NCBI RefSeq assembly: GCF_020921035.1
Contig: NC_063151.1
Span: 33,176,934-33,240,933 of the forward strand
Direction of reading: 5' to 3'
Origin: Rhodamnia argentea
Taxonomy: Eukaryota > Streptophyta > Magnoliopsida > Myrtales > Myrtaceae
DNA: 64,000 nucleotides
Positions 1 through 64,000 of the stretch are shown here, in pieces. The translations under genes and the position numbers were made by a program. Every line of letters starts with the position of its first letter. Position 1 is the first letter of the stretch. The notes below the pieces were generated by a model. It was not told where the DNA came from and did no database searches. It saw nothing but the letters and a program-made list of their open reading frames with translations.

Positions 1-640
1 TTATTTTCACTCACATATCCGACCATCCTATGTGGTGCGACCATTATTGACATGGATGTTTTTTTTTTTAATTCTTTTGAAATTTTCAATTTTTATTTTT
101 ATTTTTATTTTTATTTACTTTCTTTTTTTCATTCACGAGGCCAGTGAAGCAGACGGTCATCATATGTGGCGTGACCGGCACTAACCTGGATAATTTTTTA
201 ATTTTAAATTTTTATTGACATTTTGTTCTTTTTCCTTTTCTTCGTTGGGCTTGTGAATAATAAATTTTATATATATACTGGCCCCGTGAACAAAAAAAAG
301 AAAAAAAAGAAAAGAAAAGATACAAAAAGAAGAGAAAATCAAGAAAAAATCAAGAAAAATTTTCAGAAATTTTTAAAAGTAAATTAAAAGATTGTTCACC
401 GTTAGCGTTGGCTAGGCTACATAATATGGCCATTACTAAATGAACCTCCATGTCAATAATTTTTTGTCGGGATTATTCGGAAGGACAACGGTGACACTTT
501 GTTAAAACTTTTAGAATTAAATTGGCACAATTAAAAGGCTTATGACTGAATTAGTCGCCGTATAACATGTTTATGATTTTTTTAAATAATTTTTCCGACC
601 AAGAAGCTTACTAGCAATCTCCACTGGCTTCCATCCTTTA
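1..640. repeat. AT-rich spacer with degenerate MULE-MITE arm
   Basis: Poly-T and poly-A runs surround short motifs of the type 'gactgaattgac', which recur as the arms of the Mutator-like MITE family found intact further along (for example 36807-37266). The phrase 'atgtggcgtgaccggca' near 168-185 is also typical of that family's inner part. No gene is visible. The ends of the element cannot be placed here. Confidence 0.4.
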
Positions 641-1340
641 AGCATCGTGTACCTTAAACCCCACTCAAAAAGCGTGTTTTGGGTCCAAAGACTTGATTCG
701 GATGCGACGGACCTTATATGCACTTATTGTCAAATGCCATCATCACATGCCAGACACCTCAAAGGTAAAGTCAGCCGTAAAAAATGGAATGTGCAAGAGG
801 TCCTCAATTACTTTCCACATAATCTAGTTTCGTTGCATGGTAGCTAGCCTTTCCTTGAGGAACATTCATAGTGGCATCATGGGAAGATACCTTACCTTGT
901 CCTCGACTCGTCACGTGTTTGCAATTCAGACAAGCCCATTGATCGATTTGGCGTAACCTTTTGAACAAGTTTTCCCACCCACTTACGGAAGCAAACGCCA
1001 ACCTCCGTCCGTCCAGGGACATGAGGTTGCGTTTGTCTATAGTGCGCAGAACTTTCTCCTGGAGAACCCTATCCCAACACGGACTTTACGGGTGCGTTTT
1101 GTCGCCAATTGCGGGCGTGACCTTCCCACTTCTCTGGCTTTTGCAGCCCTCTTACTGAGAAGAATAGTCAAGGGAAAGTCATCGTATGTGCACTTAAAAG
1201 GAAAAATATTTCTCTAACAGTACTATCGAAAACGGTACAATTTCAATCGTAAATCCACACATCATCATAATCATCACGCATTTTGCATAAAACACTCATT
1301 GATTGATAGACCGCGTGATCAGAAATAACTAACCGGACTG
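641..1340. other. Unannotated spacer
   Basis: Near-balanced base composition with short unrelated open frames on both strands. I recognise no domain, repeat end or RNA gene in it. Confidence 0.4.
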
Positions 1341-1644
1341 TCAGAGTGTCAAACCGGCATATTCCACGCGCTTACGAACTTTTGTTCTTTTCCTTTTTGT
1401 CCCATTGTGTCGTTCTTTCTGACCAACAAAGGGTCGGGAGAGAGAGAGAGAGAGAATGGTAGCTTCTGATTTCCTGCTAGGACTGCTGGAACATGGAAAC
1501 CTCTTTCCGTTTACTAACAAATCATATGGTGCGCAAATTAAGAAACAAATCCTGCGTTGCCGGAATATTACAAACGATTTGTCGTGGGGGAAAATGAGAA
1601 ATGATCTTACCTTTTCGGGCGAATACCAGTAGACAACTGGCGTC

Positions 1645-1760
1645 CGACCAAAGCTTGGAGCAACATCAGATTCCAAATCCCAAACTGACAAAACCACAAC
1701 GAGTCCCACCCCACCCACTTCTTCAGTTAATTAATAAAGGAAAATGGCGTAGGGAGACCG
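1645..1760 (+). repeat. Relic of a coding 3' end, copy A
   Basis: In one frame this reads PKLGATSDSKSQ and then diverges to a stop. A second copy at about 8590-8690 reads PKHGATSDSKSQ. Both are followed within about 100 bases by the same 'aaatggcgtagg' string. This looks like the duplicated tail of a protein-coding gene of unknown identity, with the two copies flanking the O-methyltransferase. I do not recognise the family, and no upstream exons are evident here. Confidence 0.4.
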
Positions 1761-1834
1761 CGAGGACCCCCGCCGGATGTTGTCCGCTGGTTGGCAGCCA
1801 TGGTCTTGCGTTGATTCTTCCACAGAGCATCTGA

Positions 1835-2336
1835 TCTGAGAAAATTTTGTCACTCCGACAGATACTGGCCACAACTTTCTTCCGGGTCAAGCGTCATAGG
1901 ATCGAACTTCCGCAGGAAGTTTGTCAACTTTGGTGGGTGGGGAAAGTTCCCGACTCTGCTACTTTTTTTCCACTTCGATGGCCACCGAATGCGTGGAGAT
2001 TGGATTGCTAAACTGAAATGTCAAAGGTGATTTGTAGGTATCGTTTGATTTAAAATCATGAATTCGTAAACCGAGTTTAAATGGGATGGTTCTTATAACC
2101 TTTGGCTCCAGATAGACAAAAGCAAGTCCGAATAGATGTAGTGCCGAAACGTCGCCGCCATTATCCTTGCTCGGCCACTGGCAGAGCTGGCCGAGCTTGG
2201 ACGGATAGCTTGCCAGAAAAGGATGAATTACTTTGTATGGTTGTATGAAGATAATTTGGCACAATGTGGCTTTGGGTTCGAGACTACTTGTCCAAGAACG
2301 GACTAGGAGACGTGGCGAATGTGACTACTCTTTTAA
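1835..2336. other. Unannotated spacer
   Basis: No recognisable gene, repeat end or RNA. One 101-codon open frame on the minus strand has no family resemblance. Confidence 0.3.
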
Positions 2337-2966
2337 TGGTGCGTTTGGTTGGGGAAAAACTTAATGAAAAAGCAAAATGCTTTCCGAGAAATCATTTTCT
2401 AGGAAAATAGTTAGTTTTACTATGTTTGGTGATATGTGACCGAAAATGTTTTCTCGTGTTTGGATCTCATTTAAAAAATGATTTCAATCTCATATTAAAA
2501 AAATTCGAATTTTTAAATTATTTTTTATTTTTTTTCCTTTTTCTCTCTTCCTCCACCACCATTGGTCAGCGGCGGCCACGAGTGAGCTCAAGCTCATTGG
2601 GATCTAGCAAGCCTCGAGTTCACCGGCCCACCTATGTGGCCGGTTGCCGGCCATCATAGGCCTAGCGACTGACGGAGGAAATAAAGATAAAAAAAATAAA
2701 AAAATATTAAATATGAAATGTTAAACACATTATGAAAAAATATATATAATAAAATAAAATATTAAAAAAATCAAAATGAGCAATTTCGGGAAGTGTTTAT
2801 CACCTCTTTAGATTTAGGAATTTACTTTCCCAAATTTATACATGAATTTTCTGTTAATCGAAAAGTGTTTTCCAATTAACTAAGCCATTTTCGAAAGACC
2901 AAACAAGTGAAAGTCCAAAAAATCAATTCTCGAAAGACGCTCTCACCGAAACAAACAAATGCACCC
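2337..2966. mobile_element. MITE of about 630 bp with inverted ends
   Basis: The left end GGTGCGTTTGGTTGG pairs imperfectly with the right end, which reads GGGTGCATTTGTTTG on the other strand. The sub-terminal parts are AT-rich. The centre (about 2560-2670) is GC-rich and resembles the cores of other elements in this window. The flanks are TAA on the left and TTA on the right, close to the 3-bp target preference of PIF/Harbinger (Tourist) elements but not an exact duplication. No transposase is present. Confidence 0.55.
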
Positions 2967-3216
2967 TTAGACATTATCTTCCAGGGTACTTCTTGCCGGC
3001 GTTTGTGTTATTGGAAGGAAGATCATTGGCTCGACTCCACTTATAATCAAAGCCAGTAGCCATTCACTAGTGGGACATACACTCGCCAGCAGAGAGAAAT
3101 CGGAGTTTTCTTCTTGATAATAATTGCAAACTTTTGGGTTCACTCCATCACCTGCTATTTCAATCAACCCAAGAAATAGGGCCAAAAAAACACCATTTAA
3201 GGCTTCATTTATTCTG

Positions 3217-3480
3217 CAAAAAATTAATAATTTGAAAAATATTTTTCTAAAAATGATCACCCATTTCGCTTATAAAAATGAAGGAAAAATTTCAAATAAG
3301 GGTCATCCGAAGTGCCCTCATTTTCTGAAAGAAGAATCTAAAGTATATCCTATTTCAAATAAGGGTCTCAAGTGCCTTCTTTATTTCAAAGAATGGCCTA
3401 ACAAAGGGCATTTTCGTCATTTTATTTTTTCTGAATTCTTTTTTCATTTTCTCTTTTCTTCTTTCCCTTTCATTTTTCAT
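3217..3480. mobile_element. Fragmentary Tourist-like MITE and AT-rich spacer
   Basis: About 3217-3300 matches the left arm of the Tourist-like family described at 4381-4606: a motif close to 'aataatttgaaaaatatttt' is followed by 'aaaaatgatc'. The right arm is missing. The rest repeats 'tttcaaataagggtc' twice (about 3290 and 3355) and looks like part of another small element. Confidence 0.4.
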
Positions 3481-3648
3481 TTTTCCTTTTTTCAGCCCTG
3501 GCTCCTCGCCGATGGCCGGCCTCAGGCGGAGATCTGGCGAGGGCCAGCCTCGCCTGTTCATTTTTTATTTTTCCTTTTTTCAGCCTTGACACCTCGCCGA
3601 TGGCCAACCATAGGCGGATACCGGGCGAGGGCCGGCCTCGCCTGGGCA
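3470..3648. repeat. Two tandem ~89-bp GC-rich units
   Basis: Two adjacent copies each carry a T-rich lead, then 'cctcgccgatggcc', then 'ggcgagggcc' and 'gcctcgcctg'. They differ at roughly a tenth of positions. The same vocabulary occurs in the GC-rich cores of MITEs elsewhere here (about 7560, 33960, 47760), so this is probably a duplicated MITE core and not a gene. Confidence 0.6.
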
Positions 3649-3959
3649 GGATGAGGCTGCCCTTGAGGTTAGCACGGTGATTACAGAGCAAGCATGCCCT
3701 GTTCTCATGCCGTCTGATGGGTTCCTTCACTGTTTCTCGCTGCTGATTCTCGTTTTAGGTACCCAATGAGCTCACTCTCGGCTTCTGCTTTTTGCTCTCG
3801 ATAATGGGCATTTTGCCGATACTCCCCCCTTGCTCTAGAAGATGCGGTTCCCTGGAAAATTCAGCAGGAACACGGGACATGTTCTTGAAACTGCTTCCAT
3901 TTTTTGTCGATTTCCATCCGCTCAGTTTGCAACCCGATTGAGGGACAATCAGCGGCGGC
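3649..3959. other. Unannotated spacer
   Basis: I see nothing recognisable on either strand in this stretch. Confidence 0.3.
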
Positions 3960-4322
3960 AATAGCACGCCATGGCTGTGCGAGGCTGGGCCTCACCAAGT
4001 CTGGGCGAGGCCGAGCTCGCTCAGCCGGCTCCGGTGGCTCGCCGGCTCTGTCCTCTATGTGGCTAGTGACTCCATAGCTGCAGGAAGGAGAAGACCCAAA
4101 ACAAAAAAGGAAAAAGAAAGAAAAGATAAAAAAAAAATTAAAAATGTTAAAATAGTATTATAAATAGCGTCGGCTGGACTTAATTAGCACAAATGCTAAA
4201 ATTTTAGGACTGAATTGACATAAAAAAAAGTTTAGAACTGAATTGACACGCATGCAAAAGGTTTAGGACTGAATTGACAAAAGTGTAATAAATTTATGAC
4301 TTTTTTTATAATTTTTCCTGAG
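3960..4322. mobile_element. Partial Mutator-like MITE
   Basis: A GC-rich core (about 3980-4060) is followed by three loose repeats of 'tttaggactgaattgaca' and an end resembling 'ataatttttcc'. This is the right half of the family seen whole at 33721-34280 and 36807-37266. The left arm is not recognisable. Confidence 0.5.
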
Positions 4323-4380
4323 ATTTATAAACACAAGTACTTTATTTAATAGGTTAGGAGGAAAGTAATTCAAAGTATTA

Positions 4381-4606
4381 GGCTCCGTTTGTTTCGTGAA
4401 AAACGAATAGTTTTAAAAATGATCGTTTATATCATTTGCAATAATTAGTTAATGAAAAATATTTTCATTATCGATAGTAATTTATATTTAAATATTTTCG
4501 TGGATGATAAAATATTTTGGATTATTTATTTTTATAAACGATGCATGTGATTATTTTTAGAAAAATATATTTAAACTATCTATTTTTCGCAAGACAAAAC
4601 GGAGGC
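4381..4606. mobile_element. Tourist-like (PIF/Harbinger) MITE, 226 bp
   Basis: The ends are GGCTCCGTTTGTTTCGTGAA and, on the other strand, GCCTCCGTTTTGTCTTGCGA. The element is flanked on both sides by TTA, the usual 3-bp target of PIF/Harbinger transposons. There is no coding capacity. The same family occurs at 10594-10831, 17805-18026, 28821-29041 and 44353-44711, plus several fragments. Confidence 0.8.
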
Positions 4607-4825
4607 TTAAATGCAAAGAACTTGGGTGACGTTCTTTTTTATGTCTGGAATGGCCGCATGGGTCCATACAAAGTATGTTTCCCATTAAAGATCAGATGAC
4701 GAAAGACTCTAACCTAATGGAGACTCTTGGAACACGAATTGCCGTTAGATTATTAGGTGGTCATTTAGTGGTTGAGGTCACTCAATAATAAGTCACCCAA
4801 AGCCGCAAAATCACAACTAAAATCT

Positions 4826-5100
4826 CATTTGTTTTGAGTGAAACGAATAATTTGAAAAAGATATTCCTAAGAATGATCGTTTATATTACTTGAATCAATT
4901 AATTAATTTCGAATAAAAATATAATTAGTTAATGAAAAGTATTTTTATCACCGACAACAAATATTTTTATAAATGGTGAAGGAATGGCCGAATTGACATA
5001 AATGCAAAAGGTTTAAATTGGATTTGGCAAAAAAAAAAAACTATTTAAGATTGAATTAACACAATTGCAATAGGTTGAGGATTTTTTTTAGTAATTTTCC
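4826..5100. mobile_element. Fragments of Tourist-like and MULE-type MITEs
   Basis: 4826-4975 contains the internal phrases of the Tourist-like family ('aatgatcgtttatatta', 'agttaatgaaaagtattttt') without clear ends. 4985-5100 carries the 'attgaattaacacaattgcaata' arm of the Mutator-like family. Both are truncated. Confidence 0.45.
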
Positions 5101-5622
5101 CCATATTAAGCTTTTTAATATAAGTCTCACCAAATGTGAAAACGATGACGGTGTAAATCGTTTCCTCCACATGTACCTGGGAAAGATCCACCCGTATGAG
5201 TAGATGCCACCCCATGATTAATCTAAATACAGACAAAATCACAGAGTTTGAACACGAGAATCGTCTCAGTCAAGGGTAGACTGGAGAGCACATCGAAGGT
5301 ATCTCTCTGTTGGGAACCTTCTTCTGTCTCCTTCCGTTCGTCCAAATGTTGATGGCTTAAAGAATACTGCGAGAGATGCGAAAACTCCCTGGAAACGACG
5401 GCAAAGTACTCGGACCATACGCACAAGCACCCGTTAGTCATTGTCGTCCTCCTAGGTCAGAGCAGAAGCACAAGTAGTGTGAAATATTGACTGATTGTTG
5501 GGGCAAAGTTGAGAAAATCTTGGTGGCGTCTCCAATGTCATAAAAGCATATGCGATGCAGCGAGAAAACACATAGACCCTTTCGAGCTTGACCTCTACTG
5601 TCATAGGACATAGAGGAAAGAT
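5101..5622. other. Upstream region of the O-methyltransferase
   Basis: About 520 bases with no coding signal that I trust; the open frames on the minus strand have no family match. I could not place a convincing TATA box. The methyltransferase start at 5623 lies in the context AAGATGGCT, a good plant initiation context. Confidence 0.35.
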
Positions 5623-7149
5623 ATGGCTGCCGCCCACAACACCGTGACACCCTCCGTCGCTGGCGATCAAGAGGCGGCCGACGACACGTGGGTCCAGGCG
5701 ATGCTCTTCGCCAGCTCCCACGTCTTCCCGATGGTCCTGAAGGCCGCCGCCCGGCTCGGCGTGTTCGACATCCTGGCCCGAGCCGGCCCGGGGGCTCGGG
5801 TCCCGGCCGCCGAGGTCGCCTCTCAGCTCGCCACACAGAGCTCCGAAGCTGCTCCGAAGCTCGACCGGATGCTGCGGCTCCTGGCGAGCCACTCGCTTCT
5901 GAGCTGCGAGGTGCGCGAACGGGACGACGGCCGGGCCGTCGAGAGGCTGTACGGCCTCACGCCGGCGGCTCGATTCTTCGTGAACGAAGGGGAAGAGGGC
6001 TCGTTGGCTTCGTTGTTGGAGCTTTCCCTCCATCCGGCTGCGCAGCAAGTTTGGTATGCCTTGCACGAGTGAAAAATGTTGGATAGGCTCATTCTATACA
6101 ACCACCATGTCATATTTTCCGTTCTTAATGCTTCTTTTTTGTAATGTTCTTGCGCCACATCATATATGCAGGCTGCAATTGGACGATCACATACTTAAAG
6201 GAGGGAACCAATTCAAGAAAGTTCATGGGATTTCGATTTTCGAGTACATGGATAGTGATCCGGCATTCAACAATACATTCAACAAGGCGATGGCCTCTAT
6301 GACATCAATAATCATGAGAAAAATCCTCGAAATTTATCGAGGTTTCGAGGATCTAACAACATTAGTTGATGTGGCCGGAGGAACCGGCAAGTGCCTCAAT
6401 ATGGTCATCTCCAAGTACCCTTCTATCAAGGGCATCAACTTTGATTTGCCTCATGTAGTAGAAAGTGCACCTTCTTATTCCGGTAAGCCTCCCTCCTTCC
6501 CTCCTTGCACAAGCTGGTGGGAAATACTGAAAGAAGTTCTAGAAGAGCACTATACGATAATTTGATCCTTTTTCACAACCACGCGTCTTTGAAATCGTTA
6601 ATTTCATGCTTTAGTCAATAGGAACATGTAATTAACTGAATGCTGGTGACATATTTTTCCATGATTTGTAGGAATCCAACATGTCGGCGGGAGTATGTTC
6701 TCCACCATTCCAAATGCAGATGCGATCATGATCAAGGTGAATATAGAGCAACAGCTCACGAAAAGATGGTTTACGAATTTGGGAACTTATGCTGGAATAT
6801 AATATCTCATGATCGTCAATGATATGGGTGTGACAATCTTATAAATTTACAGGATACCTTGCATAATTGGAACGACGAGAACTGCATCAAAGTCCTGAAG
6901 AACTGCTACGAGGCATTGCCGAGTAAAGGCAAAGCAATAGTAATAGATCTAGTGTTGCCGGAGGTGCCGGGAGCGAGCCTGGAGTCGATGTACGCCTCGA
7001 GGCTCGATAACACCATGTTGATGCAACCGGGAGGCCAAGAGAGAACGGAGAGAGAATTCCGGGCCTTGGCCGAGGCGGCCGGTTTCTCTGACTTGAAAGT
7101 CGCTTGTGCTGCTAGTAATCTTTGGATGGTCATGGAGCTCTACAAGTGA
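5623..7149 (+). CDS. COMT-type O-methyltransferase (plant class I SAM-dependent)
   Basis: Four exons by GT-AG rules: 5623-6053, 6172-6482, 6672-6736, 6853-7149. They join without a frame break into 367 residues, the usual size for caffeic-acid-type O-methyltransferases. The N-terminal dimerisation domain includes [20 protein letters not shown]. The SAM-binding glycine motif VDVAGGTG lies at about 209-216, followed by [16 protein letters not shown]. The catalytic His is in the LHNWND block (His273), and [11 protein letters not shown] lies near the C terminus. The family transfers a methyl group from S-adenosylmethionine to phenolic hydroxyls in the cytosol. Residues that set the substrate (lignin monomer, flavonoid or another phenolic) cannot be judged by eye. 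Exon 1 is markedly GC-rich and the later exons are not. The model looks intact. Confidence 0.93.
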
Positions 7150-7325
7150 GAGGCTCTCTTTGTGTATCCAGTATTGGAGGTTTGCTTTCAGAAAAAAAAA
7201 AAAAAAGGCAATGACTCTCTGTAGATGTGAAGATGTGTAATCAAAAGAAACTCTTGTTGATTGAATAATGTGACCTCCAATCAAGTGAAATCAAATGAAG
7301 TTGCCCACCTTTTCTTGTTATTTAA

Positions 7326-7905
7326 TTAGGGTTGGTTGGTTCGTGAAAGACAAATATTTTGATAGTTTTCCTAAAAAACGGTCGCATATATCGCTTACAA
7401 AAATGAATAATCATTGAGATGGCACGGCCAGCGCCGACGTGACTAATTTTTAATTATATTTTCATATTTTTATTTTATTTTATTTTATTTTTTTATATAT
7501 ATTTTTCTCTTATTCTTCTTCCTCAAGCTGGCCACCAAGCCCGGTGACCAGCCATAGATGAGGGCTGGCGAAGCTCGACCTCGCCGGTGGCCGATCATCG
7601 GGCTCAACAGCTCGCTGAAGGAGGAAGAGGAAAATTAGAAAAAAAAAAAAGCAAAAGAAAAAAATAAAATTCAAACAAAATATTAAAGTACTAGTAATAA
7701 TTGGCCTAGTCAATACTGGTCATGTTGCGTCGCCGATTTCCGACTAAAATTGATCGAAAGGAATGAATCGAAACAAATATAAAAGGTTTAGGATTGAATT
7801 AACACAAATATAAAAGGTTTCATGAGTGAATTGGCAAAAGAGGTTTATAACTGAATTAAAACAATTGCAATAATTTTGGGGCATTTTTGGTTATTTTTCA
7901 AGTTA
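7326..7905. mobile_element. Tourist-like fragment joined to partial Mutator-like MITE
   Basis: 7326-7410 is a left fragment of the Tourist-like family. From about 7412 the sequence is Mutator-like MITE material: 'ggccagcgccgacgtgac', a GC-rich core at 7530-7620 bordered by matching 'cttcttcctc' and 'gaggaagagg' strings, then 'attgaattaacac' arms up to 'ggttatttttc'. No exact target duplication was found. Confidence 0.5.
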
Positions 7906-8478
7906 ATACAAAAATGTAAATCAATGCTGTGTTTGACTTGCAAAAATATTTACTATCTACTTAAAGAGTCTTGTGAGGCAGAGGGCACAGAATTTTTGCT
8001 CAACTGAGAAAAATGTGAAGTTCAGGAGACCGTAGATTGTGTTGTTGAAGCATGTGAATTTTCACAAGTTAATATATGGTAAAAGGGTAATCGCGTTGGA
8101 TATTCAATTCATTGCTATCGCCAAACAAAATTCTTCTTCTTCTTCTTTCCCTATTTTCAGCATTCAAAGTTATCGACACTTGTGATATCGAGATTGCATC
8201 GGTACGTCGCAAAATTCACAGCGTCAGTTTGTTAACTCGTGCGGCAAAAAAAAAAAAAAGAATGTGATCAAGAATTTAGAAGAGTAGATCATAAATTCGA
8301 TGGTGCCCCCACTCGTCTTCCCACGTCCGCTACCCTTCATTGGTGGACTCGCATTTCACGAAGTCACGAGACTCGTTTTCGTATCAGATATTGAACCAAT
8401 TGTTTTACTAATTTGCCTACGATGGATATGTCATGTAATTAGATTTTTTGATTCGACCAGTCCATTCACAAATCTTCC
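7906..8478. other. Unannotated spacer
   Basis: AT-rich, with (ttc)n near 8130-8150 and an A-run at 8247-8259. No gene is recognised, although 8300-8470 is open in one plus frame. Confidence 0.3.
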
Positions 8479-8685
8479 TTGCCGTTCATGGATAACAAGG
8501 GAAAGAGTGGAACGGCGGCAAAATGGAAAACCACCTCAACTACAGGAAAAGAAGGACAACAGTCTGAATCCAGAAAGTCACAACCAAAACACGGAGCAAC
8601 GTCCGATTCCAAATCGCAATCGGCAGTGGCAGACGAGTCAAATATGGGGTCATCTGATAGCGATAGGGATAGCGAAATGGCGTAG
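8479..8685 (+). pseudogene. Coding-like tail of unknown gene (relic copy B)
   Basis: An open frame of 68 codons is rich in Lys, Ser and Asp and ends SDSDRDSEMA. It shares the block PK(H/L)GATSDSKSQ with relic copy A at about 1645-1690. The low-complexity, hydrophilic composition fits a C-terminal tail of a larger protein. No other exon of such a gene is recognisable nearby. The family is unknown to me, and this could still be a small real exon. Confidence 0.3.
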
Positions 8686-9655
8686 GCAGACCGGGCGGGA
8701 GAAGGTGACACGTGGCACTCCTGATGGCCAACCCACTGACACTAAAAGGTCAAAAGATGTGTCAATGTGACGACGGACAAGACAAGACAAGACACCTCAA
8801 CGCACGCAAAAGGAGAAAGCATAGGACGCACCAGTTCTACCTGAAGGCGCCATCCGACGTCGTGCCCGTCCTGTGTTGACGTCCACACGTTTTTCAGTCT
8901 CGAAGAACTGCTTGAAAACCTGGGCAGTGAAGTCACGCGCTAGGAAAATTCACTCCTCTTTGAATGGTCGCCGGACCCTACTCGTTCATGGCTTGAGTCA
9001 TTTTCGTCGAATAAATTCGACCATCTTCTTCTGCTTTCTTGATATTTGAACAAAAAGAAGTGAAATGACGGAGACGCCCCCAATCTAACAAAACAATGAC
9101 CCAGACTTCCTGAGAAGCTTGAGAAAGATGGCCAGGAGACGGCTTTGTCTAGAGCTTTGAGTTTCATATCAAATAGATATTGCTTTGAGATGATGCCATT
9201 GTGCAATCTCATAACGATTGAACTGAAGCTTCTTACAGATAACGAGCACAAAGTCATTGACGAGGCAAAAAGAACACGAAAATTGACAGCCCTAGGGGAA
9301 CCAAACCTTGTGAAGCATTGGGTGCCTCGCAGCCTCATGATGAAGCAAAGAATGGTGTAATAAATTGGATGAATGATTGAGTCGTAACTTTCTATCCTAC
9401 ATAGAATTACACAATCAACAGCATATATTCGAGCTCACTCCATCCAATCCACAGGCACCAAGGCAAGCAATCGTTGCCGACTTTTTCTTGCATCCGAATT
9501 GCAAAATCGTGTCTCCTGATGACAAACACCGCTTTCCAAAGTGTCGCTTTCCAAAGTGTCGCGTTTAGCAGTTTTATCCTCATGTGCATCAAAGGAGAAG
9601 GCAACTGCAAATGACGCCAAGAAACCGGATGGAGAGGGTTTTACCACAGTGCCAT
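8686..9655. other. Spacer between the relic tail and the DUF616 gene
   Basis: Contains 'gacaagacaagacaagac' (8773-8790) and a short direct duplication, 'cgctttccaaagtgt' twice (about 9531-9560). The part nearest 9655 is probably 3' UTR of the minus-strand gene. Two open frames of 60-130 codons have no recognisable domains. Confidence 0.3.
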
Positions 9656-12600
9656 TCAATCAATCTCTACTTGATGGGTATTCTGCCGCTCATCTGACCG
9701 ATGACGAAACAGCTTAGCTACACGTCTCCTTTCGCAATCCTGTTAAAGGCAGAAGTAATTGGACAATTAGAAGCAAAGACATCCCCATCTTAATTTCGAC
9801 ACGCTTGTACAAATCCAATTGAATTCAAGCTTCGATACAATCCAAGCATCCCTTAGTACAGATTTACATAGAATAAGCCACTTAACCTTGAACATATTCA
9901 GATGAAATGGTTTCTCTGGGTTCATCCTTCTCAACTTCTGGTATGTGTAAGTAAAACTAAGCTGATCACGAGGAGTGAACCGGTCAATCTCATTGAACCA
10001 GAGACAGGAAAATAGATTCGACATTGGCGTGTGTGCCCTGACAATAAAAGATCCTTCCGGCACATCTACAAGTAACAAATTGAATATAGTGAGAACAATA
10101 CCAAATTAATGAATTTTTCGGCAGCTCACAGCCACACAAGAATTGAAGATAAAGGATGATCACTTGGTAAAAAAATAAACATACTGCTAGGGAGAAGTTT
10201 CATTGGATCCAGTGGATTGAATCTCCTGAGACCATCAGACTGGTAGAATGTGAACTGTTGGTCGATGATACTGTGGTTGTACTTGTTCAACTTCTTATTT
10301 TGAGCTACTTCTTCCCAAACACAATGCCGATCATAGTGGTTAGATATTGAATATTCATGACCTTTCCGCCACAAGAAGTACTCCAAAATGAGCAAAGGAT
10401 CCAACTGGAGTCGGAGCTTGCTGTCCAACCAAATTGAATACCTGCGAATTGCAACACACACAACATATGGATTGCTGAGCATTCCAAAGTAAAGCAAACA
10501 TTCAACACCTTTCCCCTCCAGTCCACCCATGTTAATTCTATGACCATCGTCGTGACAAACATTTGCAGACAACAGAACTCAAAATAAGTCTTAGGCACCG
10601 TTTGTTTTGCAAAAAATGAATGATTTGGAAAACATTTCCCTAAAAGAAATCGCCTATATAGCTAGAAATAATTAGTCAATGAAAAACGTTTTCCTAATGG
10701 ATAACAATTAATGGCTAAACATTTTCGTGAACACTGAAAATATTTTTCGTTCGTTTTAGCAAGCGATGTCAGCGATCCATTTTTATAAAAATATTTCTAA
10801 ATAGTTCATTTTTCGCGAGACAAACAGAGCCTTAGCTCTATCTACTGATTCCAAGTTAGACAGCAGCAGTTCTATCTCTTTTCCTTTAAAATTTGCACTA
10901 ACATGCATTAACATTTTCCCATGGACAAGTCCAACATTAGATGACAAATCTAAGGTCCAAGCAGAACACTGCCATGAATAATCTATCGTTGAGAAGCTCC
11001 ATTATGTTTGCACCTCTTAATTAAGCACTGAGGGTAAAATTCACTAAGAAACTATTCAAGTACTTGCAAGAGTAAATTGGCTACTTCTTGAAACTTGTAG
11101 CCATAACATGCAACCTCGCTGATCATACTCTTCTGAGATAAATAGCTAAAAATTGTTTACTTCAGCGTCCAAGGAAAGAAAACTATTCTTTGTACATGTA
11201 GCTGTAGAAAGAGAGGAAATAGAAGGTCAACAGATGCCACCTAGAAATATGCAGCCAAAATGATGGCCACATTTTGCTTGACCGCAATTGTTAAGACAGC
11301 CAAAATGATAGGCTGAATCCTTGTCAAGGTATGCCGTGGATGAGTCGAGGATCCGGATACTTTACAATAGCCACTACAGATTATCCGTTTTATGGGGTAT
11401 GGAAACTATTCAAAGTTGCAAAGTGCACCAAACAAGAACCACATCAATGAAACTACCCGATCACTTTTCTTCATACTGCGTAAACCCTTTCAGCTTACCT
11501 TGCAGATGGAAAAAGCCGATGCGACAGAAACTTCGGTACCTTGCCGACTCTCCGCATATCATCATATGGTAAATTTTTTACCACCACAATTTTCCAGAGA
11601 CCAATGAAACCCATTGTGTCCACCATATGGCCCTCAGAAGTAAGCATCTGCACAGTAACTTCATCCACGAACATAACGAAGCAGACATTTTTTCGAGACA
11701 AACGAGTGATCTGCAACAGATGGTGCTAATACTATCAGCCATGAGAAGTACAAATAACTTTCAGATTTCCTATAACATATATCAAGCAACCAGTGCAATT
11801 CTGGTCATACAGCATTCTTGACATGTTGATTATAGAAACAGACATAATAGTTCTTAAAAATTCAAGAAGTAATGAAATTGGTATCCACAAGCATTGGGTG
11901 AAAGCAGATGCCTGTATTTTGTCTTGCGAAAAACATCCGAAAAAAGCATTAAGTATCTCATTGGCATGTTATCATGCATTTCCAGGGTAAAACAAGATCC
12001 CTCCATTAAAAGAAAAGATTTACCTAAATCTAACACCTTAGGTAGCCATTAGTTTCAACTACAGTGGAGGATGATATAGCAAAAGAAAGATTTCAAATCA
12101 TAACAAAAGCATATCACCTGCCCCATTAGATTCCCTGTCTAAGAGTAGGATTTAACTATTGAATGGCATAAACACTCAATAATACAGACACGCATGCTCT
12201 TCATTTCGACCAAAGATCAATCATCTGCTCATCTTTCCTTTCAGGGTTACAGCATGCTTGTTGATATACACAGCTTGCTTATATTCCCCTTCCCTTTTTG
12301 TTTTTTTGGGTAAACATGGCAGTACATTTCAACCTTACTATCAAAGTAGATGCACAGGTAATAGTAAAGTCTAGCCTAGATGGGAGAACCAAAGTAGATG
12401 TACAGGTAACAGCAAAGTCTAGTCTAGATAGGACAACCAAGGTACGGAAGATTTAAATCCTCTTATTCTGGATAGCAGGAAACTCCGAGGGACTTTTCCT
12501 TCAATATATATAAGCCTCATGTCCCAGTAAGATAATGGAGATGCTCCAAAATTGGCCAATCAAGGCAGGCAGGAAAGATGACAGTATCTTTACTTATCAA

Positions 12601-15600
12601 CCCCAACCTTCTCTAGGCTTTTTCTATCCCGAGATGAAACTGGGGTATGGAACCCAGGAATTGTCCCTGGATAGTCACTGCTGCTCAGAATTGCCTTTTT
12701 TTGTTGCGATATGTGTAATTTTGTGTATATTGTTTGCTGTTGTTTCCAATGTGGGCTGTGCTGGTGATGTTACTCAGTCTGTTTTGAATGTTCTCAGGTC
12801 TGCGCTTTATTTTGTAAAAACTGTTTATCCAGTTTAGTTATGTATTCCTTCAGTTTTACCAGAACTTCCAACAGCTTCAAGCTGTTTCAGAGTTCAGTAC
12901 AGACAAAACTGAATGGTTATCATCGTCTGACGAAATGGTGGAGGGTGAATGCCTTAACCATGGGGATTAAAGGCATCCAATTGAGCTTAATAACCTTCCT
13001 TCAAGACGAACTTTAAAACAGGGAGCCTATCCTAGAGGATCAACAAATTGCCCAACTGGAGGAAGCTTTGCAAATTAAAGTAGGAAAACTTGCCCATCAA
13101 AGTGGATCAGTAAAATCTTCTATACATTCTAAACCAGCACACAAAGGAGGTCCAGTGAAAAGTTCGGGAAACAACTGAATACCTTGAATCTTCAGGAACA
13201 TATAAATACTAACATTTACGGTCATCTCAAATTTTTTCGTTATCTGCTTAAAAATATTAAGTGCTTTTAATATTGGCCCAAAAGGGCTTTTTATTAATAC
13301 TTTACGTACAATAATCCTAATCTTTGCAAGACCATGGTTAAACCAAAATGTAAAGCAACAACTAAAATGTATGTCATGTATTTTGATAGAAAATCAAAGC
13401 CAATGTCAGAAAAATTATTAAATTATGGCACACAACTTGATGGGATGATGTGGAACAGGCAAATGCAACATATATACTACTTTCTTTTGCATTATCCTCC
13501 AACCATATTCTTACACAGGTTAATTGAAAAAGAAAGCATGTCACTGAGAAAACGTTTCACCTATATCCATATGATAAGACCAGCAAGAATATATTTATAT
13601 AGGCCTTTAACAGAAAGGTAACATAAACACTAAAATATCAAGTTTTTGAACAATATGATGGATGGTGAGTGCTACCTCAAGTAGAAGTATAGAAGCAAAT
13701 CACTTGGGATTCTCTTTCTACAGAAAAGATGCAGAAACACACCCCTTTTGGTCGAGAAAAGTTCCACAAACAGGCTAAGCAGCAAACTTTCAGAGGAAAA
13801 TAATATAGAGAAACGCACCATCTTATTAGCAGGTGTCCGTAAACGATCTGAATTCCCAAAAATGCAAGAGATTACAGCAATGTGGCATCTACTAATGTAA
13901 CTTGTGTCATCCTCTGATAAATCAAATCCTGTACTTGGGAATCCATAAGGACTTCTAACAAAGCCACAGTGCACCTTCTGATCACGAGCCAAGAATGACT
14001 CCTCTCGTTGTTGAAGAGTTTGATGCCCAGCAAACCTCGGCTTCCATTCTGGTTGCCAATCAGGCTTTTCCTCTATATCTACATACTGCAGCGCAAATCT
14101 CGCAAATTTCCGACTCTCTAATGGCTCAACAAGCTGTGCAGTAGAATTCAATAGCTTCATCTCACAAGAACCTGATCATTTTGTTATGACGTCAGGCAAA
14201 AGATAGAAGACACTCAAACTAACAGATTGCAAAATTCACCAATGACTAAAGAACAACTCTCTGTTTCCACATGTAGATAACCTTGGTTTTGCGCCAACTA
14301 TTGTACTCACTAATAACAAACTGAACTTCCACCAAACCTCAAATTTGGCGGTGTGTATGAATTCACTCACGGTATTAAATAAAGGCAGCACGAAACATTC
14401 TTTAAATTATCACTTCATCATTGACTTCCTTCTCAATGCTGTAGTGGAAGGTGTAAGGAGTCTCAAATTTGATGGCTTTTTGAACATGCAACATCCATGG
14501 TGCGAATTGAAATTTGAATCCACACTATTTCTACAAAGCAGTAGTCTAAATAGCTTGATTAAAATGGTTCAAAGGTATCAAAGTCCGAGGATATCATGTA
14601 ACAAGCTCACTCAACTTCTTACCGTAGTATTGATGATTAAAAACCAGAATGCTAACATGGAAAGAGCAAAATTGAAGAAAAGAAAGGTAGAAAAGAAAGA
14701 CTTACGGCGTTTTGATTTTCTTTTAGTTGACCTTTTAGTTGCATGACCATCACTGACACTTTTACGTCTGGAATTTGTTTTCAGACTATCCAAACTGTCA
14801 ATATTGACGGATTCCTTCTGAGATGATTTCTTTGATGCTTCATCAGCTACCTCAGCAACATTTCGACCCTTGGTACCAAATTCAAACTTATTTGAGGATT
14901 CTTGACCATTTCCTTGGTAAGACTTCTTATTCACTTCATGAGACATGGTAAAATCAGAATCATCTCCATCATCACTCAAGACAGTATCATGTGCATCATG
15001 GAGATCGATACCATCATAATCGTCCTCAGCATCAAACTCTTCATTTTCATCTCCAGTATCAGATAACTGATTTTTATTGCCAGTCTGCTTTACTGATTGG
15101 CGAGAACTTTTCAGCGATGCCTCATATTCTGCTTCATACATTTTCAGTTCATTGCGCCCAGCCTCATTATATAGTCCAACTACTCTTCGATTGACACCTC
15201 GAGAATCGTCAACAGAGGACTTTTTGCCACCGTTTCTCCCTTTCGAAGACATGCGGCCCTTATCAAAAGATGCATTGTTAGAAGTCACTTTAGTGTTCTC
15301 CACCACTTCTTCACTGTAATCCTCATCCCTTCTCCTATCATCCCTGTCCCAATACCTTGAATCCCGCCCATGCGCTACTGAACCCCGTCCAAATCCAAGG
15401 ACTTTGACGTTCTCAGTTCGTGTCACATTAGCAAGAAAGTCAAGGTCGCTTTTCGAGTCATCTCCTTCGCCTTGGTAGCTATTTCTATCTGCCAAAAAAT
15501 TATAAACAGGAAACAAATGCTTAAACTCACAATTTGAGTAACCAATATGGTCAAACTAAATTACCAAAATAGCGCTTTGACTCTATTGTTACAAACGATG

Positions 15601-16286
15601 TCATAGACAGTATGCTGATCAAAAAGAAAACTTGCCAATCGCTCTGTGTAGAGCCCAACATGTAAGCAAAGCAACATTACCCTTGTCTCTGTCTTCCGAA
15701 CCAAGGGCAAAACGCTACCTGATTTTGAGCCAGATATTCTTGTTAAATGACACCTCAAGATACATTTTTTCCGTTCCGGATGAAATATGAACTCTTTCAA
15801 ATGCCTATTAACTTGATAGGGCCATCAGGCATTCAACTATACGACCTTAATCGAATCAAAAAATGGAAACACCTAATGCACACCTAATGCAACCTCCGCA
15901 ACAAAAATGCCAACACCTGAAGTCGCAAACAGAAAATTTCGCTTCGAGTACCTTAATTCACCCACAACCCAACCCTCAGCAATCACAATCATCAAAGACA
16001 ACCGCATCGAGTAAAAAAGAGTTCACTCTCCGAACCAGAACTGACCTCTGCCATCCCTGGAGAGGCAATAGTAAGCTAACGCCGTCACACCCAAACCTAG
16101 AGAGAGGACGACCGCGACGGCGCCGATCGAGCACCGCCGGTTCTTCTCGGACCGAGCGGATCGCCTACTGCGGCCGGGCTTGTGCGGTTGGGGGGCAGCT
16201 CGAATCCCGATCGGGGTGTGATCCGACGCGCCGTTGGAGCAGTGGAGATCGTGATCCCGGTACCCGAACTGCCTGTACTGAGCCAT
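9656..16286 (-). CDS. DUF616 / MUCI70-like Golgi glycosyltransferase
   Basis: Seven exons (transcript order): 16286-16046, 15488-14706, 14171-13819, 11710-11499, 10441-10185, 10065-9887, 9739-9656. They splice in phase to 702 residues. Residues 1-51 are basic and presumably cytosolic. A single membrane anchor lies at about 53-74 (CSIGAVAVVLSLGLGVTALA), followed by a long charged, low-complexity stem to about 341. The DUF616 catalytic-type domain follows, with CEMKLLNSTAQLVEP, CHIAVISCIFGNSDRLRTP, FVMFVDEVT, SIWLDSKLRL (a DxD-like spot), NHYDRHCVWEEV and CLWFNEIDRFTPRDQLSF. This is the plant family of MUCI70 and TOD1; the long stem recalls the Arabidopsis EMB2756-type members. The likely role is a type II Golgi hexosyltransferase in wall polysaccharide synthesis. 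A 2.1-kb intron (11711-13818) and a 1.06-kb intron containing a MITE (10442-11498) inflate the gene. Confidence 0.9.
10594..10831. mobile_element. Tourist-like MITE inside an intron
   Basis: Ends GGCACCGTTTGTTTTGC and, on the other strand, GGCTCTGTTTGTCTCGCGA. Exact TTA duplications lie at 10591-10593 and 10832-10834. The element is 238 bp, sits in the fourth intron of the DUF616 gene and is far enough from both splice sites not to disturb them. Confidence 0.85.
12343..12438. repeat. Two tandem 48-bp units
   Basis: 12343-12390 and 12391-12438 both read 'aaagtagatg.acaggtaa' followed by 'gtctag.ctagat', with about seven differences. They lie in the third intron of the DUF616 gene. Confidence 0.85.
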
Positions 16287-16775
16287 GCGGGTCTCATTCC
16301 AACATTGCAGATTCGGCCGAAGCTCTCATCAATCTGTGTGCCCGCAAGCATATGCTAATCTGCGAGCGCAGGAGAGAGAGAGAGAGAGCAGGCGAGGATC
16401 TATGGAGGAATTTCGCACTCTCTCTACTTTTGGTGAATCAAGAGGGAGAGAGAATCTGGGCGTTCGTCAGTTTGTGCGCGATTTTCTAATACTACGAGGT
16501 CCAAAACGGATTGATAATGACGATGCGAGGGTCGAAACTAAGGAGCGAAAAAACCAAAAGGAAAAACGTTGACGTAATTACGGAAATGCCCTTGTGTTGC
16601 GATGGCAAAACGGCAGTCGTTTTTGGCTAACCGGGTTTCCCGTAGTTGGAAAGGTAACCGACGGAAGATGAGGGATAGTGAAGTGATCTACCAACTCCAC
16701 TTTGCTTTAGAAACAAATTTGTTCTTTTTATATTTTATTTTATTTTTTTTGGTTACGTACGTATCTAGACCCTTT
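16287..16775. other. Upstream region of the DUF616 gene
   Basis: Contains a (GA)n run at about 16369-16389, typical of plant 5' leader or promoter sequence. On the minus strand the start codon at 16286 is the first ATG that continues into a frame with the expected MAQYRQ-type N terminus. No clear TATA box was seen. Confidence 0.4.
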
Positions 16776-17304
16776 GGCTGTGTTTGGTCGTCCGTATAAA
16801 ACTCGAGATAGTATATGTGTTATCCTATCCCATGTTTGATAGATGTCCCGGATAGTATAATCTCGGATATAAGGGGGATATAACCTGGATAAAAAAATCC
16901 TAGAGGAGGGGGTAGGATAAGGTCGGATAGGATTTCTCTTATCTGTCATATAAAAGCTAACTTTCTTGTCTCATTTGTTTCTATTTTCATTTTATTTTAT
17001 TTTTTTTGCAAAGAGGTTTGAAAATCTAATAAATGTGTATATTTTCAAGTTTTTTTTTTTTGTGTATAAGAACATTATAAAGTAATAAGATCGGAATATT
17101 TCATGAGCATCACGTAGGGCATAGATGTCCTTTATATTGATATACAGTTTCTACCAAATGCGGGATATGATAGGATATGAGAATATCCGACTTTAAATCC
17201 GTAGTTCACCAAATAATGGATAGGATATGGCCAAATCCCTAGATTTTTTATCCTATCCTATCCAATCCTATCATGACCGGAAATCCCGACGACCAAACGC
17301 AGCC
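16776..17304. mobile_element. MITE, 529 bp, with near-perfect inverted ends
   Basis: The left end GGCTGTGTTTGGTCGTCCG pairs with the right end, read on the other strand as GGCTGCGTTTGGTCGTCG. TTT flanks both sides (16773-16775 and 17305-17307). The interior repeats 'tatcctatcc' and its complement many times, so the whole element can fold back. No coding capacity. It belongs to a different family from the GGCTCCG Tourist-like one. Confidence 0.8.
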
Positions 17305-17307
17305 TTT

Positions 17308-17690
17308 AAGTTTCGGTATTCGTGCGATTTATTTATTTATTTTTTTGTTCTGCGCAATCGGATACTCTAATATTCTGAATTTGTGCAAACCGATCTTATA
17401 AGTTTTATCATGTACAATCAAACCCTCCAACTTTCTGGATTTATTTGCAGATGTCCTTCTCTTCGATCGATCACTTTAACTAAGTTGTCGAATTAATTAA
17501 CGATGTGGCATTATTTATGGGACAGAAACCGACACATGATACTAATTTCGCCACCAAATGCTCAACCAAAAACCCTTGATCAACCAGAGGATCATTGGAT
17601 AGAACAAAACTCAGAGGATGAAATTGCGTAGATCCAAAAAGGTAGAGGATCAAATTGCACAAACGATGAAGCTGGCCAAGCTACGGGGTT
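17308..17690. other. Spacer with lineage-specific repeat phrases
   Basis: Repeated statements such as 'gaggatcaaattgcac' recur at about 17650, 18810 and 28430. This is part of the expansin-array spacer. No gene. Confidence 0.35.
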
Positions 17691-18740
17691 TTGATACTTT
17701 GTAACATGCTAAAAAGAATAAGTACACTTTACTTATGCAAGTAGTACGTGTCCATCTCATACCATAGTTAGCCATCTCCATTTTGGACGTAACTCTCAAT
17801 TTAAGGTTCCATTTGTTTTGCGGATAATGAACGACTTGAAAAGTATTATTGTAAAAATGATTGTTTATATCGCTTCAAATAATTAGCCAATAATTTCTTC
17901 TTTATCGACAAAAATTTATGTCTACACATTTTTGTGGGCTACAAAAATATTTTAATTCCACTCAAGCGATCTTTTATAGGATAACGTTTTTTTGTTTTAT
18001 TCATTTTTCAAAAAACAAACATAGCCTAATCTTTTGCCAAGGATTCGACTTAGAAAAATTAGCTTTACAAACTATAGAAAAAAAAACGAGTTGGGTGCAT
18101 TTAAGCTAATTTTCCCTCATCCAAACATATGGATCATGAGATTGTTCTTTCCTCGTTCACAAACCTCGGATGATGATGATGATGATAATGATAAGGTAAA
18201 AAGCCAATGAAAATCCTAATTAAGTTTACTGTGATAAATTTACCGTTCCATCGATAAGCATCTTCAACAATCTACTTACATAAACAATGAAACGCAATTG
18301 ATGTTGACATGATGCCCACGTGGCTTAAGTGAAATAAAAAATTACGTTGTTTTGGCTAGAAAATCATCTAACGGAGCCTTAACAGATGATAAATATGTTG
18401 CTCGAATACAAGTTTGGGCTTTTGTATGTCACAAGGAAAAGTTTAGTGTAAACATATACAGTAACCATAATTTAAAGTTTTTGATAACTTTTTCCCTAAC
18501 AGATAATGGTAAGTGAAAATGAGATGATGGATGGCGTTAATTACGGATGAACTTATTGAATCCTTCCTCGCAAATGTCAAAAATGAACTCGAAATCAACG
18601 CATGAATCCCCAAAACCACATACCGTGAGCATCGGAATGAAGATGGTCGAACTAGAAATTCTTTCCGACATATGACATCATATGTCTGCCCAAATTCTTT
18701 ATGCCAACCACCCAAAGAGTTGAAAACAAACGCGAAAAAT
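17691..18740 (-). repeat. Expansin-array spacer unit ending in a relic expansin 3' end
   Basis: This block is paralogous to 28720-29460. Both read 'ggggttttgat', then a Tourist-like MITE, then 'ccaaggattcg', 'aattagcttta', 'catgagat' and a (gat)n run. At 28720 the block leads straight into a complete expansin. Here, near 18650-18700, it leads only to the last dozen codons (complement of 'gaactagaaattcttt' and 'catatgtctgcccaaatt') before homology stops. It is therefore a truncated array unit, an expansin of which only the 3' end survives. Confidence 0.6.
17805..18026. mobile_element. Tourist-like MITE (array unit 1)
   Basis: 222 bp with TAA on both sides (17802-17804, 18027-18029). It lies at the same position relative to flanking spacer as the copy at 28821-29041, so both descend from one insertion that predates the duplication. 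Confidence 0.75.
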
Positions 18741-19537
18741 AAGTAAAAGGAATCCTGATTTGACAATATTAGTTACAAGAGTAAATAAAAACATTTGATC
18801 GCACAAATCAAGAAAGTTAGAGGATTATTGTGCAAAATAAAACTTAGAGGACCTGGGTGCATAGATCCATAAAGTTCGAGGACTTGATTGCACAATAAAA
18901 GTTGGAGGACCAAATTGTAGAAATTTTGAACCTTAGAGAACTAAATCTATACTTAAACGCTTTTTTCTTTCCTTGTGCTTTATTTTTTCAATATGAATCT
19001 CTATTGACATGATACAATCACGGTTATTTGCATATGAATGTCTACCTAAACCGCAACATCTCCTAGAAGCAAGTAATTTACCAGTGAAACTAAGAGATAT
19101 CCCCATCCAAACTATGGGGTTTTGATATTTATCACATATTCAAAAGAATAAGTACAGTTTGATTAAGCAAGTAGTCCGATTTCATCTCATAGTCACGCAT
19201 CTCCATTTAGACGCCTTCATTTGTTTCGTGAAAATTGAATGATTCGAAAGACATTTTTCGAAAGACGATTGCTTGTACGAGGTTTTGATATTTGTGACAT
19301 AATTTAAATAATAAGTACAGTTTAATAAGTCATGGATGTACCATAAACATTCCAAAGTCATTTGATAGTAGGAATTACAAACAAACTATAGAAAGTGAAT
19401 ATTGAGACGATGGATGATGGCATTAACTAGGAATCAACTTATTGGATAACTCTCTTACAAATGGAAAAATGAACTTGAACCAACGCATCGGTCCATTTAA
19501 ATAGCATTATTCAAGCACTTGAGTGAAAATGGTTGAA
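18741..19537. other. Spacer downstream of expansin copy 1
   Basis: Paralogous in pieces to 28390-28760 (for example 'gcaagtaatt.accagtgaaactaagaga'). 19207-19290 is a truncated Tourist-like MITE. The part next to 19537 is the presumed 3' UTR of the expansin. No other gene. Confidence 0.45.
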
Positions 19538-20444
19538 CTAGAAATTTTTTCGCCCATCATATGTTTGCCCAAATTGCCATCGAGTAGGCGCCACATTGTC
19601 AAATTCTAATGTGGCCCCATCACTTAAGGTGACTTGAAACGACAAATTTTGCCCAATCAAAACAATTCCAGTCCGCCAATTTTGCCCCCCGATTCGAGTC
19701 ATAGCAATCCATTGAGTGTTCGAGCCCTTGATTTTCACTGTGTTCACGTCTCCAGCGGCGCCGACGTTATAAATTAACACGAGGGTCCAAGACGGGTTTC
19801 CCTTAATCTCGAATTTGACTCCTCCTTGCTTGGAACACAAGACGCGGCGATAGCGGACGGGAATGATTCCGGCCTTATAGTAGGCAATCTTTGTGAACAT
19901 TAGCATAGAAAGGTCAAAGTGCTTTAGCGGAGGATTGCACCGGGCGTCCGGTTTGTACGGAGTGTAGTTCGGAGGGCAGAAGTTTGTTGCAGTAATTATG
20001 ATCGAACCAGCCTTCGGGATGCACCACTGCGGGTTGTTGTTACAATAGATCTCGAAACAGGCGCCGCAACTAAGCCCGTCGTTGAAAAGGGCTGTGCTCG
20101 GCGCCGCTGTCGCTAGTCCATATCCTTGTTTGAAAATATCTCCATATCCACAAGCTCCCTCTGCAAGTAATAAACACGAAAGAGAAACATGTCAACAATC
20201 ACTAGGGACATCAAATAGCCTAATTATCCATCTATATATGGTCCTCCCAAAGGAATACAAGAAGGTAATAAGATTAGGACAAGGCTCTTCTTTCTCTCTC
20301 CTTGCCAAGAGATTTTCACTTACGCATGGTTTCCGCACCACTCATGTCGCCGTAAAAAGTTGCATGCGCATCGTACCAACCACTGTCTATGGCAGAAACC
20401 GCCATGGCCATAGCCAACACGAGGAAAACCCCGTAAACAGCCAT
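19538..20444 (-). CDS. Alpha-expansin, array copy 1
   Basis: Two exons, 20444-20324 and 20160-19538, with a canonical GTAAGT donor and TTGCAG acceptor. The product is 247 residues. A signal peptide (about 1-18, [17 protein letters not shown]) is followed by the expansin N-terminal motif [10 protein letters not shown]. The double-psi barrel domain has conserved cysteines ([24 protein letters not shown]) and the HFDLSM motif (HFD at 121-123). The C-terminal CBM63 domain ends [13 protein letters not shown]. Expansins act in the wall, loosening cellulose-xyloglucan contacts without hydrolysis. The block [14 protein letters not shown] and the YRRVLC motif resemble the divergent Arabidopsis EXPA21-26 group more than typical EXPAs. 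The frame is intact, but a copia element lies only about 120 bases upstream of the start. Confidence 0.92.
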
Positions 20445-20524
20445 GGCAAAGAGAGATAAAGAGCATGAAATGTTGAAATAAGCTAAAGAAGTAGTGCATG
20501 AAAAAAATGTAGAGATGGCCAATG

Positions 20525-20531
20525 ATTTATA
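20525..20531 (-). promoter_or_regulatory. TATA box of expansin copy 1
   Basis: On the minus strand GTATAAATC, about 80 bases before the ATG. The same box lies at the same distance upstream of the other three array genes. Here a retrotransposon LTR begins only some 30 bases further upstream. Confidence 0.65.
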
Positions 20532-20562
20532 CTCGTCACATTCACCCAATTTTGGTTTTGTA

Positions 20563-23500
20563 TATTGGAGAAAGTATTTCTCAACAGCAAAGCAATTTTA
20601 AAGATTGGTCTCAATCGGATCAAGACCAGCCAAGCAATTCCGATACTCATGGCAAGTGCAGCGCGAGTTTTCAAAGTTGACCAATACTTTTCCTTCTTTG
20701 TATATGGGATTTTATTTTTCTATGTATAAAAGTCATAACTTAGGATAGATATTGTATTACATTTATTCTAGCTGATATCTTTCCATAAAAAATTAGCTAT
20801 CATGTACTTTAAATACTTGTAAAAAATAAAGTAATATCTCGTCCAATTCTTACATGGTATCGAGCCTCCTTGCTCACAAGCATATTGTTCATTTTTTTTC
20901 AATGGCAGAAGGATCCTCAAACACTCATACGATAGTCACCGGCCCTTCTTCAAATAACTCCACCATGCTTGTATCGATCAATGCAGCTGTGCAACTACCT
21001 TTCAAGTTAACTTCGATAAATTATCTGTCCTGGTTGGCTCAATTTAATTCTCTGCTCTTGGGCTACGATTTAATGGGGTACGAGATGGAACGCTATTGTA
21101 TCCATCTAGCACCATAATTACCGATGGAAAAGCTACTGTTAATCCATCTTATTCTCATTGGGTACGCCAAGATCAACTATTGCTTCATGCAATCATAACT
21201 TCCACTTCAGACTCAATCGTTCCTCTCATTACCTCTGCCAAAACAGCACACGAGGCATGGAACAAACTCTCGTATCTCTTTGCTAACGGGACACGTTCGC
21301 GTGTTATGTTCTCAAGGAGCGCTTAATGCTCACAAAATGTGATACTTGATCAATAGCTGAGTATTTTGCAAGTTGTCAAAGGTATTGCCAATGAACTTGC
21401 TATCATCAATTCTCCCATTAGTGATGATGATTTAATAATACACGTTCTAAACAGGCTTGGCTCTGAATTCAAGAAAATTTATGTTGCCATTAGAGCATGT
21501 GAATCACCTATTTCCTTCGAGGAACTCCATGATAAACTTGCCGATTTCGAGCAATATCTAAAAAGGGAAGAGAGTCGGGGTGAATCGACTATTATCACTG
21601 CAAATTTTTCCAAGAGAGGTTCTTACAGGAACACCAACCAGAGCCATATTTCGAATCGAGGTTCGAATTCCTACCCGTTTACGCGACAACCTCATTGGAA
21701 AAGGAGAAACAATTATGATCATAACCATCCCATTTAAAAAGCACAAGTTAGGTGCCAATTATGTGAACGAGTAGGTCACTTAGCCAAGCAATGCTATCGG
21801 GCCAAACAATATTTCTCCTCTCCTACTACAAATAGCACAGTGTTATCTTGCCAAGCCAAAGAAGGATGGCTCATGGATTCTGGAGCATCTCATCACGTCA
21901 CTTCAAGCCTGGAAAATCTCTCTTTGCATTCCAATTATGAAGGCGCGGATGAAATCGTTGTTGGTGATGGCTCGGGTTTGCAAATAACACACACAGATTC
22001 AACTAAACTTTCCTCCTCCATTGCTTCTATTCATTATCGGATGTTCTATGTATTCCCGATATTAGTAAAAACCTGATATCTATTTCAAAGTTTTGCAAGA
22101 CTAACCAAACGTTCGTGGAATTTTTTCCCGACCATTTTTTGGTGAAGGATTCGCCCACGAGGGTGATTCTCACACAAGGCCCGAATAACGGTGATGTCTA
22201 TGAACTTCCATCTTCCCTCCATGTGACTCATACACTACCCTCAACTATGATTGGTGTTCATGTATCCTCTAGTGATTAGCATCGACGTCTTGGCCATCCC
22301 TCTCATTAGATCTATCCCTCTCATTAGATCTTAAAGTTTCTTTTCAAGTCAAAGTCAATTCTTTCTCTTTCCAAGTCTTGTTCTAGATTTTTGTGTGAGT
22401 CGTGTCAATGTAATAAAAGTCATAAACTTCCGTTTGGTGATTCTACATTGTCTAACCGACGACCTCTTGATCTCATTTACACTAACGTCCGAGGTCTCGC
22501 TCTAGTGAAATCAATAGATGGCTTCTCGTATTATGTTATTTTCGTGGATCATTATATCAAATATATCCGGCTATACCCAATCAAATAGAAATTCGAAATT
22601 TTCTCTCTATTTCCAAAATTCAAGAAGTTTGTGGAAAATTACTTTCAAAATCCCATTGTATCAATTTATTCGGATGGTGGAGGAGAGTATAAAAAATTAA
22701 AAGGATTTTTCTTATCTCATGGGATTACACATTTACAAACACCTCCCCATACACCCTAACACAATGAGATTGCTGAGCGTCGTAGGCATGTTGTTGAAAC
22801 TAGTCTCACACTGCTTCATCAAGCGTCTCTTCCATCTTCATTTTGGTCTCACGTTTTCCAAGCCACAACATTTCTTATAAATTGTCTGCCTATACAGGTC
22901 TTAGGACTCAAAAATCATTTTAAGTCTCTATTCAACTCATGTCCAAATTACTCGAAACTTCGCGTTTTTGGTTTTTTGTGTTATCCTTAGCTTAAACCAT
23001 ATGCAAAACACAAACTTGAAAATCGATTGAAACCTTGTATCTTTCTTGGTTACTCTCTTAATCAAAGTGCTTACAAGTGTTATGATCCTTAGCAAAACAA
23101 AGTTTTTGTCTCACGTCATGTGGTTTTTGATGAGTTCATTTTTCCTTTCTCCAAACAAGCTAAATCGCTCCATCATACCAATTCTCAATCCCCGTCTCTA
23201 CCATCTCAAATTATCCATGCACCCTCTCATTTTTTAATAGAAAATTCAGCCACCTCTTCCAACACTAGACAACTAAATCAGCCAATACATAATCAATAAG
23301 GTCCTTCGAGTTCAATGATTGGAGAAGTTCTAGATCAACATTCGAATGGCCTCACAAATTTGATGGAAAATACCAATTTAACGTCCCCGAGCGCAGATCC
23401 ATCATCGGTTGCTGAAGCTCCATCTGTGCCTCCCGTAGATTCAAACACTTCATTTGGCCCCTCAAACACAATTCCACCAATGCCCACACGTTCACATCCG

Positions 23501-25418
23501 ATGATCACTCGATCTCGGAATAATATTTATAAGCCCAAACAAATACATTCAGCCTCCAAACATTATCTACCTCCGTCACTTGAACCAACGTGTGTTTCCC
23601 AGGTCTTAAAAGATCCAAAGTAGCACGCTGCTATGTCGGAGGAATTTAATGCAATTCTCCAAAATGGTACCTGGCAACTTGTTGCACCCGAGCCTCATCA
23701 TAATATTATTGGCTGCAAGTAGATATTCCGAATCAAGTGAAACTCAAATGGTAGCATAACTCAATATAAGGCACGATTTGTTGCTAAGGGATTCTACCAA
23801 CGGCCAGGACTTGATTATGGTCACACGTTTAGTCTAGTTGTTAAACCCACCACAATACGGGTCGTTCTTTATCTAGAATTATCCAACAGTTGGCCCCTTC
23901 TACAGTTGGATGTCAATAATGCCTTCTTACATGGCACACTTATGGAGGAAGTCTATATGCAACAACCACTAGGATTTGTCGTTCAATCACATCCTAATCA
24001 CATATGTCAATTGAAGAATGCTATTTACGTTTTTAAACAAGCTTCCCGTGCGTGGTATCAAGCACTCGGTTCCTTTGTTATCTCGTTTGGATTCATGCAA
24101 TCCAAATTAAATTCATCACTCTTTATATACAAATATGATGGCATCATTGCTTATTTCTTGGTTTATGTAGATGATCTAATCCCGATAAGAAATGATGCAA
24201 TTTTTTTTCAAAAGTTCGTCAGTGCTCTTGCGGGTAAATTTTCATTAAAGGATTTAGGAGATCTACATTACTTTTTGGGAGTTGAGGTGATCCACACAAA
24301 GTTTGGTCTCTTTCTCACACAACATAAATACATAAGGGACATTCTTGATCAAGCAAACATGTTAGGAGCCAAGGAGATTACCACCCCAATGGCTACCGGG
24401 AGCTCTCTCACTATTGTTGATGGATCACCTCATACAGATGCAACTAAATATAGAAAGATCGTTGGTTCTCTTCAATATCTTGCATTTACAAGGCCCGATA
24501 TTGCTTTTATCTTCAACAAACTCTCTCGCTTTATGCATCAACCAACAGAGTTGCATTGGAGTGCTATTAAACGTGTTTTACGTTATCCGAAATGGACTAT
24601 AAATCTGGGCTTACACTTGCAAAGTAGTCCCTCTCCATCTCTCTATGCCTTCTACGATGCTAATTGGGCAGGCAATCGGGATGATCATAAGTCTACAACC
24701 ACATACATAGTTTATATTGGCAATAATCCTATATCATGGTGCTCTCGAAAGCAAAGATCCGTTGCTCGTTCCTCAACCGAAGCCGAGTATCGTGCGGTTG
24801 CTGGGACAGCATCTGAGCTCACATGGATTCAATATCTACTGCATGAACTTGGAGTATCTTCTTCGACCACACCTAACATCTATTACGATAATATAAATGC
24901 TATGTATGTGTGCGCCAATCCTATTTTTCACTCCAAGATGAAACACATTGCCATTGATTACCACTTTGTTCACGACATGGTTAACAACGGTATGTTACGT
25001 GTGGGTCACATTTCTACCCATGATCAACTCGTAGATGCACTAACAAAACCTCTTGCACGACAACGGTTTACTCATTTACGGTCCAAGATCGGCATTTGCG
25101 ATGGAACGCCTCTCTTGCGGGGGCGTATTGGAGAAAGTATATCTCAACAGCAAAGTAATTTTAAAGATTGCTCTCAATCGGATCAAGATCAGCCAAGCAA
25201 TTCCGATACTCATGGGAAGTGCAGCGAGAGTTTCCAAAATTGATAAATACTTTTCATTCTTTGTATAGGATTTTATTTTTCTATGTATAAAAGTCATAGT
25301 TGAGGATAGATATTGTATTACATTTATTCTAGCTGATATCTTTCCATAAAGAATTAGCTATCATGTACTTTAAATACTTGTAAGAAATAAAGTAATATCA
25401 TCTCATCCAATTCTTACA
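20563..25418 (+). mobile_element. Fossil Ty1/copia LTR retrotransposon
   Basis: LTRs lie at 20563-20854 and 25126-25418. Both begin TATTGGAGAAAGTA and end TTCTTACA. They differ at roughly 17 positions plus two small gaps (about 6%), suggesting an insertion a few million years old. TTGTA and TTGTG flank it, a near-match 5-bp duplication. A primer-binding-like 'tggtatcgagcc' follows the 5' LTR, and a G-rich polypurine tract precedes the 3' LTR. Parts in order: gag-like region (about 20.9-21.75 kb), protease (MDSGASHH), integrase (about 22.3-23.1 kb), reverse transcriptase (YVDDLI) and RNase H (SSTEAEYRA) to about 25.1 kb. The domain order, integrase before RT, is copia. It is broken, with several interruptions in the coding region, the second half being the better preserved. 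It sits in the upstream region of expansin copy 1. Confidence 0.92.
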
Positions 25419-25903
25419 TTGTGGACTTCAAAAGGTATCCGAGACAAAAATTGCCAAAGATGGTTTATATGGAAAGGTTACAAGTACGGCCGGAGACTAG
25501 ACATGGATTATAAGGAAAGATAAAGGTTAGGATAAAACTGGACACAAATTACATGAGGGACAGTGATATAAATGGTAATACAAAGAGATATCGATATGAT
25601 GTAATTCAATTCTCGTATCGGCTGTTCACAGAGTTCGGTCAGGAAAAATCATGCCATACTTCAGCCAAGATTTGGTTTGTCGAAACCCTAGATAGGTTTT
25701 ATAGCTTTCGCAATTATTAGCACGGGTTGAAGATGAGAATGTTGCCACCTAATTAGTTAAACCTTCCGAAGAATTGAGGAACCATTTTCAAGCGTGGACA
25801 TTTTTCTATAAGAGAACATCCGTACAAATAAAACCTTCTCAAAATTTGTAATATGCTTGGTTTGCCGAAACTCTAGATAGAGTTTGCAGCTTTCGTCGTT
25901 AAG
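25419..25903. repeat. Displaced upstream region of expansin copy 1
   Basis: Starts 'ttgtggacttcaaaagg' and continues with 'gagacaaaaattgccaaaga'. This is the sequence found directly upstream of copies 2, 3 and 4 (30469, 36360 and 38987 onwards). It was therefore contiguous with 20562 before the copia insertion. From about 25660 it contains the ~180-bp upstream module (phrases 'ggtttgtcgaaaccctagat' and 'gttgccacctaatt'). Confidence 0.75.
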
Positions 25904-27417
25904 GGAAAATTGCCCAAAAAGTCCTAAACCTATTGTACATGTACCAATTTAGTTTTAAATATTTTAACAATTTGCCAATTTGTTCCTAACTCTTTCAATT
26001 GTGTCGTTTTAGTCCTCAACATTTTGACATTTTGCCAATTTAATCCTAAAACTTTTGACGATTTGATAATTTAGTTCTTCCGGCCAAGTCTTCTTAGAAA
26101 CCACTAACGCTCGTCAATGCCGGCCATCCTACATGGCATAGCAGACGACAAGCGGATTTCTACAATCATTTTAATTTTTCAATTTTTCTTGGATTTATTT
26201 TATTTTCTTTTCCTTTTTAAGAAAAGAAAGAAAAGAAAGAAATGAGACAATTCATAATTTTTTTAAAAATAAGAAATTCCAAAAATTATGAGCGTAAGCA
26301 CTAACCGCATCGCGTAAGACTAGGGGTAAGCATGGTTCTAGGGTAAAACCGGGAACCGCAGAATCGAACCCATGGTTCCTGGTCCGGTTTCGAGTTCTAG
26401 TAAACCGGGGTCCGGTTCTCGGTTCCACATTTTGAGGAAAACCCTCTCGGTTCTCTATGGAACGAACCGGAACCAAAACTGGAACCGTCACTTTCAAACC
26501 CTAACTTAGGCTTTCTATTTCCACTTTCTATTCTTCTCACTTCTTCCTCTGAAACCTCAACGCTGCATGCCCGTCATTGTTTCACGTTTTTTGCTTGCTT
26601 CCATTCTGGGCTTGTTATTAAGTTTCATGACAAAGACTACCATTACTCTTAAGGAGGAATCAATGCAGTTATACCTCTCTGTTCTCCTTTTTGGGCTGGT
26701 TATTTGGTGCATCCCATGTTTGCATTGGACTTAAAAGTAAAAGAAAAAGCAGAAATGACACCACACGAGTTCAGCGGCATTAAATGCTATGTGCTTTTAT
26801 ATTGAGATTATCGTTCTTGTTTTCTGCAGAGTTGTTTGCTTTTGGTGATCTTCGGGGTAGCCCTTCTTATTGTGGAACTGGCGGTTGCAGCTTAAGCGGA
26901 AGAATTTTATCAAGCACCATTAATGGAGAATGCTTGTCTGAGTGTTAGTCTATATGAATGTCTTCTTTTTTTATGCAATCGGAGTTTATATTGGCAGGTT
27001 CTCGGGTACCTTAGAACCAACCCTAGAACCCGTGACGGGATAAGTTCCAAGTTTCACAGTATGCATGGTAGGCTCTAAATTCCAAAAAACGATAAACTTG
27101 TTCTAGCAAGTAGGTTCCAAGTTCTACCCGGAATCGCTTGCCCCTACATAGGACGACCAACACTTATTAAATCGCCACGTCAATGATTTTTCGGCCAAAA
27201 TCGCCACGTAAGGACTAAATTGGCAAATCATAAAAAAGTTTAGAATTAAATTGGCATAATTAAATGATTCGGGACTTAATTGGCACATTGTTAGAAAAGG
27301 TTTAGGACTGGATTGGGCAAATCGATAGATTCATGACTAAATTGGGCAAATTGAAATATTTATGACCGAATTGGCATATGTACAATAAGTTTAGGACTTT
27401 CTCGGGAATTTCTTCCC
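25904..27417. mobile_element. Mutator-like MITE interrupted by another element
   Basis: The left arm begins GGAAAATTGCCCAAAAAGTC and the right arm ends with its approximate complement near 27380-27417. Arms of 'tttaggactgaattgg' repeats flank the centre, and the hAT-like element at 26321-27146 lies inside. The left flank 'ttaag' corresponds to the site used by the copy at 36807. A clean duplication on the right is not visible. Confidence 0.6.
26321..27146. mobile_element. hAT-like non-autonomous element, 826 bp
   Basis: The left end TAGGGGTAAGCATGGTTC pairs with the right end, read on the other strand as TAGGGGCAAGCGATTCC. Both ends are rich in 'accgg' and 'ggttc' repeats, as in many plant hAT elements. 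The flanking octamers CGTAAGAC and CATAGGAC match at 6 of 8 positions, the 8-bp target duplication size expected for hAT. No transposase is recognised in the interior. Confidence 0.6.
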
Positions 27418-28099
27418 ATTTGAAAAGAATGTTGCCACCTGATTAGCCAATCCTTCCGGAAAAATTGAGGGACCATTCGATGTGTGAGTAACTTTGTATA
27501 AGAGAACATCCTTACAATTACATACAAGGATATTGCGGATTTGTTAAAATGGGAAGAAGAGATATAGAACGAAGGGTCTGGATTCATGTGAATTAGAAAC
27601 CACTTATTGCTATTTTTTTTTTTTGGGTCAGAATTAGAAACATTTATTTCACAATGGTCAAAAGAGAGGATATTTTCTGACCAAAAGAAAAAAAAAAACA
27701 GAGAGAGAGGATGTTTTCCTTTAGTGAATATATTTCCTCAGCTCCTCCTTCCTTCCTTACAATAGGCTTCAGCTTGCATGCTTGGTTTACAATATCATCA
27801 AGAAGATGAAAACGTGACCAAACATGCGTTTCCTCACGTCAGCATTTCCTTTAGATAAAAATTGACGGTGTCGATCGAAGGAATTGATTGCATCAATTTG
27901 ACAAGTTTTGAGTCTTGTGGTGTGCTTATCGTTATGGGGTTTTTAATGTCGCAAAAAAAAAAAAGATTAGGGTAAATATGTCGTGGACATAGTAAGGGTT
28001 TTTGATGACTCTTCTCTAACGATAATCGTAGAAAACACATGATCCCCGACATTATTTTCCCACTCATAACGGCATTTCCATAATTACAAATAGACAATG
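27418..28099. repeat. Remnant of ~180-bp upstream module and spacer
   Basis: 27418-27510 continues the module interrupted at 25903 ('aatgttgccacctgatt', 'attgagggaccatt', 'aagagaacatcc'). The remainder is AT-rich with poly-A and (ga)n runs and no gene. Confidence 0.5.
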
Positions 28100-28330
28100 G
28101 AAAATGAAAATGAGACAATGGGTGGCATTAACAATGGATCAACTTATTGAATCCTTCCTTGCAAATGTAAAATTGACCTTGAAATCAACGCATGAATCCC
28201 CAAAACCACGTAATACAAGCACTAGAATGAAGATGGTCCAACTAGAAATTCCTTCCGTGGCCTAAATTGTTTCCACCATCATATGTCTGCCTAAATTCTT
28301 TCCGCCAACCGCCGAATCAGTTGAAAACAA
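28100..28330 (-). pseudogene. Relic expansin 3' end (array unit 2)
   Basis: Closely matches 18490-18740, including 'tcaacgcatgaatccccaaaaccac' split by a few changes and the complement of the expansin C terminus ('catatgtctgcc', 'aactagaaattc'). Only the 3' flank and a few C-terminal codons are recognisable. This is a second truncated unit of the array. Confidence 0.55.
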
Positions 28331-28820
28331 ATGGGAGAGATAAGAAAAACGAGATCGTGATTCGAGAATATTAGTAATGGCAAGTAAACAGAGCAGTCAA
28401 TTGCACAAATTAAGAAATTTGGAGGATTGTTGCGTTAAACAAAACTTAAGGACCAAATTGATATAAATAGGAAAAGTTAGAGGACTTGATTGCGCAACGA
28501 AAAGTTAGAGGACCAAACTGCACAAACTCCGAATACTAGAGGACTAAATCTATACTTAACCTTCTTTCCTTTTGCTATAGTTTGCTCTCAACAATATAAA
28601 TCTCTATTGGCATGACACAATCACGGTTATTTGCATATGAATGTCTACCTAAACCGCTACATCACGTAGGAGCAAGTAATTCACCAGTGAAACTAAGAGA
28701 AATCACAGGCCAAACAATGGGGTTTTGATGTCTGTGACATGTTCAAAAGAATAAGCACGGTTTAATTATTCAAGTAGTCCAAGTCCATCTCGTATCATGG
28801 CTAGGCATCTCCATTTGAAT
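28331..28820. other. Array spacer
   Basis: Paralogous to 18750-19200, with the same 'gaggaccaaattg' phrases. No gene. Confidence 0.45.
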
Positions 28821-29041
28821 GCCTTATTTTGCTTCGCGGATAATAAATGAGTCAAAAAATATTTCTTTGGAATGATCACTTGTATCTCTTACAAGATGAA
28901 TGAACCAAAAGATATTCTCGATGTCCACGAAATTATTTTAGACATAAATTACCGTCAACAATGAAAGCATTTGAAGTAATCATTTTTTATTTTTGGAAAA
29001 TAGTTTCCATAATGCTAATTGTCAGTGAAACAAATGGATCC
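28821..29041. mobile_element. Tourist-like MITE (array unit 2)
   Basis: Diverged copy paralogous to 17805-18026, in the same spacer context. The right flank is TAA and the left flank AAT. The left end has drifted to GCCTTATTTTGCTTCGCGGA. Confidence 0.65.
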
Positions 29042-29454
29042 TAACTCTAGCCAAGGATTCGGCTTAGAAGAATTAGCTTTAAATGCTAAAGAGGAAAAAA
29101 AAAAAAATGAGTCCGGTGAACTTAAACCAATTTTTCCCCCTTCCAAACGTATGAGTCATGAGATCATTCTTTCCTCGATCATAAGCCTCGGCTGATGATG
29201 ATAATGATAATGGTGCAAAACCTGCAATCCGAGACGATTTTTCACCAATGCACGACTTGAAAACACACAAGGATATATCATGAACTTTCCAAAGTTGTTC
29301 GACTGACAATGGGAAATATACAGACTAATGGAAAGTGAAAATGGAGCCGATGGATGATGGCACACACTAGGAATAAATTTATTGAATAACTCCCTTACAA
29401 CTTGAAATCAACGCATGAATTCCTTTAGACAACAGAATACAAGCACAGTTCCAA

Positions 29455-30360
29455 CTAGAAATTCTTTTGCCCATCATATGTCTGCCCAAATTGCCACCCA
29501 GCAGGTGCCACATTGTCCAATTCCAATGTCTTCCCATCACTTACGGTGACTTGAAACGACAAGCTTTGCCCCGTCAAAACAGTTCCGGTCTGCCACTTTT
29601 GCCCCTGGTTGCGAGTCATGGCAATCCATTGAGTGTTCGAGCCCTTGATCTTCACGGCGTTCACGTCTCCGGCGCCGCCTACGTTAAAAATTAGCACGAG
29701 GGTGAAGTGCGGATTTCCCGCAATCTCGAACTTGACTCCTCCTCTTTTGGAACACAAGACGCGGCGATAGCGGACGGGGATGACTCCGGCCTTATAGTAC
29801 GCGATCTTCGTGAACATTGGCATAGAAAGGTCGAAATGCTTTTGCGGAGGGTTGCACCGGATGTCCTGCGTCTTAGTGTAGTTCGGAGGGCAAAAGTTTG
29901 TCCCGGTGATTATGATCGAGCCGGCCTTCGGAATGCACCACTTCGGGTCGTTGTTGCAAAAGATCTCGAAGCGGGCACCACAAGTAAGTCCGTTGTTGAA
30001 AAGGGCCGTGCTCGGCGCCGCCGTCGCTAGTCCATACCCTTGTTTGAAAAGGTCTCCGTATCCGCAAGCTCCGTCCGCAAGTAACGAACACACAAGAGAA
30101 ACATGTCAACAATCATTAGGGACATCAAATAGACTAATTTTCCATCCGTGTATGGTCCTCACAAAGGAATACAAGAAGGGACACTAAGATTAAGGCAAGG
30201 CTCTTCTTTCTCTCTCCTTGCCAAGAGATTTTTACTTACTCATGGTCTCTTTACCACTCATGTCCCCGTAGAAAGTTGCGCGCGCATCGTACCAATTACC
30301 GTCTATAGCAGAAACAACCATGGACATAGCCAATATGAGAAAAACCTTGCAAATGACCAT
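29455..30360 (-). CDS. Alpha-expansin, array copy 2, with altered splice acceptor
   Basis: Two exons, 30360-30240 and about 30074-29455, giving about 246 residues. Signal peptide [18 protein letters not shown], then [14 protein letters not shown]. The barrel domain has [19 protein letters not shown] (one conserved Cys changed to Arg) and HFDLSM. The CBM63 domain ends [13 protein letters not shown]. The donor is GTAAGT. The acceptor reads TTGCGG where the other complete copies have TTGCAG, so the AG is lost. An AG six bases into the exon could serve and would remove two residues in frame. Apart from this the frame is open. The function is the same as copy 1 if splicing succeeds. Confidence 0.85.
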
Positions 30361-30422
30361 GGCAAAGAGAGATAAAAGAGCCCGAGGAAGAAGCACATGA
30401 AGCAATGGAGAACTAGCCGGTG

Positions 30423-30429
30423 ATTTATA
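30423..30429 (-). promoter_or_regulatory. TATA box of expansin copy 2
   Basis: GTATAAATC on the minus strand, at the position conserved in all four array genes. Confidence 0.6.
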
Positions 30430-30468
30430 CTCGTCACCTTTGCACAATTTTGGTATTATGGAATTCAA

Positions 30469-30911
30469 AAGGATACCGAGACAAAATTGCCGAAGATGGA
30501 TTATATGGAAATCTAAAACCAGAATAAAACCGCACACAAGATGGCAGTGATATATAAAAGGTAGTACAAAAGGATATCTGCACGGGCTGTACCCAGTTTG
30601 GTAAGTATAGGACAAATCATGCAATACTCCTGCAAAGTTTGGTTTGTCGAAACCCTAGATAGGGTTTACAGCTTCCCTAATTAAACATATACTTTGGAAT
30701 GTTGCAACCTAATTGACTAAACATTCTAAAAAATTGTGGAACCATTCCATCTGTGAATAGTTTTCCATAAGAGAGAACATCCTTACAAATTAAATATTTT
30801 TAAAATTCACAATATACTTGATCTAAAGAACCTAGGGAGAGTTTACAGATTTTGTAATTAAATATAGGCATTGGAATGTTGCCACCTAATTGACTGAAGC
30901 TTCTGAAAAAT
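30469..30911. repeat. Upstream region of copy 2 with ~180-bp tandem module
   Basis: 30469-30620 is the shared expansin promoter-distal segment. From about 30625 two units of the module follow: 'ttggaatgttgc' occurs at about 30694 and again at 30871, about 177 bases apart. The second unit is cut at 30911 by the 2.46-kb insertion and resumes at 33370. Confidence 0.7.
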
Positions 30912-33369
30912 TGAGGCGGTCTCGTATTTTATTTTCTTCATTAAAGTAGAATATGTCAAATTTGTTGAGTATGCATCTTTTCTTTTCTTTTTATTGAAAA
31001 ATCGAAAAGAAAAAGAAAATATTACAAAAGAAAAAAAATAAAAAAAAATAGCATCGGGCGACTCAAACCCGCGAGCGAAACCCGGCCAACGATCCCTTTT
31101 TCTTTCCCCGAGGCCCGCAAGGCGTAGGCCCATCTTTCTTTTTGTTTCTTCCAGCATGGGCCCCAGAGAAAGGCCCATCATCTCCTTTAATTTCCCCAGG
31201 GCCCATCTCTTATTTTTTTTCTTTCCCATGAAGACCAGCCCATCATTTGTAACCCTCATCTCACGTCAACCACTTCTGCACATTCCCTCACGTTACCCTC
31301 TCTCTCTCACTTGGTCTCACATTACTCTCTCCCGCAGTCACCTTTCATCCACGCTTCCCTCCCTCTTCCCATCTTCCTGCACGGTCACTTTAGCCTCTAC
31401 GTATGCTCTCTCCCTTCCTCTCTTCCTGGCCACAGAAAGGAAGCTTGCTGAAGGAGGCAGAGGGTAGCATCAAAGAGCAGAGAAGTTGAGGGTCAGACAG
31501 AGACTCGGTCTTCTGGGGGAAGGCCTCGATGGCCAAGAAAATTGAGAGCTCATGGAGAGCAGTCCCAAAAGGGCGTTCGGCTGGAGAGAAAAAAGAAGCA
31601 GACGGACGGGAGGGAGAGGTGAGACGGGAGAGAGTTCTTGGAGAGGGCAGGAGCTCAGAACCCCCCACGCGTCGTAACTCCTCCCACACGACCCGTGCCT
31701 ACCACCTGTCCCGCCGGAGATGGAGGCTGTTCGAGCTTCGATCGGGCTGTGCATTGATCGGACCGGGCTGGCGGAGGCGTTGCTCGGCCTTGCCAGATGT
31801 CACATCGTCCTCAGGCCGGCCTCATGTCGGTCGAAGTCCTGTTTGTCGAAAACCCGGACGCGAGAACATTCGTTGCGTGGCCGAGCTAGGTAAACGAACA
31901 TAGAGTTTGCAGTTCTCAAAGGGAGAGGCCAAAGAGAGCTCTCGGTGAGCTCTGTTGAGTTTGGCGAGAGTTTTAGGTGGACCAGAAAAGACACCAAGAG
32001 CGAGCCAAGATCCAAGAGAGAGAGCGGGTCTGGTCGATGAGGGCCCTCACCGTCGGGCGGCGAGTGCGAGTCGCCGGAGTAGTGGCCAGTGGCGTGCCAG
32101 CTCGGGTTCCCCCGCCCTTGTTCGTCCGGCAGCGATTGAGGTCAGCGGAGGAGGCGTCATTGGCGTTGGTCTGGCAGTGATCAGGGGTGGTGCCAGCAGT
32201 GTTGCCAGGCCTCGCCGGAGGCGGCGGTGTCGTCTCGAGCGGACGCAGGAGAGCTGCGTCGGGAGGAAGAAGACGATGAACGGTGGGAGCCGAGCCATCC
32301 CACGCTTAATCCTTTTGTTGTCTGGGCTGAGCGGACGGACTGGAAGAGGAGCTTCTTTTGAGCCCAGTCGGAGCGAGAATACGGGCCACGGAGGCCCGGG
32401 CTCGATCTACCCGGTCCCATTTTTATTAAATAATAATAATAAATCCAGAAAATGTTAAAAAATAGGAAATAGGTAGAAAATGCCTCTATTTGTCTATTTT
32501 GTCTAATTAGGCTTTTATATGCCTGATTATTGTTTGTTTTCCATGTTTAATTTGCATGACTTAGTTTTAACTTTGCATGTGAATATAATTTGTTCTATAA
32601 TGCATGTATCGGTAGGTAAATTAACACGATAATTAGATTTTAATTCGAGACTCTTGTTTTATCCTTTTAATTGGCTGAAGTTTATTGATTATCTACATCG
32701 AGTCAATGCATATTTAAATACTCGAATGCATGAGCTGGATGAGCTTCCGACGTGGCGATTGACGGCGATGCCCCATGGAGATGGCAGCCCATTTTGGCTT
32801 GGCGAGGATGAAGACCGACGTCTAATCCAGTCTATTTTTGTGTAACCAATTTGCGTATTGGGGTTGTTTTATTTAAATATCATCGTTATAGATTTGGTAT
32901 GCATATAACATTGGCTTTTCAAAAATTGATTGTTAATAGTTTTTCCTAGATGCTAGGTTAAGGATAAATAGGTAATTGCACGAAACGACGTAAAAGCATT
33001 ATGCATGATCATCTAGCATTGGTTAGATATCTAATAAGCTTAAAATGATATGTAGAATGTGTTGTCACCTTATGGAATATTGATTGATTAGGTACTGAAA
33101 GGACGCTAATTATCTAGTTAAAGTAAACAAGTCCCCGAACTTAGAAGCACTAGTTGCGTAAGAATTGAGATAAAACTTCCGTGTTTCGATTGATTTTTAG
33201 CCAACTCCAATAGGCTAATGGTGACTTCTAGTAACATTTTAGTTTGCTAATCAATAAAATAAAATCTAATGTCAAGCAAGATAGGACTTAGGAGAGTCCA
33301 CACCATAGACCAATGACAATACCTTTAAACTCGTCGGACCCTCGGGTGAAGTTAAGGCAGGTCGCAACA
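30912..33369. mobile_element. 2.46-kb insertion of uncertain class, possibly a solo LTR fossil
   Basis: It interrupts a module unit: the left side stops at 'aaaaattgagg' and the right side resumes at 'gtgtgaatag', with about eleven bases of the module missing between. The sequence begins TGAGGCGG and ends GCAACA, so TG...CA ends are possible, but no target duplication was found. It has an AT-rich start, a pyrimidine-rich tract near 31200-31450, a GC-rich middle (31500-32400) with overlapping open frames of no recognisable domain, and an AT-rich end. The composition resembles long LTRs of plant Ty3-like elements. No internal protein domains. A captured or host-gene origin for the GC-rich part is not excluded. 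Confidence 0.35.
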
Positions 33370-33720
33370 GGTGTGAATAGTTTTCTATGAGAAAGAACAT
33401 CCTCAAATTAAACCTTCTTAAAATTCGCAATATACTTGGTTTGTCGAAAACCTAGATAGAGTTTACAACTTTTCGTAATTAAATGCATGCTTTGGAATGT
33501 TGCAACCTAATTGACTAAACCTTCTGAAGAATTGAGGAACCATTCCATGCGTGAATAGTTTTCTCTAAGAGAGAACATCCTCACAAATTAAACCTTCTTA
33601 AAATTCGCAATATACTTGGTTTGTCAAAAACCCAAATAGAGTTTACGTAGAAAACCCAAATAGAGTTTACATCTTTCGTAATCAAAGATTCGTTTGGTAG
33701 CACAGCTTGAAGATAAGATG
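33370..33720. repeat. ~180-bp tandem module, about two units
   Basis: Continues the module of 30625-30911: 'aattcgcaatatacttgg' occurs twice, about 180 bases apart, and 'ggaatgttgcaacctaattg' once. It ends at the target duplication of the Mutator-like MITE. Confidence 0.7.
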
Positions 33721-34280
33721 GGAAAATTTACCAAAAATGTCATAAATATATTGCAACTTTGTCAATTCAGTCATATATTTTTTTCTTTGATAATTTAGTT
33801 ATGAACCTTTCGTATTTGTGCCAATTCAGTCCATTTGCCCAATTTTGGCCTGTCGGCACCGATGTGGCACTGCCAACGTTGACGTGGACATTTTAAAATA
33901 ATTTTTAATAATTTTAGTTTTTCTTTTCTTTTCTTTAGTTTTTTCCCTCCACTTAGGCCGGCAAGGGCCACGGCGCCCTTGCCTGCCTGCCGGATCGGGC
34001 AACGACGTTGCCGCCCTTCCCGGATCAACATGAAGGGCCACAACGCCCTCGCCCGGTGCCGGTGAGGGCGTCCAAACCTTCGTCGGCCTTAAGTGGAGGA
34101 AAAAAGAAAAGACAAAAAGACAAAAAAATTATAAAAATTTAACAAATTGTCATAATATTATTTTAAAAAGTCCACATGAGCGTCGACAGTGTCATGTCAA
34201 CACCGGCTAGCCAATGTTAGCCGCATGAACTAAAATGACACAAATACAAAAAGTGTAGGGTTTCTTTGCTAATTCTCCCG
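33721..34280. mobile_element. Mutator-like MITE with exact 9-bp duplication
   Basis: 560 bp. GATAAGATG lies on both sides (33712-33720 and 34281-34289). The ends are GGAAAATTTACC and, on the other strand, CGGGAGAATTAGC. A GC-rich, self-complementary core (about 33945-34100) is bordered by 'ctccacttaggccgg' and its approximate complement. A 9-bp duplication is the Mutator/MULE signature. No coding capacity. Confidence 0.8.
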
Positions 34281-34289
34281 GATAAGATG

Positions 34290-35325
34290 CTACCACCTAA
34301 TTTGTTAAATTTTATGAAAATTTGAGGAACCATTAAATGTGTGAATAATTTTCTACAAGAGAATATCCGTACAATCATATACAAATATATTGCGAATTTG
34401 TTAAAATGGCACAATGATGCGGGAGCATCGGACCTTGTTGACAAATTTGAATATGTCGATTGCACAAGAGAATTGGTCAAATTGTCGATTTCACAATTAT
34501 CAATTGGCTACTAAGATATTGATATACACATTTATTGTTGATTTATTCAACTAATTAACGACTAGAGGTTGCTCTCATCAATTTCTATCAATGTTTGGTG
34601 ATCTTCAATGATGACTATTCGGCTACCAAGGATGGTGAACGAAATTTAAGTCCAAATTTTATGAGTACTAAAGAAGTTGTAGGTTTCAAGAGTCACAGTT
34701 CTAGTTTCCAAATGTTTTAATAAGTTCTCTAGTTCCTAGGTCTTTATTGTGCTTTCCAGTTTCTATGTCATTAATATTAAGCAGTTCTTGTGTCTTTAAT
34801 GCTATATTGATTTCCTATGTAGTAGTTCCTGACAAAATCTCAAATGTAAGACAATGACTTGAACATTGAGAATTTATAAGATTTGTCTTTGTGTGAGCAA
34901 ATATCTATCCATGCACTTGTATTTTTTGAAGTTAGATTCTTCTTCGTTGCGAGCCAAAGAAGCACTATATCTGGCTGGTGATATTATGTAGGCCATGATG
35001 GAGCGCTTCTCCTATTCGAAGTTTTGTCTCCTTGTCCTTTTTTATAATTTTTTCATAATGATAATGGCGGAGAACATATAACATCAAATAATTTTTTTCA
35101 TTAATGTGTGACTTAGAAAAGACATAGATATATCGTGAACTTTCCTAAGTTGTTTGACTGAAAGTAGGAATGACAGACTCCGGAAAGTGAAAATGGTGAC
35201 GATGGATGATGGCATTAATTAGGAATCAACTTATTGGATAACTCTCTACCAAACGGAAAAATGAACTTGAGATCAACGCATCAATCTCTTTAAACAACAA
35301 AATACACGACCATAAAATGGTCAAA
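34290..35325. other. Spacer downstream of expansin pseudogene
   Basis: 34290-34400 is a last piece of the upstream module ('ctaccacctaatttg', 'tttgaggaaccatt'). 34400-35090 is AT-rich and unrecognised. 35100-35325 is array spacer shared with 19380-19530 ('gatggatgatggcatta') and the 3' flank of the pseudogene. Confidence 0.4.
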
Positions 35326-36237
35326 CTAGAAATTCTTTCCCCCTTCATATGTCTGCCCCAAAAGCCAATCAGCAGGCACCACATTATCAAATTCTATTGT
35401 GGCCCCGTCGCTTACGGTGACTTGAAACAATAAGCTTTACCCCGTCAAAAGAGTTCCAATCAACCAATTTTGGCCCCCGCTACGAGTCATAACCATCCAC
35501 TGGTTGTCTGAGCCCTTGATCTTCACAGCACTCACATCACCGGCACCCCCGACATTATAAATTAGCACAATTGCAATGTGCAAACTTCCTGTCATCTCAA
35601 ACTTCACTCCTCCTTGCTTGGAACACAAGACGAGGCGATAGCGGACGGGGATGACTCCGGCCTTAACGTACGCGATCTTAGTGAACATTGGCATAGAAAG
35701 GTTGAAATGCTATTGCGGAGGGTTGCGCCAGGCATCCTCCGTCTTAGTGTAGTTCATATGGCAAAAGTTTGTTGTGGTGATTATGATCGAGCCGGCCTTC
35801 AGAATGCACCACTTTGGGTCGTTGTTACAAATTTATAATAGATCTCGAAACAAGCGCCACACTAAGTCCATCGTTGAAAAGGGCCGTGGTTAGCACCACC
35901 ATTGATTGTCCATATCCATGTTTGACAATAGCTCCATATCCACAAGCTCCTACTACAAGTAATGAACACGAAAGAGAAGCATATCAACAAACATTAGGGA
36001 CATCAAATAGCCTAATTATCAATCTGGATATGGTCCTCGCAAAGGAACACAAGAAGGGATACTAAGATTAGGACAAGGCTTTTATTTCTCTCTCCTTGCC
36101 AAGAGATTGAACTTACGCATGGGGTCTCCACCCTTCATGTCACCGGAGGAAGTTGCATGCGCTTCGTACCAATTAATGTCTATAGCCGAAGCTACCATGG
36201 ACATAGCCAATATGAGAAAAACCTTGTAAAAAGCCAT
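35326..36237 (-). pseudogene. Alpha-expansin pseudogene, array copy 3
   Basis: Same two-exon layout as its neighbours (exon 1 36237-36117, donor GTAAGT; exon 2 from about 35957, acceptor TTGTAG). Several lesions disable it. HATFYG has become HATSSG. One base is lost in the SCGAC region. About eight bases are duplicated just before the NN(D/N)P(Q/K)WC region. In-frame stops lie just before the HFD motif, itself changed to HFN, and in the LTGQ segment of CBM63. The C terminus GQTYEGGKNF is still recognisable. The promoter and TATA box persist, so a transcript is possible but not a full protein. Confidence 0.88.
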
Positions 36238-36322
36238 GGCAAAGGGAGACAAAGAGCGTAAAATGTCGAAATAAGCTAAAGAAGAAGCACATGAAGCAAT
36301 GGAGAACGGCCGGTGTGATGTG

Positions 36323-36329
36323 ATTTATA
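36323..36329 (-). promoter_or_regulatory. TATA box of expansin pseudogene
   Basis: GTATAAATC on the minus strand, conserved with the other three copies. Confidence 0.5.
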
Positions 36330-36354
36330 CTCGTCACCTTCGCCCAATTTTGGC

Positions 36355-36806
36355 GTTATGGACTTCAAAAGGAAACCGAGACAAAAATTGCCAAAGATGG
36401 ATTATACAGAAAGCTAAACCCGGGACAAAACTGGACACAAATTATGTCTAGCTGAATGGCACGGATATAATTGGTAATACAAGAGGGTATCAGTAGTGGC
36501 TGTTCACACAGTTTGGCAAGTACAGGAAAAAATCATGCAATACTCCTGGAAAGTGTGGTTTGTCGAAACCCTAGACAGGGTTTACAACTTTCGTGATTAA
36601 CTGTGTGCTATGGTAGCACAGGTTGAAGATGAGAATTTTGCCACCTAATTGATTAAACCTTCTGAAAATTAAATTGAGGAACCATTCCATGTCTGAATAG
36701 TTTTCTATAAGAGAGAACATCCTTACACATTAAAACCTTCTTAAAATTCGCAATATCCTTGGTTTGTCGATATCCTAGATAAAGTTTATAGCTTTCATAA
36801 TTAAAG
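36355..36806. repeat. Upstream region of copy 3 with tandem module
   Basis: Begins 'ttatggacttcaaaagg' as upstream of copies 1 and 4. One and a half module units follow ('gtttgtcgaaaccctagac' at about 36560, 'aattcgcaatatccttgg' at about 36745). It is interrupted at 36807 by a Mutator-like MITE and resumes at 37267. Confidence 0.7.
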
Positions 36807-37266
36807 GGGATAATTACCAAAAAAGTCTTAAATCTATTACAATTGTGCCAATTCAGTCCAAAATATTTATGCCAATTGAGTCCTAAACCTTTTACAATTG
36901 TGCAAATTCAGTCTATTTGGCTCACTGGAGCCGACGTAGATAATTTTTAATAATATTTTTTGAGAATTTTTAATTACTTTTTTATTTTCTAATAATTTTT
37001 ATATCTTTTTTTTTCTTTTCTCTTTTTTTTTTTGGTTAGGACGGTGACCTTCGCTGGCCGGTGAGCCATCGCCAGCTCTAACCCCAAAAAAAGAGAAAAG
37101 AAAAAAGATAGAAAAATATTGTAAAAATAATAGAAAATTTCGAAATAGATTAAAATATTATTAAGAATTGTCCCCAAATGGATTGAATTGGCACAATTGG
37201 CAAAAATATTTCAGACAAAATCGGCACAATTGCAATAGCTTTTAGGACGTTCTTGGTAATTTTCAC
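36807..37266. mobile_element. Mutator-like MITE with exact 9-bp duplication
   Basis: 460 bp. TAATTAAAG lies at 36798-36806 and 37267-37275. The ends are GGGATAATTACCAAAAAAGTC (shown to 20 bases elsewhere) and, on the other strand, GTGAAAATTACCAAGAACG. The arms carry 'cctaaaccttttacaattgtg'-type repeats around a short GC-rich core (37040-37085). It is inserted in the expansin upstream module. Confidence 0.82.
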
Positions 37267-37275
37267 TAATTAAAG

Positions 37276-37986
37276 ATGCGTTTTGGTGGCACGGCTTTCA
37301 GATAAGAATGTTACCACCTAATTAGTTAAATTTTTTGGAAATTTGAGGAACCATTCAATTTGTGAATAATTATCTACAAGAGAATATCTGTACAAATCAT
37401 ATGCAATTAAAATTGCGGATTTGTTAAAATGGCAAGAAGAGATAGAGCACAAGGGTCTTGATTCCTCGAGTTATCGAGTGCAAAATATTTTCTGTTTGAA
37501 TCTCTCATTCGAGTTTTCGTTCGCATCTTTTCAAGCCGCTGAGATTAGTAAATGGGATTGGAATTGATCTCCCACATTGGTCTTTCTCATTGTACTCAAA
37601 TTTTATCAAGCGATCCATTGAGTAGCAACCTAATTAAGAGTAAATGAGGCATTTATGATTTTGACAAGATAATGATATTTTAATATTAGTTAAGATCAAT
37701 CATAATAGAAGAAAATTATAGTCTCGGCCAAATTTTTCACTAATGCATGACTGTGAAAAAACATGTCGATGTCGCGAACTTTTGAACGATAGACTAATCA
37801 AAATCGAAATGAAGTTGTTTGATTGAAAGTAGGAATTAAGACAGACGATGGAAAGTGAAAAAGGAGACGGATGACATTAACGAGGAATTAAACTTACTCA
37901 ATAACTCTCTTACGAATGGAAAAATAAACTTGAAATTAACGCATCAATCCCTAAGTAATACAAGCATTGGAATGAAAATGGGTGAA
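37276..37986. other. Module remnant and spacer downstream of expansin copy 4
   Basis: 37276-37440 completes the module unit ('aatgttaccacctaatt', 'gaggaaccattcaat'). 37440-37730 is unrecognised. 37730-37986 is array spacer and the 3' flank of copy 4. Confidence 0.45.
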
Positions 37987-38888
37987 CTAGAAGTTCTTTC
38001 CCCCATCATATGTTTGCCCAAATTGCCACCCAGCAGGCGCCGCATTATCAAATTCTACCATCGTCCCGTCGCTCACGATGACTTGAAATGACAAGTTTTG
38101 CCCTGTCAGAACAAGATTGGTCCGCCAATTTTGCCCCCGATTACGAGTCATAGCAATCCATTGGGTGTTTGAGCCCTTGATCTTCACGGCGTTCACGTCT
38201 CCGGCACCGGCTACGTTAAAAATTAACACGAGTGTCCAGTACGGGTTTCCCTTAATCTCGAACTTCACTCCTCCTTGCTTGGAACACAAGACACGGCGAT
38301 AGCGGACGGGAACGACACCGGCCTTATAGTACGCGATCTTCGTGAACATTGGCATAGAAAGGTCGAAATGCTTTTGCGGAGGATTGCACCAGGAGCCCCG
38401 GTAAGCGTAGTTCGGAGGGCAAAAGTTTGTCGCGGTGATTAAGATCGAGCCAGCCTTCGGAATGCACCATTGCGGGTCATTGTTGCAGTAGATCTCAAAA
38501 CAGGCGCCGCAACTAAGTCCATCGTTGAAAAGGGCCGTGCTTAGCGCCGCCGTTGCTAGTCCATATCCTTGTTTGAAAAGATCACCATATCCACAAGCTC
38601 CCTCTGCAAGTAATGAACACGAAAGAGAAACATATCAACAATCACTAGGGACATCAAATAGCCTAATTATCCATCTGTACATGGTCATCACAAAGGAGTA
38701 CAAGAAGGGATGATAAGATTAGGGCAAGGCTCTTCTTTCTTTCTCCTGGCCAAGAGATTTTACTTACGCATGGTTTCTCCACCACTCATGTCGCCGTAAA
38801 AGGTTGCTCGCGCATCGTACCAAGTACCGTCTATAGCAGAAACTACCATGGCCATAGCCAACATGAGAAAGATCTCGTATACAGCCAT
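37987..38888 (-). CDS. Alpha-expansin, array copy 4
   Basis: Two exons, 38888-38768 and 38603-37987, with donor GTAAGT and acceptor TTGCAG, giving 245 residues with no break. Signal peptide [18 protein letters not shown], then [14 protein letters not shown]. The barrel domain contains [25 protein letters not shown] and HFDLSM. The loop before HFD ([13 protein letters not shown]) is two residues shorter than in copy 1. The C-terminal CBM63 domain includes [13 protein letters not shown] and ends [13 protein letters not shown]. This is the best-preserved array member, with all cysteines, acceptor and upstream region in place. Its upstream region (38957 onward) does not seem to carry the long tandem module. 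Confidence 0.93.
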
Positions 38889-38949
38889 GGCAAAGAGAGA
38901 TAAAGAGCGTATAAACCTCGAAATAAGCTAAAGGAGAAGATGGGCAGTG

Positions 38950-38956
38950 ATTTATA
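38950..38956 (-). promoter_or_regulatory. TATA box of expansin copy 4
   Basis: TATAAAT on the minus strand, at the spacing shared with the other array copies. Confidence 0.6.
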
Positions 38957-39765
38957 CTCATCACGTTTAACCAGTTTTGGCATTATGGACTTCAAAAGGT
39001 AACAGAGGCGAAAATTGTCAAAGAAGGATTATAGGGAAAGATACCGCCAGGACTAAACTGGACACAAATTTTTTCTAGCTGAGTGGCAATGAAAAAAATG
39101 GAAATAAGAGGAAAAAGTCAACAAGATGACATTTAAGTCTATTTGTTGCATTTGGCAAATTTTGGCAGTAAAAGATCATGCGATGCTCCTGCAAAGAATA
39201 TGCGAAGTAGAGAAGTGTGTGAAAATGTGTATAGTATTTATAGTACTCCCAAAATGACTATAACAAGCATTATAATATCAATTGCAGGTTAATTGGGATA
39301 TGCAAGCTTTATACACAATCATCTAGATATGGAGAATTAAAGATGATATGGAGAATCAAAGATGATATGGAGAATCTGACGTCCTGTCAAACTCAAGGTG
39401 AAGTAGAAGGAGTCAACTGCAGTTTGGAGAAAAGGTTCAAAAAATATCCAAGTGGATGTGCCTTAATGAAGATATCACCGATCGGCTCAACCAATGGTAG
39501 AGGACCGGTTTCGGTTCCGTCTACTCAAGAAAAAACTTGTGACATCTAGAATTTTTTAATTTGTTAGTAACATTTAGGATATAAGGATATAAATAATTCA
39601 CCTGGATTTTTGGATGATGTTACGAAATCTCGATGAGGTCACCAATTTTTTGACATGTGGAAATTCAATAGATATTTTTCGTGTCTGTGCTTTTTCGGAA
39701 TGCGATTTCGTTAGGGTTGCAAAATTACAAGGAGTTATAATTCAAGAAAATAGATTAAAAATGTG
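38957..39765. other. Upstream region of expansin copy 4
   Basis: 38980-39180 is the shared promoter-distal segment. 39325-39376 is a small threefold repeat of 'gatatggagaat.aaagat'. The rest is unrecognised. No gene. Confidence 0.4.
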
Positions 39766-40560
39766 GGCCCAATAAAAAGGAAAACCCCTAACTTCAGCAC
39801 ATGTCCCAATTATATCCAAACTTTTTTTGTCTCATAAAAAATCCCCCAACTTTTACTTTGTCCCAATTCTACCGGCTTTATATCCAAAAAAACTCTCAAC
39901 TTTAGCATATGTCCCAATTATATCCACCATTTTTTTTGTCTCATAAAAAACTCTCAACTTTTACGTTTGCTCCAATTCTATCACGATTAGTCTTCCGTCC
40001 ATAATCACCATTAGTTAATCTTACTTGACATTTTCACATCGTTAATGAATTATACCTAAGCAAAGTTGCCATGAAAAAATCCCCCAACTTCTCTTATGTT
40101 GTATGCTTCCCCTACACATTGCTAGGAGATATAGAGTAACTCAAGACGACGCGTTTCGGATTCTCCCCTGTACTCGATAGCCCAAAGAATGGCCAAACAT
40201 GGAAATCTAATTAGTTGGACAAACGATCTCAAACATCGTCATCCCTAAAACTTGATGTTTCCAAATTTCAAAGATTCATTGGTAAGTTCGGCGAGAAAAT
40301 TCTAGTTATATAGGATTAGTCGATGGTGATTATGGACGGAAGGCTAACGGTAGTAGAATTGAAACAAAAATAATGGGATTTTTTGTGAGACAAAAAAATT
40401 GGATATAATTGGGACTGTTGCTAAAGTTAGGGTTTTTTTGGGAATTAGGCTAGTAAAATTGGGACACAAGTAAAAGTTTGGGATTTTTTATGAGACAAAA
40501 AGAAGTTTTAAATATACTTGGGACAGTTGATAAAGTTAGGGTTTTTTTGGATATTAAGCC
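39766..40560. mobile_element. Foldback Mutator-like element with 10-bp duplication
   Basis: The left arm (about 39766-40030) and right arm (about 40310-40560) are inverted copies of each other over about 260 bases. Each arm is two tandem ~130-bp units built around 'ttagca.atgtcccaattata', 'tttttgtctcataaaaaa' and 'cccaattcta'. A ~280-base unique loop separates them. TAAAAATGTG occurs at 39756-39765 and again at 40561-40570. Long inverted ends plus a 9-10-bp duplication point to the Mutator/MULE superfamily. There is no transposase. The whole could fold into one hairpin. Confidence 0.85.
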
Positions 40561-40570
40561 TAAAAATGTG

Positions 40571-41221
40571 TGATTACTAATTTCAATATGCTTAAATTAA
40601 AATATCATATATGATATGTCTTGTGCTTCTGATTACGAGTACAAAATTAATGAAGGAATAATTTAAATCATCCTATAGCTAAATGATAAAAGACATTTCT
40701 TGAATTATAGTGATTTCTACAAGTGCCATGTATTTTGCACCTAGGTACAACGTGCACGATATGCGAAGACTGCACCGGGTACAATGTGCACCCGATGCAC
40801 TCAAAATTTCCTCTGGATTGCCTAACTCGGTTACTAAAAAGGGAAATTGTGTCATTTCTGTATGTTTCACGATAAAGAGTAAACGAGGTATATAGTTAAC
40901 TAAGGACATGCACAATTAAACAGGATATGTGCCCCATCATGGTAGATATATAGAGTCAAGGAAGAGCCAAGGGATATCTTCAATATATGACCAACATGTA
41001 TTCTAAATCAGGAGGAGCATCAATGGGCCATATAGTACAGCACAAGCACTAATAAGAAGGTCGATGTTGATTATTAATGGCATCATCATTCAAGTAGCAG
41101 ATAATTTCCCAGCTCAACAAAAGCACTCACCAATCAGGGAGAAACTCAACTCACATTATTACACATCAAGTACATTAAATTGGGTAAAACCAAAGAACAA
41201 GGACGTTTGAGAGCTGCTATT
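40571..41221. other. Spacer and 3' flank of the GASA gene
   Basis: 40740-40800 contains a short direct repeat of 'acaacgtgcac' and 'acaatgtgcac'. 41100-41221 is probably 3' UTR of the minus-strand GASA gene. No other gene is visible. Confidence 0.35.
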
Positions 41222-42517
41222 TCAAGGGCACTTGGGTCTGTTTCCATGGGTCTTGAGCTTGGCATAGCAAGGGCAGGCGCTCTTGTTGCCATAGGTCCCG
41301 GGCGGCACGCAGTGGCACCTCGCGCAGCACGTCTTGCACGCTCTGTGGCACACGTTCTTGCGCGACGACTTGCTGCATCTCCTCGCACAAGCGTAGCCGC
41401 AATCTGTGTTCAAGACGTCACGAAACAAGCAAAATCAGGTTGCGCAAGCGCGAACGTACGTGACGTACTACCCATGTAGGACCTATAGACGGTCATTGCG
41501 CCCTAATCACAGTAGGAAAGTTTCATCACCCCAAATGTGAACATGTTATGACTTCAAGGACGCTTGTGGAAACAAAACTGTCCCACTGACGGTTGTTCCT
41601 TACAGAAATGCTGCAATGCTTTAGTTTTCTAGCTATGTATGTTCTGGTAATGATGCATACACGTTTCTCTTTAAGGTTTTTACATACGGTGAGCTACAAC
41701 AATGGTTAAAAGAGCTAATTTTCGCAACAAAAAAAAAAAAATCCAATGTGTCTCGACTGGGGTTGCACAGACATTGATGCATTTCCAGCTACACACAACA
41801 TCTTCAAAGTAAATGCCACAGGGCTTATGGACGCCATGGAACTTACTGATCTTGCGAGGATGGTGTTGATATCGTTTGTCGATGTTGGTAATCCTCCCAC
41901 TCCCTCCTCCATTCATCTGCAAATGGTGGTCGAAGCAAAAGACACTCCCGTCAAGCCTTACGGGTGTGTTTATTTCGAGAAAAATGAATAATTTGAAAAC
42001 GACAAAAATACTTTCACGAAAATATTTAGACATAAATTATTGTCGATCATGAAAACATTTTTTGCTAATTAATTATGAAGACGTTCCGGGAAAAAGCCAG
42101 CGACGAGTATACTGTATGGTTGCTGCAGAACAACAAGATCCCTTCTTAATTATTGGAAGGGATGGCAAGAATCATGTTAGAAAGGAGTAAGGAGCAGTGA
42201 TTGAACTCACACTGGCGAGAGCGTGACTGGCATCAGTTGCCGACGAAGCCTCTGCAAAAGCCTAGAACGAGCACATAACGCGGACACCAAAATATGAGAG
42301 TTGATAAACTGGGGGCATGTTGAAGTCTTCACAACGACCAAGAGCATCATCAAATAACAGAGATATGGGACAATCGTAGACTATGATTACACATTCTTCA
42401 TCGGAGAAACAATTCGCGGGATTGTCGGAACCGGGCGCGAGAGCCGCAATGAGAACGTACCTGGACCAAAAGAAGGGCGACGGCGAAAAGAAGAGCAAGC
42501 TTCATCTTCATCTTCAT
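41222..42517 (-). CDS. GASA/snakin gibberellin-regulated cysteine-rich peptide
   Basis: Three exons: 42517-42461, 42261-42213, 41403-41222, giving 95 residues. Residues 1-19 (MKMKMKLALLFAVALLLVQ) form a signal peptide, with AFAEASSATDASHALA as a short variable linker. The C-terminal GASA domain of about 59 residues starts CGYACARRC and ends THGNRPKCP. It has all twelve cysteines in the family pattern, including ACKTCCARCHCVPPGT and CPCY. Family members are secreted peptides involved in growth, hormone response or antimicrobial defence. Exon 3 is certain. Exon 2 is inferred because it gives the usual linker, a TAG acceptor and a GT donor; it puts Asn where many members have Asp before the first Cys. 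The long second intron (809 bp) holds a truncated Tourist-like MITE. Confidence 0.85.
41962..42075. mobile_element. Truncated Tourist-like MITE in GASA intron
   Basis: Half of the family ('aaaaatgaataatttgaaaa', 'aaatatttagacataaatta', 'catgaaaacatttttt'). The opposite end is missing. It lies in the second intron of the GASA gene. Confidence 0.55.
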
Positions 42518-42566
42518 CTGGTGAACACAGGAGAGAGAGGGGATCTGCGCGTGGAGGCGGCTCTGG

Positions 42567-42573
42567 TTTTATA
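42567..42573 (-). promoter_or_regulatory. TATA box of the GASA gene
   Basis: TGTATAAAACC on the minus strand, 50 bases before the start codon, implying a very short 5' leader. Confidence 0.6.
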
Positions 42574-44352
42574 CAAGGCTTCGAGTCCTTGTCCTTGGCA
42601 GAGAATCACATGCAACCGCTCCACGCAAAGTTCAGGAGGATGAGTGGGCACGGGGAGAAAAAGGACGAAGCTTTTTTGGAAGCTTCTCGCTTTAGCGTGA
42701 GGTTAGCCCACCTGTGATGATTCTTTGGATTGGCTGGTGGGCGTCTGTGTGCGTGACTGGTCCCCCCTAGAACACAGCTCGTGAACTTGTCTGAAAGTTT
42801 TCGATCCAAAACCTTGTCTGAAAGTCGCTTTCACTTAGCTGGTTCACCAAATCATTTGCTGAAACAAGTTCCAATGGTGATGCCGGATGTCTCTCGCCCG
42901 TCCTTTTCTCGGACCCCTATCCGGTGTGCCTGTGGTACGTCGGTCGCATGGGTCGAACCTGGAACAGCTTCACGTGCTATGCGGGGACTGCACTTCATGG
43001 ACAGCAAATGGACTTTTTTTTGCCTACATCTGGTCGCTTGAGTTGTTTGTTTAATGGGGACCTGAGCAGGTCGAGGGATCTCCATATAAGTTTTCTTCTA
43101 TTTCCTCTGTTCAAGGAAGAAAAAAATATGAAGAAAATTTAGGGGTCTCTGGCTGAGAAAGATAAATCCAAGCCAATATCAGTCGGCAATTTGGAGTAGC
43201 CTACTTTCACGCAATTCACAGAGTTCAACAAGCAATCGATATTTCGTACTAGGCCTCCCAAAAGGTAATGGAGGCGTGCAAAGATTTCCTCGGGCCGGAC
43301 GCAAGGTCCCCTGCTTTTTCAGGGTAAGAAGGGATAGAAAAAATACCCCGCTCGCTTATTGATAGAGGATCATGCATAGCATAAATGAATTGCCATGCTT
43401 AATCCTTTACATAGACGTTGGGGCGGACGGACACTAAGATGAAAGAGTCTCGCTAATATGGGATCTAAAGTACTCGCTGCAATGTGATGGGAGGCTATGA
43501 TTCGGGTTGACCCAATTTCTTTATCTGGCCTAACTTTTAGCATGAGGCCCTGAAAATTGAGGGATTTAATTACGCCTTTTTATCCATTATAGGTATACCT
43601 TACACTTAATCATTTATTACTAAAAAAATAGTGAGCAATATGTCTGTCGTAGGGCCGATATTTTGGTTGTGGCCACTATTATCAAGAACTTGTTTAACTT
43701 GCATATCATAAGAAATTCGAACAACTGCTTTGAATACAGTATCGGAAGTTACGCTTGCGAAACCTCAACATCTACGGGCTTATTAGCTAAATGGCAAGTG
43801 GGGCAGGCGTAGTAGCCTCCCGCGCTTGGAATCATAGAGGGGAAGCTTTGGCTTCTTGCTAGGTGAACTTGCTCTTCGCACAGTATTTTGTGACCGTCTG
43901 GTTTACTTAATACCCCTAGCTACAACGCACTGTGCAAAGACTGCATTTCGTGGATAGCAATGGACATTTTTGCCTATACATCTGGTCGCTTGAGGTGTTT
44001 GTTTGATGACGACGGAGACACGAAATGGATCGGAAGGTCCCAAATCACTGGCGTGGCCTTTGCCCAAGATTGGCGTGGTCTCTGCACCGAAGCCCGAAAG
44101 CCCGGAATGGCCCACCCGGCCCAAACTTATTTCTGGGGCCCGTGTTTGACCGAATGTACCTACCCCAAAAAAAAAATTCCACATAAGTCGGCAACCATGT
44201 CCCGATTCAAAGCCCAAACACGATGGCTCGCCTTCCCTCGACCCCCTCAAAACAAACTATGTGTAAATTCTCCAAAAAGGATTGAGAGTTTGAGATCATC
44301 TAAGATGAAGGGAAGCAATGATCTTGAAAAGGCAAAAGTACCCTTAGATTTA
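42574..44352. other. Spacer with a diverged duplicated segment
   Basis: 42986-43060 and 43939-44010 are two direct copies of a segment containing 'tggtcgcttgag' and 'tgtttgttt.atg', with many differences. Open frames of 70-166 codons cross both but show no domain. No other gene or repeat end is recognised. Confidence 0.4.
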
Positions 44353-44711
44353 GGCTCCGTTTGTTTCGCAAAAAATGTGACAATTTTGGGATCGAGTGAG
44401 CCTCAAGCTTGCTGGACGTTACCGTGGTCGGCTATCAGCCGAGGAAAAAGGAAAAAATAAATAGGATTGTTTAAAATAAAAAAAATTAGGAATTCTTTTT
44501 AAAATAATTAAAGGAAAATGAAGGTGAAGGAGTGACGGGAGGAAAGATAAAGGAAAATGATTCCCTCTCTTCAGAAAGAGGAAATCATTTTACCCACATG
44601 TGGAGGTGTTTTCTCCATCGGTGAAAAATGTTTTTCTTGACTAGACTAAACGCCGGAAAAATCCAAAAATATTTTCTCTCGAAAGTTGTTTTCCGCGAAA
44701 CAAACGGAGCC
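44353..44711. mobile_element. Tourist-like MITE, 359 bp
   Basis: Ends GGCTCCGTTTGTTTCGC and, on the other strand, GGCTCCGTTTGTTTCGCGG, the best-matched ends of this family in the window. Flanks are TTA and TTG. It is longer than the 222-238-bp copies and has a different middle. Confidence 0.75.
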
Positions 44712-46849
44712 TTGAAGAAAATCCACCTAGAAAACCACCACCCAAATCCAAATATAAATTCCCTATTTTCGGAGTAAATGAGAGTCATCCAATCAAAATT
44801 GTGGTAAGGTATCAATTCTTTAAGAACACAAATTAGGATGTAATAGACTCATCCCTTTTTTAACTTTAGAGGATTCCGGTCCCTTGAGTGTGTGTGTATA
44901 TATATACATGTGCGCGCGTATCTGATGTCACGAGGAAAGCTATACGAGAGTTTTGCTTTAATTTTAGGAGGCACCAAAGTTGAGGAAATGGTAATTTACT
45001 ACTTGCTGTTCTCCCTTGCAATACTCTAGATATACGTAATTGCTGTTTAAGACAATCCCATGTCATTTAAGGCCATACCACCAAAAGACATAGATTGTCT
45101 TCTCACTAATAACTCCTAAACTAGGATAACCAAAGACAAAAAAAAAAAAACTGAATTAAGATCCAACAGCCAATGATTGATCCCTCGATTCCATGTCATA
45201 TGCGAGGAGAAAAAAGGAGACGAGTCATTGTCGAAGCCCTTGTTCATAAGCCTCCCCAATCTTTCTTTCCTCTCTAGAAGGTTTCTGAAGTCTCCATCAA
45301 GTTAAGTTAAAAACACAATCTCTCTCTCTCTCTCTCTCTTTGTCTCTCCCCTCAAGGAAGTCCCACAAACCGCCCCAGATACCCCCCACTTACGTGATCT
45401 ACACTGTCCCCCTCTCTCTTGGATTTTGTCTATTTGCTAATTAAAGCAACCCTAACGCTTTTTTTTTATGTTTTTTGGTTTTTTATTCATTACGAAGAGG
45501 GTGATCTATGGTGTCATTGATGCATACCCTAACCTCTCCCCCCTCCACCACCGTTTTTAAGGATGTTCCGCTGGTGGCTGTTCGATATCTGAATGGCAAA
45601 TGACCCGAGGACCACGTTCAGTTTCACACCATGGAGAGACCTCCGAATTCAATAGGGTCGGGGTTCGGTTTGGTAGATCGAAGCGAAACGAATCGACCCT
45701 TTCATCGGTTCGATCCCCTACCAAACTCAGGACGTGCTATGACCACCGTGAGAAGAAGCTTCAAGTTTCGGTTTCAGTTTGGGTTCGGTTAACTAACAGG
45801 AAACACAGCAGTTTAAGGCTATTTTATGCACTCGGTTAAGTTAAATTCATGTGGAGAGTTCTATGAAAATGTGAGAGAATGTGGTGTGGCCTTTGATAGA
45901 GAGGCAATTATCACGGCAATGATGAATCTGAAAGGAGATGAGAATTCAGCTCAGCAATCCATGGTACCGTCCAGCCATTACATGAGCAAGTCACTAAACC
46001 GGCCATTAGGTCCACGATGGTGACCTCATATGCTCTTATCGGCGGTCCCTAGAATCCTCTATGTTGCTCTCCCACCCTTCTTTCGGTAATCACAAAAGGT
46101 GGGGCGAAGAAGGAAAAACGAAAAATAAAGAAGGAAATAATGGAGGGACGTCATCATTGCTGGGAGCAACAAACTTAGAAACGGACTTTGATGTCCTGTT
46201 CATATATACATACCTTCGTCCTAATCGTTCGAGAAAATATTCAATTCATCAATTGAAACAGGCCGATGTAATGCGAGAGACCATTTGGACCGATTGATAT
46301 GTGTTCCGACTAAGTTAAGTATCGAAGAAACTCAAGCAAACTTATCACACATCTGTGAGCTAATGCGGCAAGCGCAATGATCTTATGAAGTTCGGGCCCT
46401 TGTCTTTCCTTAACGTGCTTAACTTGGCAATCACCGTGAGAAGTAAAATTAGTTCATAATTATGGGTACGCGAATCACAAGTCAAAAGACAGGATACTGT
46501 AAAATAGAGCCTTAGTCTTGGATGATGCCCAAGGCAAAGGTTCTGCACTAGGGGTCGGGTCGGTCAGGTCAGGAGATGGGTAAACATCATATGTGTCCTC
46601 GATCTGAAGAGGTTGTCCGAAATAGAAAGGGGGAGGGAATAAACAAATCGTACTTTTCAGCTTTCAAGGAAGAAGAGGAGGAGGAGGAGGAGAGAAGGGT
46701 CGCTTTCAAACTTCAGTTTGATGGCAGAATCTCCACACAAGATCCTAGGCAACTCCTTTTTACACGCGACCCACCCTTGCTTTACCCACAAACCTCTCTC
46801 TCTCTCTCTCTCAATTTTGGACTCCTATAAATAAATAAAATCATTCCAA
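44712..46849. other. Spacer with microsatellites
   Basis: (TG)n(TA)n(TG)n(CG)n at about 44887-44920, (TC)n at 45319-45340 and another (TC)n at about 46795-46813, plus (gga)n at 46673-46692. Open frames at 45600-46023 and 46061-46297 have no domain I know. No gene is supported. Confidence 0.4.
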
Positions 46850-47060
46850 AAAATATTAAAATATCATTAAAAATTATCCACGTCGGGACCTGTGGTAACA
46901 CGTAAGACGGCTGCGTTCACATCGGCGATTTTCGACTAATAAGACTGAATTGGCAAAAGGTGTGAAGAATTAGGACTGAGTCGACAAGTTGAAAAGATTT
47001 TAAGATTGAATTGGTAAAAGTATAAAAAGTTTAGAACTTTTTCAATAATTTCACCCGTCT
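46850..47060. mobile_element. Partial Mutator-like MITE
   Basis: Right-hand arm only: 'atccacgtcggga', then 'agactgaattggcaaaagg', 'aagattgaattggtaaaag', ending near 'aataatttcaccc'. Confidence 0.45.
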
Positions 47061-47512
47061 CCAAAAGATCGTTGTGACCCGAAAGCGCACCTCTATAATG
47101 GTCACCTCTGTAATGAAGCTTTTATCCGACGAGAAAGCCAAGCTCCAACGTCCAATTCTATCTAAGTTCTAGTCTATAAAACCTAGATGGTCAACAATGG
47201 CGCAATAAGATATTGTGGGAAAAGGGGAAGTCGGTAGATTTGGCATAAGATCGCGATGATGTCCTCGAATTTATATTACGAAATGTCCGCTAAACATTAA
47301 TGAATTGTCCATGGTCATCGACGAGGAGGGACGAGGACTGGGACCCCTTGAGATCGTCCGGCTTGTGACCGCATCCGCACTTTGCATGCTCCTTACATTG
47401 AACTTATCTGAAAGATGGATCATGGTCAAGTAATTAGATTCTGGTAGGCGAAGAACGACATTGCTCAAGACTTTCTAAGTTATTTTTTCGTGGTCTAGCA
47501 ATTAGTGATGAT
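47061..47512. other. Unannotated spacer
   Basis: No recognisable gene, RNA or repeat end. Confidence 0.3.
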
Positions 47513-48160
47513 GGAAAAATTACCAAAAAAAAAAGTCCTAACCTGTTATAATTGTTGATGTAGTTTTTTTTCTTTTCAATTGAGACCTAAACATTTTGTA
47601 TTTGTATCAATTGAGTCATCCCGACTAATTTTGACCGAAATTGATGACACGGACGTCGGCCGTCCTACATGGTTTTTTTGTTGCCGACGTGGAATTTTTT
47701 AATTTGGTGTATTTTTTTATTTTTCTATTTTTTTTTATTATTAATGGTCGGCAGGAGGCCACCAGCCATTGGGCGAGGGCTCGCTACCCTTACACTCGGC
47801 TGGCTAGTGCTTGCTTCAGGGCGTGAAGTTCCAACTGAGTCGTGGGCAGCAAGCCCTCGCCCAATGGGAGGTCATGAGGCCTCGATCGGTGGCCGACGAC
47901 CTCTTGCCGACCATCAATACTAATAAAAAAAGAACAAAAGACGGAAAAAAGTCAATAAAAAATTTTTAAAAATGTCATGTCAATGCTTATAACGCCACGT
48001 AGGATGACCAGTGTCAATGTCATCAATTCTCGCCAAATTGGTTGGATAGACTTAATTGACAAAATGCGAAATGATTTAGGACCAGGCAAAAAAAGTTAAT
48101 GACTGAATTGGCATAATTGCAAATTTGCAATAGATTTAGAAATTTTTTGATAATTTTTTC
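47513..48160. mobile_element. Mutator-like MITE, about 650 bp
   Basis: The left end GGAAAAATTACCAAAA pairs with the right end 'gataattttttc'. The GC-rich core (about 47740-47925) is itself an inverted repeat: 'taatggtcggcaggaggcc' on the left, against 'cgacctcttgccgaccat' on the right. The target duplication is not clear. Confidence 0.6.
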
Positions 48161-49501
48161 AACAAAAGATTGTCTGAACTCTAAAACGCTAAAGCAGCGA
48201 TGGCTAGGTTGAAGTTTCTCCGTGAAATAGTTAACCCTCTTTTCCTTCTTTCCCCTTGGTAAAATGATCGAGTCAAACGTTCGAGGACTGGGGTTGGATG
48301 AAATGTGCGACTTCTGGGACCAAAATTAGACTCTTACGCAATAGAATTTCTCTATTTTCAAGGCTTTTTGAAGAGAAATTGTTAGTACGAATCATAAGCT
48401 GCAATAGACATGCCCCCAATCACTAGCTTAAACTGTAAAGTCGCATGCACTTCAGCACATGTAGACAGACGTACAAGAACAATTCTCTTTACGAGCATGC
48501 ATTTAAGACCATCATTTTTTTGATAGCCTGCTGATGTCTCACGTGCCTAGACTCGATAGATATAGATTTACGTCCTCAGCTCTCGTCTCCTAGTTGCTGA
48601 TATCGGACACCGGACAGGTTCAGGTTACAGATCGCGTTCCCATCCTGGCTGCGTGGGATGGGAACGACCCTCCGTGGGTCGAGAAGCGCAGGGCAACCGT
48701 TCGTTCTCGAAGGACCCTCCGGGTCGAGGAGCCACCCATTCGCCATCGACTCGTTCACGTGAATCTCACATGATTGACACCTACGATCGCATTAGGCTAA
48801 TATATCCAAGGTCAAAGTAGAGTTTCCGAATGGCAAGGCCGAAGGCCGGGTTGGTCTCCTATCAGAGAGAACCAAAGCACCGAAACGCCTGCGGATTCTC
48901 GAATTCTAATGTTGGGCGAAGGACGGAAGTTTTACTATTCAGTCCGGACGATTATGAAGCCATCTACTTTGTGACTCTACTCTTGCCCCTACTAGGATGC
49001 CTCAAGATCTCTCGTCCCAATGCGGCCACCGAGAACAACGTCCGACCCGACCCAGATGCTTCTATTCTACAGCGCACGAAGGGACACATCCTGCGAACTC
49101 GGACCTGGAATCCACGTGGCGGCCGGTGAGTGGCCAGGAATGCAAAGGGCGGCGCACCAGACAGAGACAGAGAGCTGGATTGTTGGGAGTGATCGATCCA
49201 ACATATGCTATGCTAATGTGTCTGTCGTTCCTGTAATAATCCACAAAGGCCAAAGCCAAGCCAACAAACTTCTTCTTTTTTTTTTTTTGGCTCTTCTCTT
49301 CTTTGTTTTTCTTAAAAGGGGGAGTGATGAAGTGGAAAACAAAATCTTAGAACACACTATAACGGTGGGAAGGTGGCGTGAAAAACTTGATGTCCCGCCG
49401 TCCAAACGAACATCTTTCGATTGCAATGTTCTTTTGATCAGCCAACCCCACGCGCAATCAATTCCCTCTCTCTTCTCTCACCCTTCCCTGCTCATCAGTA
49501 C
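48161..49501. other. Spacer with small hairpins
   Basis: 48636-48665 is a perfect 10-bp stem (GTTCCCATCC / GGATGGGAAC) with a 10-base loop. It is followed by stems at 48665-48681 (CGACCC/GGGTCG) and 48713-48725 (GACCC/GGGTC). Open frames in 48830-49690 are unrecognised. Confidence 0.4.
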
Positions 49502-49643
49502 ATATATATATAGTCATCCCACTCTCTCGTTCTTGTGTGCCCACAACATATCGTCCGAAAGCGAAAAAGCCATCTCTCCTCCACACGTTCTTCGATTCCC
49601 CCAACGGCGGAAAACCACGAAAAAGAAACGACCGCATCTCACT
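49502..49643 (+). promoter_or_regulatory. Possible distant promoter and non-coding first exon
   Basis: A TATATATATAG box at about 49502-49512 is followed by a pyrimidine-rich leader and then a good splice donor (ACT|GTGAGT at 49643/49644). A pyrimidine-tract acceptor (ttttttttag) near 51230 could join it to the NAC gene at 51282. There is no direct evidence. It could also belong to an unseen non-coding transcript. Confidence 0.2.
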
Positions 49644-51267
49644 GTGAGTGCCATAATCTCTTGCTGCATTTGCATCGGTTCCTGCTAGCTGCACATATTT
49701 CCCTTCTCTCTTTTCTCCCGGAAAGAAACCGTGAGTTTTTGAGATCGGTCGGTGTTCAGCACCGGTCCTGACGTGGGGTGTGTTGCTGCTGCGCTGTAAT
49801 TTCTTCGTTGATGTTTAGTTTCATTTGGTCTTTGTTGTGCAATGAACTGGCTGAATTCGACTCTTTCTGTAAAGACGTCTATTCATGCAAACCCTAGATT
49901 GGACACAGTTTAAGTCTCCTCAATTCACATATGCATGGGCGCATCGCATGGTAGCATCCGCGTTGCTATTGTTCATTGATGAGCTCCACCGAGCTTCCTT
50001 CAACTCATTCCAGCTATTCAAACGAAAGGGTTCATTGTTGCTGTTATATCAAAAAGGTCCTAAGGAGATAAAACGAAAGTATGAGCTAAAGAGAGGGCAA
50101 ACGTAGGTGTTAGGTGTTTGGGTGGAAATTTAATACTACACATGGAGTGATGGAAAAGGTGTACAAGGGCCTAAGTAAGTATTATGGTGGGTGAGGAAAA
50201 GTACGGCTCCAGGCTCTAGTACTCGGAGTGCATTGCACTCAAAGAAAACACAAACAAACACACGCCCTTTTGTGGCAGAAAAAGGTCAACCTTTGCGGCC
50301 ACTTTTCTTATGTTGTCCTAACATTAGATTACAATAGACATCACACGCACGCTTATATATGTTTTGCAAAAAGGTTCATGCACCCGGAGGATGTTAGACA
50401 ACAGTTCCTGGCTTGTAGGATAAGGTATTGTCATGTCATCTGGTGGATCCCAGTCATTGGTCTGCCATTTCATTCATGTATTTGTCTATTCCATAGGACC
50501 ACAAAACTAACGTGCCTCCATCATTGTTTTGTCTTCACCAACTTCTTAATGCCTTCTGTTCAGCTTCCAACTGAAGCTGAGAATGAGAGTCCCAGGAAAC
50601 AGTCTTGTTTTCTGATGGTAACTTGGTGAGAATTTGGAGTGGAAAGAACATCAACGAGAGAGAGGGAGAATAAAGAGGCTCAGTGTGTTTTCCAAAAGGA
50701 CCTTTTGAGTTGATTCTTGAATTGTTAATCTTTCAGTTTTGTGTGCTCAATTCTCTGAGATCTAGAGCTGATTCGGTGAGTGAAAACAGCCGGCTTTTAC
50801 TTTATCTCCTTCGGTGGTTTTCATATGTGTTTAACGTCTCTAAACACAGTCCATTCAATATGAGGCAATTTTTCACTGGTATCATATATATACTCATTTT
50901 ATGAACGCCGTGATAGATAGAATCAATCACAGTATAAGAATCATATGTGAACATATGTTTCTTTATGTAGGATCCAGTGTTAATCATACAAGTTCTCGAC
51001 GTGCAATCGGTCAATAGACAAGCCGATAGGCAATACTTCTTCCTTTGCTAAAAGGAGATCATAGTTTCTATTTGATGTAACAATTTAAAACAAAAAATCG
51101 TGTCATACATTCTTCAGTTTTAAAAGAATTTTATCTTTAGAAGGCTCTCTGCTTTACCTAAGCAAATATGGATATTTCCATGTGACCTATTAATGTGATT
51201 AGCTCCATCTACCATAGCATTTTTTTTTAGGGATTAATCCTACACAGAGTTGTCAATTTCATCTCTC
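49644..51267. other. Upstream region of the NAC gene
   Basis: About 1.6 kb with no recognisable coding region or repeat family. Open frames at 49885-50106 and 50228-50629 look accidental. Presumably regulatory or intronic sequence of the NAC gene. Confidence 0.35.
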
Positions 51268-51303
51268 ATGGAGCGAAAGATATGGCTTTTGAGTGCAGGA
51301 TAA
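51268..51303 (+). promoter_or_regulatory. Short upstream ORF overlapping the NAC start
   Basis: ATG GAG CGA ... GGA TAA encodes eleven residues ([11 protein letters not shown]) in a different frame. It begins 14 bases before the first main ATG (51282) and stops nine bases before the second in-frame ATG (51312). It could lower or redirect initiation. Confidence 0.45.
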
Positions 51304-52833
51304 CATCGTCAATGGAGTTGGAATCGTGTGTGCCGCCTGGGTTTAGGTTCCATCCAACGGAGGAAGAACTTGTAGGCTACTACCTCAGCAGAAAGGTCAA
51401 CTCCATCAAGATGGATATAGATGTAATAGCTGAGCTTGATCTCTACAAGATGGAACCTTGGGACATCGAAGGTATTGTAACACACACTTCAATTTTTCGT
51501 CCTACTTTTTGACAAGTTGATTGATAGTATGACCCAAGGGCGACACATATGACTTTCAACAACACGTCGCATGATCTAACTATCATACGAACGACTTCCT
51601 CGAGAGAAAAGGAGGTCCAATTATATGCCATCTAGCCAACTTAGCGCCTGCTATTCTAGCAATAATCATAGCATACCTCACGCAAATCGGATAGATCAAT
51701 CATATTCCGCATAACAGGATAAAAAGATTAGGTTTTAGCACAACAAAATCAGGAGACATATTGCATCAAAAGCCACCCCACAACAACCAAGAAAAAGAGA
51801 CGGAATTCCTGATGCTTCTCTTTTGTAACGAGCATGAGTGAAGTGATTATATTTATCAACGCGTGTACAGGTAGGTGCAAGCTAGGGTACGAGGAGCAGA
51901 GCGAGTGGTACTTCTTCAGTCACAAGGACAAGAAATACCCGACCGGAACCCGCACCAACCGGGCCACCGCGGTGGGGTTCTGGAAGGCCACGGGGAGGGA
52001 CAAGGCTGTGCTCTCGAAGAACAAGATCATAGGGATGAGGAAGACCCTGGTTTACTATCGGGGCCGCGCTCCCAATGGACGGAAGTCCGATTGGATCATG
52101 CATGAATATCGCCTCCAGACCTCTGAACATGCACCACCTCAGGCAAGTTATCAATTCTTTCATCAAGAAGAGCGGTATTTATTGCTTCGCGACAGACGTC
52201 ATTATCAAAAACATTACTTAAGAAACCTACCTATCTAATTTTTACGCTGCCAGACTCGATATAATTCATGATCCATAACCTAACTTACTCAATGTATTGC
52301 AGGATGAAGGATGGGTCGTGTGCCGAGCATTCAAGAAGCCTTGCCCCAACCATAGACAAGGGTTCGAGGCATGGAACCATGCTTACTACGTTCGAGACTA
52401 CAATAATCCTCGGCCTCCCCCTTCAATAATCCCCGACACAAGCCAAGCCGTCTCTTTCAGCCGGCACCAATTCGCTCCCTGTCAAGAGCCCGTCGCAAAT
52501 CATCAACCCCTCTGGGACAGTCAGCTCAGTGAGCTTCCGCAGCTCGATAGCCCGACTCTCTCGACGAGCTTAACAACAACTAACAACTACTTGTCGACCC
52601 AGGAAGAGTACGACGACGGGAGGAGCAAGAACGTTAACGACGACAGTGCCCAGTTCATCAATGAGTGGACGAGCTTGGATAGCTTGCTCACATCGCACGT
52701 GAGCAACAGCGGCAGCAGCTACGCTTTGAGGCTGACTGAGCCGAGCACGCACATGCGGTCGAGCTCTCTCGATTTCGTTCGCGAAACCGAGAGCCAGGTC
52801 GGCCATTTCCTAGGGTGCTTCCCTGACTCCTAG
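51282..52833 (+). CDS. VND7: NAC transcription factor, VND7-type
   Basis: Three exons: 51282-51471, 51871-52142, 52303-52833, giving 330 residues (Arabidopsis VND7 has about 324). The NAC domain spans about 17-168: [97 protein letters not shown] and [12 protein letters not shown]. The C-terminal activation region keeps two VND7 landmarks, [11 protein letters not shown] and the terminal LGCFPDS. VND7 is a nuclear master regulator of xylem vessel differentiation, acting upstream of secondary-wall and cell-death genes. Translation could instead start at 51312 ([10 protein letters not shown]), which is closer to the family's usual length before the domain. The second intron begins GC (CAG|GCAAGT), a GC-AG intron; no in-phase GT alternative fits. 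Confidence 0.93.
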
Positions 52834-55317
52834 CAAGGACTCATCTCATTTCTTCCCCACTTTACCAATCCGATACTAAGGTAGCCATGCATTACAATAA
52901 TCTGCTTTCAAACTGAACATTGCATGTCGTCTGTCATATAAAAGGTTTCTTCAAGATCTTCCCCTGTTTATCAAGCTGATTATATGTACAGACAGTTCTT
53001 CTTATTTGACTGCTTCTCAACTCTTAGTCACTGTAAAATGGCATTGAATGATAATAGCCATCTTCATTACATTTAACCGCCGAGGGTTTCTTACTATATT
53101 GTTTCACATTTGTTGTTGTGGGCTTCATATTGTGTTCTTCTTCATGGAATCCTGATGCATCCTGTTGACAACCCCGGGCTTGTAACAGGAATTGGCCCTC
53201 CTGTCATTTGCCATTTGGTTAGTGTTGACTTTTTACTACTTGTTAGAAAGGAAAAGGCCAAAAAAAGGAGCCATTCCTGAGTGATTAGTTGACTACTGTA
53301 CTTCAAGATCAAAGTAACTAACAAAAAACATTCGTACTTTACCTATCGAATGAAAAATGAAAATATGAATATGTTACAGAAAATGACGAAAATTGGATGT
53401 ATAATCTTTAAAATCACTACATTATCGATAAAAACGATTTTATTTTTAACGAGTAATTTGCTGCTCACATCAACGGTGATGTATGAAATGCGTTGGGATG
53501 AAGACAAATAAATATGTGAGCACTCGTTTTATTTGGGTAAGTAACTTAGATTTTTGTGAAACAAAAAGAATTTAACTAAAATAAATAATTAAAAAGAAAA
53601 ACTCCAATTTTCAAATGGTAGAAGTTTAAGGTATAATTATGCATTGAGTGTTAGAGATATTAGCTTAATTTTCGTTTACAATTATTCCCTTCGTTTTGTA
53701 TTGTGTTTTAACGAACCATTTTAGCTACTTAGTGAAAGTATACAAATCTGCTGATTACTTTTTTCCAATTTCAACCTATTAAAAAGTTTCATTTCACACG
53801 GAAAAAAGTATTAAAATTGGCCTGTACAAGTACATGTTTGTAGGTATGTCATATATTCTTAGTGAGTTCTAATAACTCTTAGATGTACTAGTAAGTATGG
53901 TGCCGCTGTCGGTTAGCTTTTTATCTCAGTAGATTAGTTAATACCATGTTTTAAGGTAATAAAATTATTTGCCCAAAGGCAAGTACCATTGTTACTAGTG
54001 GTAACTTCCCAAACCTTGATCGACTAGATTTCGTGTTGCGAAAGTCTTAAATTTGAGGTGAGGCAACGCAACAACTACAATGGGCCTACTACCCTCGCCG
54101 GTAGCTGGGGGCATCGCCGCCGTAACCGCCATCTTCGGAATCTTAATCCCCTCTGGTCAATGGCGACCACTATGCTCTTAATGCCGCGTGTGTTCTTAAA
54201 TTTTTTATTTATCCATTAGTTATTCAACGTCGACAATGAATTGGAACAGCTTGACAACGTCTCGCCAACATGGATATCGACGCATTAATGTGGCGCTAAT
54301 GTGGTAAGCCACATCAGCTTTTTTTGGCGGAAGGACAAACATGAACAAGAACGGTATGGTATAAGAGCTCAATTCACTAAACGAAAAGCTAATGACCAAA
54401 AGAATTGGTTGTGAAATGTCAAGATTTGGTCGCTATAAATAATTGGTGGCTGTTCATTTTAGTGATTTCGATGTAACCGACATGCGTAGATTTAACAATC
54501 CAATATGTTAGATTTTCGGTTCTTTGCAATTTATACATTTTATTGGAGAACTCGATCAATTGACGTCGATGCGATGTGATGGTCACATGCTCACCATTTT
54601 AGGAATCCGTGAAAAATGATTGGATTCTCGTTAAAGTTAATAATCAATTGCAAAAAAAAAAATTAATATCGAAAAATCGATAATTAAAAATCAGAAATTA
54701 TCAAACATGATTACGGATTTAACTAAAGTTCATCCCTTAACATTTCAAATTTGTAGGATCGAGGGGCAACCGAGGTTGTTGGAGGATCTCTTCAAACTCC
54801 CAAAAGAATATCCGACCAAAACAAAAATTCCCAAAAGTGCCACCGAAAGCCTTTGCATGTGCGACTCACGTGAGGTGCTCGAGCGTGGTCAAGCACGAGG
54901 GACCATAATGTAACGAATCCTAGAATATCAGCGATCAAATCGATAGATTTTGAAAGTTAAGGACGGAGAAAGTGTAAAATCGTGTAAATTAGGGCCAAAA
55001 ATTGAAATTTTTCGTTTTTCCATTTCGAACCATAAAAACCTGTTTCATAACTTTCATGCCACCGATGCTTGAAGCTCTGAAAGTCAAAATCGCCTCCCTG
55101 TTCGAGCTCCATCGGCGGGGTTTCATCCACCATTCGAAACTTTTGTGACAAAATCAGAAACTTTGAATTCCCTTCTCCCGATTCGAACATTCTCTCTCTC
55201 TCTCTACTTTGTCTCGAGATCTGATGATGCCGGCGATCATGAATCCGATCAATCTCCAGAATCCTCTATGAGCAATCCGAAAAGCCTGCGCGCAACCCGA
55301 TTCGGAAGCGTTCTCCC
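52834..55317. other. Intergenic region
   Basis: About 2.5 kb, AT-rich. 52834-53100 is presumably 3' UTR of the NAC gene. 55190-55317 has a (TC)n tract and is probably leader of the next gene. Between them I see no gene and only diffuse traces of repeats. Confidence 0.35.
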
Positions 55318-58300
55318 ATGGCGGCGCCGAGGAGCGTGATCGTGGACACGGCGAGGCTGCCGAGAGACGAAGAGGCTGCCATGGGGGAGGACTCTCCCAC
55401 CGGGAAGAAACCTAAGTCGGAGAGGTTCCCGCTGTCGCGGGGAGAGCTCGCGGTGTTCGTCGGCGTCTTCTTCTTCTTCACCACGGGACTGTTCTGGATA
55501 TACAAGACAATGCCCGCCGCTGAGTACGGCAAAATCAAGCTCCCCCGCACGCTTTCGGATCTTCGCGTGCTCAAGTAGGCTCAATTATCTTCTGTTCCCC
55601 TTTTTCTTTTGTTGGTGTTTGTTTTATGCGCTTGTTTTCAGCTTTATGCGTTGATATGTCGATGGATTTGGAAGCAATGGTTCATTGTGCGCGTCGCTTG
55701 ACGGCTGAATGACTAATGTGATGAGAGATCGTAATACGAGTGTGGCCGAAAGCTGCTTATGCTTAATTTTATTGCCTGTGGTTCGTCATGAATGAGCATC
55801 TGCTGAAATTTGGGTCTTGAATTTAAACTATTGTGGTTTGATGTGTATTCATGGTTTCGGAAGAGGGAACTGGTGATAAGAGAGGGAAAAGGCAAAATAG
55901 CAAAAAAGAAGACAACTTCTCCATAATTGAGTTTTGTTTGGTTGTGTGATAAAAACTACTGATGAGAAAATGGAGGGGTCTACTCTTTTCTTTTTTTAAT
56001 CTGTGAGGTGTCTACTGAGTTGTGCTTCTTTCACGGTCTAGTTCGAGCTCTAGGTTTGAGTCTGGAGCACTTGTTGGAAGGAGCTGTAGCACCAGAATTG
56101 CTTTCATGTTCACTAGTCTTGAGATGAGAAGATGACTACTTTGTCTTAGATCGATGGTCATTCTTGAAAATTTGGAAGTTTATTGTGTTCTGGCTTCTTT
56201 TCCGCGTGCTACATTGTTCATTTGGTATAGTCATGCCCATGTCGTAGTTCTATAGTGGTGTGACTGTGCTCTGACAGATATGTTGGAAAGCTGCAAACAC
56301 ATTGCAAAAGTTACAGCACTGATGTTTACAGCTGTAGGGGTTGTAGAATAGCTTACTAAACACTAGTTCTTTAATGCATGTATGCTTCAGTTACTGTTCT
56401 TTCATTCATATTAAAGTATTCCAAGATCAGTGTGATTCATTCAGATGAGTTCTCAAATACTGCTTATCTGATTCCGCTTGTCTAACTAATGCTTATGTTG
56501 ATCCAGAGATGATCTCTCAACATATGCTAAAGAGTACCCAGCAAAGTTCATTCTTGGTTACTGCGCAACTTACATCTTCATGCAAACTTTCATGATTCCT
56601 GGAACAATCTTCATGTCCTTGCTCGCTGGAGCTCTTTTTGGTGTCATAAGAGGCCTTTTCCTAGTTGTCTTCAATTCCACAGCCGGAGCATCTTCCTGCT
56701 TTTTTTTGTCCAAATTGATAGGAAAACCATTAGTTAGTTGGTTGTGGCCTGAGAAGTTGAGGTTTTTCCAAGGAGAGGTGCGGTTAATTTTATCATGATG
56801 CCGTAAGATTGTTTGTTTTGTCTAGATTTTGTCTATGCAATAGCTACAAGTCGCAACTAATGGATGTTCTGTTGATGCAGATAGCAAAGCGTCGGGAAAA
56901 GTTGCTGAATTATATGTTATTTCTGAGGATAACTCCAACATTGCCCAACCTTTTTATCAATTTGGCTTCTCCAATTGTTGATATACCCTTTCATGTTTTC
57001 TTTTTGGCAACAGTAATTGGTCTTCTTCCAGCCTCTTTGATAACTGTCAGAGTAAGTTTTCTCTCAACATTGGACCTTCCTTGAGTAGATAGCTAGTTTT
57101 GTCAGGCTTAGTGAGGCTGTTCTCTTAGTCGGGTATTATACATTCTACCCCGATGCCTCTTTGGTTACTACAAGAACAAGATGATATGTGCTCCAAACCT
57201 GTTTTATTCAGATTAATGGTTAATTTCTTGGGATTGTTGGTTGGTGCCTAGCTCTTGAAGGAGATTTAACCCTGCATTATTCATTGTTTTACTCCACCGA
57301 AAATCTTCAGATGTTCCTTCTATGGATGAATACAAAATTGATCTTATTTGTGGTTTTGTCTTCTATTTTGAGTTCTTTTTCTCTGTCTGATGGGTTGTTA
57401 GTTTGATAGACCATTGCTCACTAAAATACATTGTCATGATTTCATGAAAGTGTTTTCCAAACATCTAGTTCAGGGAAAATGATGGGTGCTGACTCCTTTG
57501 ATTATATCAGCAACCATATGAAACTTTCAACAAAATTACTTTTGATCCTCAGAAATGTTTGTGTCCCTTAATATCGTTTGTCAATCCACGTATTTTTTGG
57601 AGTGATAAAGATGATGAATAGGTCAGTGCCAGAAATGATGTATCTTCTCTTCTCAGTTCTAAATGTCATGTACACCATGGTGTAAAGCTGGTATACTCAT
57701 TTTGTCAATGAAGCTAGTATAGTTTGGTTAAGTTCATTCTATGCACATAGGGAAGATCTCGTCCTTTTCATATTGTGGGTAATCCACAGGTGTCAAAGGA
57801 CTTCTATGGGTTAGAGATCTTCTCACTAGGAAGACTTATCCTTGTATTGTTATTACGTTTCTCCAACTCAGCGGACTAATATCTAATAGATATATTTGCT
57901 GCACATTGACTCTCACTATATCTCACTGAAGGAAAATTTTCACATAGGAAGTTGTGTGGAGATGGCTACTTATAGAGTGGCGCACTGGACAGCGTCGAAT
58001 TCTTTTTGTTGCTGCATTGCACGTTTGATGGATATAATATGTCAGAGCAAAGCCTGCTTCTCCTTGCTTATTGCTTCCTGAACATAATAAGGGTAGACTA
58101 TCCAAGTATCTTATCAATTAGTCTAATGTCTTTGGCTAGATGTTTATAATGCTGTTATGTCTAGTTAGTTATGAAATTCCTGTTTTCATGTTTATTTACT
58201 GCTGCTGTTGCTCGTCTCATCATCAGGCTGGCCTTGCTCTTGGAGATCTTAAGTCAGTTAAAGACCTATACGATGTGAAAACTTTGATGGTGCTGTTCCT

Positions 58301-58358
58301 GATCGGGTTGCTTATTATAATCCCCACGCTCTTCAAGAGAAAACGAACTTATGAATGA
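55318..58358 (+). CDS. VTT-domain (TMEM41/SNARE-associated Golgi) membrane protein
   Basis: Four exons: 55318-55574, 56507-56777, 56881-57051, 58227-58358, giving 276 residues. A hydrophilic N terminus of about 40 residues is followed by a first membrane segment (ELAVFVGVFFFFTTGLFWIY) and the conserved YGKIKLPRTLSDLRVLKDDL. The VTT core follows: FMIPGTIFMSLLAGALFG, then FNSTAGASSCFFLSKLIG. After it come the KRREKLLNYMLFLRITPTLP segment with FINLASPIVDIPFH, and a final membrane segment near the C terminus, which ends KRKRTYE. The family includes human TMEM41B and VMP1, endoplasmic-reticulum lipid scramblases needed for autophagy; the plant homologues are annotated as SNARE-associated Golgi proteins. 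The model is complete, with canonical introns, the last being 1.18 kb. Confidence 0.93.
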
Positions 58359-59627
58359 GCGATAAGCCCCCTGTGAAATGCCTTTGGAAACTGCCAATCT
58401 ACCGGGGATTGCCGAGACTGGGAGGAACTGAAGATCCAGTGGCTTAAGTCTCAATCAACTTTGTTAAAGTTCGGCTAAAAGGCAGCTCTTAACCTCATCT
58501 TGTGACCCACAAGTTGACTACAGTCCCCCACACTTATAGCAATACAAATTAAACCCGGACGTAAAGTTGTAACTTGTACTGCTCTTCTTATGTGTCTGTT
58601 CAACAATATATGATTGCGAGGTATAATGTGGCAATTGGAGCCCTCACATTTTTAGCCAAGGTTCACTGTTTTACTCCTTTTCGATCTGGGATGATACTAA
58701 GAATTGTAGTTTATCCGATGCATTGGTAGTGAATTATAAGATGATACCATTATGATCTCCGCGAAAACAGTGGACATGCACCAGTGCCTCCTCCAGTTGA
58801 TTTATTTCACCATTCTTTTCCCTTATGAGATGACCTGCATGATTTTCCTAGATGCTCAACAATGTGACTAAGTGCAGAAGGCTGTTATTGAATTTATCCA
58901 GTCTCGGGCAGAGCTGTGGAAACTCACGTTTCACAGGGAAGGGAGGAGGATCAAGAAGGTTCGAGTACACAACTAACAGCACATCTTAAGTACAGAAAGT
59001 AAAGCATTGTGTAGCTTTCTTGGATTTTTCTCGAACGAAAGAAAGAAATTCGAGTAATCTGCATCCCCGAATCAATTTTATAACAGGCCACTCTCGGCAG
59101 TATCATCCCACCCTCAAACGTCTCCAGAATGAATAGTTCTTACTGTTGCCACCGTCGGAAACAGAAAGTGGCAAAGGGTTTAAAGAGCTAAGAAGGCTCG
59201 ACCATAAGCCATTGGGATGCATAAATTGGTTGGGTCTCTCAGAGGTTGAGTCCTTTAAGTCTGCAAAATGATCAAGTGATAAGAGGTTGAGGTTCTCCCC
59301 CCCTTACTTCTTATTTGGATCGGGGGAGAGAAACAACTCAGCGAATCCTTAATTCCTGGCTAAGTTAGGATAAGGATCATCTTTAGGATACCAAGAGCAG
59401 AATACTCGAGTAAATGCTGCGTGCCGAAAACAACGAAAAAAAGGTTGAGCAAACGCGGTAATGACTTGTTTAAAGGAACCAAATGGATCTAGAATGATGT
59501 CCAAGGAAGATCTATATTCAGTTCCCCGTTGCAGAAAGCGCAAATACAACAAGAAGCCTTACTCCATTGCACGGAGCACAAGAATTACGACTTCCTAAAG
59601 TTGGCTTGAGACACCTTGGGCAGGAGC
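58359..59627. other. Convergent 3' intergenic region
   Basis: Lies between the ends of two convergent genes and includes both 3' UTRs. The minus strand at 59349-59552 is open for 67 codons (ends PKDDPYPNLARN) without a family I can name. It could be an organelle-derived insert, but I cannot confirm that. Confidence 0.35.
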
Positions 59628-62600
59628 TCATGAATCAAGGGTGACTGCAGGAGAGTCTTGATAGCCAGTGATGCCCATTATCCTGATCCTGGTGTTTGGC
59701 TGAACAGTTGAACCGCAAGGAAATCAGAACATGATGATCTAAGTAAGTGCAAATATGGTAGTTTTGATAGTCTTCTTGCTTCAAATGCACTTCTCTACAA
59801 TACCTGCCGATGACCAATATTTCTTCTGTACTTCTTTTTCTTCTTGTACTTGAAGACAATCACTTTGGGATCTAGACCCTGTATAAGAAGGATGCACACC
59901 ATCAATATGGAGAAATTTCCTTTTTCTTTCGTTTTTTGTTAAAAATTGGGAGAAAAAATGGATTTGTGAATGCATTGGCATACTATTTAAAATTCCAAAT
60001 TAACTATAGGATCCTACAACCTGCTCTTCAACAACAGCATGCACTGCAGCATTAGGCACCACTGGCTTTCCAATATAGGTACTTGTTTTGGTCCCCACAA
60101 GCAATACCTTATTCAAAATTATCTGCAGAAAATCCAAGAGTCAGATATCTGAAGAAAGAATAATGACAAATATAGCTCCAACAGGACCCTTGGAAGGTGC
60201 ATGGATCTAAAACTGAAAATAACTCTCTCCCAAGAGAAGAAAATATTTACATTAAGAAATGTGACAATTTCTCTAAATGTGGAAGGTCATCGTAATCACA
60301 ATAAATAACAGAGCAAACAGCTTCTGAAAACTCTTGACAAATATCCACGTATGTTAAGCACTTGTAGGCATGGATATTCACTTATATCACATACATATAA
60401 AGATCACTACAGAATCCTGAAGAATTAGATACAATGGAACTTTCATTGAGCTTTTGGAGCTCATTGTTTCTTTACTCATTTTGGAGAAACCTCAGGCAAT
60501 ACTTATTACAGGTTCCAAAAGCTTATGAAACTTTAAATAGAGGCCACCATAACGGGCTTCATGCTTTATATACTGAAAAATATCAATACAGCAGGCCTTG
60601 AGATTCTGGTACCCCAAACTAGATGGAAGTACTGATCCAATTCCTAATTAGTTTACATTCTCGTCTCCTCTTGTACTATATTGACACTTCAATCTTATTT
60701 CAGCAGCACCCATGCGCATATGCACATACATATACAAATGCACCCATTCATCTTGAACAAACAATCCAGATTTACCGAAGGACATTAGGAAAAAAATAGA
60801 TGGAAGCATTAATGTTTGACCGAGCTATTGACATCAACATCAACATCACATTTATCCCAAACTAGTTAGGGTCGGCGGTCAATGAACCCAAAAATAAATA
60901 AAATAAAAGCAAGACCGATTGAGAGGAAATAAATAATTATATAAAAATAAAAATAAATATATAAAAATAAAAATATATAAATATATATAGGGAAAAATGA
61001 CTAAAAAGAACAGTTTAAAACATAGGAATTCTGCTCCTCCACAATGCTAATAGTTTTCCTCCACTCCATCCTATTTCCTACTTCATTAAATCTTATTTTA
61101 CTACTTTCCCACAGGTAAATTTCGGCCGACCTCTTCCTTTCTTCATGTCATGCTCTCGGTAACAAACTTCTGTTCTTACCGGAGCATCTAAGGATCTTTG
61201 AAGATTATGCTCAAACCATCTCAATCTATGTTCTCTCATCTTTTCTGCCACCGGTACTACTCCAACTTTTCGTCGAATATCTTCGTTTCTTATCTTATCC
61301 ATACTTGTATGACCACACATCCATATTAACATCCTCATTTCTGCTACTCCCATTTTATGCTCATGTTGCCTCTATGCTGGCCAACATTCAGCTCCGTATA
61401 GCATTGCAAATCTTATCGCTATTTTATAAATTTTTCCTTTTAGCCTAAGAGGGATTTTGCGATCACACAAAAACCCCGATGCACCGCACCATTTCATCCA
61501 GCCTGCTCTAATTCTATAGCTTACATCCTCATCAATCTCTCCCCCTTTTTGCAATATTGATCCCGGATATCTAAAGGCATCTTTCTTGGATACCTCCTGT
61601 CCGAGCATATTCATGGATTCTTGATCTCCTCCTTTTGCCGTGTCGAACTCACACTTCATGTATTCGGTCTTACTTCGACTTAACGTAAATCCTTTAGACT
61701 CCAACGTGCTCCTTTATAATTCTAATTTAGCGTCAATCCTAGCCCTAGTCTCATCAATAAGCACAATATCATTTGCAAATAACATACACCACGGCACCTC
61801 ATCTTGGATATCTTTTGTTAGCTCATCCATAACTAGGGCAAAAAGATAAGGACTCAAAGCAAAACCTTGGTGTAAGCCTACCGTGATTGGAAAATAACTT
61901 GATGTGCCATTACAAGCCTTCCCATATGTAGTAACACCATCATACATATCCTTGATTGCCTCTACATAATTTGAAGGTACTTTTTTCTTCTCAAGAACCT
62001 ACCACGTAACCTTTCTTAGAACCCTATCATACGCCTTCTCGAGATCAATAAACACCATATGTCCGATCGAGCTATTGAATTGAATATTATTTTTTAGCAT
62101 CTCCAGCCTCAATCAAATGAAGAAACAGAAATGACATGCAAGTAGTCATGCCCTATATGCTAAAATAGAAAATGTCTTAACTTCGGAAAAAACTAAGAAA
62201 TTATCTAAGCAAGAAATTCAAACATGAACAAGTAAAGGACAAGATCAACTCTCCATATGTAATGGAAAACCTCTCACCCTCAGCACAGGTATGCATGAAT
62301 GCATCTACAAATGCATTGGGGGTGTAAATATTGGTGCATTTCTCTGTTTTAGTTTGGTGTCCCTAAAATCCACAATTGGGAACAAATAATCAGAAGAAAA
62401 ACTAAGACTCGCACTTTCCACTGGGATTATGAACAAACACAATCTCTTTCAGTCCATGGAAAATGTAATTTCAAAGAATCTTCAATGTGTCCAAAGCTAA
62501 CACCATATATGGGCAGCGAGGTGTTAAGCAGCACACAACCCTTCCAGATGTAAGCATGCGTACTGGTCTCCAACATAGGAGGCAACCATAAGGACTTGGG

Positions 62601-63948
62601 AAGAACTAGATGTAGGTGAGCCCTCAGACTAGAAAATACTGGGGTTATATGACAAGGTATTGTTCTAAGAGATTTTGTCCCAATATAACTATTCAGACTC
62701 CTTGTCTCATAAACAATTTATCATTCAACAGCTGATGAGCAAGATGAAGGACATAATCCTACTATAGGCTAAGTAACATACTTCCAAATTAAAGGATTTT
62801 TCAATGCTCTAATAACACCTCAATCTCAAATATAGATCTTCAAAGCATTTAGACTTCCATAAAAAGATGACGTCAACATAGAACCCTATAAACAATTGCT
62901 CTAAGCAAATGAGCCAAGCAAGTTGACATTCATTTTCAATCCAAGAAAGATCAAGAGGAAAGTGCTGGCACCCTGCCTCTTCCCACAACCAGCAATAACA
63001 TTTCAAAACTCTCTATTCTGGGGATGTGTCATTCTCCACCAAACATTTAATCGCCACTAAAGAGTACAAAGTTGAATTCTAATATATCAGCTGCATTGCA
63101 TACAAAATTCCCACAGAGCATATCTTTCCTGACTTCCCGTATGAGAGAGGAGTCGATCTCAAGAATCACTAGTTAGACCTCAGGATGCTGCCACAGAAGA
63201 TTCATCCTACTAGGCACAATACAATGTAAATTCATCCAATGAAAACCCAATTCCCTCCAAATGCACAAGGCCCTTTTTTACCTAAAGAAAGTTCCAAAAA
63301 ATTGCTTCCTTCACATATATAAATGGATGATTAAAATAATTCGACTACTTTAGTGCTCGTAAACAGGAGAGAGAATGTCCTCACCTTATCGTTCGCATTC
63401 GCACCTTTAAGCCTCTGCGTGTAAATATAGCGCCCAGGGAACACGATGTACTGGCGAGACCCAATCTAGTCAAAGTCCAGAACACGCACACCAGAAGGTA
63501 AGAATGAGCATCAAAACAACAATAACGACTACCCTCTTGCGTGTCTGAACAACAGAGACCACATTAAGTAAAAGACTGAGGAACCCATGTTGCCAACAAC
63601 CACGAAATGGCGCACGAGTAAGTCGCCACTCACCATGACCACGGCGAACACCTCCTCACGCTTGGGCGCGTCACTGGGGCTCGGAACCTCCGGGGCCGGC
63701 TCGGGCTCGGCGGGTTCGGGGGCGAATTCGATCACGGGAGCATCGGATTCGGAGGACTTGGCGGTAAATGAGCACGAGGAGGGCTTAGAGGGAGCTAGTT
63801 TGAGGGAGGGGAGAGGAGCGACGCTGGCCTTGGAGGGAGAGAAGGAGATGGAGGGCGAAAGGTGGGGATGGTGGGCTTTTGGGTTGTGAGAGAGTCTGCA
63901 TCGAGACGCGAGAGAAGAACAGAGGGAGAGTGTGGAGGAGGAAGCCAT
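59628..63948 (-). CDS. RPL21: Plastid 50S ribosomal protein L21 (bL21c), nuclear-encoded
   Basis: Five exons: 63948-63634, 63465-63385, 60122-60021, 59878-59804, 59699-59628, all in phase zero, giving 214 residues. Residues 1 to about 60 are Ser/Pro-rich (MASSSTLSLCSSLASRCRLS), a chloroplast transit peptide. An acidic Pro/Glu linker (EFAPEPAEPEPAPEVP) follows. The bL21 domain then runs from EEVFAVVMIGSRQYIVFPGR through LKGANANDKIILNKVLLVG, TYIGKPVVPNAAVHAVVEEQ, KYKKKKKYRRNIGHRQ and PNTRIRIMGITGYQ to the stop. It binds 23S rRNA in the plastid large subunit. Loss of the Arabidopsis homologue is embryo-lethal. The second intron is 3.26 kb and contains a LINE. Confidence 0.94.
60832..62067 (-). 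mobile_element. 5'-truncated RTE-type LINE in an intron
   Basis: The minus strand encodes an RTE-clade reverse transcriptase C-terminal half: VFIDLEKAYDRV, GLHQGFALSPYLFALVMDEL, then the catalytic block as FANDIVLIDE where an active element has FADD. Connection-type sequence follows, including RLRWFEHNLQR. The endonuclease and N-terminal RT are absent. The 3' end, at the low coordinate, is a (TGTTGA)n-like tail, typical of RTE. CGAGCTATTGA occurs at 60821-60831 and 62068-62078, an exact 11-bp target duplication. Several in-frame stops confirm that it is dead. It lies in the second intron of RPL21. Confidence 0.88.
62079..63384. other. Rest of the long RPL21 intron
   Basis: AT-rich intronic sequence without recognisable element ends or open frames of interest. 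Confidence 0.5.
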
Positions 63949-63980
63949 GATTCTTCACTGCTCTGCTCTGCTTAAACGTT

Positions 63981-63988
63981 CTTATATA
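63981..63988 (-). promoter_or_regulatory. TATA box of RPL21
   Basis: TATATAAG on the minus strand, 33 bases before the start codon. It is so close that the true leader may be very short, or another start site may be used. Confidence 0.4.
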
Positions 63989-64000
63989 TTGCAGGAGGGC

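Follow-up and report, generated by a model that had tools for sequence, protein, structure and literature searches.

In white grape, the retrotransposon Gret1 lies in the promoter of VvMybA1, much as a retrotransposon lies in the promoter of an expansin gene at the locus considered here; in grape, Gret1 is described as inactivating VvMybA1, whose function returns in some sports that have lost the element (PMC6046048). In blood orange, a retroelement beside Ruby likewise alters the control of its neighbor. There cold is described as inducing the element and activating the gene, whereas here the orientation of the element argues against simple read-in from its LTR (PMC6046048).

In type, end structure, TSD length, primer-site start and approximate size, the element resembles TARE1 of tomato. 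TARE1 is described as a Copia element with LTRs starting in TA, a 5-bp TSD, a primer site that begins TGGTATC and a size of ~4.7 kb, as compared with 4.86 kb here (PMC3701649), and its ends are given as 5'-TA-CA-3' (PMC5659011). The two are likened by description, not by sequence: the TARE1 LTR is 194 bp long and that of the present element 292/293 bp, and TARE1 amplified recently, whereas the family found here consists of old divergent copies (PMC3701649).

The event is ordinary in kind, a Copia insertion into a promoter that is comparable with Gret1 and the Ruby retroelement. Its value lies in an unusually clean design, with the insertion flush above one core promoter and three uninterrupted paralogous sites in one cluster. 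Such a natural promoter swap bears on how far an expansin needs its upstream region, and the same cluster bears on whether an old LTR replaces or silences upstream control. A limited search of the open-access literature brought up no clear account of a retrotransposon in an expansin promoter or of an LTR at a TATA box; one paper that it found deals with another gene family, and of those matching in part only PMC12454757 names expansin.

The insertion and the uninterrupted sister sites

The window, that is, the whole stretch of 64,000 nucleotides analysed (C2:33176934-33240933, from a genome of 346.7 Mb), carries on its minus strand four related expansin genes, copies 1-4, which self-BLAST brings out. 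As in plant alpha-type expansins, DPBB_1 is combined with Expansin_C in copy 1, and the genes occur as tandem copies, including a pseudogene. The sequence KHFDLS is seen in copies 1, 2 and 4, which we tentatively assign to the alpha type on the assumption that the HFD motif marks that type. Domain profiles find both expansin domains in copy 1 (DPBB_1, 4e-21; Expansin_C, 9e-24), and the EXPB1_D1 model also matches it, weakly (1.8e-7). The frame of copy 1 encodes 247 aa without an internal stop, and its splice sites are intact. The gene and the element above it comprise the following features.

19538..20160, minus strand: copy 1 exon 2 and stop codon, containing Expansin_C and DPBB_1
20161..20323, minus strand: copy 1 intron, 163 bp, GT...AG
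20324..20444, minus strand: copy 1 exon 1 including its start codon (20444-20442), placed by alignment
20525..20531, minus strand: copy 1 TATA box, TATAAAT, from a motif scan; common to copies 2-4 in the alignment
20546..20555, minus strand: box CCAAAATTGG, a perfect CC(A/T)6GG, on the gene side of the insertion
20558..20562, plus strand: TSD on the gene side, TTGTA
20563-25418, plus strand: Copia element, 4,856 bp, in opposite orientation to copy 1
20563..20854, plus strand: 5' LTR, 292 bp, with TA...CA ends
20725..20731, plus strand: 5' LTR TATA box, from the TATAWAW scan, pointing away from copy 1
20855..20866, plus strand: primer binding site TGGTATCGAGCC, directly after the 5' LTR
21357..21737, plus strand: gag piece, Retrotran_gag_2, 1e-7 across the scanned part 21366-21734
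22589..22756, plus strand: weak integrase-core piece, rve, E 0.032 and below cut-off, ahead of the reverse transcriptase
23741..25243, plus strand: open reverse transcriptase piece, RVT_2, 2e-37 across the scanned part 23906-25240
25126..25418, plus strand: 3' LTR, 293 bp
25419..25423, plus strand: TSD on the far side, TTGTG
25424..26003, minus strand: displaced ancestral upstream sequence of copy 1, from alignments

The element is a Copia LTR retrotransposon, as its paired direct LTRs, TSD and Copia-type gag and RVT_2 establish. Its coding part is broken into pieces. Matches to gag (PF14223, 1e-7) and RVT_2 (PF07727, 2e-37) are both above the curated cut-off, and the reverse transcriptase frame extends into the 3' LTR. 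Zinc-knuckle, Pol_BBD, integrase-core and SH3-like pieces all score below the Pfam cut-off and follow one another as would be expected in Copia. An antitoxin model among these weak pieces (E 0.054) is an evident chance match and was set aside. The LTRs are 94.1% identical: over 290 sites there are 17 differences, of which 10 are transitions and 7 transversions, and two indels come in addition. The primer binding site TGGTATCGAGCC we take to be of the initiator-Met tRNA type. The box CCAAAATTGG is presumably CArG-like, a putative assignment; it is also perfect in copy 3 and is changed in copies 2 and 4.

The TSD is 5 bp long, its two copies agreeing at four of the five bases. On the gene side, self-BLAST matches copy 1 to copies 4, 2 and 3 at 84.7, 82.9 and 79.8% identity. 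On the far side, the sequence beside the element matches the same copies over 60, 58 and 70 bp (E of 3e-13, 1e-12 and 2e-17, respectively). Gene-side and far-side alignments each place the TSD on the identical five bases of every sister copy, where these bases occur once only, as CATAA on the gene strand. The uninterrupted sites, located by self-BLAST coordinates and alignments, are as follows.

30456..30460, minus strand: uninterrupted paralogous site of copy 2
36356..36360, minus strand: uninterrupted paralogous site of copy 3, the pseudogene
38983..38987, minus strand: uninterrupted paralogous site of copy 4

The two flanks of the element, once joined, align to copy 4 with a score of 101, to copy 2 with 115 and to copy 3 with 123; the alignments to copies 3 and 4 are gapless, and that to copy 2 contains small gaps. 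By comparison, the gene side joined to random 60-mers of the window (1000 draws for each copy, those less than 300 bases from the sites being dropped) reaches maxima of 51, 60 and 67 over 957, 946 and 949 joins, while with the actual LTR edge the gene side gives 41, 49 and 56. It is thereby confirmed that a Copia element separates the copy 1 TATA box from its old upstream sequence. The initial annotation had placed the ancestral upstream region from 25419 on, beyond a 4.86-kb Copia element whose 5' LTR began ~30 bases above the TATA box, and had described the copy 1 frame as open. The segment after 25418 does align with the upstream regions of copies 2-4, the measured distance from TATA box to LTR is 31 bases, and the frame is open across a GT...AG intron. 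The displaced sequence has its longest match in copy 3 and shorter ones in copies 2 and 4. Self-BLAST shows that copy 4 is homologous to copy 1 for only ~215 bp above the insertion site, to 39197, and so represents the ancestral upstream DNA only in part.

Timing of the insertion and the element family

The divergence of the two LTRs, K = 0.061 +/- 0.015, is below that between copies 1 and 4 in every region measured (leader and core, 0.219; upstream block, 0.186; intron, 0.072 +/- 0.022), which points to an insertion that postdates the expansin duplications. Because the intron value is close to that of the LTRs, it is the remaining regions, together with the uninterrupted sites, that carry the time order. 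With plant rates of 1.3e-8 to 2.5e-9 per site per year, the insertion would be about 2.4 to 12 million years old. A sister element at C2:30.32 Mb has an LTR to which the 5' and 3' LTRs (K of 0.057 and 0.050) are as close as they are to each other; the family was thus probably spreading at about the time of the insertion. Exchange between element copies could disturb a date taken from the element's own pair of LTRs.

The family is TA...CA-ended and like TARE1 by end structure. All 24 matches that align from query base 1 begin with TA (23 with TATTGGAG, one with TACTGGAG), and all 21 that align to base 292 end with CA. These counts come from 30 loci of 43 matches and are biased, since alignment ends favor matching bases and LTRs with differing ends may align from a later base. 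One LTR (L050) aligns from base 2 only, and a distant one (L059) appears to start with TG. A change from TG to TA within the lineage would fit the start of L059, and such a change has been proposed for the TARE1 lineage (PMC3701649).

Across eight presumed LTR pairs of the family, K ranges from 0.061 to 0.169, as for old divergent copies. Elsewhere in the genome, five LTRs of the family (L042, L043, L045, L055 and L038) lie within 23 kb at C10:24212771-24235408. Their flanks are alike (CGGTCCGC, CGGTCCAC and TGGTCTGC before; TCCGCGACATGTAC and TCTGTGACATGTAC after), as though local duplication had multiplied a single insertion.

Possible fates of copy 1 and its promoter

Taken together, the data show that a Copia element of the TA...CA-ended family inserted in opposite orientation to copy 1, 31 bp above its TATA box, duplicating 5 bp and shifting the old upstream DNA 4.86 kb away; the cluster itself had by then arisen through tandem duplication. 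The gene retained its intron and 5' leader as well as its TATA box, and its frame stayed open. We suggest that the native core promoter still drives copy 1, though expression would be reduced or otherwise changed, and that U3 of the 5' LTR, between the diverging TATA boxes at 20531 (minus strand) and 20725 (plus strand), now forms its upstream flank. A TATAWAW scan of 20445-20860 finds these two boxes, one on each strand. To this reading, in which the native core promoter remains in use with reduced or changed output and LTR U3 as upstream flank, we give a probability of about 0.52.

A more specific version of core-promoter use, which we regard as doubtful, is that U3 of the 5' LTR serves as the shared control region of a ~190-bp divergent promoter, and that this region, together with the retained core and a first intron that evolves slowly, maintains the use of copy 1 although its ancestral upstream sequence is gone. 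Between copies 1 and 4, intron sites differ less often than fourfold sites (11/162 versus 24/89, p 3e-5), as they do between copies 2 and 4 (19/164 versus 22/96, p 0.02); for copies 1 and 2 the same comparison does not reach significance (17/163 versus 18/93, p 0.06). Copies 1 and 4 thus differ at 7% of intron sites and 27% of fourfold sites. Differing base composition may be a partial cause of the low intron divergence. That the intron might encode a microRNA or a structured RNA was considered and rejected: Rfam gives no match at the gathering score in 18000-40000, and the fold z of the copy 1 intron, -1.27, indicates no unusual structure. In favor of core-promoter use in general stand the intact structure of the gene, its two expansin domains and its low number of private changes: in core, leader and intron taken together, copy 1 has the fewest, 5 in 243 sites, copies 2, 3 and 4 having 20, 14 and 11.

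The main rival to core-promoter use is silencing, in which small RNAs target the element and its methylation extends across the 31 bp to the TATA box, switching the gene off with the frame still open. This is a real possibility, though not the one we prefer. In Arabidopsis euchromatin, methylation is reported to extend ~200 bp past the siRNA target sites of elements, a spread well inside which a distance of 31 bp would fall, and the average expression of genes near transposable elements is reported to be lower (PMC3567156). The private changes of copy 1 in exon 2 also have a deamination-like lean. There, C>T/G>A changes stand to the reverse as 19:4 in copy 1, 26:6 in copy 3 and 17:19 in copies 2 and 4 combined, a lean relative to the latter with p 0.007 for copy 1 and 0.005 for copy 3, under a split at exon 2 that was chosen after looking. 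Against silencing, the lean is absent from exon 1 (none of seven private changes), which is nearer the LTR. With exon 1 added, it is not significant for copy 1 (p 0.23; p 0.16 over the whole gene), whereas that of copy 3 stays (p 0.01). Because the deamination argument is post hoc and the lean uneven along the gene, it was rejected as a demonstration of silencing.

The contrast between the exons is itself curious: C>T/G>A makes up 19 of the 29 private changes in copy 1 exon 2 (19538-20160), and all seven in exon 1 (20324-20444) are opposite. Gene conversion or wrong polarity is perhaps behind it.

It is also conceivable, though unlikely, that copy 1 is recently dead and undecayed, having been free of constraint since the insertion and intact by luck. 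The dN/dS ratios of the copy 1, 2 and 4 branches are 0.235, 0.458 and 0.191, and omega = 1 along the whole copy 1 branch is rejected (2dlnL 19.9). The neutral length of that branch, however, is ~0.22 per site, of which ~0.031, or ~14%, follows the insertion, so that the copy 1 ratio mostly reflects earlier time. When the branch is split, omega = 1 after the insertion gives a lnL of -1678.37 and unchanged constraint -1678.23, at a cost of 0.14; when the post-insertion length is doubled to 0.06, the values are -1680.79 and -1678.23. At the measured LTR distance recent death therefore fits equally well, the codons do not decide on constraint after the insertion, and dN/dS was rejected as proof of function since then.

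In line with recent death, and counting against core-promoter use, are the long protein branch of copy 1 and its private residues where expansins are conserved, such as P125L, Y162S, G173A and N195I in copy 4 numbering (at position 162 copy 2 also departs). Conserved positions are those with at least 80% agreement in 20 to 22 other comparable expansin loci, drawn from the best 30 of 44 matches, which include three of this cluster's own; departures from the commonest residue number 15 in copy 1, 14 in copy 2 and 8 in copy 4. In a protein tree of 23 sequences, copies 1 and 2 are sisters with support of 98, and the branches of copies 1, 2 and 4 measure 0.102, 0.122 and 0.034.

What argues against recent death is the survival of the gene, which stays intact in only 10-33% of simulated neutral histories since the insertion: 10% with the indel rate of this LTR pair, 19% with that of eight pairs pooled, and 33% with no indels. 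The pool comprises eight of nine presumed own LTR pairs, L053/L054 being excluded because its identical flanks make it look like a segmental duplicate. An earlier estimate of 2.5-9% at the measured K, based on the indels of one LTR pair, is superseded by these figures.

Simple promoter takeover, in which transcription of copy 1 begins in the LTR and reads into the gene, is very improbable. The LTR is the nearest upstream DNA, and blood orange offers, in Ruby, a documented case of a retroelement activating its neighbor (PMC6046048). Here, though, the LTR is oriented opposite to copy 1 and its only TATAWAW match in 20445-20860 points away from the gene, so the LTR is not placed for simple read-in. 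The suggestion in the initial annotation that copy 1 is driven by LTR sequence is, in its simple form, weakened accordingly. The two other outcomes offered there, silencing with the element and recent death, are compatible with the sequence, as is continued function. Finally, an assembly artefact or false join has a negligible probability: the structure is known from one assembly, but the matched LTRs, TSD, primer binding site and three paralogous sites are concordant to the base.

The shared upstream segment and the sister copies

The initial annotation had also noted a conserved segment above the TATA box in copies 2-4. The homology of this segment stands; its special conservation is doubtful. 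Over the 61 columns of the shared segment K is 0.13-0.23, and over the next 200 columns upstream, two short gappy stretches, it is 0.23-0.71. The segment is thus less diverged than its neighbor, with nominal p < 0.05 in three of six copy pairs, which are non-independent. Relative to DNA further out, where K is 0.17-0.25 among copies 1-3, it is not less diverged in any of three pairs. Since the pairs share sequences, the low divergence is a weak sign at most, and descent from one ancestor would account for most of the likeness. The segment was not accepted as proof of constraint, though it may be functional.

Copy 4 is the best-kept copy, as the departures from conserved residues, the tree branches and the damage to copy 2 together indicate; copy 1 is more diverged but structurally intact. 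The frames of copy 2 (30360-29455) and copy 4 (38888-37987) are open. Copy 2 is itself damaged, although its frame is open. The acceptor of its intron (30075-30239) has changed from AG to GG, with an in-frame AG 6 bases further on, and in exon 2 (29455-30074) a cysteine that is kept in 22 of 22 compared expansin loci has become arginine. At position 196 in copy 4 numbering, moreover, the three open copies (1, 2 and 4) lack a tryptophan that all 20 comparable expansin loci in the genome keep.

Copy 3 (36353-35314) is a pseudogene: by comparison with the other copies it has gained 8 bases at one place and lost 1 at another, and it contains stops. It has decayed though its site above the TATA box is uninterrupted, while copy 1, which bears the insertion, is intact.
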